A program made the translations under genes and the position numbers. Positions 1-64,000 of a stretch of 64,000 bases of DNA are shown here, in pieces. Every line of letters begins with the position of its first letter. Position 1 is the stretch's first letter. The DNA lies in assembly GCF_900109345.1 (NCBI RefSeq), contig NZ_FNZN01000004.1:186001-250000 (forward strand), read 5' to 3'. The notes beneath the pieces are model-generated. The model was not told where the DNA came from, made no database searches, and saw only the letters and a program-made list of their open reading frames with translations. This DNA is from Maribacter orientalis. Its GTDB lineage: Bacteria; Bacteroidota; Bacteroidia; Flavobacteriales; Flavobacteriaceae.

Positions 1-247
1 ATTCATTATACTTTACTGAAATAATATCTGCTATTGCAATCCAATGGGTAGGATTCATGTTCGAGGAATCTATAGGATGCTCAAAAGAGTAGCTTGATAT
101 CGTACAATCTAGCTGATTAAGTTCTGGAATATTCTTCAATAACTGCGAGAAATCAAAAGCTTTCAACGCCCCAGAAGTATAATCCTTCATCATTCCGATC
201 GTACCCCCTGTGTAAATCAACAAAATACTACTCTTAGCTGTGCTCAC
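1..247 (-). CDS. ansA: Type I (cytoplasmic) L-asparaginase, N-terminal part
   Basis: The minus strand from a GTG at 247 encodes about 82 residues before the window edge. They include the asparaginase nucleophile motif TGGTIGM followed by a plausible family N-terminus (FSQLLKNIPEL, HPIDSSNMNPTHW). The family hydrolyses asparagine to aspartate and ammonia. There is no signal peptide, which fits the cytoplasmic type I branch. GTG is the first possible start: two in-frame TAA codons lie just upstream, one of them the tatD stop. The gap to tatD is 21 nt, so the two genes are probably co-transcribed. The C-terminal three quarters lie outside the window. Confidence 0.85.
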   Translation of the reverse strand, partial: MSTAKSSILLIYTGGTIGMMKDYTSGALKAFDFSQLLKNIPELNQLDCTISSYSFEHPIDSSNMNPTHWIAIADIISVKYNE

Positions 248-268
248 ATTTTCTCTTTTAAATAATTA

Positions 269-1036
269 TTAAATTCCAAATACCTCTATCGAATTCTTGG
301 TTGTCACCAAAGCAACCTGTTCATTAGGAATCTGATGAATATCAGCTAATTTCTCGAGAACATTAACAATATAAGAACTTTCATTTCTTTTGCCTCTATA
401 TGGAGTAGGTGCCAAATAAGGAGAATCTGTTTCCAATACAATATGCTTTAAATCGATATCCTTTAAAAACATATCAATTTTACCATTCTTAAAAGTCACA
501 ACGCCCCCAATACCTAATTTCATGTTATAAGATATCGCCCTAAGCGCCTGTTCATATGTACCTGTAAAACAATGAAAAATTCCTCTTAAATCTTCACCCT
601 TTTCATCTTCCAAAATTTCAAAAACTTCATCAAACGCATCTCTGCAGTGAATTACAATAGGGAGTTTATTCCTTTTCGCGAGTTGTATCTGAGATTTAAA
701 GGCAATTTGTTGTTCTTTCAAATACTTTTTTTCCCAATATAAATCTATTCCGATTTCGCCAATTGCATAAAACTTATGAGTGGCTAGCATTTCTTCAACA
801 TGAGAAAGCTCCTCTAGAAAATTCTCTTTCACGTGTGTAGGATGTAAACCAGTCATTAGATATACATGCTTCGGAAAGTCTTTTTCCAAATCAAGCATGC
901 GTTGCGTATACGTAGAATCAATTGCTGGTACAAAAAATCGCCCAACCCCTAAATCAATTGCTTTTTGAACAACATCACTTCTATCCTCATCGAAAGCTTC
1001 GCTATATAAATGCGTATGTGTGTCGGTTATCATCAT
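269..1036 (-). CDS. tatD: TatD family metal-dependent deoxyribonuclease
   Basis: This 255-residue protein belongs to the TatD branch of the amidohydrolase superfamily (metal-dependent DNase or hydrolase). Visible motifs are the N-terminal DTHTH (His7, His9), GEIGIDLYW, HCRDAF, HCFTGT and the C-terminal ETDSPYLAP, which together supply the usual metal ligands. The length is normal for the family. A promoter box TATTTTTG ends 4 nt before the first ATG, so the transcript may be leaderless. A second ATG follows at once and is an alternative start. The partial asparaginase gene follows closely in the same direction. The cellular substrate cannot be told from sequence. Confidence 0.93.
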   Translation of the reverse strand: MMITDTHTHLYSEAFDEDRSDVVQKAIDLGVGRFFVPAIDSTYTQRMLDLEKDFPKHVYLMTGLHPTHVKENFLEELSHVEEMLATHKFYAIGEIGIDLYWEKKYLKEQQIAFKSQIQLAKRNKLPIVIHCRDAFDEVFEILEDEKGEDLRGIFHCFTGTYEQALRAISYNMKLGIGGVVTFKNGKIDMFLKDIDLKHIVLETDSPYLAPTPYRGKRNESSYIVNVLEKLADIHQIPNEQVALVTTKNSIEVFGI

Positions 1037-1040
1037 GCCA

Positions 1041-1048
1041 CAAAAATA
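1041..1048 (-). promoter_or_regulatory. -7 promoter box of tatD (TATTTTTG)
   Basis: On the minus strand this octamer matches the Bacteroidetes -7 consensus TAnnTTTG. It lies 4 nt upstream of the tatD ATG, which places transcription initiation at or within the start codon. No clear -33 TTG is visible. Confidence 0.45.
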
Positions 1049-1052
1049 GACT

Positions 1053-1060
1053 TATCTTTG
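1053..1060 (+). promoter_or_regulatory. -7 promoter box of the aspartic protease gene (TATCTTTG)
   Basis: This matches TAnnTTTG on the plus strand, 13 nt upstream of the ATG at 1074. It is nearly back to back with the tatD box on the other strand, so the two promoters must share upstream sequence. Confidence 0.45.
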
Positions 1061-1073
1061 AAAAAAATGAGTA

Positions 1074-1523
1074 ATGAGCACCCTCAAAAAATTCTTAAAG
1101 AAGAAAAACTACGTCAATATTCCATTGATTTTAACAGCTACAGATCACTTTGAAATTAACGCCAAAATAAACTCTATAAAAGGTAGGTTCATTTTAGATA
1201 CAGGTGCTTCGAACACATGTATTGGCATGGACCGTATTGAACATTTCAATCTTGTATCGGAAGAATCTAAAATAAAGGCTGCTGGCGCAGGAGCTACGAA
1301 CATGGAAACGCTTATCTCAAAAAAAAATGTAATAGACTTACGTTCATGGCAATTCAATAAACTTAAAATTGTTCTATTCGATCTTAAACATGTAAATGAA
1401 GCGTTGATTGCCCATAATGCCGAACCCGTAGATGGAATAATTGGTGCAGATATTCTAAAAAAATCGAAAGCAATAATTGACTACGATAACAAATGTCTCT
1501 ATTTGAAAAACAAAAAGCGCTGA
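1074..1523 (+). CDS. Retropepsin-like (clan AA) aspartic protease family protein
   Basis: This 149-residue protein has the active-site triad Asp42-Thr43-Gly44 in the context RFILDTGASNTCIG, and the downstream hydrophobic-Gly motif DGIIGADIL near residue 120. These mark the single-domain clan AA fold, which acts as a homodimer. No signal peptide or membrane segment is visible, so it is probably cytoplasmic; the substrate is unknown. It is divergent from tatD, 37 nt away. Its stop codon lies inside a perfect palindrome that probably terminates transcription. Small DTG proteins of this type are common and mostly uncharacterised in Bacteroidetes. Confidence 0.8.
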   Translation: MSTLKKFLKKKNYVNIPLILTATDHFEINAKINSIKGRFILDTGASNTCIGMDRIEHFNLVSEESKIKAAGAGATNMETLISKKNVIDLRSWQFNKLKIVLFDLKHVNEALIAHNAEPVDGIIGADILKKSKAIIDYDNKCLYLKNKKR

Positions 1524-1542
1524 GAATTCTCAGCGCTTTTTG
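1511..1542. terminator. Bidirectional terminator, perfect 32-bp palindrome
   Basis: The two 16-nt halves (first half CAAAAAGCGCTGAGAA) are exact reverse complements. T-rich tracts follow on both strands. It sits between the convergent protease gene and sucB, and the protease stop codon TGA (1521-1523) is part of the stem. Confidence 0.85.
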
Positions 1543-1561
1543 TTTGTTTTTTTTTTTAAAA

Positions 1562-2788
1562 TTACATTTCTAAAGCCTTCTTCACATTATTATCCATCAA
1601 TAACGCTTCAGGGCTTTCTAATGCCTCTTTAATGGCCACTAAGAAACCTACTGACTCCTTACCATCGATGATACGGTGATCATAAGAAACCGCAACATAC
1701 ATAATAGGGGCGATTGCAATAGCACCATCACGTGCGATAGGTCGCTCAACAATATTGTGCATACCTAAAATTGCGCTCTGTGGTGGATTAATAATCGGTG
1801 TTGATAACATTGAACCAAAGACACCACCATTAGTAATAGTAAAGGTACCACCTGTCATTTCATCTACAGTTATTTCACCTTCACGCGCTCTAATAGCAAG
1901 TCTTTTCACTTCTGCCTCAATACCTCTAAAAGTTAAATTCTCTGCATTTCTAATTACCGGCACCATAAGTCCTTTTGGCCCCGATACCGCGATACTAATA
2001 TCACAGAAATCAAAAGAAATCATTTCTTTACCATCTATCATAGAATTAACAGCCGGGTACATCTCCAAGGCTCTAACAACTGCTTTAGTAAAAAAAGACA
2101 TAAAACCAAGCCCTACTCCGTGCTTATTTTTAAAATCTTCCTTATACTTATCCCTAAGTTCAAAGATGGCACTCATATCCACTTCATTGAAAGTGGTTAA
2201 CATTGCGGTCTCATTCTTAGCAGAAACCAATCGTTCTGCAACTTTTCTACGTAACATAGACAATTTCGATCTTGTCTCACCACGATTACCACCAGTAGGA
2301 GTACCCATAGAAGGAACCGCATTCACAGCATCTTCTTTGGTAATTCTACCATCACGACCTGAACCAGAAACGGTATTTTTATCAACCCCCTTCTCGTCTA
2401 AAATTTTCTTTGCAGCAGGTGAAGGAACTCCCGATGCATAGGTTGCTTTAGCCTGAGCAGTTTGCGGAGCTTTTTCAGCAACGACTTCTTTTTTTACTTT
2501 CTCACCGTTAGATGCAGATGAAGCGCCATTATCATCACCTTCTGGCTTAGCAGCACTAGTATCAATTAAACATATAATCGCACCTACCGCTACAGCATCT
2601 CCTTCTTCAGCTTTCAACGTGATAATACCACTTGCTTCAGCTGGCAACTCTAAAGTAGCCTTATCTGAATCTACCTCTGCGATTGCCTGATCTTTTTCTA
2701 CGTAATCCCCATCTTGAACTAACCATTCCGCTATTTCTACCTCCGTGATAGACTCTCCCGGTGAAGGGACCTTCATTTCTAGAATCAT
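1562..2788 (-). CDS. sucB: 2-oxoglutarate dehydrogenase E2, dihydrolipoyllysine succinyltransferase
   Basis: This 408-residue protein has the E2 domain order. A lipoyl domain carries the modified lysine K43 in [10 protein letters not shown] peripheral subunit-binding domain lies near residues 120-155 ([25 protein letters not shown]). The catalytic acyltransferase domain ends with the active-site HRIIDG (His371, Asp375). Alanine/lysine-rich linkers separate the domains. It transfers the succinyl group to CoA in the TCA cycle. It lies 20 nt downstream of sucA in the same direction, so the two form an operon. The single lipoyl domain and the length fit odhB/sucB rather than pyruvate dehydrogenase E2. 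Confidence 0.96.
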
Positions 2789-2808
2789 TCTTTCTATAAT
2801 TTGATATG

Positions 2809-5610
2809 TTATTTTAAATCTTTGGGTTTGAACATATTATCCTTTGACTTATCAAAGACATAATCTATTACTTGTTGATGACGCATTTTAGACCTAACCG
2901 CACTACCTGCAGCAGGGGCGGCATAAAAACGTCGAGAAGCTACTCTAAATTTTTGAACTTCGCTAAAGTGCATTAATAAATGACTCCATGCTCCCATATT
3001 TCTTGGTTCTTCCTGTGCCCAAACAAAGTCATCTGCATTCTTATACTTCACCATTACCTCTTTCATTTTCTCTTCAGGTAATGGAAATAATTGCTCAACT
3101 CTTACAAGAGCAACATCATCTCTATTTTGCTCTTCTTTAACTGCTAATAAGTCATAATAAAATTTACCCGTACAGAAAACTAAACTTTTAACTTTCTTAG
3201 CATCGGCCGTTTCATCGTCGATAACTTCTTGAAAACTACCTTCAGTCAAATCAGAAATTTTTGAAACCGCTTTTGGATGCCTTAATAAACTTTTAGGTGT
3301 AAATATGATTAAAGGCTTTCTAAAATTCGCCTTCATTTGTCTTCTTAAGATATGAAACATCTGTGCAGGCGTTGTTACATCTGCGATATACATATTATCC
3401 TTAGCGCATAACTGTAAATAACGCTCCATTCTTGCTGAGGAATGTTCAGCACCTTGACCTTCATAACCATGAGGTAATAACATTACCAATCCGTTTTGAA
3501 GTTTCCACTTATCTTCTGCAGCAGAAATATATTGGTCAATCATAATTTGGGCTCCATTACTGAAATCTCCAAATTGAGCTTCCCAAATAGTTAATGTATT
3601 AGGGCTGGCCATGGCATAGCCATAATCAAAACCTACAACACCATATTCTGATAAAAGTGAATTGTAAATTTGAAATTTAGCTTGTTCCTCAGAAAGCATG
3701 TTCAAAAGGATAACCTCTTCTTCACTTTCTTCAACCTTCATTACGGCATGACGATGCGAAAAAGTACCACGCTCAACATCTTGACCAGACATACGCACTG
3801 CAAAACCTTCTTCTAATAGAGAGCCATAAGCCAATAATTCACCCATTGCCCAATCTAGATTATCAGATTCGAAAAACATATTATGACGATCATTAACCAA
3901 TTTTTCAACTTTTCGCAAGAACTTTTTACCTTTAGGTAATTCTGTTAAAACTTTAGCGATTTTGGTTAATTTATCTTTATCAAAAGTGGTGTCAAAGGTT
4001 TCCATCATTTCCCATTCACGCACATTTTCAAAGCCTTTCCATTCATCGGCCATAAAAGGCGTGATTACGGTTTTATCCTCTTTTCTTGAATCTTCTAATT
4101 TTTCTTCAAGAGAGTCTTTATATTGTTTTTCGAGCTCAGCAACGTAGGTATCATCAATTACACCCTCTTGCATCAATCTTTCTGCATAAATATCTCTTGG
4201 GTTTTTATGCTTTGCTATCGCTTTATATAATTTTGGCTGTGTAAACCTAGGTTCATCACCTTCGTTATGACCATATTTTCTATATCCTAACAAATCAATG
4301 AATACATCACTTGCAAATCGCATTCTATATTCCAATGCGAAAAGTGAGGCGTGTACAACTGCTTCTGCATCATCTGCATTTACATGAAGTACTGGACTTA
4401 AAGTAACTTTTGCAACGTCAGTACAATACGTAGATGTTCTAGCATCTAAATAGTTCGTAGTAAACCCTATTTGATTATTAACTACTATATGTATAGTACC
4501 ACCCGTTTTATACCCGTCAAGATTGGCCATTTGAACCAATTCATATACCACACCTTGACCAGCTATTGCAGCATCACCATGAACTACAATTGGTAGAACT
4601 TTAGAGAAATCGTCTTGATAATGAGCATCTTGTTTTGCTCTTGCTATACCTTCAACAACTGCACCTACCGTTTCTAAATGTGACGGATTTGGCGCAATAT
4701 TCATCTTAATTTTATTACCATTATCAGATTTTCTATCGGATGTCCAGCCTAAATGGTACTTAACATCGCCATCAAAAATCTCTTGCTCGTAATCTTTACC
4801 ATCAAACTCACTAAAGATATCTTTCGCCGATTTACCAAAAATATTAGTAAGTACATTTAATCTGCCCCGGTGTGCCATACCCATAACGAACTGTTTCACA
4901 CCCATTTCTGCAGCACGTTCAACAATCACATCTAATGCAGGTATTAAAGATTCGTTCCCCTCTAAAGAAAATCTTTTCTGCCCTACGTACTTCGTATGAA
5001 GAAAAGTTTCAAAAGAAATCGCATGATTTAATTTTTTAAGAATATGCTTTTTTCGGTCTGAATCAAAATTTGGATGATTGTCATTAACATTAATCCAATC
5101 TTGTATCCATTTCACCTTTTCAGGTTTACGAATAAACATATACTCAACACCAATTGCATCGCAATAAATGCTTTGAAGGTGTCTAATTATTTCATTTAAC
5201 GAACATGGCCCAATACCGATGATATCACCCGCATTAAAAACTGTTGCTAAATCAGATTCTTCTAAACCAAAGTTTTGAATATCTAAAGTTGGCTCGTAAT
5301 GTCTTCGCTCTCTAACCGGGTTAGTCTCTGTAAACAAATGACCTCTACTTCTATAACCGTCAATTAAACGAATTACCTGAAACTCCTTTTGTAGAGATTC
5401 TGGCATTTCACTTTTGTTGCCATTGACTATAGCTGTAGTTCGATTTTCATCAATATCTAGTTCACCTAACGAACTCTCTAGACCAAAGTCAAAACCTTGA
5501 AAAAAGGCTCTCCAACTTGGCTCTACACTATCCGGATTCACTAAATACTTATCATATAGCTCTGAAAAAAAAGAGGTATGAGCGGTATTCAAAAAGGAAT
5601 ATTTATCCAT
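2809..5610 (-). CDS. sucA: 2-oxoglutarate dehydrogenase E1 component
   Basis: This 933-residue thiamine-diphosphate enzyme decarboxylates 2-oxoglutarate and succinylates the E2 lipoyl group. The N-terminus has the family motif [15 protein letters not shown]. The ThDP core is visible as [26 protein letters not shown] and [18 protein letters not shown]. The C-terminal half has [12 protein letters not shown] and [16 protein letters not shown]. Length and motifs are standard. It is the first gene of sucA-sucB. E3 (lpd) is not in the window. Confidence 0.97.
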
Positions 5611-5644
5611 GAATTACTTTCTGTATCTTTAGAATAAATTTGTA

Positions 5645-5652
5645 CAAATTTA
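5645..5652 (-). promoter_or_regulatory. -7 promoter box of sucAB (TAAATTTG)
   Basis: This minus-strand TAnnTTTG match lies 34 nt upstream of the sucA ATG, in the short spacer shared with the divergent gene at 5727. No convincing -33 TTG is seen at the usual spacing. Confidence 0.35.
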
Positions 5653-5726
5653 CAACATTTACCATATCTAACGGAAGAATATAGTGTATTATTGAAAAAA
5701 ATGAAACTTTAAAACAAAATATATAA

Positions 5727-6242
5727 ATGGCCTTAAAAAAATTACTTTTTATACTTCTAGCCATCCTCAATTTTATTTTTTCTTTTGCTCAAAATTCAAT
5801 TAACAATGCCGATTTTTGGAACAACGTTAGATTTGGCGGTGGCATTGGCTTAGGTTTTAGCAACAATAGCTTTAATGGCTCAATATCACCAAGCGCCATT
5901 TACCAATTTAATGACCAAATAGCGTTAGGCACAAGTTTAAATTTTAATTACGCTAAGTTCAACGATGATAAATTTTTAGCCTACGGCGGAAGCGTACTAT
6001 CACTTTTTAATCCTATACCACAACTTCAGCTTTCTACAGAGTTTGAACAATTACGCATCAATAGAACATTATATACCCAAACAATCAATATTGAAGATAA
6101 TTATTGGTTACCTGCTTTCTTTGTTGGCCTTGGTTATAGCACACGAAATGTGACGCTCGGCTTACGATATGATTTACTCTATAATGATAGTAAAAGTATT
6201 TATGGCAATGCATTGATGCCTTTTGTTCGTGTTTACTTTTAA
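5727..6242 (+). CDS. Secreted beta-barrel-like outer-membrane protein, function unknown
   Basis: This 171-residue protein has a clear signal peptide (KKLLFILLAILNFIFSFAQ) cleaved near residue 22. The mature part alternates polar and aromatic residues (GGGIGLGFSNNSFNG, AFFVGLGYSTRNVTLGLRYDLLY) and ends in Phe (MPFVRVYF), as in small outer-membrane beta-barrels. It is divergent from sucA, and 39 nt upstream of the acyltransferase gene in the same direction. No specific family is recognised. Confidence 0.7.
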   Translation: MALKKLLFILLAILNFIFSFAQNSINNADFWNNVRFGGGIGLGFSNNSFNGSISPSAIYQFNDQIALGTSLNFNYAKFNDDKFLAYGGSVLSLFNPIPQLQLSTEFEQLRINRTLYTQTINIEDNYWLPAFFVGLGYSTRNVTLGLRYDLLYNDSKSIYGNALMPFVRVYF

Positions 6243-6281
6243 ATTTTATGCTACCTTTCACTACCGACCAAACCAACCAAA

Positions 6282-7385
6282 ATGAATACATTAAAAAATA
6301 GATATCTTTCATTAGATGTTTTTAGGGGAATGGATGTTGCTCTAATGATAATAGTTAATTCACCTGGAAATGGCGATACAAGTTTCGGGATATTAAAACA
6401 TGCCGAATGGAACGGATTCACCTTGACCGATTTGGTTTTCCCTACCTTTTTATTCGTGGTTGGTAATGCTATGAGCTTTAGCATGAAAAAATATGAAGCA
6501 ATTGGCGATGGCGCTTTCCTTAAAAAAATATTTAAACGTTTTTTAATTATTTTTCTTTTAGGCTTTTTAATGTACTGGTTTCCTTTTTTCGAGAACGGCA
6601 ACTTAAAACCTATTGCAGAGACCCGAATTTTTGGTGTATTACAGCGCATAGCTCTTTGCTATTTATTTGCATCTCTTCTCCTTCATTATTTTAAAACTAG
6701 AACCGTCATTATATTCAGCATATTAGCATTAATTGGCTACAATATTCTACTTGTTGCGTTTGGCGACTTAACACTATTGGGTAATGCAGTTATAAAACTT
6801 GACGAGTTTTTAATTGGGGAAAAACACATGTACCACGGTAATGGAGGTGTCGCTTTTGACCCTGAAGGATTATTGAGCACACTTCCCGCTATCGTTAATG
6901 TAATTGCTGGATATCTTACGGGAAAATTCATTCAGAAGAATGGTCAAAATTTTGAAACCATAGCAAAATTACTAATGGTCGCGGCCATATTAGTTGTGGC
7001 TGGTTTTGCTTGGGATTTAATTATGCCATTCAATAAAAAACTTTGGTCTAGTTCGTTCGTTTTACTGACTTGTGGTATCGATTTATTCATCATAGCCACT
7101 TTAATATATTTACTGGATATGAGAAAACCTGGTAAGTGGACCTATTTTTTTGAAATCTTTGGTAGAAACACTTTATTTATATACTTATTGTCAGAATTGT
7201 TTGTTATTTCGTTAGGTGTAATATCAATGAAAGGCACTAGCGCCTATAACTGGATTGCAGAAAATATTTTCATTGCGACAGGAGGTGACTACTTTGGATC
7301 ACTACTGTTTGCATTATGGATTATGTTGACTTGCTGGTTCGTTGGATATCTTATGGATAAGAATAGTATTTATGTGAAAGTTTAG
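6282..7385 (+). CDS. HGSNAT/NagX-like membrane acyltransferase (DUF5009/COG4299)
   Basis: This 367-residue multi-pass membrane protein starts with the family signature RYLSLDVFRGMDVALMIIVN. That signature and about ten hydrophobic segments are shared with bacterial relatives of lysosomal heparan-alpha-glucosaminide N-acetyltransferase. The conserved NSPGNG and the histidine in LKHAEWNGFT are also present. Relatives are thought to acetylate amino sugars at the inner membrane (NagX-like); the substrate here is inferred only. It lies 39 nt after the putative barrel gene, so co-transcription is likely. Confidence 0.82.
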   Translation: MNTLKNRYLSLDVFRGMDVALMIIVNSPGNGDTSFGILKHAEWNGFTLTDLVFPTFLFVVGNAMSFSMKKYEAIGDGAFLKKIFKRFLIIFLLGFLMYWFPFFENGNLKPIAETRIFGVLQRIALCYLFASLLLHYFKTRTVIIFSILALIGYNILLVAFGDLTLLGNAVIKLDEFLIGEKHMYHGNGGVAFDPEGLLSTLPAIVNVIAGYLTGKFIQKNGQNFETIAKLLMVAAILVVAGFAWDLIMPFNKKLWSSSFVLLTCGIDLFIIATLIYLLDMRKPGKWTYFFEIFGRNTLFIYLLSELFVISLGVISMKGTSAYNWIAENIFIATGGDYFGSLLFALWIMLTCWFVGYLMDKNSIYVKV

Positions 7386-7423
7386 TCATAATAAGCAGAT
7401 TTCAGCAACGAATAATATTCTGC

Positions 7424-7777
7424 CTATTTATACTTATTTCTATACCATACTTTTTGATATTCGCGTTTCAGAATCAAAAAGGTTACTTGATCTGCAACTT
7501 CTACTGCGTCTGTGACTTCAATATATTGAAATTCTCTTTCTGGCACATCCACTATATAAAGAAGGTTAAGATACTCTGCAAAATGCTCCATCATCAAGTG
7601 ATAAACTTTTTCTCGAATCATAGATACAAAAGTTTGTGCATCAAACTTCAGTGGTAATTTCAAAGAAATATTGGCAAGACTAAAGTCTTTTTCCAATTGT
7701 GTAGATAATTCCTTAATGAGCAAACTTTCACTTGCGATATCCAATAATTGACCACTATTAACAACTTCCAAATTCAT
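7424..7777 (-). CDS. Conserved hypothetical protein, 117 aa
   Basis: This soluble, acidic protein has no signal peptide or membrane segment. The visible pattern is helical at the N-terminus (LLIKELSTQLEKDFSLAN), then a strand-rich C-terminal half (LLYIVDVPEREFQYIEVTDAVEVADQVTFLILKRE). I do not recognise a family. It is convergent with the acyltransferase gene and 58 nt downstream of the secreted amidohydrolase in the same direction. Its codon use and size suggest a real gene. Confidence 0.6.
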   Translation of the reverse strand: MNLEVVNSGQLLDIASESLLIKELSTQLEKDFSLANISLKLPLKFDAQTFVSMIREKVYHLMMEHFAEYLNLLYIVDVPEREFQYIEVTDAVEVADQVTFLILKREYQKVWYRNKYK

Positions 7778-7834
7778 TTGACCTAAACAACTACTCTCTA
7801 TCTTGAATAACTCAATCGTATAAGCTTGATTCGC

Positions 7835-9109
7835 TTATTGCTTATAAACAACACCCTCTTTCATTACAAAAATTACATTCTCCAATGTTTTCACATTTTG
7901 ATCAGGATTTTCTTCAACCGCTATAATATCTGCTATATATCCTTGTTTAATCTCTCCTAATTTTTCTTGCACACCCAATAAACCTGCATTTATAATTGTT
8001 GCTTGCTTTAATGATTCTTTTACTGGAATACCCGCTTCTAACAAATATCCAAATTCAATCGCATTTTTACCATGAGGAAATACACCTGCATCAGTACCAA
8101 AACCCATCGGAACACCTTTTTTATAAGCTTTTGCCATAGTAGCAAGATGTTTAGGCCCTATTTCCAAAGCTTTCTTAGCAACAATTTCTGGGAAAAAACC
8201 AGGTATAAGGGCTTTTTCAGCAACTTGCTTTCCTGCACTTATGGTTGGAATCAGATAGCACTGGTTTTTAATCATCAGATCCATAGTTTCCTCACTCATT
8301 AATGTACCATGTTCAATGGTATTAACGCCTCCCAAAACCGCTATTTTCATACCTTCATCTCCATGGGCATGTGCAGCAACAGTAAAACCATAATTCTTTG
8401 CAGTTTCTGTAATCGCTTTTATCTCTTCTAGTGTAAACTGCGGGTTTTGACCACTTTTAGCAACACTTAAAACTCCACCTGTTGCGGTAATTTTAATGAC
8501 GTCAGCTCCATTTTTATATCGTTGTCTCACCGCTTTTTTTGCATCTGGCACAGAATTCACCACTCCTTCTTTTGGGCCTGGATCTCCCATCAGGTCATTT
8601 CGCCTACCATTGGTTGGGTCGGCATGCCCTCCGGTAGTAGCAAGCGCCTTGCCTGCAGTAAAAATACGCGGTCCATCTACCAGGCCTCCATTAATAGCAT
8701 TTCTAAGCGCAATATTTACACCGGTACCTCCTAAATCACGCACCGTAGTAAAACCAGCCATCAATGTACGTTTAGCATAAACCGTTGATTCTAAAGCGAT
8801 ATCAGCTTCATTTGCTGTAAATTCTTTTATATAGGATTGTGCATTATACTCTCCTTCTATATGAACATGCATATCGATAAGACCAGGCAACACAATTTTA
8901 TCCTTTAAATTGATTATCCTATCTGAATCTGTTCCAAAAACAAAACCATTCTCAATAGATTTAATTTTGTTCTCAAAGACCACTATTGTTTTATCCTTAA
9001 TAAGCTTTCCAGAGTTAGTATCATAAATTGTCCCGCATTGGATATAAATATCTTGTGCAGAGATTATAGTAGTAACGAACAAACAAATTATTAGGTTCAA
9101 GTTTTTCAT
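7835..9109 (-). CDS. Secreted metal-dependent amidohydrolase (imidazolonepropionase/prolidase-like)
   Basis: I chose the ATG at 9109 because it begins a signal peptide (MKNLNLIICLFVTTIISAQ). The longer frame to 9217 would overlap galE and bury that signal. The mature protein of about 405 residues has the amidohydrolase metal motif DMHVHIEGEY, GFTTVRDLGGTG, ITATGGVLS (metal-bridging Lys region), AAHAHGDEGM, NTIEHGTLM and GFGTDAGVFPHG. This set is typical of the Xaa-Pro dipeptidase/imidazolonepropionase-like branch. It should act in the periplasm or outside the cell on a cyclic amide or proline dipeptide. The exact substrate is not readable. Confidence 0.85.
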   Translation of the reverse strand: MKNLNLIICLFVTTIISAQDIYIQCGTIYDTNSGKLIKDKTIVVFENKIKSIENGFVFGTDSDRIINLKDKIVLPGLIDMHVHIEGEYNAQSYIKEFTANEADIALESTVYAKRTLMAGFTTVRDLGGTGVNIALRNAINGGLVDGPRIFTAGKALATTGGHADPTNGRRNDLMGDPGPKEGVVNSVPDAKKAVRQRYKNGADVIKITATGGVLSVAKSGQNPQFTLEEIKAITETAKNYGFTVAAHAHGDEGMKIAVLGGVNTIEHGTLMSEETMDLMIKNQCYLIPTISAGKQVAEKALIPGFFPEIVAKKALEIGPKHLATMAKAYKKGVPMGFGTDAGVFPHGKNAIEFGYLLEAGIPVKESLKQATIINAGLLGVQEKLGEIKQGYIADIIAVEENPDQNVKTLENVIFVMKEGVVYKQ

Positions 9110-9126
9110 GAGATAATGTTTAAAGT

Positions 9127-9160
9127 AATAAGGGGAAATATAACCATATTTCCCCTTATT
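9127..9160 (-). terminator. Stem-loop terminator downstream of galE
   Basis: A perfect 15-bp inverted repeat (AATAAGGGGAAATAT) encloses a 4-nt loop AACC, between the galE stop and the amidohydrolase start. The U-tract is weak (ACTTT on the minus strand), so it may be an imperfect terminator or an mRNA-stabilising hairpin. Confidence 0.65.
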
Positions 9161-9182
9161 CAAGTCCTTGAGAATAAGAATT

Positions 9183-10199
9183 TCAATCACGAATTTTCTG
9201 TTCCCAGATCCATGCATAGTTCATGGCCTCATCTAAAGTATATTCAGCTTTCCACCCTAAAACAGTATTCGCTTTAGTTGTATCAGCATATGCCGAAGTG
9301 ATATCACCTGGCCTTCTATCAACAATTTTATAATTTAACTTTCTGCCTGAAACTTTTTCAAAGCTATGAATAGCTTCCAATACAGAACTTCCTGTACCGG
9401 TACCTACATTGAAAACTTCATAGTTTTTTTCATTCTTTTCTTGAAACAAACGCTCTAAAGCAACAACATGTGCTTTAGCCAAGTCGACGACATATATATA
9501 GTCTCTAATACAAGTACCATCTGGTGTTGGGTAATCATTACCAAATACAGATAATTCTTTTCTTAAGCCGATTCCCGTTTGGGTAATAAATGGTACTAGG
9601 TTTTGTGGAACTCCTTTTGGTAATTCACCAATCTCTCCGCTTGGGTGGGCTCCCATCGGATTAAAATAACGCAATGCAATAGCATTTAAACTAGGTGTAA
9701 CTTTACAGGTATCCGCAATAATTTCCTCGCCCATTTGCTTTGTATTACCGTAAGGAGATTCGGCAACCTTAACCGGAGCGTCTTCGGTAATAGGCATTTT
9801 ATCTGCTTGGCCATAAACCGTACATGAAGAGCTGAAAATAAAACTTGACTTGGTTTTTTTACAAAGTTCTTTTAAGATGTAAATTAATGTACCAATATTG
9901 TTCTCATAATAAAGTAATGGTTTTTCAACGCTCTCCCCTACCGCTTTTGAAGCAGCAAAATGGATAACGCCTGCAACATCTTGATGTCTTTGAAAAAAAT
10001 CTTCTACGCTATGCTTTTCCTTCAAATCCAACTTTTCAAAAAGAGGTTTTTTACCGGTAATGGCTTCTATACCTATAAGTACTTTTTCATCAGAATTTGA
10101 GCAATCATCTATGATGATGACCTCAAAACCTTTATTTTGAAGTTCTACAACTGTATGTGATCCAATAAACCCTAACCCACCTGTTACTAATACTTTCAT
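9183..10199 (-). CDS. galE: UDP-glucose 4-epimerase
   Basis: This 338-residue short-chain dehydrogenase has the NAD-binding TGGLGFIGSHT at residues 6-16, the catalytic Ser-Thr region SSSCTVYG with YGNTKQMGE (YxxxK), RYFNPMGAHPSG, and the GalE-specific CIRDYIYVVDLAKAH. It interconverts UDP-glucose and UDP-galactose for envelope glycan synthesis. It follows the DegT-type aminotransferase by 45 nt in the same direction but appears to have its own promoter box in that gap. Length and motifs are standard. Confidence 0.95.
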   Translation of the reverse strand: MKVLVTGGLGFIGSHTVVELQNKGFEVIIIDDCSNSDEKVLIGIEAITGKKPLFEKLDLKEKHSVEDFFQRHQDVAGVIHFAASKAVGESVEKPLLYYENNIGTLIYILKELCKKTKSSFIFSSSCTVYGQADKMPITEDAPVKVAESPYGNTKQMGEEIIADTCKVTPSLNAIALRYFNPMGAHPSGEIGELPKGVPQNLVPFITQTGIGLRKELSVFGNDYPTPDGTCIRDYIYVVDLAKAHVVALERLFQEKNEKNYEVFNVGTGTGSSVLEAIHSFEKVSGRKLNYKIVDRRPGDITSAYADTTKANTVLGWKAEYTLDEAMNYAWIWEQKIRD

Positions 10200-10222
10200 C
10201 TAAATGATATTTCAACTTTAAC

Positions 10223-10230
10223 CAAATATA
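10223..10230 (-). promoter_or_regulatory. -7 promoter box of galE (TATATTTG)
   Basis: This minus-strand TAnnTTTG match lies 23 nt upstream of the galE ATG, inside the 45-nt spacer after the aminotransferase stop. It suggests galE can be transcribed separately. Confidence 0.4.
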
Positions 10231-10244
10231 GAACACTTACATAT

Positions 10245-11399
10245 TTAACCATTCACAAACTCGATAACCATCTTTGTAATATGGTTAATCTGTTCCTCAT
10301 CTAATTCTGTATGCATCGGTAATGAGATTACTTCTTTCACTAATTGATTGGTAACCGGAAAATCTTCTTCCTTATATCGCTTATCTACATAAGCTTTTTG
10401 CTTATGTAAGGGAATCGGGTAATATACCCCACAAGGAATTTCGTTCTCGTTTAAATATTTCACCAACGCATCTCTTTTTCCGTTGGTAATTTTTAAGGTG
10501 TATTGATGAAAAACATGACAATCGCACACATCACAAATACCATCACAATTATTTACGGTAACCGGCGTAACGATATGTTCTTGATTTTTAAACGCTTTTG
10601 AATATGCCCGTGCTGAATTTCTTCTAGCTTCACAATACCCATCCAATTTCGGAAGTTTTGTTCTCAAAACAGCAGCTTGTATAGAATCTAATCTAGAATT
10701 AACCCCCACCACGTCATGATGATATCTTTCATACATACCATGATTTACAATACCTCTTATGATATGTGCCAATTCATCATCATTGGTAAAAATAGCACCT
10801 CCATCACCATAACATCCTAAGTTTTTAGAAGGAAAAAAGGAAGTTGCGCCTACCTGACCCATGCTACCCGCCATAGATTTTTTACCGTTTTTAGATAAGT
10901 ATTTAGCGCCAATAGCTTGTGCATTATCCTCTATCACATATAAATTATGCTTTTCAGCTAAGGCAAGAATGGCATCCATATTAGCACATTGTCCAAAAAG
11001 ATGAACAGGAACAATTGCCTTTGTATTAGGTGTAATTGCCTTTTCTATGGCCTCAATATTAATATTAAAGGTGTCAGGGTATACATCTACCAAAACCGGT
11101 GTTAATTGCAATAGCGCGATAACCTCCACGGTTGCGGCAAAAGTAAAATCTGCAGTAATAACCTCATCCCCTGGCTTCAAACCCAATCCCATCATTGCAA
11201 TTTGCAATGCGTCTGTACCGTTTGCACACGGAATTACATGTTTTACACCTAGATACGTTTCTAACTCCTTTTGAAATGCATGAACTTCAGGACCATTTAT
11301 AAAGGCCGATGTTTCTAGTATTTGAGTTATAGCGGAGTTGACTTGAACTTTAATTTCTTGGTATTGACCACTTAGGTCTACCATTTGTATCTTTTTCAT
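10245..11399 (-). CDS. DegT/DnrJ/EryC1/StrS family sugar aminotransferase with Cys-rich insert
   Basis: This 384-residue PLP enzyme aminates nucleotide-linked keto-sugars in the family. It has CANGTDALQIAM, EDNAQAIGA and the PLP lysine K192 in TSFFPSKNLGCYGDGGA. The C-terminal HVFHQYTLK and GVYYPIPLHKQKAY are also typical. An unusual element is C285-x3-C289-x2-C292-x-C294 just before HVFHQY, which looks like a small metal or disulfide site. The gene lies with galE and kdtA in an envelope-sugar neighbourhood. The product sugar is unknown. Confidence 0.88.
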   Translation of the reverse strand: MKKIQMVDLSGQYQEIKVQVNSAITQILETSAFINGPEVHAFQKELETYLGVKHVIPCANGTDALQIAMMGLGLKPGDEVITADFTFAATVEVIALLQLTPVLVDVYPDTFNINIEAIEKAITPNTKAIVPVHLFGQCANMDAILALAEKHNLYVIEDNAQAIGAKYLSKNGKKSMAGSMGQVGATSFFPSKNLGCYGDGGAIFTNDDELAHIIRGIVNHGMYERYHHDVVGVNSRLDSIQAAVLRTKLPKLDGYCEARRNSARAYSKAFKNQEHIVTPVTVNNCDGICDVCDCHVFHQYTLKITNGKRDALVKYLNENEIPCGVYYPIPLHKQKAYVDKRYKEEDFPVTNQLVKEVISLPMHTELDEEQINHITKMVIEFVNG

Positions 11400-11423
11400 C
11401 TGTTGAAATTACATGAAGCGATA

Positions 11424-11431
11424 CAAAAATA
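11424..11431 (-). promoter_or_regulatory. -7 promoter box of the DegT-type aminotransferase (TATTTTTG)
   Basis: This minus-strand TAnnTTTG match lies 24 nt upstream of the ATG, in the spacer shared with divergent kdtA. Confidence 0.4.
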
Positions 11432-11489
11432 CGAAACAGACGACACTAAATTTATGGAAAGAAACGTAATTTAGCCCAAAAGCATAGGT

Positions 11490-12731
11490 TTGTACTTTCT
11501 TTATAATCTTCTTGTCTTAACCGCTTCTGCTATTCTTCGAGCATTAGCCTTGGTAAACACCAAACTATCTCTTTTTGTAAATGGCAGAAAAGAGACATTT
11601 TCAATATTAAAAAAAACTATCTCAAAAAAGGATAAAGTTATTTGGATTCACGCTGCATCGTTAGGGGAATACGAACAAGGACTCCCCATTATGGAAGAAT
11701 TGAGAAAGACTCGTCCTAATCATAAATTAGTACTCTCCTTTTTTTCTCCATCAGGTTATGAAGTAAAAAAGAACAGTAAAACCGCAGATGTAATATGCTA
11801 TTTACCATTAGATACTAGAAAAAATGTGTCACAGTTTTTAAAAGCAGTTCATCCAGAATTGGTGATCTTTATTAAATATGAAATTTGGCCGAACTACCTA
11901 TCATCATTAAAAAAAGAGAATATACCTACCTTTTTAATCTCTGCTTTATTCAAAGAAAGTCAGATTTACTTTAAATGGTATGGCGCATTCATGCGAAAAG
12001 CGTTATCCAAGTTTACGCACTTCTTTGTTCAAAATGAAAAGTCATATGACTTACTCAATTCTATCGGATTTAATAATGCGACTATTGCAGGTGATACTCG
12101 TTTTGATAGGGTAAACGAAATTCTAGAAAAAGACAATTCTTTAGATTTTATGAGTAGTTTTAAGCAAGACAAATTCTGTTTTGTAGCTGGTAGCACATGG
12201 CCAGAAGATGAAAATATCATTATAGATTATATTAACCAAAACACTCATCCAATTCAATTCGTTATTGCTCCACATACTATGAAAGCAAAACATATAGAAT
12301 CTATTAAACAAGCTGTACATAAACCTGTTTTATGCTATTCTGAACTTAGTGATAAAGACCCTACAAATTATCAAGTCATTATCATAGACACTATTGGCAT
12401 ATTGACCAAAATATATAGTTATGCAGATGTAGCTTATGTAGGTGGTGGTTTTGCTACCGGTTTACACAACACATTAGAGCCTGCCGTATATGGCATACCA
12501 GTTATTATAGGTCCAAAATACGATGGCTTTGCAGAAGCTGAAGAATTGGTACAACTAAAAGGGGTTTTATCTATACACAGCCCATCTGAGTTTAGAAAAA
12601 ACATGAATTTGTGTTTTGAAAGAGTAGATTATAAGGAAAAAACAGGTCAAATAAACTATTCTTATATAACCTCAAGAAAAGGAGCGACCAGCAAAATAAT
12701 GAATGTAATTAATTTAAAAATTCAATCTTAG
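11490..12731 (+). CDS. kdtA: 3-deoxy-D-manno-octulosonic acid (Kdo) transferase
   Basis: This 413-residue GT30 enzyme adds Kdo to lipid A precursors. It has an N-terminal membrane anchor, then WIHAASLGEYEQGLPIMEELR, FFSPSGYEV, KYEIWPNYL, FVQNEKSYDLL, GDTRFDRV, AGSTWPEDE, APHTMKAKHIE and GGGFATGLHNTLEPAVYGIPVIIGP. The start is a TTG: an in-frame TAG lies 15 nt upstream of it, and no ATG would keep the anchor. It is divergent from the DegT-type aminotransferase gene. Length is normal. Confidence 0.93.
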   Translation: MYFLYNLLVLTASAILRALALVNTKLSLFVNGRKETFSILKKTISKKDKVIWIHAASLGEYEQGLPIMEELRKTRPNHKLVLSFFSPSGYEVKKNSKTADVICYLPLDTRKNVSQFLKAVHPELVIFIKYEIWPNYLSSLKKENIPTFLISALFKESQIYFKWYGAFMRKALSKFTHFFVQNEKSYDLLNSIGFNNATIAGDTRFDRVNEILEKDNSLDFMSSFKQDKFCFVAGSTWPEDENIIIDYINQNTHPIQFVIAPHTMKAKHIESIKQAVHKPVLCYSELSDKDPTNYQVIIIDTIGILTKIYSYADVAYVGGGFATGLHNTLEPAVYGIPVIIGPKYDGFAEAEELVQLKGVLSIHSPSEFRKNMNLCFERVDYKEKTGQINYSYITSRKGATSKIMNVINLKIQS

Positions 12732-12903
12732 AATTTATTTTTTGCTTTAACCTCGATCCATATAAATTACCACATAGATAATTGGTTCTAAATAGGTAAA
12801 TCTTACTTTACAAAGGTGATTTGATACTTTAGTCGATTTTACACCTCTATTTCACAGCACGTTAACCCCAATATCCTTATATTGAGTACAGAACAATAGA
12901 ACT

Positions 12904-13041
12904 ATGATTATGGAACAACAACTTTCTTCAGGAGTTAAAATGCTCAATGGTTTTTTAAAATTAATGATTGGTTGCTTAATACTGATACTTATTTCAGTAC
13001 CCCTAGCTGCTATAGCAGATTGGATTGGTTTAATTGAATAA
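12904..13041 (+). CDS. Candidate small single-pass membrane protein, 45 aa
   Basis: The frame starts at ATG 12904 and ends at TAA 13041. It has a polar N-terminus with internal Met residues and one hydrophobic helix (MIGCLILILISVPLAAIA), then DWIGLIE. Both the amphipathic lead and the single helix look like a genuine small membrane protein. It lies in a sparse region with a second small membrane ORF 217 nt downstream. No family is recognised. Starts at residues 3 or 13 are also possible. Confidence 0.45.
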   Translation: MIMEQQLSSGVKMLNGFLKLMIGCLILILISVPLAAIADWIGLIE

Positions 13042-13258
13042 TTTAAATTCACAACATCAAAAATCTTTAATTTATAGAGTGCATTTTAAACAAGTATCGA
13101 TAAATTACCATTTTAATAGATAAAATACATTACAAGAATTACCAAACATCAACAAAGTAAGACTATACAACAGGTTTGTGAGGTTTTACAACATTGTCTA
13201 TTTAAATGTTGCAAACATCAACTAGCTTTAGTAGTATAACTTTAAAGTAGGTAATGTT

Positions 13259-13381
13259 ATGAATAATTTATCATTTAAAACGGGGGTAGATTCTTATCTA
13301 TCCGTGTTAATTATTGCAATGAATGCTTTTTTAGCAGTCGTTGCAGTTGGAACTCTTTTAGCCCTAATAGGGATAGTTTAA
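13259..13381 (+). CDS. Candidate small single-pass membrane protein, 40 aa
   Basis: The frame from ATG 13259 to TAA 13381 encodes a short polar lead (MNNLSFKTGVDSYL) and one hydrophobic helix (SVLIIAMNAFLAVVAVGTLL). A strong terminator follows 39 nt later, and a near-consensus TAACTTTA box lies upstream. This gives the spacing of a real transcription unit. The function is unknown. Confidence 0.45.
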   Translation: MNNLSFKTGVDSYLSVLIIAMNAFLAVVAVGTLLALIGIV

Positions 13382-13420
13382 TCTTTTAACCATAGCCCAT
13401 ATTGTTAAAAAAAACTTTAA

Positions 13421-13449
13421 AAAAAGCCCCTTGTAAAAAGGGGCTTTTT
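13421..13449. terminator. Rho-independent terminator, probably bidirectional
   Basis: The stem AAAAAGCCCC / GGGGCTTTTT encloses a 9-nt loop. T-tracts follow on both strands. It serves the 13259 micro-gene on the plus strand and could serve the minus-strand ORF at 13511. Confidence 0.85.
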
Positions 13450-13510
13450 ATTTGGACAAAAATTTATATCCTTAAATAATCATAATCATCCTATTAAAGA
13501 CTAAATCATT

Positions 13511-13639
13511 TTATTTAACCTGTTTTAATTTTTTCTTTGTCTTTCTTTTCCAGATATCAACCATATCTAAAGAGAACGGTATCGTTTGCCATATCGTTGG
13601 GTAAAATTTTATATTCTTCATGATTTTAATTCTTTGCAT
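13511..13639 (-). CDS. Candidate small basic peptide, 42 aa
   Basis: A minus-strand frame runs from ATG 13639 (or the in-frame ATG 13621) to TAA 13511. The peptide is rich in Lys and aromatics in its middle (IKFYPTIWQTIPFSLDMVD) and ends in a very basic tail (KRKTKKKLKQVK). The terminator at 13421-13449 lies 61 nt downstream. No family is recognised, and it may be a chance frame. Confidence 0.28.
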   Translation of the reverse strand: MQRIKIMKNIKFYPTIWQTIPFSLDMVDIWKRKTKKKLKQVK

Positions 13640-13904
13640 TAATATTATACAAAGGTTTAAAATCTTAGGAAACAATAACACAAGCATATTATCTACTATC
13701 TATGTTAGATTAACCTAATAAATACTGATTTACAATTATGTACAAACATATTCCTGATTTAAGTAAAATCTCTAAACAGTTTTGATGCAAATGATTTAAT
13801 CTGAATTCATTGTAGGAAAAGGACTTTAATGGCAAACTACTATTTACTAAATAAAAGGACTAATTTAGGATTCCATTAATCCAATATTCTAAGACATTTA
13901 ATTA
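13640..13904. other. Gene-free AT-rich spacer upstream of the DUF1593 gene
   Basis: I find no convincing ORF, stem-loop or consensus promoter here. It presumably holds the promoter of the gene at 13905. Confidence 0.4.
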
Positions 13905-15332
13905 ATGAAAATCACTTTACTTTTTTGTTTAACACTATTTGCGAGTCAAATCATCTGTCATGCCCAAACAACCACAAAAAATAGGGTAATTATATTATCA
14001 GACATTGAAGCTGATCCAGACGACACTCAATCGTTTGTACGTTTATTTCTATATGCCAATGAAATTGACATCAAAGGCATGATTGCCACTACTTCTTGTT
14101 GGTTGCAAGCTAAAATCAATCCTGAGTCTATAGACAAAATAGTTAGCGCTTATGGTGAAATTCACTCCAACCTTTTAATACATGACAAAAACTATCCTAA
14201 TGCCAATTCCCTTTCAAAATTGATTAAGTCAGGTCTACCAAAATACGGTATGTTGGGTGTTGGAGAAGGAATGGATTCAGAAGGTACAGATTGGATAATA
14301 AAAATACTTGAAGAAGATGATGACCGACCATTGTGGATTTCGGTTTGGGGAGGAGTAAATACACTTGCGCAATCATTACATAAAATCAAAAACACAAAAA
14401 GTGAAAAAGAAGCTAAAAGGCTAATTTCTAAACTTAGAGTTTACACCATCTCTGATCAAGATGATAGCGGCATCTGGATTAGGAATAATTTTCCAGATTT
14501 GTTTTATATTGTTAGCCCTGGAGATGAATATAGCCAAGCAACTTGGACAGGAATCAACTCATATATCAAAGGCATCGATAACACCACAATAAGTAATGAT
14601 TGGATTGCAAAACATATTCAACAAAATCATGGTCCGCTAGGCGCTATCTATCCTGATGTAGCTTGGGGCGTAGAGGGAGATACGCCCGCTTTCTTATCAT
14701 TAATACCCAATGGACTTAATGATGCTGAACATCCTGAATTGGGTGGCTGGGGAGGTCGATACGAATTATATAAGCCTGATTTTTCGAAAACCAAAAAAGG
14801 CGGTTCAATTGTAACTATCGCACCTGAAACTAGAGCAATTTGGACCAATACCAATGACAGCTATAGCCCTTACATACCAAATGAATATGGAAGATCTATC
14901 AAACCGGATACAATCACTTTCAATGGGTACAAAGAAACATTATGGCGCTGGAGAGATGATTTTCAAAATGATTTTGCCGCCCGTATGGATTGGTCTGTTA
15001 TGAATTTTGAAGAAGCAAATCATCCACCGGTACCTGTATTGACTCACCCCGAAACTTTTACCGTAAAATCGGGTGAAGGCTTTTTTCTTGATGCTTTGAA
15101 CTCCACAGACCCTGATGGTGATAACCTTAGCTTTTTATGGTTTCAATACCCAGAAATTGGCTCCTATAAAAAGAAGATAAATATGGGTGCAGACAATGTG
15201 CATATTGTCAACCTCACCGCACCAGAAGTATCTAAAAAAGAAACAATTCATTTCATCCTCAAGGTTTCTGATAAGGGTACGCCAGTACTCTCAAGATATA
15301 AGCGTGTAATTGTAACCGTGTTACCTAAGTAG
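13905..15332 (+). CDS. Secreted DUF1593 (Sde182-like, nucleoside-hydrolase-fold) protein
   Basis: This 475-residue protein has a signal peptide (KITLLFCLTLFASQIICHAQ). The N-terminal domain starts with RVIILSDIEADPDDTQSFVRLFLYAN, an Asp-rich motif like the calcium site of nucleoside hydrolases, followed by WISVWGGVNTLAQSL and YTISDQDDSGIWIR. The C-terminal part (from about residue 370) has the PPVPVL...SGEGFFLDALNSTDPDGDNLSFLWF pattern of the Sde182 C-terminal beta domain. Relatives are found in polysaccharide-degrading bacteria and may act on carbohydrates outside the cytoplasm. The substrate is unproven. Confidence 0.85.
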   Translation: MKITLLFCLTLFASQIICHAQTTTKNRVIILSDIEADPDDTQSFVRLFLYANEIDIKGMIATTSCWLQAKINPESIDKIVSAYGEIHSNLLIHDKNYPNANSLSKLIKSGLPKYGMLGVGEGMDSEGTDWIIKILEEDDDRPLWISVWGGVNTLAQSLHKIKNTKSEKEAKRLISKLRVYTISDQDDSGIWIRNNFPDLFYIVSPGDEYSQATWTGINSYIKGIDNTTISNDWIAKHIQQNHGPLGAIYPDVAWGVEGDTPAFLSLIPNGLNDAEHPELGGWGGRYELYKPDFSKTKKGGSIVTIAPETRAIWTNTNDSYSPYIPNEYGRSIKPDTITFNGYKETLWRWRDDFQNDFAARMDWSVMNFEEANHPPVPVLTHPETFTVKSGEGFFLDALNSTDPDGDNLSFLWFQYPEIGSYKKKINMGADNVHIVNLTAPEVSKKETIHFILKVSDKGTPVLSRYKRVIVTVLPK

Positions 15333-15611
15333 AAATAAGATGCAAAAAAAAGTATGTTCTAATTAATTTCTACGGCCAGTAAAAATTAAAATCATATTGT
15401 GATCCATTATTCAATCGCCTTTTCCTGTTTAACAATAAAATACTTTTATTAGTTATCCAATATTAGTTATCCAAATTCGAACACTTGGTATCATCCATAT
15501 CAAAAGTTTAGTTGTCTGTAGAATTTTTATTCAATAATAATTAAGTATGCTGCATCTTTACAGTTATCTATTTATCAATAAAAATTTACAATCGAATTTA
15601 CCTTCCACTAC
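15333..15611. other. Gene-free spacer with a 14-bp tandem duplication
   Basis: No gene is visible. TATTAGTTATCCAA occurs twice in direct tandem at 15447-15474. The stretch precedes a decayed gene and looks like eroded sequence. Confidence 0.4.
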
Positions 15612-16021
15612 TTATTAAATTCTTCTTATATTTTTCATTTTCATTTGTAACCAACCAACAGCTTAAGAAAAAATAACCATAATTACTGGTAAAATAGTAG
15701 AAGACAACAATAGTGGCCCGATTAATTTACAACGGTATTGGTTGGAAATCCTGTAGACCAAAAACCAATCGTTGGCACAACTACAATCGAAGACGGTAGT
15801 TTTGTTCTAGAAACCAATCCACCCGATTTTTATATCGAAGTTAGTTTTACAGGGTTCACCACAAAGAGATTTGACAATCCGAATAAAGTTAATGGAAAAA
15901 TCAACCTAGGTATGGTAACGATAGCCGAAGATTCAGAACAATTAGATGAACTTCTTGTAGAAGGTGAAATTTCAGAATACAACCACAGCTTATTTCACTT
16001 ACACAACATTTCCTTTTGTTA
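15612..16021 (+). pseudogene. Decayed N-terminus of an outer-membrane receptor (carboxypeptidase-regulatory-like domain)
   Basis: Conceptual reading gives a signal-peptide-like stretch (ILLIFFIFICNQPTA), then an in-frame TAA where a Gln would fit. Next comes EKITIITGKIVEDNNSGPIN, a 1-nt frameshift near 15730, then TTVLVGNPVDQKPIVG, EDGSFVLE, YIEVSFTGFTTKRFDNPNK and a linker ending DELLVEGEISE. This is the plug-preceding domain of TonB-dependent or outer-membrane beta-barrel family proteins. The expected 600-800 downstream residues are missing. At least two lesions plus the 3' truncation make it a clear remnant. Confidence 0.75.
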
Positions 16022-16069
16022 GAATTCAAATAGTAATATTTTACAGTTTGATAATGGAACAAATGGAAA

Positions 16070-17158
16070 ATGAAATTATTCATCCTCTCAATTATAACGG
16101 TCATTTTAGGTTTAGCGAATTTAAATGCACAACAAATTGGAGACTATAAATCTGTCGGCTCAGGAAATTGGACAAGTGTTGGTATTTGGAATACCTATAA
16201 TGGAACAGCATGGATTCCGGCAACCTATTATCCTGGCCAAATTATTGGCACAAATGACGTACACATTATTGGAGGCAACTCCGTCTCAATTTCATCAACC
16301 ATTGCAAATACCATCAACACGGTAACCATAGGGGATGGTACAGGAGCCATGGATAATTTTTTTGTAAGTGGAACTTCAACCCTGAATACACAAGTTATCA
16401 CAATTGCAAATGGAGGCATAGCAGAATGGATTTCCAACGTAAGTTTATCTCTTCCAGCAGGAGCCAATTTCAAGATTGATACTGGGGGTGAACTTGTTAC
16501 AGACAAACCTTGTAATGCTGCAAAAAGATTGATTATAGGCACCACTATCTATTCTACATGTAACGGTGCTGCTGGGGCGCAATTTAGTTTTACAGATTTA
16601 AACGAAGAGGGCGGAACGTTGTCGGTTACACCTACTTCGAATAGCGCGATATGCGAGGGAGACTTATTGAATTTATATTCGAATCCATCGGGCACAGGTT
16701 CTTCAAACGCATCGTATTTATGGACAGGGCCAAACGGATATACCTCAACTATCCAAAATCCAGTAATTTCTGGTCTTATTGCAGGTAATTATGATTATAC
16801 CGTGACAATTAGAGATTCGGCTGGAAATACAAATACCAAAACATTGAGTATTATAGTTTTGCCTACACCAATAGTAACAAGTACAACACCCGGCTTCAGA
16901 AATGGACCTGGAACCGTTGTTTTAGAAGCATCTGTATCTTCAGGAACATTAAATTGGTATTTAAACCCTACTGGAGGTTCTTCTTTAGGAACCGGAACAT
17001 CTTTTACTACACCTGCCATTTCCACATCTACTAGCTTTTATGTAGAAGCATCAGAGAACGGTTGTATTTCTGACAGAGTAGTTGTTTTGGCAACAGTCAA
17101 TAATAATTTTACCGTCATTACCAATCGTAATATTACCTACCGAATAAAAATGAATTAA
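16070..17158 (+). CDS. Secreted Ig/PKD-like domain protein, 362 aa
   Basis: A signal peptide (MKLFILSIITVILGLANLNAQ) precedes a G/T/N/S-rich beta protein. Residues 20-160 look like the N-terminal beta-helix-type region of flavobacterial surface proteins (GSGNWTSVGIWNTYNGTAW). Residues about 185-265 form a PKD/Ig-like repeat (ICEGDLLNLYS, YLWTGPNGYTS, DYTVTIRDSAGN). Residues 270-345 form a second Ig-like unit (LNWYLNPTGG, FYVEASENGC). The C-terminus is short (VITNRNITYRIKMN) and lacks an obvious gliding-type sorting domain. It may be an adhesin, or a shortened version of a larger one. It follows the decayed receptor directly. Confidence 0.68.
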   Translation: MKLFILSIITVILGLANLNAQQIGDYKSVGSGNWTSVGIWNTYNGTAWIPATYYPGQIIGTNDVHIIGGNSVSISSTIANTINTVTIGDGTGAMDNFFVSGTSTLNTQVITIANGGIAEWISNVSLSLPAGANFKIDTGGELVTDKPCNAAKRLIIGTTIYSTCNGAAGAQFSFTDLNEEGGTLSVTPTSNSAICEGDLLNLYSNPSGTGSSNASYLWTGPNGYTSTIQNPVISGLIAGNYDYTVTIRDSAGNTNTKTLSIIVLPTPIVTSTTPGFRNGPGTVVLEASVSSGTLNWYLNPTGGSSLGTGTSFTTPAISTSTSFYVEASENGCISDRVVVLATVNNNFTVITNRNITYRIKMN

Positions 17159-17373
17159 TAAATGATTCGCTAGTTTTAATCTTCAAAGAAGATTATATAA
17201 AAAGTTGAAAATTGAATAATTCGAAAAGATATCTTTCAATAATTTTTTTTTGCAACGAACAGTAATTCAAAAGTTACCAAAAGAATTCAATTAAGTTCAT
17301 CAAAGAAAGCTATCGAAAAAAGCCACATTAGTCTAACCTTTTGTTTCTCAGAGTTAAAAACGAATTTACCCCA

Positions 17374-17406
17374 TAAAAAAAGCCTCCAGATTTCTCAAGA
17401 GGCTTT
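17374..17406 (-). terminator. Terminator of tRNA-Leu
   Basis: On the minus strand an 8-bp stem AAAGCCTC / GAGGCTTT is followed by a run of T. It begins 5 nt after the tRNA 3' end. Confidence 0.85.
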
Positions 17407-17411
17407 CGTTG

Positions 17412-17493
17412 TACAGGCGGAGAGACTCGAACTCTCACACCTTGCGGCACTAGATCCTAAGTCTAGCGTGTCTACCAATTCCACCACGCCTGC
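17412..17493 (-). tRNA. tRNA-Leu (anticodon UAG)
   Basis: This 82-nt class II tRNA has acceptor GCAGGCG / CGCCTGT, D-arm TGGAATTGGTAGACAC, anticodon stem CTAGA / TCTAG with loop CTTAGGA (anticodon TAG), a variable arm TGCCGCAAGGTG, and T-arm GAGAGTTCGAGTCTCTC. CCA is not encoded. A promoter box lies upstream and a terminator downstream, so it is a single-gene unit. Confidence 0.95.
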
Positions 17494-17519
17494 ATCAATA
17501 TCCGATTATTATCGGGCTG

Positions 17520-17527
17520 CAAATATA
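17520..17527 (-). promoter_or_regulatory. -7 promoter box of tRNA-Leu (TATATTTG)
   Basis: This minus-strand TAnnTTTG match lies 26 nt before the mature tRNA 5' end. A small hairpin CCGAT-AATA-ATCGG (17502-17515) lies between it and the tRNA. Confidence 0.5.
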
Positions 17528-17609
17528 AGCCAAAAATTCAATTCTCTAAATTTTACCATTTAAAAATTACGCTTTTCGTACTTTTATCAAAAGTCATATA
17601 ATATAGTAC

Positions 17610-18998
17610 ATGAAAAACGTAAAGAATTATTTATCGGAAAATAAGGATCGATTTTTAAATGAGCTTATAGAACTACTTAAGATTCCATCGGTTAGTGCAG
17701 ATCCTGCCTATTCGCAAGATGTAATAGATACAGCCGAAACAGTAAAGAGAAGGTTAGAAGAAGCAGGTTGCGATGTTGTAGAAATTCATGAAACTGCAGG
17801 ATATCCAATTGTATACGGTGAAAAAATTATAAATCCTGATTTACCGACTGTACTAGTTTATGGCCATTATGATGTGCAACCCGCAGATCCAATTGACTTA
17901 TGGCATTCACCACCGTTTGAACCGGTTATTAAAAAGAACGATGCACACCCAGAAGGTGCTATTTATGCTAGAGGAGCCTGTGATGACAAAGGCCAAATGT
18001 ACATGCATGTTAAAGCATTAGAACTGATGGTAAAGACCGATCAACTGCCTTGCAACGTCAAATTCATGATTGAAGGTGAAGAAGAAGTCGGCAGTAATAA
18101 TTTGGGTATTTATGTAGCTGCGAATAAAGCGAAGTTGGCCAATGATGTTATTTTAATTTCAGATACGGGAATGATTGCTAACGATGTGCCTTCTATCACA
18201 ACCGGACTTCGTGGATTAAGCTATGTGGAGGTAGAAGTAACGGGACCAAACAGAGACTTACATTCAGGACTATATGGTGGAGCGGTTGCCAACCCAATCA
18301 ATATACTAACAAAAATGATTGCCAGTCTTCATGATGAAAATAATCATGTAACCATACCTGGTTTTTACGATAAAGTTGAAGAATTATCAAAAGAAGAAAG
18401 AGCAGAAATGGCAAAAGCGCCATTTAGTTTAGAAAGCTATCAGAAAGCTCTTGATATTGAATCTGTTTACGGTGAAAAGGGATATTCTACAAATGAACGC
18501 AACTCCATCAGACCTACCTTAGATGTAAACGGTATTTGGGGGGGTTATATTGGTGAAGGTGCAAAAACGGTTATAGCAAGCAAGGCCTTTGCAAAAATTT
18601 CTATGCGTTTGGTTCCTAATCAAGATTGGAAAGAAATCACAGAACTATTCAAAACCCATTTTGAGTCGATTGCCCCAAAAGGGGTTACGGTTAAAGTCAA
18701 ACCACACCATGGTGGGCAAGGGTATGTTACTCCGATTGATACTATTGCTTATCAGGCAGCGTCAAAAGCGTATGAAACTACCTTTGGGAAAAAACCTATT
18801 CCACAACGTAGTGGCGGTAGTATTCCAATTGTTTCTTTGTTTGAAAAAGAATTGGGCAGCAAGACTATTCTAATGGGCTTTGGCTTAGATAGTGATGCAA
18901 TCCACTCCCCTAATGAGCATTTCGGGGTTTGGAACTATTTTAAAGGCATTGAAACAATTCCATACTTCTATGAGTATTTTACCGAAATGAACAAATAA
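17610..18998 (+). CDS. M20 family metallopeptidase (dipeptidase)
   Basis: This 462-residue protein has no signal peptide, so it is probably cytosolic. Its di-zinc site motifs are VLVYGHYDVQPADP, ARGACDDKGQMYMHVKALE and MIEGEEEVGSNN, and the lid domain contains RDLHSGLYGGAVANP. The C-terminal IPIVSLFEKELG and DSDAIHSPNEHFGVWNYFKG supply the remaining ligands. This matches the M20 dipeptidase branch (carnosinase/CPG2-like). It cleaves small peptides; exact specificity is not readable. It is convergent with phnA across a long palindrome. Confidence 0.92.
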   Translation: MKNVKNYLSENKDRFLNELIELLKIPSVSADPAYSQDVIDTAETVKRRLEEAGCDVVEIHETAGYPIVYGEKIINPDLPTVLVYGHYDVQPADPIDLWHSPPFEPVIKKNDAHPEGAIYARGACDDKGQMYMHVKALELMVKTDQLPCNVKFMIEGEEEVGSNNLGIYVAANKAKLANDVILISDTGMIANDVPSITTGLRGLSYVEVEVTGPNRDLHSGLYGGAVANPINILTKMIASLHDENNHVTIPGFYDKVEELSKEERAEMAKAPFSLESYQKALDIESVYGEKGYSTNERNSIRPTLDVNGIWGGYIGEGAKTVIASKAFAKISMRLVPNQDWKEITELFKTHFESIAPKGVTVKVKPHHGGQGYVTPIDTIAYQAASKAYETTFGKKPIPQRSGGSIPIVSLFEKELGSKTILMGFGLDSDAIHSPNEHFGVWNYFKGIETIPYFYEYFTEMNK

Positions 18999-19029
18999 AA
19001 TAAATGGCTTTGCCAAGAGCTTTTTAGCG

Positions 19030-19077
19030 ACGAAGCGATCTATTAGTTTGGTATACCAAACTAATAGATCGCTTCGT
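19030..19077. terminator. 48-bp perfect palindrome between convergent genes
   Basis: The halves meet between 19053 and 19054 and are exact reverse complements over 24 nt each (first half begins ACGAAGCGATCTATTAGTTT). TTTT follows on the plus strand. It lies between the M20 peptidase and phnA stops and probably terminates both. It is longer than a terminator needs and leaves no natural loop. Confidence 0.75.
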
Positions 19078-19095
19078 TTTACCCGCAAAGACTTT

Positions 19096-19674
19096 TTAAA
19101 TTTTCTTAACGTACTTCGTAATAATTACAGTAAGCGTAGGGCCTACCTTTCCCTCAATATATTCAGCATTTTCACGGTCTAATGAAATTCTACGAACCGC
19201 AGTACCTTGCTTAGCAACTTGACTAGAGCCCTTTATTTTAAGGTCTTTTATCAATACTACACTATCACCATTTTCTAGAATTACACCGTTCACATCTCTA
19301 TGTATTATTTTATCGGCTTCGGCCACCCCTTCACCTGTAGCTTTTGCCCATTCTAAAACTTCTGGCTCCAAATACATCATATCCAAAAGGTCTTTAGGCC
19401 ATCCTTCAGACTTTAAACGTGACAACATACGCCAGACAACGACCTTTACAGAATCATATTCACTCCACATACTATCATTAAGACAGCGCCAGTGGTTAGC
19501 ATCCATTTGCTCAGCGTCTTCAATTTGTGTACGACAGGTTTGACACGCCAAAATACTCGAATCAACTCCACTTATAGAAACTGGCTCCACTTCAAAAACT
19601 TCTAAATTATTGGTACCCGTACAAAGTTCGCAAGTTGAACCGCTACGTGCTTCCAAATCAGATAATACACTCAT
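19096..19674 (-). CDS. phnA: PhnA domain protein
   Basis: This 192-residue protein has an N-terminal zinc-ribbon with C15-x2-C18 and C44-x2-C47. The C-terminal PhnA domain reads DVNGVILENGDSVVLIKDLKIKGSS and TAVRRISL. The name comes from a gene near phosphonate clusters, and a zinc-ribbon SH3-like fold is known. No phosphonate genes are nearby, so its role here is unknown. It is divergent from the BlaI gene across a spacer holding a probable dispersed repeat. Confidence 0.9.
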   Translation of the reverse strand: MSVLSDLEARSGSTCELCTGTNNLEVFEVEPVSISGVDSSILACQTCRTQIEDAEQMDANHWRCLNDSMWSEYDSVKVVVWRMLSRLKSEGWPKDLLDMMYLEPEVLEWAKATGEGVAEADKIIHRDVNGVILENGDSVVLIKDLKIKGSSQVAKQGTAVRRISLDRENAEYIEGKVGPTLTVIITKYVKKI

Positions 19675-19712
19675 TATTGGTTATTTTAAAAACAAACTTA
19701 CATCTTTTTCAT

Positions 19713-19808
19713 GTGGTGGTTGGGCCTTTCCCCAAAGAATTAGGGTCGGGCTATTCGTTACAAGTACGCTACGCAATACGCGAATGCGAGCTTTTGACCT
19801 CTATACTT
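19713..19808. repeat. Probable dispersed Bacteroidetes intergenic repeat
   Basis: This 96-nt stretch is richer in G/C than its surroundings, has no ORF support, and contains the blocks TTGGGCCTTTCCCC, AGGGTCGGGCTATTCG and CTTTTGACCTCTATACTT around an ATTCG (19753) / CGAAT (19781) inverted pair. The blocks resemble a repeat I recall from many Bacteroidetes genomes. That is recollection, not a search result. It lies in the promoter spacer of phnA. Confidence 0.45.
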
Positions 19809-19832
19809 AAGGCAAAAATAACTAATTTCACT

Positions 19833-19892
19833 CTACACTTGTAGAATTAAAATATTTATTCTATGTTTGTAGAACACATTCTAAACTTGTAG
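19833..19892 (+). promoter_or_regulatory. Triple BlaI-type operator over the blaI promoter
   Basis: Three related 12-mers with the form CTA-n6-TAG lie at 19833-19844 (CTACACTTGTAG, a palindrome), 19861-19872 (CTATGTTTGTAG) and 19881-19892 (CTAAACTTGTAG). The first contains a TTG at 19839-19841. The second contains TATGTTTG (19862-19869), giving a -33/-7 pair with 20-nt spacing. The third overlaps the ribosome-binding region. This suggests autorepression by the BlaI-type protein encoded at once downstream. Confidence 0.7.
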
Positions 19893-19895
19893 AAA

Positions 19896-20261
19896 ATGCA
19901 GTTGTCAAAATCGGAAGAAGAATTAATGAATATTCTCTGGAAACAGAAAAAAGCTTTTATGAAAGATTTGCTAGAAGAGTATCCAGAACCTAAACCTGCT
20001 ACCACAACGGTAGCAACACTTCTTAAACGTATGACCGATAAAGGCTTCATTGATTATAAAAATTTTGGAAGAAGTAGGAAATACTTCCCGCTTGTGAAAA
20101 AGAAAGATTATTTCTCAAAACATGTAAACGGACTCATTAAAAACTTTTTTAATGACAGCGCTAGTCAGTTCGCTTCGTTTTTTACCCAAGAAACCAATTT
20201 GAGCAAAACCGAATTGGAAGATTTAAAGAAATTGATAGACATTGAAATAAAAAAGAAATAA
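19896..20261 (+). CDS. BlaI/MecI/CopY family transcriptional repressor
   Basis: This 121-residue winged-helix protein starts MQLSKSEEELMNILWKQKKAFMKDLLEEYPEPKPATTTVATLLKRMTDKGF, the typical DNA-binding half. The rest is a helical dimerisation region with the protease-sensitive region seen in BlaI homologues. It is followed 2 nt later by an M56 sensor-like gene, the standard two-gene arrangement. In Bacteroidetes such pairs are general stress or envelope sensors and need not concern beta-lactams. The operator triplet upstream implies autoregulation. Confidence 0.92.
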   Translation: MQLSKSEEELMNILWKQKKAFMKDLLEEYPEPKPATTTVATLLKRMTDKGFIDYKNFGRSRKYFPLVKKKDYFSKHVNGLIKNFFNDSASQFASFFTQETNLSKTELEDLKKLIDIEIKKK

Positions 20262-20263
20262 TT

Positions 20264-22333
20264 ATGCTGGTATATATTCTAAAATCAACGGCCTGCCTTG
20301 CTATTCTGTATGTCTTTTACAACGTATTTTTAGAAAAGGAAAGTATACATAGATTAAAACGATTCTATTTGCTTGGAGCTTTACTATTCTCATTAATAGT
20401 ACCTGCCTTGGTATATACGGAGTATGTTGAATCTGAACCTATAAATCAAATATACTACCCAACAGAACAAGCTGTTCAACAACCAGAAGATATCATCAAT
20501 GTACCAACAGCATTAGAAACAGGTGTTTTAGACATAGCGCCTTTACTCTGGAGCATCTATTTTATTGGTCTCTTCTTTTTTGGCATAAAATTCCTGAGAA
20601 ACCTATTACACATATTTTTTAGAATCCGTAAAAACCCAAAACATAAATTAGCTAGAATAACACAAGTACTCTTACAAGAGAAAATCATACCTCATACCTT
20701 TATGAGCTATATTTTCCTAAATAAATCCAAATTTGAAAGCAATCAGATTCCTAAAGAAGTACTGCTACATGAAGAAACCCATGCCAAGCAAAAACACACT
20801 TGGGATGTTCTTTTTGTAGAACTCCTACAGGTCATATTTTGGGTAAACCCATTGATATATCTTTCTAAAAAAGCCATAAAATTAAATCACGAGTTTTTGG
20901 CAGATCAATCGGTCTTAGAAAACAATATCGACCAGACTTCTTATAAGAATACGTTACTATCGTACTTATCACCCGATAGTGAAAAGAAGTATCAGCCGCT
21001 GTCAAACGCCATCAATTATTCATCAATCAAAAAACGTTTTAAAATCATGAAAAAACAAACATCAAAAAAAGGGATTGTATTAAGAAGCACAGTACTTCTC
21101 CCCTTACTCGCAATTTTACTGTATGGTTTTAGTGAAACCAAAATTATCGTCAAAAAAGAAAAATCTAACAGTAGTATTCAAACAACGGATTTAGAGATAA
21201 CTCCAGAAATTAAAATATATGATTCGCTCGCAAAAAAATACAATGCCATCCCAATTGAAAAAAGGAATATCCCTTTAAAGGATTTAAACATATTAGAAAC
21301 CATCTACCGTAATATGAGTGCGGCTCAAAAAGATGAAGCGCAACCTTTTCCTGAATGTTTACCAAAGGAGAAACAAGAAGATGCAACGAAAAAACAAATT
21401 GTAGCCTACAACAAATTGGCTAAAAAGTATAATACCATGATGAACAAAGGTAGAAATATTCACATCGTAAAATCAGATGTAGACCAGTTAAACCGTATCT
21501 ATGAATTAATGACAGAGTCACAAAAAGTAGACTCAGAACCTTTTCCTAAATTTCCTGAACCACCACAGCCTCCAAAAGCGCCTAGGGTTTTAAAAGGAGA
21601 GAAAAGTACTATTCCACCTCCTCCAATACCAAAAGAACCAAAAACAAATGTAGAATCATCCTTAAATTTTCCTGCTCCACCGCGTTCACCAAACGCTCCT
21701 AAAGCACTAAACACTTCTGATTTTGCAGATAACCAACTAAAAGAAATTTTAAAGAACCAAGATTCTTATGACCATAACAACCTTGACCTAAAAACGATTA
21801 ACGGCATTCCAACAACCACAAATACGTTTTATTCCGGTAGCGATATAGAAAATATAGATTTTGAAACTCAGGAAAACATGAGAGTATATATTCATAACTC
21901 TGGTTCGTCTAAAAAAGCGATTTCCTCAAATCTTTTGGAAAGCTTACGTTCACTTGAAGAACAAGATGCACAATTCTATTATGATGGAAAGATAATAACA
22001 GCTGAACAAGGGTTTCAAATTATAAAGAAAGAAAAAGATATTAAAATAGAAACGCTACCTTTTTCAAATAAGCAACCAGAAGTTCGGATTTATAAGGAAA
22101 ATAATGATTTACGAATTCCACCACCTCCTTCACCACCAACCCCTCCTTCTCCTTTAGACTTTGTTATTAACGCAGCTAAAAAAGGGGCCACTTTTATGTA
22201 TGAAGGCAAAGCAGTTTCATCTGACAAAGCCATTGATTTATTAAGGAAAAACAAAGAGTTGAATATAGAATCGCGCATCAAAAATGGCAAGCAAATTGTT
22301 CGAATTACAAAAGAGCCTGTAACAATCGAATAG
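20264..22333 (+). CDS. M56 (BlaR1-like) membrane metallopeptidase with Pro-rich periplasmic region
   Basis: This 689-residue protein has N-terminal membrane helices at about residues 5-22, 33-50 and 92-112. The zinc motif H169-E-E-T-H173 lies in LLHEETHAKQKHTWDVLF, with NHEFLADQ providing the third ligand. A further helix follows near 272-288 (STVLLPLLAILLYGF). The long C-terminal region is presumed periplasmic. It has two related units (IYDSLAKKYNAIP / AYNKLAKKYNTMM) and proline-rich runs (PEPPQPPKAP, PPPPSPPTPP). No penicillin-binding sensor domain is visible. It should cleave its partner repressor on an unknown signal. Confidence 0.85.
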   Translation: MLVYILKSTACLAILYVFYNVFLEKESIHRLKRFYLLGALLFSLIVPALVYTEYVESEPINQIYYPTEQAVQQPEDIINVPTALETGVLDIAPLLWSIYFIGLFFFGIKFLRNLLHIFFRIRKNPKHKLARITQVLLQEKIIPHTFMSYIFLNKSKFESNQIPKEVLLHEETHAKQKHTWDVLFVELLQVIFWVNPLIYLSKKAIKLNHEFLADQSVLENNIDQTSYKNTLLSYLSPDSEKKYQPLSNAINYSSIKKRFKIMKKQTSKKGIVLRSTVLLPLLAILLYGFSETKIIVKKEKSNSSIQTTDLEITPEIKIYDSLAKKYNAIPIEKRNIPLKDLNILETIYRNMSAAQKDEAQPFPECLPKEKQEDATKKQIVAYNKLAKKYNTMMNKGRNIHIVKSDVDQLNRIYELMTESQKVDSEPFPKFPEPPQPPKAPRVLKGEKSTIPPPPIPKEPKTNVESSLNFPAPPRSPNAPKALNTSDFADNQLKEILKNQDSYDHNNLDLKTINGIPTTTNTFYSGSDIENIDFETQENMRVYIHNSGSSKKAISSNLLESLRSLEEQDAQFYYDGKIITAEQGFQIIKKEKDIKIETLPFSNKQPEVRIYKENNDLRIPPPPSPPTPPSPLDFVINAAKKGATFMYEGKAVSSDKAIDLLRKNKELNIESRIKNGKQIVRITKEPVTIE

Positions 22334-22354
22334 AAATAACGTCAAACATATGTT

Positions 22355-22379
22355 AAAGCCCTCTTTTCGAGGGCTTTTT
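22355..22379 (+). terminator. Terminator of the BlaI-M56 operon
   Basis: A 9-bp stem AAAGCCCTC / GAGGGCTTT with loop TTTTC is followed by TT. It begins 21 nt after the M56 stop. Confidence 0.88.
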
Positions 22380-22463
22380 GCGTACCAAAAATGAAATAGT
22401 TACGTTCACCCATTATATACAATCATCAATCTGCCCGCCTCTGGAGGGTCAAAATCAATCATC

Positions 22464-23567
22464 ATGATACAAGACTTTTTTATTCTTTGCTCAGGCGCTG
22501 ATGCCGAGCTATTAAAAACATGCTCAAAAGGAGAACAGAACAAATATGCTGGCATAGGGGCCACTGTATTCTTTACGGCCGTTATGGCATTTATAGCCAG
22601 TAGTTATGCACTTTTTACAGTTTTCGATAATGTGTATACCGCAATATTATTCGGTCTCATTTGGGGTCTGCTTATTTTCAACTTAGATAGATTTATTGTT
22701 AGTACGATAAAAAAACGTAATAGTTTTAGTCAAGAATTCTTTCAAGCTACGCCACGTATATTATTAGCGATAATAATTGCAATAGTAATTTCCAAACCAC
22801 TGGAAATGAAAATATTTGAAAAGGAAATCAATCAGGTTTTATTAGAGCAAAAAAATGAATTGACCTTAGCCAACAAAGACCAATTAGCGTTACAATACAC
22901 CCCGAAAGTTGAGCAACTAAATCAAGAAATTACTGCTTTAAAAACAGAGATAGCAACTAAAGAGATTGAGACAAATGCTTTATATGATGTGTACATCAAC
23001 GAAGCAGAAGGCACAGCTGGCACCAAGTTATTGGGAAAAGGTCCGGTTTATGCAGAAAAGCGTGAAAAGCACGATGCTGCGTTGAATGAATTAAACGCAT
23101 TAAAAACAACAAACGCTGAAAGAATAACTGGTCTTGAAACACAGATTGCTGATTTAAATACTGAATATGCTGAAGTAGTAAAAAACTCCCAACCCATTAT
23201 TGATAGTTTTGATGGACTAATGGCTAGAATTACAGCTTTAGATGAACTGCCTTGGCTTCCGTCTTTCTTTATATTCCTATTGTTTTTAGCAATTGAGACT
23301 TCTCCAATAATTGCCAAACTATTAGCTCAAAAAGGTGAATATGATATAAAATCAGAAGAAGAAGAAAGTATTTTGTCTTCTTGGGTAACACAGAAAGTTG
23401 CCCAGCGTAAATTAATCGTTTCGACTGATGGTGATATCAACCAAAAAATATATGAAGATTTAAAAGGTGAGTCAGAGTTGTATGGTTACAAAAAGAAAAA
23501 GGCAGAAGAATTGTTACGGCTACAAGCAGATAGCTTTCACGATATTCAGATAAAAGGTCTAAAATAA
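22464..23567 (+). CDS. DUF4407 membrane/coiled-coil protein
   Basis: This 367-residue protein matches DUF4407. The N-terminus reads FFILCSGADAELLKTCSKGEQNKYAGIG, followed by two membrane helices (about 33-55 and 58-78) and LDRFIVSTIKK. A third helix lies at about 95-112. A long coiled coil covers about 120-235 (repeated LNQEITALKTEIATKE, LETQIADLNTEYAE). A fourth helix at about 262-282 (WLPSFFIFLLFLAIETSP) precedes a charged cytoplasmic tail. The function of the family is unknown. It stands alone after the BlaI/M56 terminator. Confidence 0.88.
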   Translation: MIQDFFILCSGADAELLKTCSKGEQNKYAGIGATVFFTAVMAFIASSYALFTVFDNVYTAILFGLIWGLLIFNLDRFIVSTIKKRNSFSQEFFQATPRILLAIIIAIVISKPLEMKIFEKEINQVLLEQKNELTLANKDQLALQYTPKVEQLNQEITALKTEIATKEIETNALYDVYINEAEGTAGTKLLGKGPVYAEKREKHDAALNELNALKTTNAERITGLETQIADLNTEYAEVVKNSQPIIDSFDGLMARITALDELPWLPSFFIFLLFLAIETSPIIAKLLAQKGEYDIKSEEEESILSSWVTQKVAQRKLIVSTDGDINQKIYEDLKGESELYGYKKKKAEELLRLQADSFHDIQIKGLK

Positions 23568-23572
23568 AAAAA

Positions 23573-23592
23573 GACCAATATTCCTATTGGTC
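23573..23592 (-). terminator. Terminator, best suited to minus-strand transcription
   Basis: The stem GACCAATA-TTCC-TATTGGTC is followed on the minus strand by TTTTTTT. On the plus strand the tract is poor (CTTAG). This supports a minus-strand transcript ending here, matching the micro-gene at 23627. Confidence 0.7.
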
Positions 23593-23626
23593 CTTAGTAG
23601 ATTTGGGGGAACTACCTAAACAATTA

Positions 23627-23755
23627 TTATATGGTTATAGCCTCTAAAATTAGCTCAGTACTAGTCACATTAAAATTACTAATCTCATATATTTCATTTT
23701 GACTGGCGGCTTCAAAATAACCTAAACATCTTTTAATATTTTCAACTGATTTCAT
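23627..23755 (-). CDS. Candidate small protein, 42 aa
   Basis: The minus-strand frame from ATG 23755 to TAA 23627 gives a soluble, slightly acidic peptide (MKSVENIKRCLGYFEAASQN, then EIYEISNFNVTSTELILEAI). The terminator 34 nt downstream has its U-tract in this direction, and a TACCTTTG box lies 47 nt upstream. A complete unit of promoter, ORF and terminator makes it credible, but no family is recognised. Confidence 0.45.
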   Translation of the reverse strand: MKSVENIKRCLGYFEAASQNEIYEISNFNVTSTELILEAITI

Positions 23756-23802
23756 ATGGATTATACTTTGGTGAAATTAATAGTTTAACATTTTCTACGC
23801 TC

Positions 23803-23810
23803 CAAAGGTA
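23803..23810 (-). promoter_or_regulatory. -7 promoter box of the 42-aa micro-gene (TACCTTTG)
   Basis: This minus-strand TAnnTTTG match lies 47 nt upstream of the ATG at 23755. No clear -33 TTG. Confidence 0.35.
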
Positions 23811-23954
23811 TCTTCTTCATTAGTGTTTAATTATACCTTATAGATAAAAACCCTCTTTAATGTAGTTCGAATGAAGACAAGTATCGATGAATAAAATATT
23901 CTCTATAAGAATAGATGAAATTTTAGCAAAAAACTCATTAGCTATATAGATAAT

Positions 23955-23970
23955 CTTAATTCGAATTAAG
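23955..23970. promoter_or_regulatory. 16-bp perfect palindrome, possible operator
   Basis: CTTAATTCGAATTAAG is a perfect palindrome ending 23 nt upstream of the TAACTTTG box. This is where an activator or repressor could act on the promoter of the 24009 gene and tamB. Confidence 0.4.
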
Positions 23971-23993
23971 TTAAAATTATTGCACAGTAGTCT

Positions 23994-24001
23994 TAACTTT
24001 G
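23994..24001 (+). promoter_or_regulatory. -7 promoter box of the 24009 micro-gene (TAACTTTG)
   Basis: This TAnnTTTG match ends 7 nt before the ATG at 24009, so the leader is a few nucleotides at most. It probably also drives tamB-tamL. Confidence 0.5.
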
Positions 24002-24008
24002 CAGTATT

Positions 24009-24122
24009 ATGGCAACACTTAAAGAAACCAAGAAGAAAAAAAGAAGGTTTTATAACCTGGTTATCATAATAGTACTACTCATTATAATAGTAACAGGTTT
24101 TATGGCACAGCTTGGATCTTAG
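24009..24122 (+). CDS. Small single-pass membrane protein, 37 aa, upstream of tamB
   Basis: The frame from ATG 24009 to TAG 24122 gives a basic head (MATLKETKKKKRRFYN) and one hydrophobic helix (LVIIIVLLIIIVTGFMAQLG). The positive-inside charge and the promoter box just upstream make it a convincing micro-gene. It ends 53 nt before tamB in the same direction, so co-transcription is likely. It could be a TAM accessory peptide or merely adjacent. No family recognised. Confidence 0.55.
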   Translation: MATLKETKKKKRRFYNLVIIIVLLIIIVTGFMAQLGS

Positions 24123-24175
24123 TTTAACAAAGCTCAGAATTGAATATTACTATTCAAGCTTAACATGTTTACCAT

Positions 24176-27100
24176 ATGACCATGAAAAATCTAAAAATTA
24201 AAAAATACCTAAAACTCTTCGGGAAAATTATTCTCAGTGTTTTAATACTGTTTTTTATTTTGGTTTTGGTTATTAGAACCCCTTGGGCTCAAAACCTCAT
24301 TGTTTCTAAAGTGACTAAGTATATTTCAGGCAAGACCAATACGAAGGTTGCTGTTCGACATTTATATTTAACGTTCTCTGGCGATTTACAGGCCGATCAA
24401 ATATACCTAGAAGATAAAAAGGGTGACACTCTCTTTTATTCTGAATCACTTCAAGCTGACATTCCTATTTATCCTGTATTATTTAAGAATCAGTTATCGA
24501 TTGATGGCGTAATTTCAAATAGCGTCGTAGTAAACATCAGCAGAGACAATAATATAGACGACTTTAATTTCTCTTTTCTAATAAATGCATTAACCACTCC
24601 GACTGATAGTAGTGCTACAACTACTGAACCATTAAAAATTGCATTGGGTGAATTAAATTTCTCTGATTGGAAGTTGAATTATAATGATGCTTACTTAGGA
24701 ACGGACATAAAACTAATTTTAGGGAAACTAGCTGTTGATGTTAATGAATTTGACTTGGAAAAGATGAAATTCTCAATAGACGAATTCTCCTTAAATGACA
24801 CACAATTCAGCTATTTACAGTCACATCCATTTCCTGTGAGTGAAGACACTACTAGTACGTTGTTGCCCTATATTGAAGTCGATGAATTTAGCGTACATAA
24901 TCTTTTGGTCAATTACAATAGTAAACCAGATGGTCTAAATACCGATTTACAATTAGGCACAATTAATCTTACTAGCCTATTGGCTAATATTGCCGAAAAT
25001 CAATACGAAACAGAAGACCTGATATTTAATGACTCCCACTTTAAACTAAATCTAACTGCTGAGGAACCATTATTAGAAGATACAAACACAGCAAAGAGTT
25101 TTGAATGGCCTAAATTTATTTTAGCGGCCAAGAATATAGAAATTCAGAAAAACTCGTTTACATATACCTTAAACAACACGCAGCAAAGAGAAAATCTATT
25201 TGATTCTGATGCATTTAAAATTCAACAACTACATCTACTAGCAAACAATTTTGAATATCAACCAGAAAAGTTTAATCTACTTGTTTCAAAGTTTTCATTT
25301 TCTGAGCCTGGCGGAATTCATTTAGATCAATTAACTTTTAAAGCAGGGTTGACCGACACGAATGCTTCATTGTCAGATGTTGCTCTTCATATTAACCAAA
25401 GTACGGCAGAGGCAAATTTAAAAATTCAATTTCAATCATTGAATAAAGCATTTAAAGACCCGAAGAACAGCACCTTATCAGCCTCAATTTCAAACCTAAA
25501 TTTAGACGTAGGCGATGTACAAAAATTTGTACCCGAATTTGCCCAAAATCAATACTTAGATTCTTTATCAACACATAACATAACAGGTTCTTTTAAAGCC
25601 GAAGGTAACCTAAATAAAGTAAGTGATCTTAATACCAAATTACAATGGGGTCCCAACACTAAATTGGCCGTAAAAGGATCAATTAGCAATCTGACCAATG
25701 TAGATTCACTTCAATACAGCTTGAACAATATTAACTTTTCGAGCACCAAAAATGATATTTATAAATTAATATCGTTAAAAGAAATCGGAATTTCGGTTCC
25801 AGAAACCATAATTGCCACAGGTAGCCTATCTGGAGGAACAACATGGGTAAAGTCCGATTTGGACATCAATATTCCCGAAGGTTTTGCTCAGATTAATGCC
25901 AAGGTCAATTTTGGTAAAATGATACGTTTTAATGGTGCAGTTTCGGTCGATAGTTTGCAGTTAAATAAACTTCTTCAAAACGAACAATTAGACAAATTAT
26001 CCCTTAGCCTAAAAGGCTCAGGTTCGGGAACAACTTTAGGTACTATAAACGCAGACATTGAAGGAGTCATTTCACAATTTCAATATGCTGGTTATACCTA
26101 TAAGGCAATTGATATTTCTGGTAATATGATAGATGGTAACGGAAAAGTTACAGCCAATATCAATGACCCTAATTTAAACATGAAGGCCATTTCTACTCTT
26201 GTTTTAGAATCAGAAAGTAATGACATAACCTTTAGTTCGAATATTATTGGAGCAGATTTGCAAAAATTGGGACTTACAAAGAATAATATTAAAGTTGCAG
26301 CCAACATAGACGGAACTTATACGGGAACACCTTCAAACTTTACTATTAAGGCTAATATTAACGATGGTATTGCAATTGCGGATAACGAGCAATATCAAAT
26401 TTCAACAGTATCGTTAAGAGCACATATTGAAGATTCAATCACGGATGTTTCTATTCGCAGCGACTTTCTAAATGGGGAACTCTCATCGAATGCATCACCC
26501 AATCGTATTACAGATGCCCTTAAAAAACAAATAGAACACTATTTCACAAATGACACTTTAGCCTTTGAGCCAGAAGATAGCATCGAGGCAAAACTGGCAC
26601 TCGCGATAGTGCCAACCCCTGTTTTATCGAAAGTATTTTTCAATGGAATAAAAGACTTAGATTCTTTGAATATAGACGCCAGCTTCAATTCAAGAAAGCA
26701 ACTAATCTCAGCCGAAGCAAAAGTACCCCATATAGCATACGCAGGCAGCTCTGTCGATAGTTTAAATGCTTTTGTAAAAGCAGATTCCGTTGACCTTAAA
26801 TTCTCAGCAGGCATAGCCGAATTAATTTATGACCCGATACACTTAAAACAGACTTACTTAGAGGGAAGTCTTAAAAACAAGCAACTTGTTTTAGATTTTA
26901 ACTCTAAAAACGACACGGTTCAAGTATTGCATATTTCATCTTCACTAGTATTTCAAAAAGATACTCTGAAACTGCATATATCCCCTGATAACCTGACACT
27001 CAACAATAAACAATGGAAAATACCAGAAGATAATAATATTGTAATTGCAGAATCTTACACCAATTTTCAAAATGTTATACTGGGCAGAAATTCCCAAAAA

Positions 27101-29164
27101 TTAGAAATTTCTACTAAAATACCTAAAATGGAAACCGACCATTTAGGCATACTTTTTGAAAATTTTCAATTACAGACTTTTCTAAGTTTTTTGAATCCTG
27201 AAGAAGCTTTGGCAAAAGGGAAAGTTGAGGGTAGTTTCGTAATACTTAATCCCTATAGTGCCTCAGGTTTAGTAGCTGATATTGATATCAAAGATTTTCA
27301 GGTAATGTCAAATCCGTTAGGTACATTAACCCTAGGCGCATCTTCAAAATCACTATCTGAATATGACTTTGATTTAGCTTTAAAAGATGGCGCTGCCAAT
27401 TTGACCTTAACTGGCGATTATTCGGCAAAAGAAACTTCCGCTGACCTAAACATGGAGCTTGACATTCAAAAATTGGAAGCTAGTATAATACAGGGATTTG
27501 CGAAAGACCAACTTACCAACGCCAAAGGATATATTGATGGAAACTTACTTCTAAGGGGCACACTTTCAGAACCGAAATATTCAGGAAGACTTAATTTTAA
27601 TGATTTCGGTTTAAGCTTATCTTCTTACAAGACTACTTTAGAAATTAACAATCAAGCAATAGATATTAATCAAGATGAAATAACGTTAGACAGCTTCCAA
27701 ATAAATGATGTCAACCAAGGCACACTAACTTTAGATGGGCGAATTATAACGAAAAACATACTAAATCCTGGTTTTGACCTTACCATTAAGACCGATAAAT
27801 TTAGAGTATTAGATTCTAAAAAAGGTGATGATGAATTAGTGTATGGTATTGCTAGTATACGTGCTAATTTAATAGTTGGTGGTAATTTAGAAATGCCCGT
27901 TATAAATGGGAAACTTAGAGTTAGAGATATTACTGACCTAACCTATTTAGTACCACAAGACCAATTAGATATACAAGAACGTGACGGTGTGGTCATTTTC
28001 GTAAACAGAGAAAATCCTGATGCTATATTAACACGTAACGACGGCGAGGCGTCAAATTCATTTTTCGCAGGTATGGATATCAACACCACCTTAGAAATTG
28101 CCAATGAAGCCACATTCACCATTGTTCTAGATGAAAAGACACAAGATAAATTACAAGCTTCAGGAGAAGCGATTCTTAACTTAAATATTGATCCAAACCA
28201 AGACATTAGATTATCGGGAAGATTAGAACTTAATTCAGGTTTTTACCGAACCAGTTTATATAATTTGGTAAGTCGTGAATTTAAATTGCAAAAAGGAAGT
28301 AGTATAGTTTGGAGTGGCGATCCCTACGATGCCAAAATGGACGTGACCGCTATTTACGAGATCGAAACATCGGCCGCTTCTTTAATGTCTTCCATCAGCT
28401 ATGGTCAAGATAGCAGTGTATCGGGTTCTTACCAACAATCAGCACCCTTTTTGGTTTATTTAAATATAGATGGACAGCTTATGCAACCCGAACTGTCTTT
28501 CGCATTGGATATGCCCGAAAATGCTAGAGGTAATTTTGGTGGTGCTGTCTATGGCCGCATTCAACAACTGAACCAACAAGAATCTGAATTGAATAAGCAA
28601 GTATTTTCATTATTGGCTCTCAATCGATTTTACCCTACTACAGGTAGTGATGGTAGTTCTGGCGGTGCAATATCTATTGCACGAAATAATGTAAACAAAG
28701 TTCTTTCTAGTGAACTAACTTCCATTTCGAACAAACTGTTAGGTAAAACCGGTTTTGAACTAGGCTTTGATTTAGATAGCTTTGATGATTATGAAAGTGG
28801 TACAGCACAAAGCCGTACACAGCTAAATATAAACGCCAGTAAAAAACTTTTTGACGATAGATTGATAGTTACCGCAGGTAGTGCCTTAGATGTAGAGGGT
28901 AGTGCTTCGTCGAGCGATACTGCAACACCTTTAATCGGTAATGTAACTTTAGAGTATTTGTTGACCGAAGAAGGCACCTATAGATTAAAAGGGTTTAGAA
29001 GACAGGAATATCAAAACGTTATCGATGGTCAATTGATCGTTACTGGGGTGGCCTTTATTTTTGACCGTGAGTTCAATAAATTCAGTCAATTATTTAATCC
29101 GTTGAAAAAAGAAAATATCGTAAAAAAAACTTCAAAAGAAGAAGAGCTGAAAAAGAAAAAGTAA
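24176..29164 (+). CDS. tamB: Translocation and assembly module protein TamB
   Basis: This 1662-residue inner-membrane-anchored protein has one N-terminal helix at about residues 15-35, an AsmA-like start (ISGKTNTKVAVRHLYLTFSGDLQADQIYLED), and a very long repetitive beta-strand region that forms a periplasm-spanning hydrophobic groove in the family. The C-terminal 400 residues match the TamB domain (GNLEMPVINGKLRVRD, SGEAILNLNIDPNQDIRLSG, SGFYRTSLYNLVSREFKLQKGS). It works with a TamA/TamL barrel in outer-membrane biogenesis or lipid transfer. The barrel gene follows 21 nt later. The alternative start is Met3. Confidence 0.94.
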   Translation: MTMKNLKIKKYLKLFGKIILSVLILFFILVLVIRTPWAQNLIVSKVTKYISGKTNTKVAVRHLYLTFSGDLQADQIYLEDKKGDTLFYSESLQADIPIYPVLFKNQLSIDGVISNSVVVNISRDNNIDDFNFSFLINALTTPTDSSATTTEPLKIALGELNFSDWKLNYNDAYLGTDIKLILGKLAVDVNEFDLEKMKFSIDEFSLNDTQFSYLQSHPFPVSEDTTSTLLPYIEVDEFSVHNLLVNYNSKPDGLNTDLQLGTINLTSLLANIAENQYETEDLIFNDSHFKLNLTAEEPLLEDTNTAKSFEWPKFILAAKNIEIQKNSFTYTLNNTQQRENLFDSDAFKIQQLHLLANNFEYQPEKFNLLVSKFSFSEPGGIHLDQLTFKAGLTDTNASLSDVALHINQSTAEANLKIQFQSLNKAFKDPKNSTLSASISNLNLDVGDVQKFVPEFAQNQYLDSLSTHNITGSFKAEGNLNKVSDLNTKLQWGPNTKLAVKGSISNLTNVDSLQYSLNNINFSSTKNDIYKLISLKEIGISVPETIIATGSLSGGTTWVKSDLDINIPEGFAQINAKVNFGKMIRFNGAVSVDSLQLNKLLQNEQLDKLSLSLKGSGSGTTLGTINADIEGVISQFQYAGYTYKAIDISGNMIDGNGKVTANINDPNLNMKAISTLVLESESNDITFSSNIIGADLQKLGLTKNNIKVAANIDGTYTGTPSNFTIKANINDGIAIADNEQYQISTVSLRAHIEDSITDVSIRSDFLNGELSSNASPNRITDALKKQIEHYFTNDTLAFEPEDSIEAKLALAIVPTPVLSKVFFNGIKDLDSLNIDASFNSRKQLISAEAKVPHIAYAGSSVDSLNAFVKADSVDLKFSAGIAELIYDPIHLKQTYLEGSLKNKQLVLDFNSKNDTVQVLHISSSLVFQKDTLKLHISPDNLTLNNKQWKIPEDNNIVIAESYTNFQNVILGRNSQKLEISTKIPKMETDHLGILFENFQLQTFLSFLNPEEALAKGKVEGSFVILNPYSASGLVADIDIKDFQVMSNPLGTLTLGASSKSLSEYDFDLALKDGAANLTLTGDYSAKETSADLNMELDIQKLEASIIQGFAKDQLTNAKGYIDGNLLLRGTLSEPKYSGRLNFNDFGLSLSSYKTTLEINNQAIDINQDEITLDSFQINDVNQGTLTLDGRIITKNILNPGFDLTIKTDKFRVLDSKKGDDELVYGIASIRANLIVGGNLEMPVINGKLRVRDITDLTYLVPQDQLDIQERDGVVIFVNRENPDAILTRNDGEASNSFFAGMDINTTLEIANEATFTIVLDEKTQDKLQASGEAILNLNIDPNQDIRLSGRLELNSGFYRTSLYNLVSREFKLQKGSSIVWSGDPYDAKMDVTAIYEIETSAASLMSSISYGQDSSVSGSYQQSAPFLVYLNIDGQLMQPELSFALDMPENARGNFGGAVYGRIQQLNQQESELNKQVFSLLALNRFYPTTGSDGSSGGAISIARNNVNKVLSSELTSISNKLLGKTGFELGFDLDSFDDYESGTAQSRTQLNINASKKLFDDRLIVTAGSALDVEGSASSSDTATPLIGNVTLEYLLTEEGTYRLKGFRRQEYQNVIDGQLIVTGVAFIFDREFNKFSQLFNPLKKENIVKKTSKEEELKKKK

Positions 29165-29185
29165 AGAATAATTGATTTCGCACTA

Positions 29186-31510
29186 TTGAAAAATAAAAAC
29201 TATACATATAATACCGTATTCAGTTTGGTTTTCTTGCTTATCTACTCATGTGGTATAGAGAAGTACATACCAGAAGGAGAACAATTATACACTGGCGCTG
29301 AACTTGAACTAGAAATAGTAAGTGATTTAAAAGGCATTAAAGAGGTTAAAACAGAATTATTCAACCTCATAGAACCCAACCCAAACGCTACTTTTCTAGG
29401 GATGAAACCCGCCCTATTTTTTCATTACAAGGCGCAACGTGAAAAACCTGGCTTTTTCTATAAATTCTTAAATAAATCATTTGGTGAAGAGCCTGTTTAT
29501 ATTTCAGATGTAAATACGGAACGGGTAGAAGAATTGATATTAAATCGACTAGATAATAATGGTTTCTTCTATAGTCGCTCAGATTCTAAAACGACCATTG
29601 ACGGCAAATTTGCTTCCGTTAATTATATGGCAAGTTTACCAGAACCTTATGTATTGGAAAATTATAATCTAGAATCAGATTCACTACCTATTTATAAGGA
29701 AATAGAAAAAATGCTAACTGAAACGGCACTAGTTAAAGGAGACCGTTTTGACCTCGATTTATTAAAAGCGGAAAGAACTCGATTAAACAACGGACTAAAA
29801 CAACGTGGTTACTACAATAGCCAAGAAGACCTTTTGATATTTGAAGCGGATACAAATCAATATAAAAACAAAAAATTTGACCTTTTTTTAAGGCTTAAGA
29901 AAGATGTACCTGCTCGTGCTTCTATCCCCTATACAATTGATTCTATCACTGTTTACCCAAATTACTCAATTGAAGGAGATACATTGCCTTTGACAAAAAA
30001 TAATGTCACCCAAGTTGACAGTATCGACTTTGTTCAAAATGAATTGTATTTCAAACCAGAATTACTAGAATCTTATCTGCTATTCAATGAAGGTGATTTG
30101 TATGATGCGAGCATATCTAAACAAACCAGCAACCGATTATCGGCATTAGGAAGTTACAAGTATGTAAATATTCAATATACCGAGCTTGACACCACTGCTA
30201 CAGATGGTGATGGCGGTTCTTTGGCGGCCAACATCTATTTGGCACCTTTAACTAAACGCTCTATAAGAGCAGAATTACAAGCAGTAACCAAATCTAACGG
30301 ATTTACAGGCCCTGGAATTCTATTGACCCATAGCAATAGAAATGTTTTTAATGGAGGAGAAACTTTTAGTGTTTCAGCTAATTTTTCTTACGAGTCTCAG
30401 CTATCTAGCGGAAATAACTCGAGTTTAAGTAGTATTGCGGGTGGTATAAACGCAGACCTTATTATTCCTAGATCGATTCCATTTTCACCGAGCAGATTTA
30501 AATATGCTGTACCTAAAACTAAGGTTTCTTTGGGGCTAAATTTTCTTCAGCGTAGCCAATTGTTCAGATTAAGTTCTGCAAATGCATCCTTTGGGTATAC
30601 ATGGAAAGAAAATCAATATGTATATCATCAGTTAGATCCCATTAGTATAAATTATTCTCGACTAACAAATGTAACCGATGAGTTTCAAACCATACTTGAT
30701 GACAACCCTTTCTTAAGTTTAAGCTTTGAGCAACAGTTTATTGCTGGCCTTTTATATAGTTTCACCTACGATGAAGTCTCAAACATTGGTAAAGAATATC
30801 CTCTTTATTTTACCACGAATTTGGATTTAGCTGGTAACATGTTAAATCTTGTAAGTCGTAGTTCGAATACCATTTTCGGCTCAGAATATGCTCAATATGC
30901 CAAAGTTGATGCCGATTTAAGGTTTTATATGCGCTGGAAAAAAGAACGTACATTGGTTTCCCGGATCTATGCTGGTTGGGGGGTGGCATATGGTAATAGC
31001 CAAACCTTACCTTTTGTGAAACAGTTTTATTCTGGTGGCCCTTATAGCGTAAGAGCTTTTAATATACGCTCTTTAGGACCCGGAAATTTTAATGCCGAAA
31101 CTGAAAATGCAACAACAGATTATTTTGACCAATCTGGTAATTTAAAATTAGAGGCCAATGTTGAATATCGGTTTCCTTTATTCTCATATTTAAAAGGCGC
31201 CTTTTTTGTTGATGCTGGCAATGTATGGCTAACAGGCGATTATTCAGATATTGAAGATGACCAACTAACAAGCAACTTTTCACAAACCCTTTTTACCGAT
31301 GGTAAGTTTGAAAAAGATTGGTTAAAGGAGGTTGCAGCTGGGGTAGGTTTTGGTCTTCGATTAGATATTCAGAATTTTGTGATTCGATTAGATCTAGCTT
31401 CACCACTACGTGTGCCGTACTTGCCTGAGAATAATAGATGGAACGTTCCATTCTTTGGAAACATTGACAACAACATGACATTGAATTTTGCCATAGGATA
31501 TCCTTTTTAA
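29186..31510 (+). CDS. tamL: TamL: lipid-anchored BamA/TamA-family outer-membrane protein
   Basis: This 774-residue protein starts at TTG 29186, which keeps a lipoprotein signal (VFSLVFLLIYSCG, lipidated Cys near residue 22). POTRA-like domains follow (VEELILNRLDNNGFFYS; SYLLFNEGDLYDASISKQTSNRLSALGSYKYVNIQ). The C-terminal barrel ends with FAIGYPF and contains the BamA-type GGPYSVRAFNIRSLGPG loop. Lipid-modified TamA homologues paired with TamB are known in Bacteroidetes as TamL. It is convergent with the next gene, with only 4 nt between stops. Confidence 0.92.
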   Translation: MKNKNYTYNTVFSLVFLLIYSCGIEKYIPEGEQLYTGAELELEIVSDLKGIKEVKTELFNLIEPNPNATFLGMKPALFFHYKAQREKPGFFYKFLNKSFGEEPVYISDVNTERVEELILNRLDNNGFFYSRSDSKTTIDGKFASVNYMASLPEPYVLENYNLESDSLPIYKEIEKMLTETALVKGDRFDLDLLKAERTRLNNGLKQRGYYNSQEDLLIFEADTNQYKNKKFDLFLRLKKDVPARASIPYTIDSITVYPNYSIEGDTLPLTKNNVTQVDSIDFVQNELYFKPELLESYLLFNEGDLYDASISKQTSNRLSALGSYKYVNIQYTELDTTATDGDGGSLAANIYLAPLTKRSIRAELQAVTKSNGFTGPGILLTHSNRNVFNGGETFSVSANFSYESQLSSGNNSSLSSIAGGINADLIIPRSIPFSPSRFKYAVPKTKVSLGLNFLQRSQLFRLSSANASFGYTWKENQYVYHQLDPISINYSRLTNVTDEFQTILDDNPFLSLSFEQQFIAGLLYSFTYDEVSNIGKEYPLYFTTNLDLAGNMLNLVSRSSNTIFGSEYAQYAKVDADLRFYMRWKKERTLVSRIYAGWGVAYGNSQTLPFVKQFYSGGPYSVRAFNIRSLGPGNFNAETENATTDYFDQSGNLKLEANVEYRFPLFSYLKGAFFVDAGNVWLTGDYSDIEDDQLTSNFSQTLFTDGKFEKDWLKEVAAGVGFGLRLDIQNFVIRLDLASPLRVPYLPENNRWNVPFFGNIDNNMTLNFAIGYPF

Positions 31511-31514
31511 TAAT

Positions 31515-32516
31515 TTAATTCCCCCCAATACGTTGCCATAACGATGCCATGAGACGTTTAGCATCCCGTTTAAATTTCGGCATTTCCTCAACAATTATAT
31601 CTTTCCCATTTGGTACAATCTTGTAACTGAATGCAAATTGAGTGTCAGTTTCATCCATACTAATTAATCCGAATCTTAGGTCATTAAAATAGAGCTGGCC
31701 ATTCTTTTCTGAAATGGTATACCAACCTTCGGTTATCTGTATGAGCCTTTTCACTTTATCATTTTTAGCCAAATCAGCCAATAATTCATGATTTTTAGAA
31801 TATGCTGTAAACACGATGGGTTTGGAGTCAAAAAAAGAGTAGTTACCCATTAAGTAGGCATCTTCTGTTTCGATATTAGCCATCCAAAGAATAGTATTAA
31901 AAGGTGCAGGCCTTGTATTCATTTGATTGTAACTAATCTTTTGCCTATCAAGGGCGTTTTCAAATTTTCCGAAAGCGATTCCTTTTAAGACTAATGTCAA
32001 TACTAAGTATGAGCTACTTATGATTAGCCCAAGTTTTACATACCTTTTTCTTTTTAGGGCTGTTCTATTTTGAAATAGTGCCAAAATCAAAAAGATTATA
32101 AAAGGTACGGTATATAAGGGGTCAATGACAAAAACGCTTTGAAAGGCAAGACGGATTTTTAAAGGCCAAAAAAGTTGGGTTCCCCATGTAGTAAAGGCAT
32201 CTAAAACAGGATGAGTGAAAAGTCCCCAAAACATGAGCCAAGACCAATCTTTCCAAGAAGCATCTTCTTTACGATTCAACTTCCAGACCAACCAACCAAA
32301 AATTGGAGCAAAGAGTACCGAAAAGAAAATCGAATGACTAAATCCTCTATGCCATTCGGTCGCAGTAACGGTATCCATTAAATAGCGTGTAAGCACATCC
32401 AAATCAGGAATGGTACCCGCAATGGCACCATACAGCATTGCCCTATTCCCGACTTTTCTACCTAGTACAACCTCACCAACTGCGGCACCAAGTACTATTT
32501 GGGTTAATGAATCCAT
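31515..32516 (-). CDS. Membrane-bound metal-dependent hydrolase (YdjM/DUF457 family)
   Basis: This 333-residue protein starts with the family signature MDSLTQIVLGAAVGEVVLGRKVGNRAMLYGAIAGTIPDLDVL, and has RGFSHSIFFSVLFAP and FTHPVLDAFTTWGTQLF. These contain the conserved His/Asp set of the LexA-binding YdjM-like family. Several membrane segments lie at about residues 55-75, 90-110, 125-145 and 160-180, followed by a soluble C-terminal domain. Activity in the family is poorly defined. It lies 51 nt downstream of the membrane MutS gene in the same direction. Confidence 0.88.
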   Translation of the reverse strand: MDSLTQIVLGAAVGEVVLGRKVGNRAMLYGAIAGTIPDLDVLTRYLMDTVTATEWHRGFSHSIFFSVLFAPIFGWLVWKLNRKEDASWKDWSWLMFWGLFTHPVLDAFTTWGTQLFWPLKIRLAFQSVFVIDPLYTVPFIIFLILALFQNRTALKRKRYVKLGLIISSSYLVLTLVLKGIAFGKFENALDRQKISYNQMNTRPAPFNTILWMANIETEDAYLMGNYSFFDSKPIVFTAYSKNHELLADLAKNDKVKRLIQITEGWYTISEKNGQLYFNDLRFGLISMDETDTQFAFSYKIVPNGKDIIVEEMPKFKRDAKRLMASLWQRIGGN

Positions 32517-32567
32517 CTGTAAATTTTAAACTTCAAATATTATCAAAATCTTCATTTCTACTAATTA

Positions 32568-34340
32568 TTACTCTATAATACCCATTTTCTTCAAAAGAAA
32601 TGACGCATTCATATTCTGACAAATTCCGTCTTTAAAGGTATAATCGAAATGCAGTTCGTCATCAATGATTTCTGCATCGAAATAATGGTTCTTAACTGCC
32701 GCATATTCATTCGCCACTTCACATAAACTTAAATCATGGGTAGCGATAATTCCGGTAGATTTACTTTTCACCAATCGCTCTACAAACTTTCTTGAACCCA
32801 GAGCCTTATCCGTACTATTTGTTCCTTTTAAAATTTCATCCAACACAATAAAATAACGGTCGGTCTGTATTTCATCGACGATATATCGTAGTCTTTTTAG
32901 CTCTGAGAAAAAGTATGATTCATCATCGGTTAATGAATCGGTCGTACGCATACTGGTAATCAATTTTATTGGCGAATACGTAACAGATTCTGCACACACC
33001 GGTAACCCCACATTTGCCATCATAATCTGTAAGGATACCGTTCTTAAAAAGGTACTCTTGCCAGCCATGTTAGCACCTGTAATAATAAAAAACTGACCAC
33101 CTTCAATAGTAATATCATTTAAAACGCTTTTTGCAGGATCTAATAATGGGTGTCCTGCACCTTTTGCTTTCAACACTACATCGTCATTGGTAATTTCAGG
33201 ATACGTAAAAGAAGGATGGTTAAATGCGAAATTTCCTAAGCTGCTATAGGCATCAAAAAAAGCAATAGTATCAAACCAAGTTTCAACATCGCTACCATAA
33301 TTACTAATCCATTTTTCAATCGCCAAACAATCAGTTAACGATCGTAGAAAAAACCCATTCGCAAAAATCAGATACAGTAAGTTATTATTACGATCAAGGT
33401 TACTAAGCAGCGATGCGAATTTTTTAAGAACTTTTGAATTTTTTTCTCCCTTACTTAAGATATTCTCCTGTTGCTTTTTTAATAAAACAGAAGTGAAATC
33501 TGTTGCCTCAATCATTTCTAATAATTGATTGTACTGGTCAAAAGTAGATTTCATTTTGGTAGCGCTCTGCCCTAAACTAGTTACTTTTTTGGTAAACACC
33601 CCAACTATAATCATTCCTAAAACCAACCAGATAATTAAAAATGATTCAGGTATTTGGTCTAAGAAATAAGCAATAAAAATACCAATTGAAATTACCGAGA
33701 AAACCATAGGAATATAGCTCATGGCTTTTGGCACGAAAGGTTGATAGTTTTTTAACCATTTAGCAATAATATGGGTAGAAGTTTCCGTTTTAGTCAATGC
33801 TGCCAGAGCCGAAAATTCTTGACGCCAATCGACCTTTTCATCCATTTCTGAAATCGCATCTTGTTTTGATTTTATATCTGAAATGGAATTCTCTTTGTAG
33901 ATATCAGCCAATAATTGGCTACCCTCAACTAGTTTGGTACGATTAGAAACTTGATAAAAAGAACCTTCACCAAAAAGATCTATATCTTGACTAAAATAAT
34001 GCGTATCCTCAGCAAATTTTTTACCAGTTGAAAGTTTTGAATAATCCCTTTTAAGCACCTGTAACTCGAGTGAATTAAGATTTCTTAACTCTTCAATCTT
34101 TGCTTTTTCTTTTTTAAGGTTGGCGTATTTACTTACCAAAAATAGAAACAAAGGAATACCAACACATAAAACTCCAATGACATATTTCGCATTGACCGAT
34201 GCAAAATAAACGGCAACAACGGTTCCTAAAAATATGATTAAACGTAGTGCACTAAAAGAAAATAACTTCTGGTTTAATTCATCAATATCCTTATCAAACC
34301 CCTTAACTTTCTGGGTATAAAATTCCTCTAAATTCTTCAT
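32568..34340 (-). CDS. Membrane-anchored MutS-family ATPase
   Basis: About 590 residues; the frame also allows a start 9 nt earlier (34349). The C-terminal third is a MutS ATPase core: GGHPLL-like GAGHPLLDPAKSVLND, Walker A GANMAGKST (residues 425-433 of the longer frame), SMRTTDSLTDDESYFFSEL, Walker B YFIVLDEILKGTNS and ATHDLSLCEVA. The N-terminal half lacks MutS mismatch-recognition domains. It has four hydrophobic helices at about 35-52, 57-73, 213-230 and 236-252. The architecture suggests an inner-membrane ATPase not involved in canonical mismatch repair. The role is unknown. Confidence 0.88.
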   Translation of the reverse strand: MKNLEEFYTQKVKGFDKDIDELNQKLFSFSALRLIIFLGTVVAVYFASVNAKYVIGVLCVGIPLFLFLVSKYANLKKEKAKIEELRNLNSLELQVLKRDYSKLSTGKKFAEDTHYFSQDIDLFGEGSFYQVSNRTKLVEGSQLLADIYKENSISDIKSKQDAISEMDEKVDWRQEFSALAALTKTETSTHIIAKWLKNYQPFVPKAMSYIPMVFSVISIGIFIAYFLDQIPESFLIIWLVLGMIIVGVFTKKVTSLGQSATKMKSTFDQYNQLLEMIEATDFTSVLLKKQQENILSKGEKNSKVLKKFASLLSNLDRNNNLLYLIFANGFFLRSLTDCLAIEKWISNYGSDVETWFDTIAFFDAYSSLGNFAFNHPSFTYPEITNDDVVLKAKGAGHPLLDPAKSVLNDITIEGGQFFIITGANMAGKSTFLRTVSLQIMMANVGLPVCAESVTYSPIKLITSMRTTDSLTDDESYFFSELKRLRYIVDEIQTDRYFIVLDEILKGTNSTDKALGSRKFVERLVKSKSTGIIATHDLSLCEVANEYAAVKNHYFDAEIIDDELHFDYTFKDGICQNMNASFLLKKMGIIE

Positions 34341-34401
34341 GAAAATCATACTATTTTAGGAATTGCAAAGATAACCTTAGAAAATGGTTTCACCTTACTT
34401 T

Positions 34402-34755
34402 TCAAATGGCATCGAGTTCTGCCTTTAATTTCTTGGTGAATTTAGAAACTACCTGATCATAAGAATGGTCAATTAATTCGGTAAGTAATTTTGGGGCAAG
34501 CTGGTCGAGATATACGGTATTCCAATGTTTTTTACTCATATGCCAACCTTCGATGATACCATCATGTTCTTCACGAAGATCAATAGCCCTTTCCGGATCA
34601 CATTTTAAATTGATACGTAACGGTACATGATCTAACCCACAAAGTGCGAACATTTTACCCATGACTTTAAAGACCAACGTAACCTCATCAAAAGGAAAGG
34701 TTTCAGTCACCCCTTTTTTAGCTAAGCAGTGGTCCCTAAATTCTTCAATGTTCAT
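34402..34755 (-). CDS. MmcQ/YjbR family protein
   Basis: I start at the ATG 34755 (MNIEEFRDHCLAKKGVTETFPFDE), 9 codons inside the longest frame, because it begins the family's N-terminus. The protein of about 117 residues has FKVMGKMFAL, PLRINLKCDPERAIDLRE and MSKKHWNTVYLD, typical of the YjbR double-wing DNA-binding-like fold. The function is not established. It is in a minus-strand run between the GNAT and MutS-like genes. Confidence 0.85.
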   Translation of the reverse strand: MNIEEFRDHCLAKKGVTETFPFDEVTLVFKVMGKMFALCGLDHVPLRINLKCDPERAIDLREEHDGIIEGWHMSKKHWNTVYLDQLAPKLLTELIDHSYDQVVSKFTKKLKAELDAI

Positions 34756-34796
34756 TGTTAAATGGCTATTGGTTAAACTCAAAAAACACTTATAAT

Positions 34797-35351
34797 TTAC
34801 CTTTCAATCCGAATTTTAGTATTAACCACCTTTAAGAATACATTCATATCCTTCCAAACATATCGAGTCTTTTGAAAAACGGTATCTCCAATATCATTGG
34901 CCTCTACAGTCTCTAAAGATTTACCTCCTATTCGGTCATAAAAAGAAATTGCTGCATAATTGGTATTCAAAACCCACAAGTAAAAACCATTCTTATAGTT
35001 TCTACCATTAATTTCTTGAGCGAGTTTACCCATCAATTTTGTGCCGATTCCTTTTCCTTTGGCAGCATCACTTACATGAAGATTATCTAAATAGGTGCCA
35101 TAAATAGCGCTCTCCTTAAAATAGGAACAAATGAACCCCAACAATTGCCCATTTTCCTCAGCAATAACTATATGCTGATTCTCTTTTGGATTATTGAAAC
35201 GTTCATGCCAAACGGTTAACCGATCATCTAAAACCTCATTATCCAAAAATTTATCACTAAATGAACCTCGGTAATTCTGTTGCCAACTCTGAGCATGCAA
35301 ATTTGCAATACGGTCGACATCTGTGCTTTTTGCCTCTCGAAAGACCAACAT
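34797..35351 (-). CDS. GNAT family N-acetyltransferase
   Basis: This 184-residue protein has the GNAT acetyl-CoA loop DAAKGKGIGTKLMGKL near residues 95-110. The preceding beta-4 strand reads AIYGTYLDNLHVS, and a C-terminal motif reads LWVLNTNYAAISFYDRIGGK. The acceptor is unknown. It lies 5 nt downstream of the Dabb-type gene, so they are likely co-transcribed. Confidence 0.88.
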   Translation of the reverse strand: MLVFREAKSTDVDRIANLHAQSWQQNYRGSFSDKFLDNEVLDDRLTVWHERFNNPKENQHIVIAEENGQLLGFICSYFKESAIYGTYLDNLHVSDAAKGKGIGTKLMGKLAQEINGRNYKNGFYLWVLNTNYAAISFYDRIGGKSLETVEANDIGDTVFQKTRYVWKDMNVFLKVVNTKIRIER

Positions 35352-35356
35352 GGTTC

Positions 35357-35752
35357 TTAGATACTGGTAGAATCGTAAACGATTACTCTAGTCCACAAAT
35401 TTTCAGATTCCGAAATAAATAATTTATGAGGTGCTTCATCTTGATATGCTTGCTGAGATTCTGCTGAATCAAAAGACAAAATCAAAGAATACGTAAAAGA
35501 GCCATCAACAACATCTCTACTTGCTCTTGGTGGTGTACCTATAAACTTTGTTTTTGCATAACCCGAGTTATCTAAAAACTTCTTTAATGAGGTTTCAAAA
35601 GCTGCGCGATCTGCTGCATTATCTGGATTTTTCAACCAAAAAAATACGGTATGGGAAAAATTGGAGTCGAATTCTTTCATTTCTTTATCATTTTGAGCAA
35701 AAATGCTGCTAGTCATTAGTGTTATTACAAGAATACAAATTATGTTTTTCAT
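35357..35752 (-). CDS. Secreted Dabb (stress-response A/B barrel) domain protein
   Basis: This 131-residue protein has a signal peptide (KNIICILVITLMTSSIFAQ). The Dabb fold is seen in FSHTVFFWLKNPDNAADRAAFETSLKKFL, GTPPRASRDVVDGSFTYSLILSFDS and YQDEAPHKLFI. Dabb proteins are small ferredoxin-like dimers. A periplasmic form with this pattern is common in Bacteroidetes but lacks a defined role. Confidence 0.85.
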   Translation of the reverse strand: MKNIICILVITLMTSSIFAQNDKEMKEFDSNFSHTVFFWLKNPDNAADRAAFETSLKKFLDNSGYAKTKFIGTPPRASRDVVDGSFTYSLILSFDSAESQQAYQDEAPHKLFISESENLWTRVIVYDSTSI

Positions 35753-35769
35753 TTTTAAATTTTATTTGT

Positions 35770-36396
35770 TTAACGTTGGTTCTCTAATTTTTCTATTTGT
35801 TGTTGTGGTATTTTTAGCGCTGTATAATCTAGCTTCCACCCAATGGTTTCCACAATTTTTTCCATTATTAATACGGTTTGTAAAGCCTCTTTACGAGCGG
35901 TATCCATTAAACCGCTTTCAGGAATTTTTTCACGAATATGTTTTTTCGCCTCTGCATTTAATTTCGTCAAATCATCCGGCACGAAAAAATTAAAAAACCC
36001 ACTCTTAATATCATAAAACTCCAATTCTGGCTCTATACTCAACACCTCTGGTTGAGGAAAATTATCCAATACAATTAGTTTTCTTTCTTCATCAGCATGC
36101 ATCATCAACTTGCTAAGATCATATCCAATATGGGCCTTTGCCTTTATAACGACCAAAGCTTTTTTCTTACTGCTTACCAAGCTCATAAACTCCTTTACAT
36201 TCTCGTACTTGTAGATTTCAGCAAAATCTCCTTCAACGGATATCAGCTTACATACACTTCTCATTTTCTCTAAAAGCACGGTAGACTGATGTGTAGTAAT
36301 CTCTTTGGTTTTCTTACCCCTAAAAAATGTAAAAACCCAATACGTACCTATAGCACCTAAGAGCAACCCAAGAAACGTATCAAAAACATTATCCAT
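35770..36396 (-). CDS. DUF4230 membrane-anchored protein
   Basis: This 208-residue protein has one N-terminal helix (FLGLLLGAIGTYWVFTFF) and a DUF4230-type domain: LLEKMRSVCKLISVEGDFAEIYKYEN, KKALVVIKAKAHIGYDLSKL, VLSIEPELEFYDIKSGFFNFF, and a helical end (TARKEALQTVLIMEKIVETIGW). The family is of unknown function. Its start overlaps the end of the DUF4260 gene by 8 nt, which points to translational coupling. Confidence 0.88.
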   Translation of the reverse strand: MDNVFDTFLGLLLGAIGTYWVFTFFRGKKTKEITTHQSTVLLEKMRSVCKLISVEGDFAEIYKYENVKEFMSLVSSKKKALVVIKAKAHIGYDLSKLMMHADEERKLIVLDNFPQPEVLSIEPELEFYDIKSGFFNFFVPDDLTKLNAEAKKHIREKIPESGLMDTARKEALQTVLIMEKIVETIGWKLDYTALKIPQQQIEKLENQR

Positions 36397-36748
36397 TTTT
36401 CCCTCCTATTTCACCTAAATGAGTAAACTTAAACCCTTTATCATATTTAAGTCCGTAGCCAAAGATACGGTCCATAGCTATATGTATAAAAAGAATTGTT
36501 CCTATTAATTCAACTATAGGCAACATAAAATAGGCACCTACGAAATACAATAGTATAGCTACAGCCCTATGATGAACTATATTATAACACATTGCACCAA
36601 TCTTGGGTCCCGCTAGATAGCCCAACATCGATACATCGGGAGTTAATATCAACACAGGTAACCACCACCATTGATAACCCAATAGGCCAAACATAAATAT
36701 ACCAAGACCCATTAAGGCAACTTCTTCTAATTTCAATACATTTTTCAT
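36389..36748 (-). CDS. DUF4260 membrane protein
   Basis: This 119-residue protein matches DUF4260: LEEVALMGLGIFMFGLLGYQWWW, TPDVSMLGYLAGPKIGAMCYNIVHH and AMDRIFGYGLKYDKGFKFTHLGEIG. Three to four membrane segments are visible. The family is of unknown function. It lies between the cyclase-family gene (2 nt gap) and DUF4230 (8-nt overlap). Confidence 0.9.
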   Translation of the reverse strand: MKNVLKLEEVALMGLGIFMFGLLGYQWWWLPVLILTPDVSMLGYLAGPKIGAMCYNIVHHRAVAILLYFVGAYFMLPIVELIGTILFIHIAMDRIFGYGLKYDKGFKFTHLGEIGGKNG

Positions 36749-36750
36749 GA

Positions 36751-37497
36751 TTATTCTATTTTATATAGTACTGGTCTACTTGGGCTTGCATCGTTTTCAA
36801 ATGGGGCTACTTGAAGATTTAAAAAATAGCTTCCATCGGCGATAGCATCCTTCACATAGATAAATTCTGTTATTGTTGCACTTAATCGTACCTCACCACT
36901 AAAATTCCAAAATGCTTTGTGTGCTAATAACTGCCCATCATCTTTTTCTTTATCCACAGATGGCAAATCAACTAACAGATGCTCTACATCCAATTCTTTA
37001 ATATAATCCATTGCTTCCTCTAAAATGTAAGGAGGATTGGTATTAGAATATTGTCTGTTTAATTTGGTTTCAGAGTTCGGCATCGTGCGAATTACTAAAG
37101 CCTTAGGAACTTTATCTTCTAACAGCTTTTTTAGCTGATTCTTAGTAATGACCAAATCACCGTTCTCTTCTGAAGGAGCTATAGTAATAACCTCAGCTAA
37201 AAAGAAAAACTGATGTAAATTCCGATTTATAGATTGATGTACTTCTGATATATGCCCTACACATTCCGTATGCGTACCATGTGAATGTGGATTGAACCAA
37301 ATATCATAAAAATTTGTACTTGAGCCTGCCGAAATACTACCTATAAAATCACCATCGGTATGTGGTGAAATTTTGGGGGCATCGATATACCAGGCATTTA
37401 CATTTTCTTTAGTGCCACTAACCGCAATCGAAATATCTAACGGTTTCGAAAGGTCTATGTGGTATTCTTTGGTTTTGTAGGATATGGTGGTCTTCAT
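36751..37497 (-). CDS. Cyclase family protein (kynurenine formamidase-like)
   Basis: This 248-residue protein has the metal-binding motif HSHGTHTECVGHISE, a close variant of the HxGTHxDxPxH signature of the cyclase/kynurenine formamidase family, and a C-terminal VEHLLVDLPSVDKEKDDG. The family hydrolyses amide or ester bonds in aromatic metabolites. Glu replaces Asp in the signature. The true substrate is unknown, as no tryptophan pathway genes lie nearby. Confidence 0.82.
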   Translation of the reverse strand: MKTTISYKTKEYHIDLSKPLDISIAVSGTKENVNAWYIDAPKISPHTDGDFIGSISAGSSTNFYDIWFNPHSHGTHTECVGHISEVHQSINRNLHQFFFLAEVITIAPSEENGDLVITKNQLKKLLEDKVPKALVIRTMPNSETKLNRQYSNTNPPYILEEAMDYIKELDVEHLLVDLPSVDKEKDDGQLLAHKAFWNFSGEVRLSATITEFIYVKDAIADGSYFLNLQVAPFENDASPSRPVLYKIE

Positions 37498-37625
37498 TTT
37501 ACTACTGTCAATACGTGTGCAGTTGAATGGTTGATTAAACGTTGTATTTTGAATTAAGAAAATTACAACTTTTTAAACGGTTCAAGTAATGTTATTCGAA
37601 TCTAAAAGGTTTCTTATTCCCACAC

Positions 37626-38759
37626 TTATTTTAGATTGACCATAAACAAATCAGCTGCAATGCCGTCTGCTAAAAACATGCCTTTTTTGGTTGTTCTAAG
37701 TGTTTCATCATCTACAAATAAAAGATGTTCTTCAATAAATTTTTCGGCTTGTAATATCGCATATTCCTTAAACTTTGGGCCGAATTCGGTTGCGATTCTA
37801 CTTAAAGATACTCCCCAAATAGTTCTAAGGCCCGTCATTATATATTCGTTGTATTTATCAGTAGCGGATAGCACTTCCACCTCCATAGGAACGATATCTT
37901 GCTCAATCGATTTAATATACTTCGGATTGTTATTTATGTTCCACCCCCTGCGTACACCATCAAAAGAATGTGCAGACGGACCAATACCTATATATTTTTT
38001 CTGCTGCCAATACGCGGAATTATTTTTTGAGTAATAACCAGGTTTTCCAAAGTTGGAGATTTCATAGCAATCAAATCCCGCACCCAAAAGTGTTTCGTTC
38101 AAGAGGTTAAAATGCTCTTGTGCTTCTTCATCACTGGCCGGTGAAACCAATCCTTTTTCCACAAATTTGGCAAGGGCCGTTTTGGGCTCTACGGTTAATG
38201 CATAACTAGATATGTGCGGAATTCCGTATCCAAGCGCTTTATCAATATTTTCTTTCCAACGCGCTAAACTCATGTTGGGCATTCCATAAATTAAATCAAT
38301 GGAAATATTATCGAAATGTTGCCTTGCCAACTGCAAACTTTTTTCTGCCTCTGCAGCATTATGTGCCCTATTCATCAGTTTTAAATCCTCCTCAAAAAAC
38401 GATTGAATACCGATACTTAATCGGTTTATAGAACTCGTTGCCAATTGCACTATTTTCTCTTCGGATAAATCATCAGGATTCGCCTCTAAGGTGATTTCAG
38501 GAGTATCGACAACAGTATAATTCGCACGAACCGCATTCAATATTTGCCCTATTTCATCCGTTTGCAAAACAGATGGTGTACCACCACCAAAATAAATTGT
38601 CGCTACAGTTTCTCCTTCAAACTCCGCCCTACGCAATTCTAGCTCCTTACATAACGCGTTCACCATTGCCTCTTTCTTCCCCATCGAGGTAGAAAAATGA
38701 AAGTCACAATAATGACAAGCTTGTTTGCAAAATGGAATGTGGATGTATATTCCGCTCAT
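37626..38759 (-). CDS. hemW: HemW, radical SAM heme chaperone
   Basis: This 377-residue radical SAM protein has the cluster motif C-x3-C-x2-C in PFCKQACHYCDFHF, then YFGGGTPSVL, LEANPDDLS, INRLSIGIQSF, LNRAHN-like MNRAHNAAEA, and SIDLIYGMPNMS. The CYCDF ending and short C-terminus fit HemW rather than true oxygen-independent coproporphyrinogen oxidase. It starts 5 nt after the end of the four-helix-bundle cassette, whose terminal repeat therefore occupies its upstream region. Confidence 0.92.
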   Translation of the reverse strand: MSGIYIHIPFCKQACHYCDFHFSTSMGKKEAMVNALCKELELRRAEFEGETVATIYFGGGTPSVLQTDEIGQILNAVRANYTVVDTPEITLEANPDDLSEEKIVQLATSSINRLSIGIQSFFEEDLKLMNRAHNAAEAEKSLQLARQHFDNISIDLIYGMPNMSLARWKENIDKALGYGIPHISSYALTVEPKTALAKFVEKGLVSPASDEEAQEHFNLLNETLLGAGFDCYEISNFGKPGYYSKNNSAYWQQKKYIGIGPSAHSFDGVRRGWNINNNPKYIKSIEQDIVPMEVEVLSATDKYNEYIMTGLRTIWGVSLSRIATEFGPKFKEYAILQAEKFIEEHLLFVDDETLRTTKKGMFLADGIAADLFMVNLK

Positions 38760-38764
38760 TTTTT

Positions 38765-38797
38765 TAGTTTTCAGTAATCAGTTGCAGTTGACAGTAA
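38765..38797 (+). repeat. Left terminal inverted repeat of the S23 cassette
   Basis: It begins TAGTTTTCAGTAATCAGTTG and carries TAGT/CAGT units starting at 38765, 38772, 38779, 38785 and 38792. It ends 1 nt before the S23 stop codon. Confidence 0.85.
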
Positions 38798-38798
38798 A

Positions 38799-39164
38799 TT
38801 ACTCTGAACCAAATTTTGTTGGGTTATTAATCATATAATTTAAAAGCTTACCTACTTCTTCACTATCGCTTTTAAACTCATCAAAAGTATCTTGGTCAAG
38901 ATACTCACACTTTAACGCAAATTCAAGCCATGTTTGTGTTTCTGAATTTTCCGCATCACTATCGGTCAACTTACTTATAAAATGTTTAGGAAATCTTCTT
39001 TTGCGATAAGCTTCTGCAATATTTGCACTGACACTTCTTGACGAACGTCGCATTTGGTCAGTCAAAGAATACTTTTCTTCTGTTGGAAAAGACTTTGAGA
39101 TATGAAAAATCTTCATAGCTAGTGTAAAAGACCTTTTATAAGCCAATAAATCTTGAAAATGCAT
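38799..39164 (-). CDS. Four-helix-bundle protein (S23 / 23S rRNA intervening-sequence protein family)
   Basis: This 121-residue all-helical protein has the family core: LLAYKRSFTLAMKIFHISKSFPTEEKYSLTDQMRRSSRSVSANIAEAYRKR. The ending is TWLEFALKCEYLDQDTFDEF, LLNYMIN. Free-standing copies are very common in Bacteroidetes. A structural relative, Avd, is the accessory protein of diversity-generating retroelements. No function is proven for free-standing copies. Here the gene fills a cassette bounded by inverted ACTG-unit repeats. Confidence 0.93.
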   Translation of the reverse strand: MHFQDLLAYKRSFTLAMKIFHISKSFPTEEKYSLTDQMRRSSRSVSANIAEAYRKRRFPKHFISKLTDSDAENSETQTWLEFALKCEYLDQDTFDEFKSDSEEVGKLLNYMINNPTKFGSE

Positions 39165-39176
39165 ATGATATTTATT

Positions 39177-39240
39177 ACTATTTACTAATACTGCTAACTG
39201 AACACTGTTACTGCCTACTGAAACTGATTACTGAAAACTA
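39177..39240 (-). repeat. ACTG/CAGT unit array and right terminal inverted repeat
   Basis: Ten ACT(G/A) units start at 39177, 39184, 39190, 39197, 39204, 39210, 39217, 39223, 39230 and 39237, with spacing 7,6,7,7,6,7,6,7,7. The last 33 nt (39208-39240) are the inverted repeat of 38765-38797. The array forms the leader of the S23 gene, and its last unit overlaps the ruvC stop. Confidence 0.85.
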
Positions 39241-39792
39241 CTTTTTCACCCGTTTCTCGTTTTGTTTCACAAAAGCATCCCAGCCAGTATAACTTTTACC
39301 AACCTCAACTCTACCCTCGTTATAAAAATGACATACGGCAGCCGCTAGACCATCGGTGCTATCCAGGTTTTGCGGTAACGTTTTTAATCCTAATACACTT
39401 TGCAGCATTTTTGCCACTTGTTCTTTACTGGCGTTTCCATTACCGGTAATCGCCATTTTAATTTTTTTAGGAAGGTACTCAGTAATTGGGATTTGTCGTG
39501 AAAGTCCCGCAGCCATGGCTACACCCTGAGCTCTGCCTAATTTAAGCATCGACTGTACGTTCTTACCAAAAAATGGCGCTTCAATAGCTATTTCATCGGG
39601 ATGATAGGTGTCAATTAACTCAATCGTACGCTCAAAAATGAGCTTTAATTTTGTGTATGGGTCATTATATTTTTGAAGTAGCAGTTCGTTCATTTGAATA
39701 AACTCCATTTTTTTACCCACTACTTTAATGAGTCCGAAACCCATTATAGTTGTACCAGGGTCAATACCCAATATAATTTTCTCGTTCGCCAA
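39238..39792 (-). CDS. ruvC: Crossover junction endodeoxyribonuclease RuvC
   Basis: This 184-residue Holliday-junction resolvase has its catalytic acids visible: D11 (LGIDPGT), E71 (AIEAPFFGKN), and D144/D147 (NLDSTDGLAAAVCH). The motif VQSMLKLGRAQGVAMAA is typical. The C-terminal tail is basic. The stop codon TAG lies inside the terminal repeat of the adjacent S23 cassette, so the original 3' end may have been altered slightly. It lies 5 nt downstream of the lipoprotein gene. Confidence 0.95.
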   Translation of the reverse strand: MANEKIILGIDPGTTIMGFGLIKVVGKKMEFIQMNELLLQKYNDPYTKLKLIFERTIELIDTYHPDEIAIEAPFFGKNVQSMLKLGRAQGVAMAAGLSRQIPITEYLPKKIKMAITGNGNASKEQVAKMLQSVLGLKTLPQNLDSTDGLAAAVCHFYNEGRVEVGKSYTGWDAFVKQNEKRVKK

Positions 39793-39797
39793 AATGT

Positions 39798-40277
39798 TTA
39801 GTTTGTATTTAATTGAACAGGTATACGGTATTTGGTGTTCACCGGAATCCCCCTTTTTAAAGCGGGTGCAAGTTTAGGAAGATTCTTTAAGCTTTGGGTA
39901 ATGACACCATCAAATTCTGGCATTTGTTTCAATACCCAAGCATCTTTTTCTATGTCGGTGACATGGATTCTACCTATTGTATCGATTACAAAAATAACGG
40001 AGACAGTCTCACTTTCGGTATTGGAAAGCGTAAACTCAAAATCGTATAAGGTTTCCTGAAAATGAGTAATCAATGTTTCTTCAAAGCATGATTTCTGTTC
40101 AGCTTTGGTAGCTGCTTCATCACAGGTGTAGAAAAAGGGATAAGAGTCAACACTATTCCAATCTATATGACGCAATTCTTCATTTATAAGCTCTTGAGTT
40201 CGTTTTTGTTTTGATTCAAAGAACGAACAAGAACTTACCAGTATACATAAAAGAAAATATACAACTCGTTTCATCAC
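39798..40277 (-). CDS. Lipoprotein with TonB C-terminal-like domain
   Basis: This 159-residue protein has a lipoprotein signal (VVYFLLCILVSSC, lipidated Cys near residue 17). The mature part contains FFYTCDEAATKAEQKSCFEETLITHFQ, VIFVIDTIGRIHVTDIE and LPKLAPALKRGIPVNTKYRIPVQL. These align by eye with the repeats in the M56 protein encoded next upstream (PGCE, DKxxCF, RLPKMxPxxxxGxxVxxPYSIPxxFKL). It is probably a diverged duplicate of those TonB-C-like units. Start could be Met2. Confidence 0.72.
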   Translation of the reverse strand: MMKRVVYFLLCILVSSCSFFESKQKRTQELINEELRHIDWNSVDSYPFFYTCDEAATKAEQKSCFEETLITHFQETLYDFEFTLSNTESETVSVIFVIDTIGRIHVTDIEKDAWVLKQMPEFDGVITQSLKNLPKLAPALKRGIPVNTKYRIPVQLNTN

Positions 40278-40365
40278 ACCTGTTCTACGGGTGAAATTAC
40301 GATTTTTTTGAGGAGTTGCTTAAACAAATAAGTGGTCGAAACGCATATTGACTTTGTTTAATGTT

Positions 40366-42009
40366 CTATTGCAATTTAAAAGTAACCGGAATAGAATAAG
40401 GTACATTCACTGGCTTACCTTCATTTTTACCGGGAATCATATTAGGCAATCGCTTAATGATTCGCTCCACCTCATCTTCCAATAATTTATCTGGTCCACG
40501 CATTTTAATGTTTTCAATTACTCCTTCCGTAGTGATCATAAACATAGTGCTTACTCTACCTTCAATATTTGCGTCTTGTGCAGCCTTAGGATAATTAAAG
40601 TTCTTACCAATATGTAATTGTATCTTGTCATTAAAACAAGCCCTTTTATCTGCAGCATCTTCACAGCCTGGGAAAATTGGGACTTCATCTACAACTGCGA
40701 AAGGTACTTCACTTTTATTTTCAGAATCATTATTTGAAACTTTTGACGAGTTTAAATAATCCAATTTAAATACTATTGGAATTGAGTAAGGTATACCGAC
40801 CTCTTTTCCTTGATGTTTTGCTGGTTGCATTTTTGGTAGTCTTTTAATAATCCGTTCAACTTCACCTTCCAACAATGGGTCTGGTCCTCTCATCTTTAGA
40901 TTGTCAACATTTCCATATTCATCAATCGTAAACATAACGTTTACCCTTCCTTCAATACCCGCCTCAAAAGCTTGCTCGGGGTAAGAAAAATTTTTACTGA
41001 TATGTTGTTGCATCATTTCATTAAAACAAGCCTTTTTATCCGTAACATTTTCACACCCTGGAAATACTGGTACGTGCTCTACGTTAGAGAAATATATTTC
41101 AGTACCAGATTTTAAACTTGTTTCATTTATTGATTCACTATATTCATTCTTTGATACTACCTCACAAGAACTGTAAAGCAACATTCCCAATACCATAGGA
41201 ATTAATAGCAAATACTTTAACTGCCAGACTTTTTTTGATTTTGATTTTTGTAACATGACGATTCGTTTTTTGATTAATGATTTTGTAAAAAATTGATTGA
41301 TGAATGATATATGCTCGGTTTGAAAAACTTGCGATAATAACTGCTGATATTGTTCAGATTTGTCTTCCTTGGCTACATGAGCATCTGCGATAAATTCGTG
41401 CAATTCTGAAATTCGATTTTGATACACATATACTAAAGGATTGAACCATGCGATAATTCGCATCAATTCAAAGAATAATAGATCCCAAGTATGACCTTGT
41501 TTTATATGTACCAACTCATGTGCAATAATGGTATCATGTTTCATTTTTAGCACCTTGTCACCGATAAATATGGATTTAAAAAATGAAAAGGCGTTGCTGC
41601 TATTTGTTATGATTACTTGTGTGAAATTTGGAAATTGAACCTGCTCACCTCGCTTTTTTAACAGATATAATTGCCTGATTTTTAAACTAAAAAACAACAA
41701 TGCTACTATCATTCCGCCATATAGAACACCCTCTTGCCAAGTTACATTCCACAAAGTTACATCCTTGCTATTTACCACAACTTCGGCATTTTGTAGTCCC
41801 CATAAATACTCAGGATATGCGGCAAAAGTCTGCGGTACTTTTTGTTTAAATGCTTCTATTTTTACCCAGGGTAAAATCAAAGACAATACAAACGTACCAA
41901 GCAAATAAACCCTGCTCCATTGAAAAAAAGTTTCTCTCTTTAGAAAAAAGTCATAAATACCCAAGAATAGTAATTGAAAGGCAATACACTCCAATATATA
42001 TTGTATCAT
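40366..42009 (-). CDS. M56 (BlaR1-like) metallopeptidase with two TonB-C-like domains
   Basis: This 547-residue protein has membrane helices near 5-22, 35-52, 98-115 and 266-282. The zinc motif is H164-E-L-V-H168 in IIAHELVHIKQGHTWDLLFF, with HEFIADA as third ligand. The periplasmic part has two near-identical units at 313-417 and 443-547, exactly 130 residues apart. Each has a PGCE...DKxxCFN Cys pair and ends PYSIPxxFKL, like the TonB C-terminal fold. Its start overlaps the blaI stop by 4 nt, indicating translational coupling. Confidence 0.87.
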   Translation of the reverse strand: MIQYILECIAFQLLFLGIYDFFLKRETFFQWSRVYLLGTFVLSLILPWVKIEAFKQKVPQTFAAYPEYLWGLQNAEVVVNSKDVTLWNVTWQEGVLYGGMIVALLFFSLKIRQLYLLKKRGEQVQFPNFTQVIITNSSNAFSFFKSIFIGDKVLKMKHDTIIAHELVHIKQGHTWDLLFFELMRIIAWFNPLVYVYQNRISELHEFIADAHVAKEDKSEQYQQLLSQVFQTEHISFINQFFTKSLIKKRIVMLQKSKSKKVWQLKYLLLIPMVLGMLLYSSCEVVSKNEYSESINETSLKSGTEIYFSNVEHVPVFPGCENVTDKKACFNEMMQQHISKNFSYPEQAFEAGIEGRVNVMFTIDEYGNVDNLKMRGPDPLLEGEVERIIKRLPKMQPAKHQGKEVGIPYSIPIVFKLDYLNSSKVSNNDSENKSEVPFAVVDEVPIFPGCEDAADKRACFNDKIQLHIGKNFNYPKAAQDANIEGRVSTMFMITTEGVIENIKMRGPDKLLEDEVERIIKRLPNMIPGKNEGKPVNVPYSIPVTFKLQ

Positions 42010-42368
42010 GGCTTTTCTTTTTTAATTTCATTCAATACCGATTCCAATTCAGACAAGCTCATATCATTTTTCTTCATAAAAAAGGACACCATACTTTTAA
42101 ACGAACCTTGAAAATAACCATCTACCAGTTTATTAATAGATTGATTGCTGTAATCGGCCTTTTGTACCAACGGAAAATACAAATACCCTTTTCCCTCTTG
42201 CTCGTGATCTACAAAGCCTTTACTTTCAAGAATACGCACTATGGTAGAAACTGTATTGTACGCCGGTTTTGGTTCAGGTAATTTTTCTATAACTGCTGCA
42301 ACATTACATTTTTGCAATTGCCATACAACTTGCATGATCTCTTCTTCGGCTTTTGTTAACTGTTTCAT
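42006..42368 (-). CDS. BlaI/MecI/CopY family transcriptional repressor
   Basis: This 120-residue winged-helix protein starts MKQLTKAEEEIMQVVWQLQKCNVAAVIEKLPEPKPAYNTVSTIVRILESKGFVDHEQEGKGYLYFPLV. That is the standard DNA-binding half, with a C-terminal helical part (VSFFMKKNDMSLSELESVLNEIKKE). It is coupled to the M56 gene. A triple operator of a different sequence from that of the 19.9-kb BlaI gene lies upstream, so the two systems are probably insulated. Confidence 0.93.
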   Translation of the reverse strand: MKQLTKAEEEIMQVVWQLQKCNVAAVIEKLPEPKPAYNTVSTIVRILESKGFVDHEQEGKGYLYFPLVQKADYSNQSINKLVDGYFQGSFKSMVSFFMKKNDMSLSELESVLNEIKKEKP

Positions 42369-42371
42369 TCA

Positions 42372-42433
42372 ACTAATCTTTTAGTTTGATATTCAAATAT
42401 AACTAAATATTTAGTTTAAACTAATTTTTTAGT
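42372..42433 (-). promoter_or_regulatory. Triple operator over the second blaI promoter
   Basis: Three palindromes of the form ACTAA-n4-TTAGT lie at 42372-42385, 42402-42415 and 42420-42433. A minus-strand TATATTTG box (42394-42401) sits between the first and second. The blaI ATG is 3 nt from the first copy. Confidence 0.72.
42394..42401 (-). promoter_or_regulatory. -7 promoter box of the second blaI gene (TATATTTG)
   Basis: This minus-strand TAnnTTTG match lies 25 nt upstream of the ATG and directly abuts an operator palindrome. Confidence 0.5.
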
Positions 42434-42512
42434 TACAAAAAATAATATTCGTTGATTCTCCTGTAACTTTAGAGACCTATCTTAGTCTAACACGAAACAA
42501 TTACTTTAAACA

Positions 42513-43028
42513 ATGGATATTTTCTTATTGATACTTGGCTTTATACTAATGCTAGTGGGCATAATAGGTAGTTTTTTACCCATATTACCTGGGCCGCCAA
42601 TTAGCTGGGTGGGGTTACTTCTACTTCATTCTACGAGTGTAATTGACATGACTTGGACATTCTTAGGCATTACTTTAGCCATTGCTTTACTGGTTTTTGC
42701 CTTAGATTATATAATACCTGCCATAGGAACTAAAAAATTCGGAGGCACAAAAGCTGGGGTAATCGGCACCACAATTGGTTTAATAGTCGCGCTTTTCTTT
42801 CCCATATTAGGTCCTTTTGGTATTATCATATGGCCTTTCATTGGGGCTCTAGTAGGTGAACTTTTAAATAAGGCGGATAAAAAAACCGCTACGAAAGCGG
42901 CTTTTGGTTCATTTCTAGGATTTTTAACGGGTACTTTTATGAAATTCTTGGTAGCCATTGTATACTTAGGCTTATTCATTTCTGAAGCCTGGCAACACAA
43001 AGGCTCTCTATTTCCTTTCTTTAATTAA
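42513..43028 (+). CDS. DUF456 membrane protein
   Basis: This 171-residue protein has about five membrane helices and the DUF456 pattern: GIIGSFLPILPGPPISWVGLLLLH, LDYIIPAIGTKKFGGTKAGVIGTTIG and GPFGIIIWPFIGALVGELL. The Gly/Pro-rich repeated motif suggests a small membrane pore or glycine-zipper assembly, but function is unknown. It is divergent from blaI and convergent with the nitroreductase gene, 2 nt apart. Confidence 0.92.
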   Translation: MDIFLLILGFILMLVGIIGSFLPILPGPPISWVGLLLLHSTSVIDMTWTFLGITLAIALLVFALDYIIPAIGTKKFGGTKAGVIGTTIGLIVALFFPILGPFGIIIWPFIGALVGELLNKADKKTATKAAFGSFLGFLTGTFMKFLVAIVYLGLFISEAWQHKGSLFPFFN

Positions 43029-43030
43029 GC

Positions 43031-43588
43031 TTATTCAGTAATCCATTCTGTTTTTGAAGCAATCGGATTTCGTTTTCCTTCAGGAAGATCTCCGTCAAAA
43101 TTCCCCATATAAAAGAATCCTAAACATTTTTCACCTTCTGCAAGCGAAAAGAATTCATCCATATATTTTATGAGTCCCGGTGAAGACCAATACGAGCCTA
43201 TACCCATTTCTGTGCATACTAACCACATATTCTGCACGGCCATAGAAACTGCAGCAACTTCTTCCCATTCTGGTAAAGATTCTTTTGGATCTCTCTGCAT
43301 GCAAATAGCAATAACCGCATTTGCCCTTTGTGGATTCTCCTGAAGCTTTTTAATTTTTATAGCTTTCGGCCTAGGGTCAACTTCCTCATACTTCTTAGAT
43401 AAGAATATTCCTAATCGATTTTTCGCATTTCCTTGAATCACCTTAAAACGCCAAGGCTCGGTACACTTATGGTTTGGGGCCCAATTGGCAGCTTCTAGTA
43501 CTTTTTCTATATCAGCCTTCGCAATAGGGGTTTCATTATACTGAACTGGAAATATGGACCTTCTCTTCTTTATTGTATCAAATATCAT
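43031..43588 (-). CDS. Nitroreductase family protein
   Basis: This 185-residue FMN enzyme has the family N-terminus KKRRSIFPVQYNE, AANWAPNHKCTEPWRFKVI, MAVQNMWLVCTEMGIGSYWSSPG and the end LGFFYMGNFDGDLPEGKRNPI. It reduces nitro or quinone-like compounds with NAD(P)H in the family. The substrate is unknown. No partner gene is adjacent. Confidence 0.9.
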   Translation of the reverse strand: MIFDTIKKRRSIFPVQYNETPIAKADIEKVLEAANWAPNHKCTEPWRFKVIQGNAKNRLGIFLSKKYEEVDPRPKAIKIKKLQENPQRANAVIAICMQRDPKESLPEWEEVAAVSMAVQNMWLVCTEMGIGSYWSSPGLIKYMDEFFSLAEGEKCLGFFYMGNFDGDLPEGKRNPIASKTEWITE

Positions 43589-43687
43589 ACTGTCATTTTA
43601 TCTTGTAAAATTAAGCCTTATCGCATAAATTTTATGTTACGCATTTACTAAAAGTAAAGTACGAACATATCTTACGTTGATTTAACT

Positions 43688-44575
43688 CTATTTTTCTAAA
43701 AGTAACTTCATGCAATTTTTCAAAACCGGATTCGTATGCTCTTTTTTCCATATGACCGATAGTTCTGCCCGCTGAGGAATATTCTTAAGTTCAATAAATT
43801 TTACCCGCATTTTAAATCCGTTCTGCAAAGCTGTTGGAACAATAGCGATACCCATATGATTCTCTACTAATTTAAAAATGGTATGTGCATGAACTGATTT
43901 ATGCGAGACTTTCGGCGCAAAACCTGCATCTTGACAAATACTCATTATGGTATCATAATACAAGGGGCTATATGTTTGACTGAAAAGAATAAATTCATCA
44001 TTTATAAATTGATGCATTCCTTCAAACTCACGAGTCAACATAGGATATCTTTCTGGCAGCACTAATGAAAAGGTATCCCTAAAGACAGTTTTCATATGTA
44101 AGGTATTGGGCACACGAGAAACACGTACGAAACCCATATCCAATTGATCATTAAGAACGCCCTCTACTTGTGCAAAATTTGAAAGCTCCTCTAAAGATGT
44201 TTTTACTTTTGGATAGTTATCTTTAATCTTTAATAATAAATCGGGAATAATCTGCTGCATTGCAGAACCTAAAAACCCTATTCGTAATTCTCCACTATTG
44301 CCATCACCAACTAATTTTAGTTGTCGTTCTACGTTTTCAAGATGATTGAATATAAATTCAACTTCTTTCTTTAAATAATGACCCGCTGGCGTAAGTGAAA
44401 CTTTTTTCTTGTTTCGTTCAAACAATTGCGTTTCAAGAATATCTTCCATTTGCCGTATCTGTCGACTTAGTCCAGGTTGGGATATAAATAATTTCTCTGC
44501 AGCTTTTCTAAAATGTAATTCATTCGCGACAGCAAGAAAATAATTTAAATGACGTAACTCAAGTTGATTACTCAT
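43688..44575 (-). CDS. LysR family transcriptional regulator
   Basis: This 295-residue protein has an N-terminal helix-turn-helix (LRHLNYFLAVANELHFRKAAEKLFISQPGLSRQIRQMEDILETQLFERNKKKVSLTPAG, split here only by domain) and a periplasmic-binding-like sensor domain (GELRIGFLGSAMQQIIP). It is divergent from hutH with an 84-nt spacer, the classic layout for a LysR activator of the adjacent operon. It may respond to urocanate or histidine, but that is inference. Confidence 0.92.
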   Translation of the reverse strand: MSNQLELRHLNYFLAVANELHFRKAAEKLFISQPGLSRQIRQMEDILETQLFERNKKKVSLTPAGHYLKKEVEFIFNHLENVERQLKLVGDGNSGELRIGFLGSAMQQIIPDLLLKIKDNYPKVKTSLEELSNFAQVEGVLNDQLDMGFVRVSRVPNTLHMKTVFRDTFSLVLPERYPMLTREFEGMHQFINDEFILFSQTYSPLYYDTIMSICQDAGFAPKVSHKSVHAHTIFKLVENHMGIAIVPTALQNGFKMRVKFIELKNIPQRAELSVIWKKEHTNPVLKNCMKLLLEK

Positions 44576-44591
44576 AGTTATGGATTGATGA

Positions 44592-44630
44592 CAAAATTAA
44601 TATTACCAAGTATTAAAAATAGGTATTAAT
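44592..44630. promoter_or_regulatory. Shared control region of the LysR gene and hutH
   Basis: A minus-strand box TAATTTTG (44592-44599) can serve the LysR gene. It overlaps an inverted repeat ATTAATA (44596-44602) / TATTAAT (44624-44630). This is a candidate regulator site covering the LysR promoter and the upstream region of hutH. Confidence 0.38.
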
Positions 44631-44659
44631 TTTATTTTAAATCTTGAAACACAAAAGCA

Positions 44660-46234
44660 ATGAATGAACAGACTTTTAAACTAGGTGAAGATTGGCTTAC
44701 CGCAGGGAAAGCATTAGAAATTACTGAGAATAAAATTTCTGTACTACTTTCTAGTGAAACCGAGAAAAAAATAGAGAAAAGCTGGGGAATCGTTCAGAAA
44801 ATAGTAGACAAGGGACACCCTGTTTATGGCATTAATACTGGATTCGGACCCTTATGCACTACTAAGATTTCAAAATCGGAAACGAATATTCTTCAGACCA
44901 ATATTCTTCAAAGTCATAGTGTAGGTGTTGGTGACCCAATAAAGAAAGATATAGCAAAATTGATGCTAGTTCTTAAAGCACAATCCTTAGCTAAAGGTTT
45001 TTCAGGTATTGCACTTAAAACATTAAAAAGAATTATTTGGCATATAGAAAATGATGCAATACCAGTAGTTCCGTCTCAAGGTTCAGTTGGTGCATCAGGT
45101 GACTTGGCACCTTTATCTCATCTATTTCTTCCCTTAATTGGAATGGGAAAAGTGGAATATAAAAATGAAATTATCACGACAGCAACCTTGTTCGAAAAAA
45201 CCGGTCTCGAACCTATCGCGTTGGGCCCAAAAGAAGGTTTAGCCTTAATAAACGGCACACAGTTTATTGCTTCTCATGCCGTAAAGGTAGTTTCACAATT
45301 ACACTCATTATTAGCGCAAGCCGATATTATTGGCGCCATGATGATTGAAGGGTTACAAGGTTCTGTAAAACCTTTTTATAATGAACTTCACGCTTTACGC
45401 CCTTTTAAAGGCAATGTTCATGTTGCGAAAAGAGTAAAGAAATTATTGAAAGGTTCTGAAATAATGGAGGATCATATTGATTGTGAAAAGGTACAAGACC
45501 CCTACTCTATTCGCTGCATACCGCAAGTACATGGTGCTTCTCGTACCGCTTGGCTACACCTAAAAGAATTAGTAGAAGTTGAATTAAATTCGGTTACCGA
45601 CAACCCCGTAATTATTGATGAAGAATTGACCATTAGTGGCGGTAATTTTCATGGTCAGCCGTTGGCTATGGCATTAGACTATGCTTGTTTAGCAGCATCG
45701 GAATTAGGTAATATTTCAGATAGAAGAATTTATTTAGCTTTAGAAGGCAATAGCCCAGGCGTACCTAAATTACTAATGAAAGACACGGGTATAAATTCTG
45801 GCTACATGATTTTACAATACACTACAGCTGCTTTGGCAAGTGAAAACAAAGGACTCTGTTTTCCATCAAGCGCAGATAGTATACCGACATCCCTAGGACA
45901 AGAAGATCATGTTAGTATGGGATCCATTGGAGGTAGAAAAGCATTACAGGTGATTGGAAATGTCGAGAAAATACTGGCTATTGAATTACTTACTGCAGCA
46001 CAAGCTTTTGAGTTTCGAAAACCATTAAAATCTGGAGTTTTCCTAGATGAAGTTCATAATGCGGTTCGTGAGCAGGTCGCATTTGCGGTAAAAGACCGCA
46101 TTTTCGCCGACGATATTGAAAAAGGAATTGAAATGATTCAGCATAAAACCATCATAAAAGTTGTAGATCGGGTTCAAAAGGAACACAACATTTCTTTAAA
46201 AACTAAATTTTCAACAGAATTCGAAGTATATTGA
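44660..46234 (+). CDS. hutH: Histidine ammonia-lyase
   Basis: This 524-residue enzyme deaminates histidine to urocanate. The MIO-forming Ala145-Ser146-Gly147 lies in SQGSVGASGDLAPLSH. The N-terminal YGINTGFG and the C-terminal QDHVSMG-like GQEDHVSMGSIGGRKAL and ENKGLCFPSSADSIPTS are typical. It is the first gene of the hut operon, with hutI 4 nt downstream. Confidence 0.96.
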   Translation: MNEQTFKLGEDWLTAGKALEITENKISVLLSSETEKKIEKSWGIVQKIVDKGHPVYGINTGFGPLCTTKISKSETNILQTNILQSHSVGVGDPIKKDIAKLMLVLKAQSLAKGFSGIALKTLKRIIWHIENDAIPVVPSQGSVGASGDLAPLSHLFLPLIGMGKVEYKNEIITTATLFEKTGLEPIALGPKEGLALINGTQFIASHAVKVVSQLHSLLAQADIIGAMMIEGLQGSVKPFYNELHALRPFKGNVHVAKRVKKLLKGSEIMEDHIDCEKVQDPYSIRCIPQVHGASRTAWLHLKELVEVELNSVTDNPVIIDEELTISGGNFHGQPLAMALDYACLAASELGNISDRRIYLALEGNSPGVPKLLMKDTGINSGYMILQYTTAALASENKGLCFPSSADSIPTSLGQEDHVSMGSIGGRKALQVIGNVEKILAIELLTAAQAFEFRKPLKSGVFLDEVHNAVREQVAFAVKDRIFADDIEKGIEMIQHKTIIKVVDRVQKEHNISLKTKFSTEFEVY

Positions 46235-46238
46235 AAAT

Positions 46239-47486
46239 ATGGAAAAATCAACATTAATAGGCCCTTTCAAACAAATTATCACCATGACCGGCATACCTTT
46301 AAAAGGTGCCGTTAAGGATAGTGAATTGCACATAATTTCAGATGGCGGTATCATTATTACCGGTTCGACTATTACTAAAATAGGAGATTTTGAACTTTTA
46401 AAAGAAAGCGATAAAATTGCAGAAACAATAACCCTAAAAGGAAATCATGTTTGTGTACCGGGCTTCATCGACGCTCATACCCATATCTGTTTTGGAGGGT
46501 CACGCGCAAAGGATTATGCTATGCGAAATGCAGGTAAATCTTATTTAGAAATCGCACATGCGGGTGGTGGTATTTGGGATACGGTTATGCAAACCAGAAA
46601 ATCCACACAAGAAGAATTGACCAAAAGCACCATAAAACTTGCTAATCGCCATTTAAAAAACGGCACCACCACTATAGAGGTAAAAAGTGGATATGGTCTT
46701 TCTGTAGATGAAGAACTAAAAATGCTAAGGGCCATTAAAGAGGCAAATATTACCGCGATGCCAGATTTAATACCCACATGTTTAGCTGCCCATATGTTAC
46801 CCAAAGATTTTCAAGGAACAGAAACCGCATATCTATCAGAAATAGCAGACCATTTATTTCCGATGCTTAAGTCAGAAAAATTGGCTAACCGTATTGATGC
46901 ATTCATTGAAGAAAGTGCATTTTCAGCCGAAGACATTAAAGATTATTTTAATACAGCACGTGCTCTGAAGTTCGATATTACCGTTCATGCCGATCAATTT
47001 ACGCCAGCTGGAAGTAAAGTAGCTGTTAATTATAAGGCACTAAGTGCTGACCATTTAGAGGCAAGTACCGAAAATGAAATTGAGATCATAGCGAATAGCG
47101 ATACCATTGCCGTTGCCTTACCAGGAGCTTCTATAGGATTAGGCTGTGATTTCACTCCTGCTCGTAAAATACTAGATGCAGGTGCCGCTTTAGCTATAGC
47201 GAGCGACCATAACCCTGGTTCTGCACCCATGGGCGATTTACTTACCCAAGCCAGTATTTTGGGTACATTTCAAAAATTGACGAATGCAGAGGTTTTATCA
47301 GGAATCACCTTTAGAGCAGCTGCAGCCTTAAACCTTTCTGATCGCGGAAAACTAGAAGAAGGGCTTTTAGCAGATTTCGCCGTTTTCCACAGTGATAATT
47401 ACCAAGATATTCTCTACAACCAAGGCAACTTAAAACCTTGCATGGTTTGGAAGGATGGCAACCTAGTCTATGATAAGCATAATTAG
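46239..47486 (+). CDS. hutI: Imidazolonepropionase
   Basis: This 415-residue amidohydrolase has the metal motif PGFIDAHTHICFGGSRAKDYAMRNAGKSYLEIA, HGGGI-like GGGIWDTV, EVKSGYGL, HADQFTPAG, SADHLEAS and ASDHNPGSAP. It opens the imidazolone ring to give N-formimidoyl-glutamate. Spacing in the operon is tight on both sides (4 nt and 24 nt). Length is standard. Confidence 0.96.
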   Translation: MEKSTLIGPFKQIITMTGIPLKGAVKDSELHIISDGGIIITGSTITKIGDFELLKESDKIAETITLKGNHVCVPGFIDAHTHICFGGSRAKDYAMRNAGKSYLEIAHAGGGIWDTVMQTRKSTQEELTKSTIKLANRHLKNGTTTIEVKSGYGLSVDEELKMLRAIKEANITAMPDLIPTCLAAHMLPKDFQGTETAYLSEIADHLFPMLKSEKLANRIDAFIEESAFSAEDIKDYFNTARALKFDITVHADQFTPAGSKVAVNYKALSADHLEASTENEIEIIANSDTIAVALPGASIGLGCDFTPARKILDAGAALAIASDHNPGSAPMGDLLTQASILGTFQKLTNAEVLSGITFRAAAALNLSDRGKLEEGLLADFAVFHSDNYQDILYNQGNLKPCMVWKDGNLVYDKHN

Positions 47487-47510
47487 GAGTTAGGAAAAAT
47501 AAAAAACAGT

Positions 47511-49514
47511 ATGATGAACTTTAAACAAGAGATACAAACCGGAATACCCGCTGAACTTCCTCTAAAAAAGGAACGTTCTTCAAATGTAAGTCATGCTCCG
47601 AATCGAAAGCAAATACTCTCTAAAGAAGAGAAACAATTGGCAATTAGAAATGCCTTACGCTATTTTCCATCAAAATGGCATTCTATTTTAGCTCCAGAAT
47701 TTGCCGAAGAATTACAGGTTTACGGCCGTATTTACATGTATCGTTTTCAGCCATCTTATGAGATGTATGCCCGGCCAATATCGGACTATCCAGCTCATAC
47801 TTCTCAAGCTGCTGCAATCATGTTGATGATTCAGAATAACTTAGATCCTGCAGTTGCACAACATCCTCAAGAATTGATTACATATGGTGGTAATGGTGCC
47901 GTTTTTCAAAATTGGGCTCAGTATCTGCTAACGATGCAATATCTATCGGAAATGACCGAAGAACAGACCTTGCATATGTATTCTGGTCACCCAATGGGTC
48001 TTTTTCCTTCATCAAAAGAAGCTCCACGCGTGGTAGTTACCAACGGAATGATGATCCCGAACTATTCTAAACCAGATGATTGGGAGAAATACAATGCACT
48101 TGGGGTAACTCAGTACGGTCAAATGACAGCTGGTTCATTTATGTATATTGGTCCGCAAGGCATTGTTCATGGCACCGCTATAACAGTAATGAACGCATTT
48201 AGAAAAGTATTAAAAACAACCGAATCTTCAGCAGGCAAGTTATTTTTAACTGCAGGTTTAGGTGGCATGAGTGGTGCTCAACCAAAGGCGGGTAATATTG
48301 CCGGCTGTATTACTATCTGTGCTGAGGTTAATCCACATGCCGCCAAAAAAAGATTTGAACAAGGTTGGGTAGATGAATTAATTCAAGATTTAGATTCATT
48401 GGTGATTCGAACAAAAAAAGCTAAAGCGAATAATGAAGTAATCTCTTTGGCATTTATTGGTAATGTTGTTGATGTGTGGGAGCGCTTTTATAAAGAAGAT
48501 ATTTATATTCATTTAGGTTCTGACCAGACCTCTTTACATAATCCATGGGCCGGCGGATATTACCCTGTCGGACTTTCATTCGAGGATGCTAATATAATGA
48601 TGAATCAAGACCCGAAAGCTTTTAAAGCTAAAGTTCAGGAATCATTACGTAGACATGCAGATGCCATTAACCTCCATACTAAAAAAGGAACTTATTTCTT
48701 CGATTATGGAAATGCCTTTCTTTTAGAAGCTTCGAGAGCTGGTGCCGAGGTAATGGCAGAAAATAGTATTGATTTTAAATATCCTTCTTATGTACAAGAT
48801 ATTCTAGGACCAATGTGTTTTGATTATGGTTTCGGTCCTTTTAGATGGGTTTGTTCCTCAGGAAATTCTGAAGATTTACAAAAAACGGATGCAATTGCCC
48901 TACGGGTATTAAAAGCAATAAAAGAAGAAGCTCCAGTTGAAATTCAACAACAATTGCAGGATAATATTAAATGGATATCTGAAGCCGAACAAAATAAGTT
49001 GGTTGTAGGTTCTCAAGCCAGAATATTATATGCTGATGCTGAAGGTAGAGCAAAAATAGCTTTGGCCTTTAATGAGGCAATTGCTAATAGAGAGCTGTCT
49101 GCCCCTATTATTTTAGGTAGAGACCACCATGACGTAAGTGGTACAGATTCTCCTTACCGAGAAACTAGTAACATTACAGACGGCAGTAAATTCACTGCCG
49201 ACATGGCCATACACAATGTTATTGGCGATAGTTTTAGAGGTGCTACTTGGGTTTCCATCCATAATGGTGGTGGTGTTGGTTGGGGTGAAGTCACCAATGG
49301 TGGTTTCGGCATGGTGTTAGATGGTTCGAACGATGCAGAGCGTAAACTAAAAAACATGCTTTTCTATGATGTAAACAATGGGATATCTCGCCGAAGCTGG
49401 GCCCGAAATAAAGAAGCAATGTTCGCGATTCAACGAGAAATGGAAAGAACTCCAACGCTCAAAGTTACTTTTCCTAATTTAGTAGAAGACAAAAATTTAG
49501 AGAACTTGTTTTAA
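47511..49514 (+). CDS. hutU: Urocanate hydratase, long form
   Basis: This 667-residue NAD-dependent enzyme has VTNGMMIPNYSKPDDWEKYNALGVTQYGQMTAGSFMYIGPQGIVHGT, GGMSGAQPKAG and the DHHDVSGTDSPYRET motif. It converts urocanate to imidazolonepropionate. It is about 110 residues longer than the common 555-residue form, owing to an N-terminal extension of some 45 residues and internal additions. I believe the long form is usual in Bacteroidetes (recollection). It is the third gene of the operon. Confidence 0.95.
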   Translation: MMNFKQEIQTGIPAELPLKKERSSNVSHAPNRKQILSKEEKQLAIRNALRYFPSKWHSILAPEFAEELQVYGRIYMYRFQPSYEMYARPISDYPAHTSQAAAIMLMIQNNLDPAVAQHPQELITYGGNGAVFQNWAQYLLTMQYLSEMTEEQTLHMYSGHPMGLFPSSKEAPRVVVTNGMMIPNYSKPDDWEKYNALGVTQYGQMTAGSFMYIGPQGIVHGTAITVMNAFRKVLKTTESSAGKLFLTAGLGGMSGAQPKAGNIAGCITICAEVNPHAAKKRFEQGWVDELIQDLDSLVIRTKKAKANNEVISLAFIGNVVDVWERFYKEDIYIHLGSDQTSLHNPWAGGYYPVGLSFEDANIMMNQDPKAFKAKVQESLRRHADAINLHTKKGTYFFDYGNAFLLEASRAGAEVMAENSIDFKYPSYVQDILGPMCFDYGFGPFRWVCSSGNSEDLQKTDAIALRVLKAIKEEAPVEIQQQLQDNIKWISEAEQNKLVVGSQARILYADAEGRAKIALAFNEAIANRELSAPIILGRDHHDVSGTDSPYRETSNITDGSKFTADMAIHNVIGDSFRGATWVSIHNGGGVGWGEVTNGGFGMVLDGSNDAERKLKNMLFYDVNNGISRRSWARNKEAMFAIQREMERTPTLKVTFPNLVEDKNLENLF

Positions 49515-49579
49515 TCGAATTCTAGTGTAAATTTCATGCTTTAATTCATTACATTTCACCCCTAATTTGTTAATATAAC

Positions 49580-50536
49580 ATGTCAAATTATAAGCTTCCT
49601 AGAAAGGATAATTGGATTGGAAGGTCGTCTGACCAACAACTTTACTTGAATGAAAAAATTATTCTTTCGAGTATCAAATCACCATTTCAGTCTAACCAAA
49701 ACAAGACCATAGCCTTATTAGGTTATAGTAGTGATGAAGGTGTACGCAGAAACCACGGCAGGGTTGGATCATCCTTAGGTGCTGATACTATTCGAAAGCA
49801 ATTGGGGAAAATGCCCAACCATCTTGACAACAACACGCAACTCATCGATTTTGGAAATTTAGAATGTAATGATGAAGATTTAGAAACACTACAAAGTGAT
49901 TTATCAGTCGCGGTTAAATTTATTTTAGAAAACAAGGCAATTCCTATTATACTTGGTGGAAGTCACGATCTTGCTTATGGGCATTACAACGGTCTGTCTC
50001 AATACTTACCAAAAGGCAAAACGATAGGAATCATTAATTTTGACGCTCATTTCGATTTTAGGCCAAACACCAATGGTAATACCTCAGGAACACCTTTTTA
50101 CCAAATAGCCATGGAGCATGAAGCTAAAAATGAGTCTATAAAATATATGGCTTTAGGTATTCGAAAAGATGCCAATACAAAAGACCTATTTGAATTTGCA
50201 GAGACCCATCAGGCAAATTATTTAGAACAAAAGTATTTTTGCATGACCTATTTAGAACATGTAGAATTACGACTCATGCAATTTATAGAAGATGTTGATT
50301 ATCTATACACTACAATTGATTTAGATGGTTTTTCTTCAGCTTTCGCACCAGGCGTTAGCGCCTCATCTCCAATGGGCTTTTCTCCTGACATTGTTCTTAA
50401 AAGCCTTAAACTTATTCTTGAATCGGGTAAATTACTAGGATTGGATGTGGTTGAACTAAATCCGAATTACGATATAGATGATCAAACTGCAAAGTTAGCA
50501 GCCTCTTTGGTTCATTATGTTATTCATAAAGTATAA
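49580..50536 (+). CDS. hutG: Formimidoylglutamase (arginase family)
   Basis: This 318-residue ureohydrolase has the di-manganese motifs GGSHDLAYGHY, NFDAHFDFRP and TIDLDGFSSAFAPGVSAS, plus ELNPNYDIDDQTAKLAA. It hydrolyses N-formimidoyl-glutamate to glutamate and formamide, completing the pathway without the deformylase route. It lies 65 nt downstream of hutU in the same direction. Confidence 0.92.
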   Translation: MSNYKLPRKDNWIGRSSDQQLYLNEKIILSSIKSPFQSNQNKTIALLGYSSDEGVRRNHGRVGSSLGADTIRKQLGKMPNHLDNNTQLIDFGNLECNDEDLETLQSDLSVAVKFILENKAIPIILGGSHDLAYGHYNGLSQYLPKGKTIGIINFDAHFDFRPNTNGNTSGTPFYQIAMEHEAKNESIKYMALGIRKDANTKDLFEFAETHQANYLEQKYFCMTYLEHVELRLMQFIEDVDYLYTTIDLDGFSSAFAPGVSASSPMGFSPDIVLKSLKLILESGKLLGLDVVELNPNYDIDDQTAKLAASLVHYVIHKV

Positions 50537-50544
50537 GCGAAAAC

Positions 50545-50570
50545 AAAAAAAGCCTCCCTTTATGGAAAGC
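50545..50570 (-). terminator. Terminator of the minus-strand small RNA
   Basis: On the minus strand GCTTTCC-ATAAA-GGGAGGC pairs over 7 bp (two G-U pairs) and is followed by TTTTTTT. On the plus strand the same stem has mismatches, so it serves minus-strand transcription. Confidence 0.75.
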
Positions 50571-50642
50571 CTTTCATTGGGTACTATCGGCATAAACCGA
50601 TAAACACAATTGCCTCAATTTTTTTTTGAGACACAACACAAC
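50545..50642 (-). ncRNA. Candidate small structured RNA, about 98 nt
   Basis: A minus-strand promoter box TATCTTTG (50647-50654) predicts a start near 50642. The transcript would contain a TGTCTCAA / TTGAGGCA stem around an A-run, an ATCGG-TTTATG-CCGAT hairpin, an unpaired linker (TAGTACCCAATGAAAG) and the terminator hairpin. No ORF fits. It may match a described Flavobacteria RNA such as Flavo-1, but I cannot check that. Alternatively it is the 3' UTR of the 50720 gene. Confidence 0.6.
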
Positions 50643-50646
50643 ACCG

Positions 50647-50654
50647 CAAAGATA
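50647..50654 (-). promoter_or_regulatory. -7 promoter box of the small RNA (TATCTTTG)
   Basis: This minus-strand TAnnTTTG match is followed about 5 nt later by the predicted RNA start. It lies 66 nt after the stop of the upstream gene, so it is independent of that ORF. Confidence 0.5.
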
Positions 50655-50719
50655 ATAAAGGTTTTTAAATAAATGTATAGGCTGTTAATTTCTTACAACA
50701 ACTATTTTATAACCAAATT

Positions 50720-51073
50720 TTATTGGTTTTCATTATTACTGAAAAGTTGAAAAATCTGTTGTTTTTCTTTTAATGAAAATTGCTTTGAAGCAAACCAATC
50801 ATGAATTTTAATTTTCTCATTTTCAATTTGCGCATTCCGAATTGCTTTTAAAGAAACGATATGCCAATGCGAACCTTTATTACGTGAAACCGAATAGCCA
50901 ACATCTTCCATAATATAAGATTGTTTTGGTCTATTTATAAGCCTTACTCCATTTTTTAATACAGCCAAGGTTTCAGTTAAACGTACCACTTCAGAAAATG
51001 AATATCTAGCAAAATCGTTGAATCCATTCTGCTCAACATTATAAAGTTTATCACCAATTTTAAGGTCATTCAT
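50720..51073 (-). CDS. Conserved hypothetical protein, about 117 aa
   Basis: The frame can extend to 51091, but ATG 51073 (MNDLKIGDKLYNVEQNG) is the more natural start. The protein is soluble. It begins with a small beta-barrel-like part (IGDKLYNVEQ, VVRLTETLAVLKNGVRLIN) and ends with a helix-rich tail (KEKQQIFQLFSNNENQ). No family is recognised. It is upstream of the candidate small RNA in the same direction. Confidence 0.62.
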   Translation of the reverse strand: MNDLKIGDKLYNVEQNGFNDFARYSFSEVVRLTETLAVLKNGVRLINRPKQSYIMEDVGYSVSRNKGSHWHIVSLKAIRNAQIENEKIKIHDWFASKQFSLKEKQQIFQLFSNNENQ

Positions 51074-51177
51074 AGCATAAAAAAGCTGCAAATTTAATGG
51101 GCTTATGTTGGTAATGGAATTTTTAAGATGTTTAGTTATTCACATAATGAAAGAAGTAAAACAAACTTAACAGGATA

Positions 51178-51636
51178 CTACGCCATACCTTTCATAGTCA
51201 GCAAAGTAGTGACCCAAACGATTACAGAAGATAAAAAGATACCAATGGTATTAGCTACAAAGGCTTTTTTACGCTCAATTTTAAAAAGGTAACTGGCAAT
51301 ACTACCTGCATATACTCCTGTACCAGGAACAGGTAACATTACAAAAAATATAAGCCCGTAAAAACCATATTTTCTTATTTGATCACCAGAACCCGTTTTT
51401 GCCCTACGTGCAATGAATAGTGCACCTTTCTTATAAAAATGCCAACGAAGTAAGTATGTGTTTATGGTATTCAAGAAAAACATCATAATAGGAAACACCA
51501 TGACATTTGCTAAAAAACACACTACTAATACCAAGTAAATGTTAACTCCATTTAGCAAACCATAGGGTATACCAACTTTAGCTTCCCCTAGTGGTGAGAT
51601 GCTCCAAAGTGCTGCTATGATCAAATCTTTCAACAA
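51178..51636 (-). CDS. Small multidrug-export-type membrane protein (COG2426)
   Basis: This 152-residue protein has four hydrophobic helices and the family motifs SISPLGEAKVGIPYGLLNGV, GLIFFVMLPVPGTGVYAGSIASYLFKIERKKA and FLSSVIVWVTTLL. This is the putative small multi-drug export family, in which transport of drugs is not well established. It stands alone. Confidence 0.85.
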   Translation of the reverse strand: MLKDLIIAALWSISPLGEAKVGIPYGLLNGVNIYLVLVVCFLANVMVFPIMMFFLNTINTYLLRWHFYKKGALFIARRAKTGSGDQIRKYGFYGLIFFVMLPVPGTGVYAGSIASYLFKIERKKAFVANTIGIFLSSVIVWVTTLLTMKGMA

Positions 51637-51868
51637 AAGTCTATTTTAAGGGATTGCAAAATTACGCCCTTATAGAAAAATTCTTTGCCATTTAAATCAT
51701 AAATAATGATGATATGCGAATTATCAAGACCAACAGCTTCCATATTTTATAAGCAATAACACATAGCTATTATTAGTTTGTCTTATAAATGAAGTAGGCA
51801 TGCCCATATTCAATTTTAAAATTGCTATTTTTAAAAGTTGACAACAACTACCAATACCGAACCAAAAC

Positions 51869-53260
51869 ATGAGCAAAAAAAATTCAAGAAGATCGTTTAT
51901 AAAACGCGCTTCACTTACCTCAGCTGCCTTAAGTACAAGTCCTTTTTTATTGGCAGCCTCGAGTAACAACCGTTTAATTTTAAGTAGAAGCTACACCCAT
52001 CAAGAGTTTAGTGCGAACAATCAAATAAATATTGCTTTGATCGGTACAGGAATTCAGGGAATATTCGACACACAAGCTGCCCTGAAAGTTAATGGGGTAC
52101 AATTGGTCGCAGCATGCGATTTATACACAGGAAGGCTTGAAAGAGCAAAAGAACTTTGGGGGCAAGGTATTTTCGTGACTAGAGATTATAGAGAAATATT
52201 AAATCGTAATGATATTGATGCCGTAATTATTGCAACACCAGATCATTGGCATCAAACTATAGCAGTTGCAGCTCTTAATGCTGGCAAGCATGTGTATTGT
52301 GAAAAACCAATGGTGCAAAATTTTAATGAAGGACAAGAAATTATAAAAGCTCAAAAAAACTCAGGTAAAATATGCCAAGTTGGTAGCCAAGGAATGTCAT
52401 CACTTGGTAATGAGAAAGCAAAGCAACTTTATGAAGAAGGTGCTATTGGGGATATTGTGATGTTAGACATGTACAACGATAGGTATTCTGCTGAAGGTGC
52501 GTGGCAATACCCTATACCGCCAGATGCAAGCACGAATACCGTTGATTTCGATACCTTTTTGGGCAATGCCCCCAATGTACCTTTCGAACCAAAACGATTT
52601 TTTAGGTGGAGAAACTACCAAGATTATGGTACTGGTGTGGCAGGAGATTTATTCGTTCACGCGTTTTCCACATTAAATTATGTCATAAGTTCACATGGAC
52701 CAAATAGAGCTTTAGCAACTGGCGGACTGCGTTATTGGAAAGATGGTAGAGATGTACCCGATGTTTCCATAACGTTATACGACTATCCTAAAACTGAAAC
52801 TCACGCGCCTTTTAATGCAGCTTTCCGTATAAACTTTATCGCAGGCAGCGGAGGAGGAGGAGGATTTAAACTTATAGGCACCGAAGGTGAAATGGAAATA
52901 GGGCAAAATTCGGTCACCGTAAACCGTTCAAAATTAAGCATGACCCCAAGTGGATATTCGTTGATTTCGTTTACAGAGGAAATGCAACAAAAAATTAAAA
53001 ACGAATATGCCGCTAAAAATTTAGAACCTAGAAGCTCTAGTCTGTCTACAGGTACAACCACTTGGGAGGCACCTGGTGATTACAAAGGAGCTCATTACGA
53101 CCATTTCAATAATTTCTTTACAAGCATAAGAAGTAATGGCAAAGTAATACAAGACCCAACATTTGGACTTAGAGCAGCCGGAGCAGCACTTTTGGCTAAC
53201 GAAAGTTATTCTAGAAAACAACCCGTTAATTGGAACCCTACAGAAATGAAATTAATGTAA
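51869..53260 (+). CDS. Tat-exported Gfo/Idh/MocA family oxidoreductase
   Basis: This 463-residue protein begins with a twin-arginine signal (NSRRSFIKRASLTSAALSTSPFLLAAS). The NAD-binding fold reads IGTGIQGIFDTQAAL and AACDLY, and the active-site region VIIATPDHWHQTIAVAALNAGKHVYCEKPMVQN carries the usual EKP lysine. The C-terminal domain has GTGVAGDLFVHAFSTLNYVI. Export to the periplasm is typical of sugar-related members in Bacteroidetes. The substrate is unknown. It is convergent with the Lrp-type gene, 1 nt between stops. Confidence 0.9.
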   Translation: MSKKNSRRSFIKRASLTSAALSTSPFLLAASSNNRLILSRSYTHQEFSANNQINIALIGTGIQGIFDTQAALKVNGVQLVAACDLYTGRLERAKELWGQGIFVTRDYREILNRNDIDAVIIATPDHWHQTIAVAALNAGKHVYCEKPMVQNFNEGQEIIKAQKNSGKICQVGSQGMSSLGNEKAKQLYEEGAIGDIVMLDMYNDRYSAEGAWQYPIPPDASTNTVDFDTFLGNAPNVPFEPKRFFRWRNYQDYGTGVAGDLFVHAFSTLNYVISSHGPNRALATGGLRYWKDGRDVPDVSITLYDYPKTETHAPFNAAFRINFIAGSGGGGGFKLIGTEGEMEIGQNSVTVNRSKLSMTPSGYSLISFTEEMQQKIKNEYAAKNLEPRSSSLSTGTTTWEAPGDYKGAHYDHFNNFFTSIRSNGKVIQDPTFGLRAAGAALLANESYSRKQPVNWNPTEMKLM

Positions 53261-53261
53261 A

Positions 53262-53735
53262 TTATTCTTCTTTCACTTCGATGAATTGGATGTGACGTTC
53301 TACATTCTCTTCAATTGATATGAAAGATTCTATACCACGTATACCTGTAATGCTAAGAATTTCATCTTGATAGACTTGTTTGTAGTGAAAGCTATCTCTA
53401 GCATGCATCTTTATGAAAATATCGTATTTACCGGTTACGTGGTGTATTTTAACCACCTCTTCAATTTCATTTAATTTTTTCATGACCTTCTTAAAAAGGT
53501 TAATCTCACTTAAAAATATTCCTAAAAAAATAGTCATTTTCCAACCCATTTTAGCGTAATCTAAACTAAGGGTTGCTCCGGTTATTAAACCCATCTCCCT
53601 CATTTTTCGCATTCGCATATGTACCGTTCCTGGAGAAATAATCAATTTTTTGGCTACATCGGTATAAGGGGTTTGTGCATTTTCCGCCAGAATATTCAAA
53701 ATATTAAAATCTACATCGTCTAATTTATTTCTCAT
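53262..53735 (-). CDS. Lrp/AsnC family transcriptional regulator
   Basis: This 157-residue protein has an N-terminal helix-turn-helix (LDDVDFNILNILAENAQTPYTDVAKKLIISPGTVHMRMRKMREMGLI, split by domain) and a C-terminal RAM ligand-binding domain (VVKIHHVTGKYDIFIKMHARD). Such proteins respond to amino acids. It is divergent from the TonB receptor cluster, across a 527-bp spacer, so it could control that cluster, which contains an aminotransferase. Confidence 0.93.
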   Translation of the reverse strand: MRNKLDDVDFNILNILAENAQTPYTDVAKKLIISPGTVHMRMRKMREMGLITGATLSLDYAKMGWKMTIFLGIFLSEINLFKKVMKKLNEIEEVVKIHHVTGKYDIFIKMHARDSFHYKQVYQDEILSITGIRGIESFISIEENVERHIQFIEVKEE

Positions 53736-54262
53736 TTGATCCGTTCGATTAAATTTTCACATCAATTAAATTCCGCCTATTTATTAAACTATTATAAGTG
53801 TTTAACCATTTTTAACAAATTTAATTTATAGTTATGTTATTTTACGTATTAATATGACAATAAAAATACCAATAATTGAGTTTTTATTTAAAATTTCATA
53901 ATCACACTGATGATTGCATAAAAAGCATCTTCGCAGCAAATAATATCAAATCACCACAATCGTATTATTAGGATTTTAAAAAATCGAAATATTATCATTT
54001 TTAATCAAAAAAAGTGGTTTTAATTCAAGAAAAACAAACACAATAAGCTTGTTTACAATTAGTTACAAAACGATACTATTTTTATTATTCTTCAACAATC
54101 TATAATATTGTCTAAGTCAAATTATCAACTAATGACCTGATATTTTGATTGTAAAGTTTCCGGAACTTTTCTTTTACGCATAATGTATCCCCCGTTAGTT
54201 TTTCTATTAAAAACAGGAATACTTATTAGGCAGGTGCATCATTGAGCAACAACTAAACTCAC
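53736..54262. other. 527-bp AT-rich gene-free control region
   Basis: No ORF, RNA or strong stem-loop is visible. The stretch is extremely A/T-rich with many A- and T-tracts, suitable for Lrp-type or nucleoid protein binding. It separates the Lrp gene from the TonB-dependent receptor. Confidence 0.45.
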
Positions 54263-57214
54263 ATGATTATGAAGAAAATTCTAACTCTATCCTTCTTGTT
54301 ACTATGTACCCTACATGTAGCTCGAGCACAGGAAAACACAATTACCGGTAAAGTATCAGATTCACAAGGTCCCTTGGCCGGCGTTAATGTAATGGTCAAA
54401 GGAACCACTACAGGGGTCATTACAGATTTTGACGGTTTGTATTCCATTACGGCAGCAAGCGATGCCACTTTGGTTTACTCCTTTATAGGATATGCCAAAT
54501 TAGAAATGCCCGTAAATGGAAAAACGACAATGAACGTAATCCTTGAAGAGTCAGCACAACAGTTGACAGAAACCATTGTACTAGGCACAAGGGGCGCTGC
54601 AAGAACAAAATTGAACACTCCCGTACCTGTAGATGTAATCAATATTAAAAAAGATGCGATAAATATGCCGCAGCAAGACCTTTCACAAATGCTAGCAGCT
54701 TCCGCTCCATCATTTACCGCATATACAAGTGGTGGTGGTGACTTATCGTCATTTGTTAGTCCGCCTTCTTTAAGAGGTTTGGCTCCCAACCAAATGTTGG
54801 TTTTGGTAAATGGAAAAAGAAGGCATACGTCAGCTATTCTTGCCGCATCACAAACGGGTACACCTTCAAATGCGGTAGATATGAAGTTTATACCTTCTAT
54901 AGGTATCGACAGAATAGAAATATTACGTGATGGTGCATCTGCCCAATATGGATCTGATGCGATTGCCGGTGTTGTGAACATAGTTCTTAAAAAAGGAACT
55001 GGCGAATTTACCGGAACACTAACTGGCGGTGCTTACCCAAATGCCTCACCTGATTTTGGCGATTCTGATTTAACAGACGCAGAAAAAGCACTAAACAGAT
55101 CTTCCGGAGATTGGGACGGCTACAATTTTCAATTCGATGGAAATTATGGAGTCGGATTTGAAAATGGAGGCTACTTCAATGCTTCAGTTCTTGTAAGTCA
55201 ATCAGAACGAACAATAAGACCAACAGTTTTAGAAGTTGATAGAGCACCACTCTATAGCGATATATATTTAAATAACGGAACTACCGATGTTAATGGTAAT
55301 CCAATTATTACCAATCCTGAGTTGATTGCTGCCCAAGGCAGTGGTGATGCCGGTTTAATTAACTCTTTAACCACTGTTGAAGGATTAATGGGTGCTAGAG
55401 GTATTGAACAAGTAGATGTATCAACCTACTCTGGTCAACCAGCAAAAACATTAATGGGTTTTAGTTTCAATATGGAAACTCCATTAACAGATACCACAGA
55501 CTTTTATGCCTTTGGTGATTTTGGATATCAGTATTCAGATGCCTATAGCTGTTTTTATAGAAGAGCTGCACAAGCAGACAGAACAAGTTATGCCCTTTAT
55601 CCCAATGGTTTTAGGCCTCAAATTTATACTGACCAATACAACGTATCATTGGCTTCAGGTATTACCGGCGAGCTAGGTGATTACGAATTTGATTTAAGCA
55701 ACACCTTCGGAACCAACTCAGCGAAATACGGTATGTTCAATACTTGGAACGCAAGTATTGGAGAAAGCTCTCCTACTGAAATGAACCTAGGAACACATAG
55801 CTTCTTACAAAACTCACTTAATCTAGATTTCACCAACTACTATGAAGACATTCTTTCAGGATTGAATGTTGCCTTTGGAGGTGAATTAAGAGTTGAAAAC
55901 TATTCCATCGAAGCAGGACAAGAAGAAAGCTGGACAGCAGGCACTGTCGGCGTTGTAACCGCTACAGAAGACAACCAGGCATTAATTGGTCCTGATGGTT
56001 TCCCACTTGAAGACTTGAATGGTTCTCCTATTGTTAATGAAACTGGCGCCGCAGTTGTTTTACCATATGCAGGTGTAAGCCAAGAATTAGTGAAAAACTA
56101 TGCATTGAACTGTCAGTGCTTTAGAGGTTTTGCCCCTGAAAACGAGAGTAACAGTTTCAGATCTGTTATGGCAGCCTACGTTGATTTAGAATTGGATGTA
56201 TCCGATAAATTTCTTATCTCTGGTGCCTTACGTTTAGAAAATTATTCTGATTTTGGAAATGTTATAACCAGTAAAATTGCTGGTAGATATTCTATCAGTG
56301 ATAATTTCGCAATAAGAGGATCTTACAGTAGTGGTTTTAGGGCTCCTTCATTACAGGAACTAAACTACTCGCATAGCTATACTTTCTTCGTAAATCTGGT
56401 TCCTTTTGATGGAACTCTTTACCAAAATAGCAGTTCTGCAGCAAGCGCATTGGGTATAGGTCAATTACAAGAAGAGCGTTCAAGAAACTTTAGCCTAGGT
56501 TTTACTACTAAAATTGGAAAACTAGACTTCACCTTAGATGCCTACAAAATTGATATTTTCGATAGAATTTTTGAAACTGGTGAATTTAATGCAGGCACTA
56601 CTCCTGCTTTAGCACCAATCATTGGAAGCGGACTTGCAAGCTTCAGAATTAATGGAGGTGACATTAGCACCAAAGGTATTGAGGCTGTAGCCAATTACAA
56701 TACTAATTTAGGCGCAGGTCAATTAGGTATTGTTCTTTCAGGAACCTTTAGGGAGAACAAATTTGAAAACATCAATTTACCAGATTTGAACACCAACCTA
56801 ACCGATGAGGAATTGGCTGACAATTACGTAAATAGAGGCCTTATCGGTCAATTTGAAACAGGCACTCCAAGTAGCAAACTTATAGGTACCCTAAATTATT
56901 CCATTGGAAAATTTTCAACCATGCTGAGAGGAACACGTTATGGTTCTGTTCAAACAAGAGATAGCAGAACGAGAACATTATTAGATGGTTCTACAGGGTA
57001 CGCTGATCAATATTTTACTCCAGAATTTACGGTAGATCTAGGTGTCACCTACAAGGTATCAGACAATCTAAGCCTAACCGTTGGTGGTAATAATGTGTTC
57101 AATGAATATCCAGAAATCATTAGATATGAACTTCGAACATTCAACTTATATTCTAATTATCAGCAAGGGTCTTCAGGCTCTTACTATTTTGGAAGATTAA
57201 CGTTCACACTATAA
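54263..57214 (+). CDS. TonB-dependent outer-membrane receptor
   Basis: This 983-residue protein has a signal peptide (KKILTLSFLLLCTLHVARAQ). A carboxypeptidase-regulatory-like domain follows (ITGKVSDSQGPLAGVNVMVKGTTTGVITDFDGLYSI). Then come a plug (SLRGLAPNQMLVLVNGKRRH, IDRIEILRDGASAQYGSDAIAGVVNIVLKK) and a 22-strand-type barrel ending YYFGRLTFTL. There is no SusD partner downstream, so it is not a classic Sus locus. The next genes are a small lipoprotein, a Tat-exported aminotransferase and an AEC permease. The start may be Met3. Confidence 0.93.
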   Translation: MIMKKILTLSFLLLCTLHVARAQENTITGKVSDSQGPLAGVNVMVKGTTTGVITDFDGLYSITAASDATLVYSFIGYAKLEMPVNGKTTMNVILEESAQQLTETIVLGTRGAARTKLNTPVPVDVINIKKDAINMPQQDLSQMLAASAPSFTAYTSGGGDLSSFVSPPSLRGLAPNQMLVLVNGKRRHTSAILAASQTGTPSNAVDMKFIPSIGIDRIEILRDGASAQYGSDAIAGVVNIVLKKGTGEFTGTLTGGAYPNASPDFGDSDLTDAEKALNRSSGDWDGYNFQFDGNYGVGFENGGYFNASVLVSQSERTIRPTVLEVDRAPLYSDIYLNNGTTDVNGNPIITNPELIAAQGSGDAGLINSLTTVEGLMGARGIEQVDVSTYSGQPAKTLMGFSFNMETPLTDTTDFYAFGDFGYQYSDAYSCFYRRAAQADRTSYALYPNGFRPQIYTDQYNVSLASGITGELGDYEFDLSNTFGTNSAKYGMFNTWNASIGESSPTEMNLGTHSFLQNSLNLDFTNYYEDILSGLNVAFGGELRVENYSIEAGQEESWTAGTVGVVTATEDNQALIGPDGFPLEDLNGSPIVNETGAAVVLPYAGVSQELVKNYALNCQCFRGFAPENESNSFRSVMAAYVDLELDVSDKFLISGALRLENYSDFGNVITSKIAGRYSISDNFAIRGSYSSGFRAPSLQELNYSHSYTFFVNLVPFDGTLYQNSSSAASALGIGQLQEERSRNFSLGFTTKIGKLDFTLDAYKIDIFDRIFETGEFNAGTTPALAPIIGSGLASFRINGGDISTKGIEAVANYNTNLGAGQLGIVLSGTFRENKFENINLPDLNTNLTDEELADNYVNRGLIGQFETGTPSSKLIGTLNYSIGKFSTMLRGTRYGSVQTRDSRTRTLLDGSTGYADQYFTPEFTVDLGVTYKVSDNLSLTVGGNNVFNEYPEIIRYELRTFNLYSNYQQGSSGSYYFGRLTFTL

Positions 57215-57244
57215 AGCAAGGTAACCCTTTAAGAAAAGATAATT

Positions 57245-57742
57245 ATGAAAACATACATTAAACACATAGTAATCATAGTAGTAACAATTGGCTTTTTCTC
57301 TTGCGAACAAGAACGATTAGACCCAATATTGACCACTGCCGATGGTGGTGGCAAGTTAACTACCTATACAGCATATACCATTGATTCAACTGATCCCGAT
57401 GGGTCAAATGTGTATGGCAGAATCGTGTTTTGGAAAAGCGCCTTAGACCAAACGCTAGTACAGATTTCACTTTATAACACAGTTCCTGGTCTATTGCATC
57501 CTGCATTGATTATAGATGGTGCAGCGGGCTCTGGAGGAACCACCATGATAACATTAGATAATGTTTCTGGCGAAACAGGTGAGCTAGACACTAGTAAACT
57601 CTATGTTATAACAGATACTTCTTTCTATGATTCCATTTCATCAATGGATAGCCATATTGATATCTATCTGAGTACTACCGACGATACACTGGTTGCAACA
57701 GGTGACCTTGGTAGTAATGCTGATCCTGTAGAATCTAATTGA
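57245..57742 (+). CDS. Small lipoprotein of unknown function
   Basis: This 165-residue protein has a lipoprotein signal (IVIIVVTIGFFSC, Cys20) and a soluble beta-rich mature part with many Thr/Asp residues (YTAYTIDSTDPDGSNVYGRIVFW, LDNVSGETGELDTSKLYVI, YLSTTDDTLVATGDLGSN). No family is recognised. Its place 30 nt after the TonB receptor and 27 nt before the aminotransferase suggests a surface or periplasmic partner of the receptor. Confidence 0.72.
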   Translation: MKTYIKHIVIIVVTIGFFSCEQERLDPILTTADGGGKLTTYTAYTIDSTDPDGSNVYGRIVFWKSALDQTLVQISLYNTVPGLLHPALIIDGAAGSGGTTMITLDNVSGETGELDTSKLYVITDTSFYDSISSMDSHIDIYLSTTDDTLVATGDLGSNADPVESN

Positions 57743-57769
57743 ATATTATAAACTTAAATATAGCACAAA

Positions 57770-58960
57770 ATGAAAACAAATGTAAACAGAAGAGATTGGC
57801 TTAAAAAAGGCGTTCTCACAGCAGCAGGTGTAATGGCAGCACCTTATTTGACCTATGGGGCTTTCCCCTCACAACCAACGGTAGTAGATGCAAAAGGAAA
57901 TATACCCTACACACCATTTTTTAAGGAGTATCTACCTTATGCCCCAACACAACCACTAGAGTTAGCTGCAAAACTTAACGCAAATGAAAATCCTTACGGA
58001 CCATCACCTATGGCTGTTGACGCCATGCAAAAGTATGCTCCAAAAGGAAATCGATACGCCTGGAAGGAATTGTATGAATTGATGGATAAAATTGCTTTGG
58101 AAGAAGGTGTTAAGCAAGAAAATATCATGATGGGCCCAGGTTCATCAGACCTTTTGGAAAAAACGGCAATGGTTTTCTTTCAACATGGAGGTAATATTGT
58201 TTCTGCAGATCCCGCTTATATGTCCCTAATTAAAGTTGCTGAAGCAACTGGTGCCACTTGGAAACCCATTCCACTTAAAAAAGACTGGTCTCACGATTTA
58301 GCAGCCATGGAAGCAGCAGTTGATGATGATACAAAATTAGTGTACATCTGTAACCCCAACAACCCTACAGGGAGTATGACAGACCATGCAGAACTAATTG
58401 ATTTCTGTTCACGAGTATCTGAAAAGACTCCAATTTTCGTAGATGAAGCCTATCTGGGGTTTTTAGACGATAGTGCTAAAAAGAGTATGGTTTCGCTAAT
58501 AAATGATGGTAAAAATGTAATCATAGCACGCACATTCTCTAAAATACAGGGTATGGCAGGCTTACGTGTAGGCTATGTTGTTGCCCAACCTGAAACATTG
58601 GATATCATACAAAAGATTACGCGTGGTGGCATGGGCATTTCCCTTCCTTCAGTTTATGCAGCTATGGCAAGTATGGATGATATTGCATTTAAGGATAAAT
58701 CTAGAAAATTGAATAAAGTATGTAGAGAATACGTGTACGAAAACCTTGATCGCTTAGGCTTTGAATATGTACCTTCTTCTACAAGCTTTATAATTTTCCC
58801 TATAGAAATGGACGGTAAACCTTTCTTAGAAAAAATGACCGCCGAAGGTGTTGGTGTACGAGCTTTTGAAATCTATGGAAAAAACTGGTGCCGTGTGAGC
58901 ATGGGTACTATGGATGAAATGAAGCTGTTTACAGCTGCCCTTGAAAAAGTGCTAGTTTAA
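57770..58960 (+). CDS. Twin-arginine-exported PLP aminotransferase (HisC-like)
   Basis: This 396-residue fold-type I aminotransferase has NANENPYGPSP, ICNPNNPTGSM, VDEAYLGF and the PLP lysine K258 in ARTFSKIQGMAGLRVGY, closest to histidinol-phosphate aminotransferases. It begins with a twin-arginine signal (NVNRRDWLKKGVLTAAGVMAAPYL). This would send the folded, cofactor-loaded enzyme to the periplasm, which is unusual for the family. The context with a TonB receptor, lipoprotein and AEC permease suggests a substrate-processing role outside the cytoplasm. Confidence 0.88.
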   Translation: MKTNVNRRDWLKKGVLTAAGVMAAPYLTYGAFPSQPTVVDAKGNIPYTPFFKEYLPYAPTQPLELAAKLNANENPYGPSPMAVDAMQKYAPKGNRYAWKELYELMDKIALEEGVKQENIMMGPGSSDLLEKTAMVFFQHGGNIVSADPAYMSLIKVAEATGATWKPIPLKKDWSHDLAAMEAAVDDDTKLVYICNPNNPTGSMTDHAELIDFCSRVSEKTPIFVDEAYLGFLDDSAKKSMVSLINDGKNVIIARTFSKIQGMAGLRVGYVVAQPETLDIIQKITRGGMGISLPSVYAAMASMDDIAFKDKSRKLNKVCREYVYENLDRLGFEYVPSSTSFIIFPIEMDGKPFLEKMTAEGVGVRAFEIYGKNWCRVSMGTMDEMKLFTAALEKVLV

Positions 58961-58968
58961 GTTTGAAT

Positions 58969-59037
58969 TAGTCCAGGAGTTGGATGAATGGATAATTGCC
59001 TTGATACAACAGTCTTAAGTTCAACTCCTTCGGACTA
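58969..59037 (+). terminator. Long stem-loop between the aminotransferase and AEC transporter genes
   Basis: TAGTCC (58969-58974) pairs with GGACTA (59032-59037), and AGGAGTTG (58975-58982) pairs with CAACTCCT (59022-59029), with a 2-nt bulge. The loop is 39 nt. ATTCATTTTT follows. It may be a partial terminator that lowers expression of the downstream permease, or an mRNA-processing element. Confidence 0.6.
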
Positions 59038-59079
59038 TTCATTTTTAGAGAACCCTGTCCAAACCAAATCCCTCAGAAG

Positions 59080-60291
59080 ATGAATTTTGCTTTACAGAAA
59101 ACACTGGAATTAATATTAATCATTGGCCTCGGGTTACTTTTACAAAAAAAAGTGGCCAAGCAAGATTTAAAAGGAGTTAAGGTCTTAATATTAAGTGTGG
59201 CCTTACCTGCGACTATTTTCGTAGCCCTCTTAAAAATAGAGCTTAATGGAACATTATTAGTATTTCCTTTAGCCGCTTTGACCTTTAATCTGTTGATGTT
59301 ATTAGCTACAAAATATTTTCTTGCAGCATCATTACATAAAGAAGAGCAAAGTAAAAAGAGAACGTTAATGATGCTATTACCATCGACGGCACCAGGTCTT
59401 TCATGCTTTCCATTCATTGTAGCATATTTAGGTGACGATACTTTAGCATTAGCTGCACTTGCCGATATAGGTAATAAAATTTTCGTACTCATTCTACTTT
59501 ATATGCTAGCCATGCATTGGTATCGCAAAAACTCATTAATTGAGAAGCAAGAATCCTCTAAAAGCAAAATAAAAGGTCTTTTCATTTCATTAATAAACGA
59601 ACCCATTAATATGGTCATTGTAATAGGTTTGATTATGTTAGGTTTCGGACTAAACCTTTCTTCATTACCAACCTTTTTTCAAAACACTGCATTAAGCGTA
59701 AAAGATTTGATGACGCCATTAGTCTTATTATTTATTGGAATGGCCGTTAGAATCAATTCTGGTGAATTTAAGTTAATAATATCTATGTTATTCCGTAGAG
59801 CGGGTCTTGCTTTTTTATTAAGCGGTCTATTTGCATTCGCAATACCAACTTTAACTCCGGCAATGATTTTACTATTAATTGTTTTTCCTCAAAGCGCATG
59901 TAGTTTTTGGCCATTCGCACATATGAGTGCCATTCAGTCTATGGATGAGAAAGACGCACAGCCAAATCCGACATTCGATGTTAACTTCGGACTAAACATA
60001 TTGGCATGTTCTTTACCTTTTTCTACACTATTGATTATCGGTATTTTCTCTTTTAGCGAGTTCTTCATCAATCCACTAATATTGCTTGGTTTAGGCGCAT
60101 CGATTTTAGCTATTTCTTTTACTCCGGATATTTTTAAGACTACAAGCTTCATGTTAGATAGAGAACGAAAAATAACCCATAAAACTTTGAAAAAAAAATC
60201 ACACTTAACCATTGCAAAAGATGATATTAAGCCTACTAATGAAAAAAATCAATTAGCGATGCCAAGGCAAGCTAAATCTAACTTTAACTAG
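59080..60291 (+). CDS. AEC (auxin efflux carrier) family transporter
   Basis: This 403-residue inner-membrane protein has about ten helices. The pattern is LILIIGLGLLLQKKVAKQDLKGVKVLILSVALPATIFVALLK at the start, LLPSTAPGLSCFPFIVAYLG in the middle, and LTPAMILLLIVFPQSACSFWPFAHM later. These match the AEC family, which carries organic acids or other small anions. The hydrophilic C-terminal tail (about residue 360 onward) abuts a decayed GH109 end on the other strand and may not be ancestral. Confidence 0.87.
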   Translation: MNFALQKTLELILIIGLGLLLQKKVAKQDLKGVKVLILSVALPATIFVALLKIELNGTLLVFPLAALTFNLLMLLATKYFLAASLHKEEQSKKRTLMMLLPSTAPGLSCFPFIVAYLGDDTLALAALADIGNKIFVLILLYMLAMHWYRKNSLIEKQESSKSKIKGLFISLINEPINMVIVIGLIMLGFGLNLSSLPTFFQNTALSVKDLMTPLVLLFIGMAVRINSGEFKLIISMLFRRAGLAFLLSGLFAFAIPTLTPAMILLLIVFPQSACSFWPFAHMSAIQSMDEKDAQPNPTFDVNFGLNILACSLPFSTLLIIGIFSFSEFFINPLILLGLGASILAISFTPDIFKTTSFMLDRERKITHKTLKKKSHLTIAKDDIKPTNEKNQLAMPRQAKSNFN

Positions 60292-60362
60292 GTTTCTTTC
60301 ATCCAATTACAAAGTGGTCTATTCATCCAAAGGCAAAATATAAAATCAGAAATATCTTTCAA
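60288..60362 (-). pseudogene. Remnant 3' end of a GH109-like gene
   Basis: The minus strand encodes KDISDFIFCLWMNRPLCNWMKET followed by a stop. This aligns with the C-terminus of the intact GH109 gene at 61024 (FPDFTRGLWMNRKPYNWMKETY). DNA identity is high in blocks: TTTCTTTCATCCAATTA, CTATTCATCCAAAG and TAAAATCAG. An in-frame TGA lies just upstream in the reading direction. Its stop overlaps the stop of the AEC gene. Confidence 0.7.
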
Positions 60363-60453
60363 AAACAAAAAGAACACATGTCATGAACCGTTCTAGAGCG
60401 ATTATAAAAATTACTAAAACAATTAAGGCTCATAACTCAGGTAACTATTAAAC

Positions 60454-60493
60454 AAAAAAATGGCTCAACGTGTATAAATATACTCGCCAAGCC
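60454..60493 (-). terminator. Terminator of the 60561 gene
   Basis: The minus-strand stem GGCTTGGCGAGTATA / TACACGTTGAGCC pairs with several G-U pairs and one mismatch, and is followed by ATTTTTTT. Confidence 0.6.
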
Positions 60494-60560
60494 AACCTTT
60501 TTAATTCAAACTACTCCTCTTAAATGTTAGATAATTTGACTCATTTACATAAGAATTATA

Positions 60561-60893
60561 TCATTTAGCTACTTCAATAGGTACGAGATATACAATACCT
60601 TCATCATAACTACCTTTTCGAAGTTCTTGAAAATCTATATTCTCCTTAATATACTCTGAAAGCAAACTGGAATTGGTAGATATGGATAATATCCTAACCA
60701 AACCTTTATCGTCAACAGCTAAACGAACTTCTGCTTTTTGCCCCCTAATCTGGTCTGGAACATTCTCTTCAGCGAATAGATTATAAATCTGACTGGTTAA
60801 AGCCTTGGTACTTTTCGGCTCGGTATCATTGGCTAAAACACATGACACACTTAAAAAAGTAAAAATTACTGTAAAATATAATATTTTTTTCAT
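60561..60893 (-). CDS. Small secreted protein, possible TonB-C-like fold
   Basis: This 110-residue protein has a signal peptide (KKILYFTVIFTFLSVSCVLAN). The mature part has AEVRLAVDDKGLVRILSISTNSSLLSEYIKENIDF and YLVPIEVAK. This resembles the strand-helix-strand pattern of TonB C-terminal-like or AMIN-type small periplasmic domains, but the match is weak. It stands alone with its own terminator, between the GH109 remnant and the intact GH109 gene. Confidence 0.68.
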   Translation of the reverse strand: MKKILYFTVIFTFLSVSCVLANDTEPKSTKALTSQIYNLFAEENVPDQIRGQKAEVRLAVDDKGLVRILSISTNSSLLSEYIKENIDFQELRKGSYDEGIVYLVPIEVAK

Positions 60894-61023
60894 GACATGA
60901 ATATTAAATTATACTTAAAGATATTAAAGATATCTTAATATTAGATACAATAAAATATTAAATTAATAATATTTTATTGTTAAACTAAGATTATAATAAT
61001 TTATCAGTCATGAAATATAATTC

Positions 61024-62382
61024 TTAATAAGTTTCTTTCATCCAATTATACGGTTTTCTATTCATCCAAAGACCTCGTGTAAAATCAGGGAAATCTTGAG
61101 GTTCTCCATTATTTGCTATAGATACCTCAGAAAGTGGTGTAACAGCACTCCAAGCTGCAGCATCGTATGCATCTAATGGTGGAGCGATATTTTCTTTCGC
61201 CGATTCAATAAATGAATTCATCACAAAGAAGTCCATACCCCCATGACCAGCATCTAAAGCATATTCGCCATACTTTTTCCAAAGTGGGTGGTCATATTTT
61301 TCCAACCATGGCTGTGCTTCACTCCAAGTGTGAGGTTCAGATTCTCCTTCTACATAAATTCTACTTCCGTCCACTTCCCAAAGACCATTAGCACCTTGAA
61401 CCCTAAACCCTAAAGAGTAAGGTCTGGGCAAATTACAATCGTGAGTAATAATAATAGTTTCGCCATTAGCCGTGTTTATGGTAGAGGTAATGACATCACC
61501 TTGCTTGAATTTCACTTTTGCATTTGGGTGAGTTTCACCACCTTCTTTTACAATATAGTTATGCAATCCTATACCTTTTGTGGCATGAGAAGTCATAGAT
61601 ACAAATCGATTTCCTCTATTAACATCTGCCATTACAGCAATAGGACCTAGACCATGAGTTGGGTATACATCTGCATTTCGTTTCACTGAATGTTCAGTTC
61701 GCCATTTAGACTCAGAAATACCTTTCTCCCCAAATTCAACTCCTTTACCATAGGCCGTTTTTCCATCATTAAATTTAACATGTCTTAAATCATGTTGATA
61801 ACCACACCTAAAATGAACTAGCTCACCAAAAACATTTTGTTTCACCATGTTGAGCACGGCCAAAATATCTCTACGATAGTTTACATTTTCCAATATCATC
61901 ATATGGGTACCGCTACGCTCATGAGTATTGACCAAATCCCAACATTCTTCTAAGGTATTTGAAGCTGATACTTCTACACCAGCATATTTTCCTGCCTCCA
62001 TAGCATCTACCGTCATACGGGTATGCCAAAGCCATGGTGTCGCTATTACAACAGCATCAACATCTGCCAAGGCCAAAAGATTCTTATAATCCATATCATT
62101 AGAGCCGAATACCTTTGGAGCTTTTCCTTTTGCTTCTGCAATATGCTTTTTAGCAATAGCTATACGTTCTTGATCAACATCGCAAATCGCAGTAACATTC
62201 ACATCTTTCCTCAACAATAGGTTTTGCAGATGATTCGTTCCTCTTAGTCCGACTCCAATCAATCCAACATTCAATTTATCTATAGCGCTAAAACTATTAC
62301 GGGCGAACCCTGGCACTGCTACTATTCCCATACTTGCAATTGATGCATTCCTAATAAAATTTCTTCTAGAGCTCATATTCAT
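61024..62382 (-). CDS. GH109-type (Gfo/Idh/MocA fold) alpha-N-acetylgalactosaminidase
   Basis: This 452-residue protein has a Tat signal (MSSRRNFIRNASIASMGIVAVPGFA), the NAD site GLIGVGLRGTNHLQNLL and ICDVDQ, VVIATPWLWHTRMTVDAMEAGKYAGVEVSAS, and the GH109-typical ENVNYRRDILAVLNMVKQNVFGELVHFRCGYQHDLRHVKFNDG. The end is GLWMNRKPYNWMKETY. GH109 enzymes use NAD in an elimination-type mechanism to remove terminal GalNAc. It should act in the periplasm. A remnant of a second copy's 3' end lies 660 bp away. Confidence 0.9.
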   Translation of the reverse strand: MNMSSRRNFIRNASIASMGIVAVPGFARNSFSAIDKLNVGLIGVGLRGTNHLQNLLLRKDVNVTAICDVDQERIAIAKKHIAEAKGKAPKVFGSNDMDYKNLLALADVDAVVIATPWLWHTRMTVDAMEAGKYAGVEVSASNTLEECWDLVNTHERSGTHMMILENVNYRRDILAVLNMVKQNVFGELVHFRCGYQHDLRHVKFNDGKTAYGKGVEFGEKGISESKWRTEHSVKRNADVYPTHGLGPIAVMADVNRGNRFVSMTSHATKGIGLHNYIVKEGGETHPNAKVKFKQGDVITSTINTANGETIIITHDCNLPRPYSLGFRVQGANGLWEVDGSRIYVEGESEPHTWSEAQPWLEKYDHPLWKKYGEYALDAGHGGMDFFVMNSFIESAKENIAPPLDAYDAAAWSAVTPLSEVSIANNGEPQDFPDFTRGLWMNRKPYNWMKETY

Positions 62383-62490
62383 AAAAATTATAAGCTTTGA
62401 ATTTATAAAAACTACTTGACTAATATTAATTAATCATCAATTTTAATGGTGATACATCTAATTTGACAGATAATTTATCATTGCATTTCA

Positions 62491-62498
62491 TACTTTTG
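62491..62498 (+). promoter_or_regulatory. -7 promoter box of the nucleotidyltransferase gene (TACTTTTG)
   Basis: This TAnnTTTG match lies 20 nt upstream of the ATG at 62519. Confidence 0.4.
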
Positions 62499-62518
62499 AC
62501 TTTTTAAACACAAAAATC

Positions 62519-63397
62519 ATGACTTTACTTTTAATGGCTGCTGGTAGCGGCAGTAGATATGGAAAACTTAAACAATTCGATGATTTAGGCCCAAACGGTG
62601 AATTTTTAATGGAATTCGCTATTTATGACGCTATACAGAACAATTTTGAGCAAATTGTAGTTATCACGAAAAAAGAAAATGTTTCCTTTTTAGAAGAGCA
62701 CCTTTCAAAAAGATTACCAAAAACTATAAAATTAAATGTTCTTGCACAAGAGCTTACGGATTTACCTGACGGAGTTACATTTACAGGTGAACGTAAAAAA
62801 CCATGGGGTACAGCGCATGCAGTTTGGACAGCCAGAAATGTTATCGATGGTCCGTTTGTGGTCATTAATGCTGATGATTTTTATGGCCAATCCGCTTATA
62901 AGAGAGCTGCTGATTTTATGAAATCGGATGATAATGCATATGCGCTATTAGGATATACTTTAAAAGACACCTTATCTGAACACGGTTCTGTTTCTAGAGG
63001 TGTTTGTGAAGTTAAAGGCGATAATTTAGTTTCTGTTCAAGAACGACTAAAATTAATTCAGAGGGATAATAAAATCGTTGATGAAGATACAAATTTAGAT
63101 TTCACAGGAGATGAACAGGCAAGTATGAACTTTTGGGTTTGTAGACCTTCTATTTTCGATAAGATTGAATCTGAATTCAGATTATTTTTAAATGATGATG
63201 ACCGTATTGCCAATAGTGAATTGTATATTCCATTAATGATACAAGAAATGTTACAAGCAAACGAGATAGAAGTAAAATGCATACCTTCTGGTGGCGACTG
63301 GTTCGGCGTTACTTATGCAAGTGATAAAGAAAAAGCAATGAATAGCCTAAAAGAAAAATCTGACTCAGGAAAATACCCTGCTCCTATTTGGAGTTAA
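62519..63397 (+). CDS. Sugar nucleotidyltransferase family protein
   Basis: This 292-residue protein has the nucleotidyltransferase signature LLMAAGSGSRYGKLKQFDDLGPNGEFLMEF, KPWGTAHAVWTAR, VINADDFYG (metal Asp), and GDWFGVTYASDKE. Relatives are MobA-like or glucose-1-phosphate thymidylyltransferase-like enzymes, often beside sugar kinases in Bacteroidetes. The sugar and nucleotide are not readable. It is followed by two strong terminators. Confidence 0.88.
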   Translation: MTLLLMAAGSGSRYGKLKQFDDLGPNGEFLMEFAIYDAIQNNFEQIVVITKKENVSFLEEHLSKRLPKTIKLNVLAQELTDLPDGVTFTGERKKPWGTAHAVWTARNVIDGPFVVINADDFYGQSAYKRAADFMKSDDNAYALLGYTLKDTLSEHGSVSRGVCEVKGDNLVSVQERLKLIQRDNKIVDEDTNLDFTGDEQASMNFWVCRPSIFDKIESEFRLFLNDDDRIANSELYIPLMIQEMLQANEIEVKCIPSGGDWFGVTYASDKEKAMNSLKEKSDSGKYPAPIWS

Positions 63398-63416
63398 TTT
63401 CCTTTGAATATTTATT

Positions 63417-63452
63417 AAAGCCCCATTAGAATAAATGTTCTAATGGGGCTTT
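63417..63452 (+). terminator. Terminator of the nucleotidyltransferase gene
   Basis: A perfect 15-bp stem AAAGCCCCATTAGAA with a 6-nt loop TAAATG begins 20 nt after the stop. It is followed by CTTTTGG. Confidence 0.9.
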
Positions 63453-63478
63453 CTTTTGGCTTAAAATGAGGTAAACTA

Positions 63479-63513
63479 AAAAGAGTCCAATCTTTTTGAG
63501 ATTGGACTCTTTT
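63479..63513 (+). terminator. Second tandem terminator
   Basis: A perfect 15-bp stem AAAAGAGTCCAATCT with loop TTTTG ends in TTTT. It lies 26 nt after the first terminator. It may also stop minus-strand transcription. Confidence 0.85.
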
Positions 63514-63637
63514 ACGAGAACACTATATGAAAATGAAAAAATTTAATTCGTTTTTTATTACATAGTAAACTTACGAGGAAGGTTAACTATTAAAAACAAA
63601 TTGATGTAAACCGCTCATATTATGTGGTGAGATGAAC

Positions 63638-63645
63638 TATTTTTG
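63638..63645 (+). promoter_or_regulatory. -7 promoter box of the 63667 gene (TATTTTTG)
   Basis: This TAnnTTTG match lies 21 nt upstream of the ATG. Confidence 0.4.
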
Positions 63646-63666
63646 TTGTGTACTCAATTCATAGCT

Positions 63667-64000
63667 ATGAAAATTCGAATAAAAGGCGATTCCATTCGAT
63701 TTAGATTAACCCAAACAGAGGTTAAAGCGCTTTCTGAAAATGGGAAGATTTATGATAGCACCAATTTTGGGAATCAAGAATTCAATTATGGAGTTGTTCT
63801 AAAAAAAGATATTGACAACCTAAATGTCAGTTTTAAAAACAACAGCATCAGTTTAGAAATGCCATACATAAATGGTAAATCTTGGTATGCAAACGACATA
63901 ATCACTTTTGACCACAATATTAAAACATCGAAGGATAACGAATTATACTTGCTTCTGGAGAAAGATTTTACCTGCCTAGATAATACCATAGAAGACCAAT
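63667..64000 (+). CDS. Conserved small protein (DUF7009-like), truncated by window end
   Basis: From ATG 63667 the frame is open to the window edge (111 residues). It begins MKIRIKGDSIRFRLTQTEVK and continues with beta-rich sequence (FNYGVVLKKDIDNLNVSFKN, ISLEMPYINGKSWYANDI) and LYLLLEKDFTCLD. I recall this as DUF7009, small beta proteins of unknown function in Bacteroidetes. The full length would be about 120-130 residues, so only a short end is missing. Confidence 0.75.
   Translation, partial: MKIRIKGDSIRFRLTQTEVKALSENGKIYDSTNFGNQEFNYGVVLKKDIDNLNVSFKNNSISLEMPYINGKSWYANDIITFDHNIKTSKDNELYLLLEKDFTCLDNTIEDQ

What the first reader, a model, noticed from the sequence alone, without database searches (positions are those of the whole stretch)
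38765..39240. S23 four-helix-bundle gene in a cassette with periodic ACTG-unit terminal inverted repeats
Seen: the whole ruvC-hemW spacer is a 476-bp block. Its 33-nt ends are inverted repeats (30/33 identical, first 19 exact), and the only ORF is an S23-family gene ending 1 nt from one end. Known: free-standing S23 proteins are abundant in Bacteroidetes and lack a role. A structural relative, Avd, partners the reverse transcriptase of diversity-generating retroelements. Inference: this is a non-autonomous mobile cassette, moved in trans or by an RNA route, with the S23 protein binding the ends or the transcript.
Basis: partly seen in the sequence, partly recalled or inferred. Interest (0 to 1): 0.8.

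Follow-up and report, generated by a model that had tools for sequence, protein, structure and literature searches.

The report
S23 cassette with matching heptad ends
A 0.5-kb block between two housekeeping genes carries one small gene (S23) bracketed by mirror-image arrays of a short repeated word; related genomes show that such gene-plus-word cassettes are swapped, gained and lost at this spot, and that different branches of the S23 protein family carry different words, which ties an unexplained protein family to an unexplained class of bacterial DNA repeats.

Summary
In detail: 33-nt inverted ends (30/33) around the genome's only S23 gene. It is not a one-off. In 194 catalogued S23 loci the two flanks match each other in inverted sense (133 of 194 beat all 20 own shuffles; control HIT genes 2 of 30), as arrays of ~7-nt units in the families looked at. 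The word differs between S23 families and follows the protein, not the site. At ruvC-hemW two S23 types only 25-30% identical, with CAGT or CAAT words, replace one another: well supported branches of a 30-row flank tree force at least 6 changes of the type-A state, and empty sites exist. S23 synonymous divergence is lower than in both flanking genes in 78 of 106 pairs (higher than both in 10), so the cassette seems to move between species independently of its flanks, under purifying selection. Fetched copies are never near-identical within a genome; no enzyme is encoded; six carriers lack an RVT_1 match. S23 is nearly always sense with its operon. The anatomy equals that of 23S-rRNA intervening sequences, moved into mRNA operons. 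Arrays also occur without S23. Cyanobacterial S23 genes have inverted G-rich arrays (11 of 15). S23-word binding and the route of movement are inferred.

The parts
39190..39240 (-). 5' array of the cassette (read on the - strand): TAGT then seven CAGT units at 6-7 nt spacing; the outer 33 nt (39208-39240) are the inverted-repeat arm, and its first 3 nt are the ruvC stop codon TAG
38799..39164 (-). S23 / four-helix-bundle gene, 121 aa, type A (family 0); same strand as ruvC and hemW
38765..38797 (+). 3' array: inverted copy, TAGT then four CAGT units on the + strand (ACTG...ACTA in the transcript), 1 nt after the S23 stop codon

Best explanation
It is an IVS-like S23 cassette that lives in a protein operon instead of in rRNA: an S23 gene between inverted arrays of a family-specific ~7-nt word. 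Lying in sense between ruvC and hemW, it is presumably transcribed with them; in the transcript the arrays can pair into a stem closing off the S23 reading frame, as in 23S-rRNA intervening sequences, where RNase III cuts the stem. S23, a homopentameric ring in a solved relative, most likely recognises its own family's word array. Cassettes are exchanged between species at the same site, occasionally appear at new sites, and leave array scars when lost. Shown by sequence: anatomy, protein-word coupling, replacement, exchange independent of flanks, sense orientation, purifying selection. Inferred: co-transcription, stem cleavage, S23-word binding, and the enzyme that does the moving (host recombination or RNA-level), which the cassette does not encode.
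For: Inverted flanks around S23 generally: score of 5' flank against reverse complement of 3' flank 19.5 on average against 12.3 with other loci and 11.3 shuffled; 133 of 194 beat all 20 shuffles; HIT control genes 2 of 30. Word follows the protein: different-site pairs at 70% identity or more match in 48.4% (n=1584) against 0.5-2.4% in the five bins below 50% (n=14,265). Same site, interchangeable cassettes: of 30 ruvC-hemW loci 14 type A, 8 type B, 8 none; starred branches force at least 6 changes of state for A and 6 for B, e.g. this genome (A) against its sister G015 (B). Exchange: raw synonymous difference of S23 lower than in both flanks in 57 of 78 type-A and 21 of 28 type-B pairs, higher than both in 5 and 5; one pair 99.4% against 90 and 92%. 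Second site metH with empty, filled, layered and scar states. Sense in 176 of 177 loci whose neighbours are co-directional. Predicted RNA: closing stem around S23, z -3.5. IVS parallel: S23p ORF, inverted stem, RNase III, variable heptamers before the ORF (PMC4990558). Also on cyanobacterial plasmids, 11 of 15.
Against: 61 of 194 loci do not beat all their shuffles. Linkers between words match in register only 16.1% of the time (9.6% out of register), so a perfect stem is not conserved. Sense orientation may reflect selection for expression. Swaps at one site could be plain homologous recombination in the flanking genes; low synonymous divergence could partly be constraint on the RNA. This genome's own S23 is no closer to other type-A genes at the nucleotide level than its flanks are (for example 84.8% against 85.8 and 79.3%), although its synonymous difference is lower than both flanks in 10 of 12 pairs. 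The window's S23 is not basic (pI 6.3; catalogue median 8.6). Dispersed CAGT arrays are as common in type-B genomes as in type-A genomes, so they do not need a resident type-A S23.
Confidence: 0.6

Rival explanations
1. REPIN/RAYT-like DNA system: the arrays are the mobile repeats and S23 is their single-copy partner, moved in trans by a DNA recombinase; dispersed arrays are the offspring.
For: Distinct S23 copies within a genome: of 110 within-genome pairs among fetched loci 1 is at least 55% identical and 0 at least 80%; type A occurs exactly once in each of the 12 of 23 genus genomes that have it; the REPIN paper says the same of RAYTs (PMC3116915 passages). Dispersed mixed CAGT arrays in 28 of 36 genus genomes, reversed-pattern control 0 of 36. 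Cyanobacterial S23 genes lie beside tyrosine or site-specific recombinase/integrase genes in 8 of 15 plasmid loci.
Against: No transposase domain in S23. Most dispersed arrays printed are single, not inverted doublets. Array number does not depend on the resident S23 type.
Confidence: 0.2
2. Allelic exchange only: A and B are two alleles of a host gene, swapped by homologous recombination through ruvC and hemW; heptads arise by slippage and carry no function.
For: Swaps keep the site and the flanks; arrays vary in unit number between orthologues.
Against: Type A occurs at 16 neighbourhood-defined sites in the catalogue. Slippage does not explain inverted arrays that match each other and follow the protein family. 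Empty sites and layered arrays at metH.
Confidence: 0.12
3. Autoregulated host gene: S23 (or a general heptamer-binding protein such as a cold-shock protein, a candidate named for TAACTGA repeats in PMC4679880) reads the arrays as leader and trailer sites, like a TRAP-type ring (TRAP recalled).
For: Purifying selection; arrays fill the 5' leader (median 58 nt from upstream stop to S23 start); 7/6-nt spacing with 3-5 units in 50 of 85 left and 52 of 85 right runs.
Against: The two arrays are inverted, so the transcript carries the word in sense only once; patchy presence with clean empty sites speaks against a needed regulator.
Confidence: 0.06
4. Remnant or partner of a diversity-generating retroelement (Avd-like), moved by reverse transcription.
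For: bAvd-like profile PF22296 just over its cut-off, 42.7 against 40.
Against: DGR Avd model 28.6 against cut-off 80; G005, G011, G015, G017, G019, G021 (each at least 99% complete) carry 3-7 S23 matches but no RVT_1 match at E 1e-4; the genome's only RVT_1 match is on another contig.
Confidence: 0.02

Closest known systems
23S rRNA intervening sequence (IVS) with S23p ORF, e.g. the 428-nt Coxiella IVS (PMC4990558: abstract, introduction, ORF section and discussion read)
   Same: S23 ORF in sense, similar size, bordering inverted repeats that can form a stem, tandem heptamers just before the ORF that vary in number between strains, patchy and apparently horizontal distribution
   Different: Here it lies between protein genes, not in rRNA; arrays on both sides; family-specific words; S23 under purifying selection, whereas the paper finds the Coxiella ORF degenerating; RNase III cutting not tested
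REPIN/RAYT system (PMC3116915, passages seen)
   Same: A single-copy gene flanked by its own repeat, with repeats dispersed in intergenic DNA and, where a genome has several such genes, each distinct
   Different: S23 has no transposase domain; units are heptad arrays rather than palindromes; most dispersed arrays printed are not inverted doublets
Intergenic heptamer repeats: TAACTGA (PMC4679880: abstract, four sections and passages read), GGGAATC and GGGGA(T/C)T (PMC4692102: passages and one section seen), cyanobacterial STRRs (recalled)
   Same: Heptad period, intergenic, next to stop and start codons; the TAACTGA array read on the other strand is CAGT with a 3-nt linker; GGGAATC arrays show the same polarity to stop codons
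   Different: The word S23 does not occur in the main text of either paper; the repeats were described without an associated gene, and the first paper's candidate binders are S1, Csp and CsrA proteins
Diversity-generating retroelement Avd
   Same: Same four-helix-bundle superfamily by weak profile matches
   Different: No reverse transcriptase near; DGR Avd model far under its cut-off; template and variable repeats not searched for as such

Membership tests
S23 / four helix bundle protein (PF05635, TIGR02436) | profile score above curated cut-off | tested here: met
   114.4 against 33.8 bits; 108.4 against 24
23S rRNA intervening sequence | inserted in an rRNA gene | tested here: not met
   spacer between two protein genes; no rRNA match in the Rfam scan of 38600-39400
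23S rRNA intervening sequence | inverted repeats that can close a stem around the S23 ORF | tested here: met
23S rRNA intervening sequence | excised from the transcript by RNase III | not testable with these tools
   needs RNA
Diversity-generating retroelement | DGR Avd model (NF033474) above cut-off | tested here: not met
   28.6 against 80
Diversity-generating retroelement | bAvd-like profile (PF22296) above cut-off | tested here: met
   42.7 against 40, far below its PF05635 score
Diversity-generating retroelement | reverse transcriptase nearby | tested here: not met
   only RVT_1 match of the genome is on contig C5, window on C10
Insertion sequence / transposon | encodes a transposase | tested here: not met
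   only ORF of at least 60 aa is S23
Insertion sequence / transposon | target-site duplication | tested here: inconclusive
   the cassette replaces the whole spacer, so no duplication can be delimited
Insertion sequence / transposon | several near-identical copies per genome | tested here: not met
   one PF05635 match here; 0 of 110 within-genome pairs of fetched loci at 80% or more
REPIN/RAYT | single-copy gene flanked by its own dispersed repeat | tested here: met
   type A once per genome in 12 of 23 genus genomes, absent in 11; CAGT arrays dispersed in 28 of 36; but type-B genomes carry dispersed CAGT arrays too
REPIN/RAYT | Y1 transposase domain in the gene | tested here: not met
   only PF05635 and PF22296 match

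The most novel reading that the evidence does not exclude
S23 proteins are sequence-specific readers of heptad arrays (one word per subunit of the pentameric ring), and S23-plus-array pairs form a transposase-less, REPIN/RAYT-like mobile system, with a private word per family, that generated the dispersed heptamer repeats known without explanation in Cyanobacteria, Bacteroidota, Beggiatoaceae and Xanthomonas; rRNA intervening sequences are its rRNA branch.
Probability: 0.3. Interest if true: 0.92.

Novelty: new variant of a known kind. Interest (0 to 1): 0.78.

Why it matters
S23 genes have a PF05635 match in 116 of 148 genomes drawn from the window's phylum and no known role (stated in PMC4990558). 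Heptamer intergenic repeats have been described since the 1990s (recalled) without a gene attached; one author suggested that a repeat-binding protein might itself be the mobile element, with S1, Csp and CsrA proteins as candidate binders (PMC4679880). The protein-word pairing found here supplies a different candidate and makes both questions testable with simple binding assays: each S23 family should prefer its own word.

Tried and rejected
Reverse-transcriptase (DGR) route: no RVT_1 match in six S23-carrying genomes. Known RNA family: no match reached its gathering score in 38600-39400; one chance-level match at E 0.1, 18 of 80 bits, inside ruvC. Anti-phage defence model: none in PADLOC at E 0.001. 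Phage origin: no tblastn match in 50,697 phage records. Dispersed CAGT arrays depending on resident S23: 21 of 22 genomes with S23 at ruvC against 1 of 7 without have dispersed arrays (Fisher 1e-4), but only 2 independent tree pairs on well supported branches exist, so this may be one clade's history and I do not count it as evidence; 29 of the 36 genus genomes had a fetched ruvC locus and were used, and G036, outside the genus search, was left out. Type A alone against the rest: Fisher 0.08. Target duplications: not definable. A perfect conserved stem: linkers mostly do not match. Solved relatives were only searched by sequence (2rld, 2gsc); no structure was predicted.

Rows dropped: 211 S23 ORF hits became 201 after removing duplicates and 194 after requiring at least 95 aa and 150 nt of flank on each side. 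The within-genome comparison covers only copies fetched, not all matches. The pair comparison leaves out L085 (S23 in two pieces), so 13 of 14 type-A and 8 of 8 type-B loci. In one search the corrected dS medians (S23 A 0.44, ruvC and hemW 1.28; S23 B 0.63, ruvC 1.07, hemW 1.44) rest on pairs with a finite value only (A: 54, 49 and 57 of 78; B: 28, 26 and 26 of 28); I therefore rely on the uncorrected comparison of all pairs. The printed flanks were cut, so L103-L131 were judged by computation only. Sites were defined by similar neighbouring ORFs, so short contigs may inflate the site count. Gene calls are by longest ORF and crude.

Full report
What is there. The spacer between ruvC and hemW (both on the - strand) holds one gene, S23 (38799-39164), between two inverted arrays. 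Read outward-in, both arms start TAGTTTTCAGTAATCAGTT and go on as CAGT units 6 or 7 nt apart. The arm next to ruvC includes the ruvC stop codon TAG. In the window a three-unit CAGT pattern occurs 7 times, only here, and 0 times in 100 shuffles. S23 scores far above the PF05635 and TIGR02436 cut-offs and is the genome's only PF05635 match.

The same site in relatives. Of 60 genomes (own included) 59 gave a ruvC match; the 30 best were fetched and read. 14 carry a type-A S23 (66-100% identical to ours, one of them in two pieces), 8 a type-B S23 (25-30% identical) in the same place and direction, 8 none; five of these have spacers of 14-23 nt, three of 115-150 nt. Type A is bracketed by CAGT/ACTG arrays, type B by CAAT/ATTG arrays; one type-A relative at 66% (L076) has AGT-type units. 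On a tree of the flanking ruvC and hemW DNA the three states need 11 changes; well supported branches alone force at least 6 for type A and 6 for type B (13 of 27 inner branches are weak). Sister pairs differ, including this genome (A) and G015 (B), whose flanks are 92.6% and 92.9% identical.

The cassette is younger in place than its flanks. Over 78 type-A pairs (13 loci) the median uncorrected synonymous difference is 0.46 for S23, 0.68 for ruvC and 0.66 for hemW; over 28 type-B pairs (8 loci) 0.43, 0.58 and 0.64. S23 is lower than both flanks in 57 and 21 pairs, higher than both in 5 and 5. In 41 of 106 pairs S23 is at least 3 points more alike than both flanks, in 1 at least 3 points less; the extreme is 99.4% against 90.2 and 92.2%. 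This genome's own copy shows no such nucleotide excess, only the lower synonymous difference (10 of 12 pairs). Median dN/dS of 0.12 (54 type-A pairs with finite dS) and 0.07 (28 type-B pairs) shows purifying selection on the protein.

A second site. Between the two halves of split metH (gene name from my reading of the products, recalled) 30 loci were read, 22 of them in the genus. In G002, G005, G006, G007, G010 and G014 only 23-29 nt lie between the upstream stop codon and the conserved start of the downstream protein. G003, G013, G017, G018 and G022 hold an S23 with GTTGTTGG arrays; G004, G008, G011, G019 and G020 one with TCGTT arrays, and, clearest in G011, G019 and G020, a piece of the other word's left array stands in front of it, as if one cassette had replaced another. 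G012 and G021 hold a third kind (GTTGTCGG). This genome, G015 and G001 have no S23 there but keep 2-3 units of the TCGTT-type right array inside the start of the downstream gene: most simply scars of loss, though seeds cannot be excluded; G016 is unclear. Array DNA has become the first codons of the downstream gene and sometimes the last of the upstream gene. The 8 loci outside the genus were not used for this.

Generality. A catalogue of 194 S23 loci gives flank-to-flank inverted scores of 19.5 on average against 12.3 with other loci's flanks, 11.8 in direct orientation and 11.3 shuffled; 133 of 194 beat all 20 of their own shuffles. HIT genes from the same genomes: 2 of 30, mean 12.0. The word follows the protein: pairs at different sites and at least 70% identical match in 48.4% of 1584 cases, pairs in the five bins below 50% identity in 0.5-2.4% of 14,265. 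Thirty families (55% linkage, 21 of them single loci) and 54 sites were defined; type A occurs at 16 sites, and five sites hold more than one family. Unit spacing in type A is 7 (507), 6 (152) or 8 (4); the outermost unit is TAGT in 35 of 76 left and 37 of 75 right arrays; upstream genes end in TAG in 87 of 188 cases (one of the 188 could not be read) against 28 of 194 for S23 itself.

Behaviour. S23 is co-directional with both neighbours in 176 of 194 loci; among the 177 loci whose neighbours agree with each other it is sense in 176 (51 of 52 when one per site and family is counted). Among fetched loci of the same genome no two copies are close: of 110 pairs 1 reaches 55% and none 80%. In a whole-genome search type A occurs once in each of 12 of 23 genus genomes and not in 11. 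So there is no sign of multiplication inside a genome. Predicted RNA of the block closes a stem around S23 (MFE -117.5 against a shuffled mean of -95.6, z -3.5). Linkers match in register more than out of register (16.1 against 9.6%, 0 of 2000 permutations), yet mostly do not match.

Arrays without S23. The pattern CAGTNNNCAGTNNCAGTNNNCAGT occurs in 28 of 36 genus genomes, its reversed control in 0 of 36. In 58 regions fetched for such arrays, 89 runs of three or more units were found; 37 lie at the 3' end of a gene with CAGT on its coding strand, 15 at a 3' end in the other sense. The same polarity is reported for GGGAATC arrays (PMC4692102). Genomes with type B have as many dispersed CAGT arrays (3-22) as those with type A (0-31), so the arrays do not need a resident type-A gene; the overall link to S23 rests on 2 independent tree pairs.

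Beyond the window's phylum. The window protein finds S23 genes in 38 plasmid records (18 Nostoc by name; 37 below 60% identity, 1 in the 60-80% band), none in phages. Of the 15 best loci, all cyanobacterial, 11 have inverted flanks, G-rich units such as (A)GCAGGGG, that beat 50 shuffles; 4 do not. A second gene family, PDDEXK_3 (PF13366), has inverted matching flanks in 8 of 11 loci from three relatives, in some with visible repeated words such as CACAGAG; it has no match in the 23 genus genomes searched, so it is not needed by the cassettes here.

Reading. The anatomy is that of the 23S-rRNA intervening sequence: S23 ORF in sense, inverted repeats, heptamers before the ORF that vary between strains, RNase III (PMC4990558). 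Here the host RNA would be an mRNA. The most likely mechanism is therefore an IVS-like passenger of operons whose ring-shaped protein recognises its own word array; co-transcription, binding, processing and the moving enzyme are inferred. No paper listed (open-licence full texts only, capped lists) links S23 to dispersed heptamers as far as titles, counts and the passages I opened show; only the Coxiella paper holds both S23 and heptameric repeats.

Noticed in passing
L375-L385 (PDDEXK_3 loci of G037, G040, G042): A second small-protein family, PDDEXK_3, has inverted matching flanks in 8 of 11 loci, some with repeated words such as CACAGAG.
   Followed up: partly
L333 (G000:C4 about 11,800): This genome's own metH split carries 2 units of a TCGTT-type array but no S23: a likely scar of a lost cassette.
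   Followed up: partly
L281 (G000:C4:18,690) and L288 (G021:C7:159,500): Short inverted pairs of CAGT arrays with a loop of about 14 nt and no S23 between them, MITE-like.
   Followed up: no
L360, L362, L363, L368, L369, L370, L371, L373: Cyanobacterial plasmid S23 genes lie beside tyrosine or site-specific recombinase/integrase genes in 8 of 15 loci (a ninth, L372, beside a DDE-type one); a lead for the moving enzyme.
   Followed up: no
G000:C5:102666-103067: The genome's only RVT_1 match (544-codon open frame) lies about 1.6 kb from a solo CAGT array at C5:101056-101093.
   Followed up: no
L276 (G001:C1:3,942,800-3,943,700): A gene that looks like an amino-acid racemase (my reading, recalled) is flanked by direct, not inverted, CAGT arrays.
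   Followed up: no
L275 (G021:C13:150,200-152,600): One intergenic region holds arrays of several S23-family words at once (CAGT, AAGTATT, AACCAAC).
   Followed up: no
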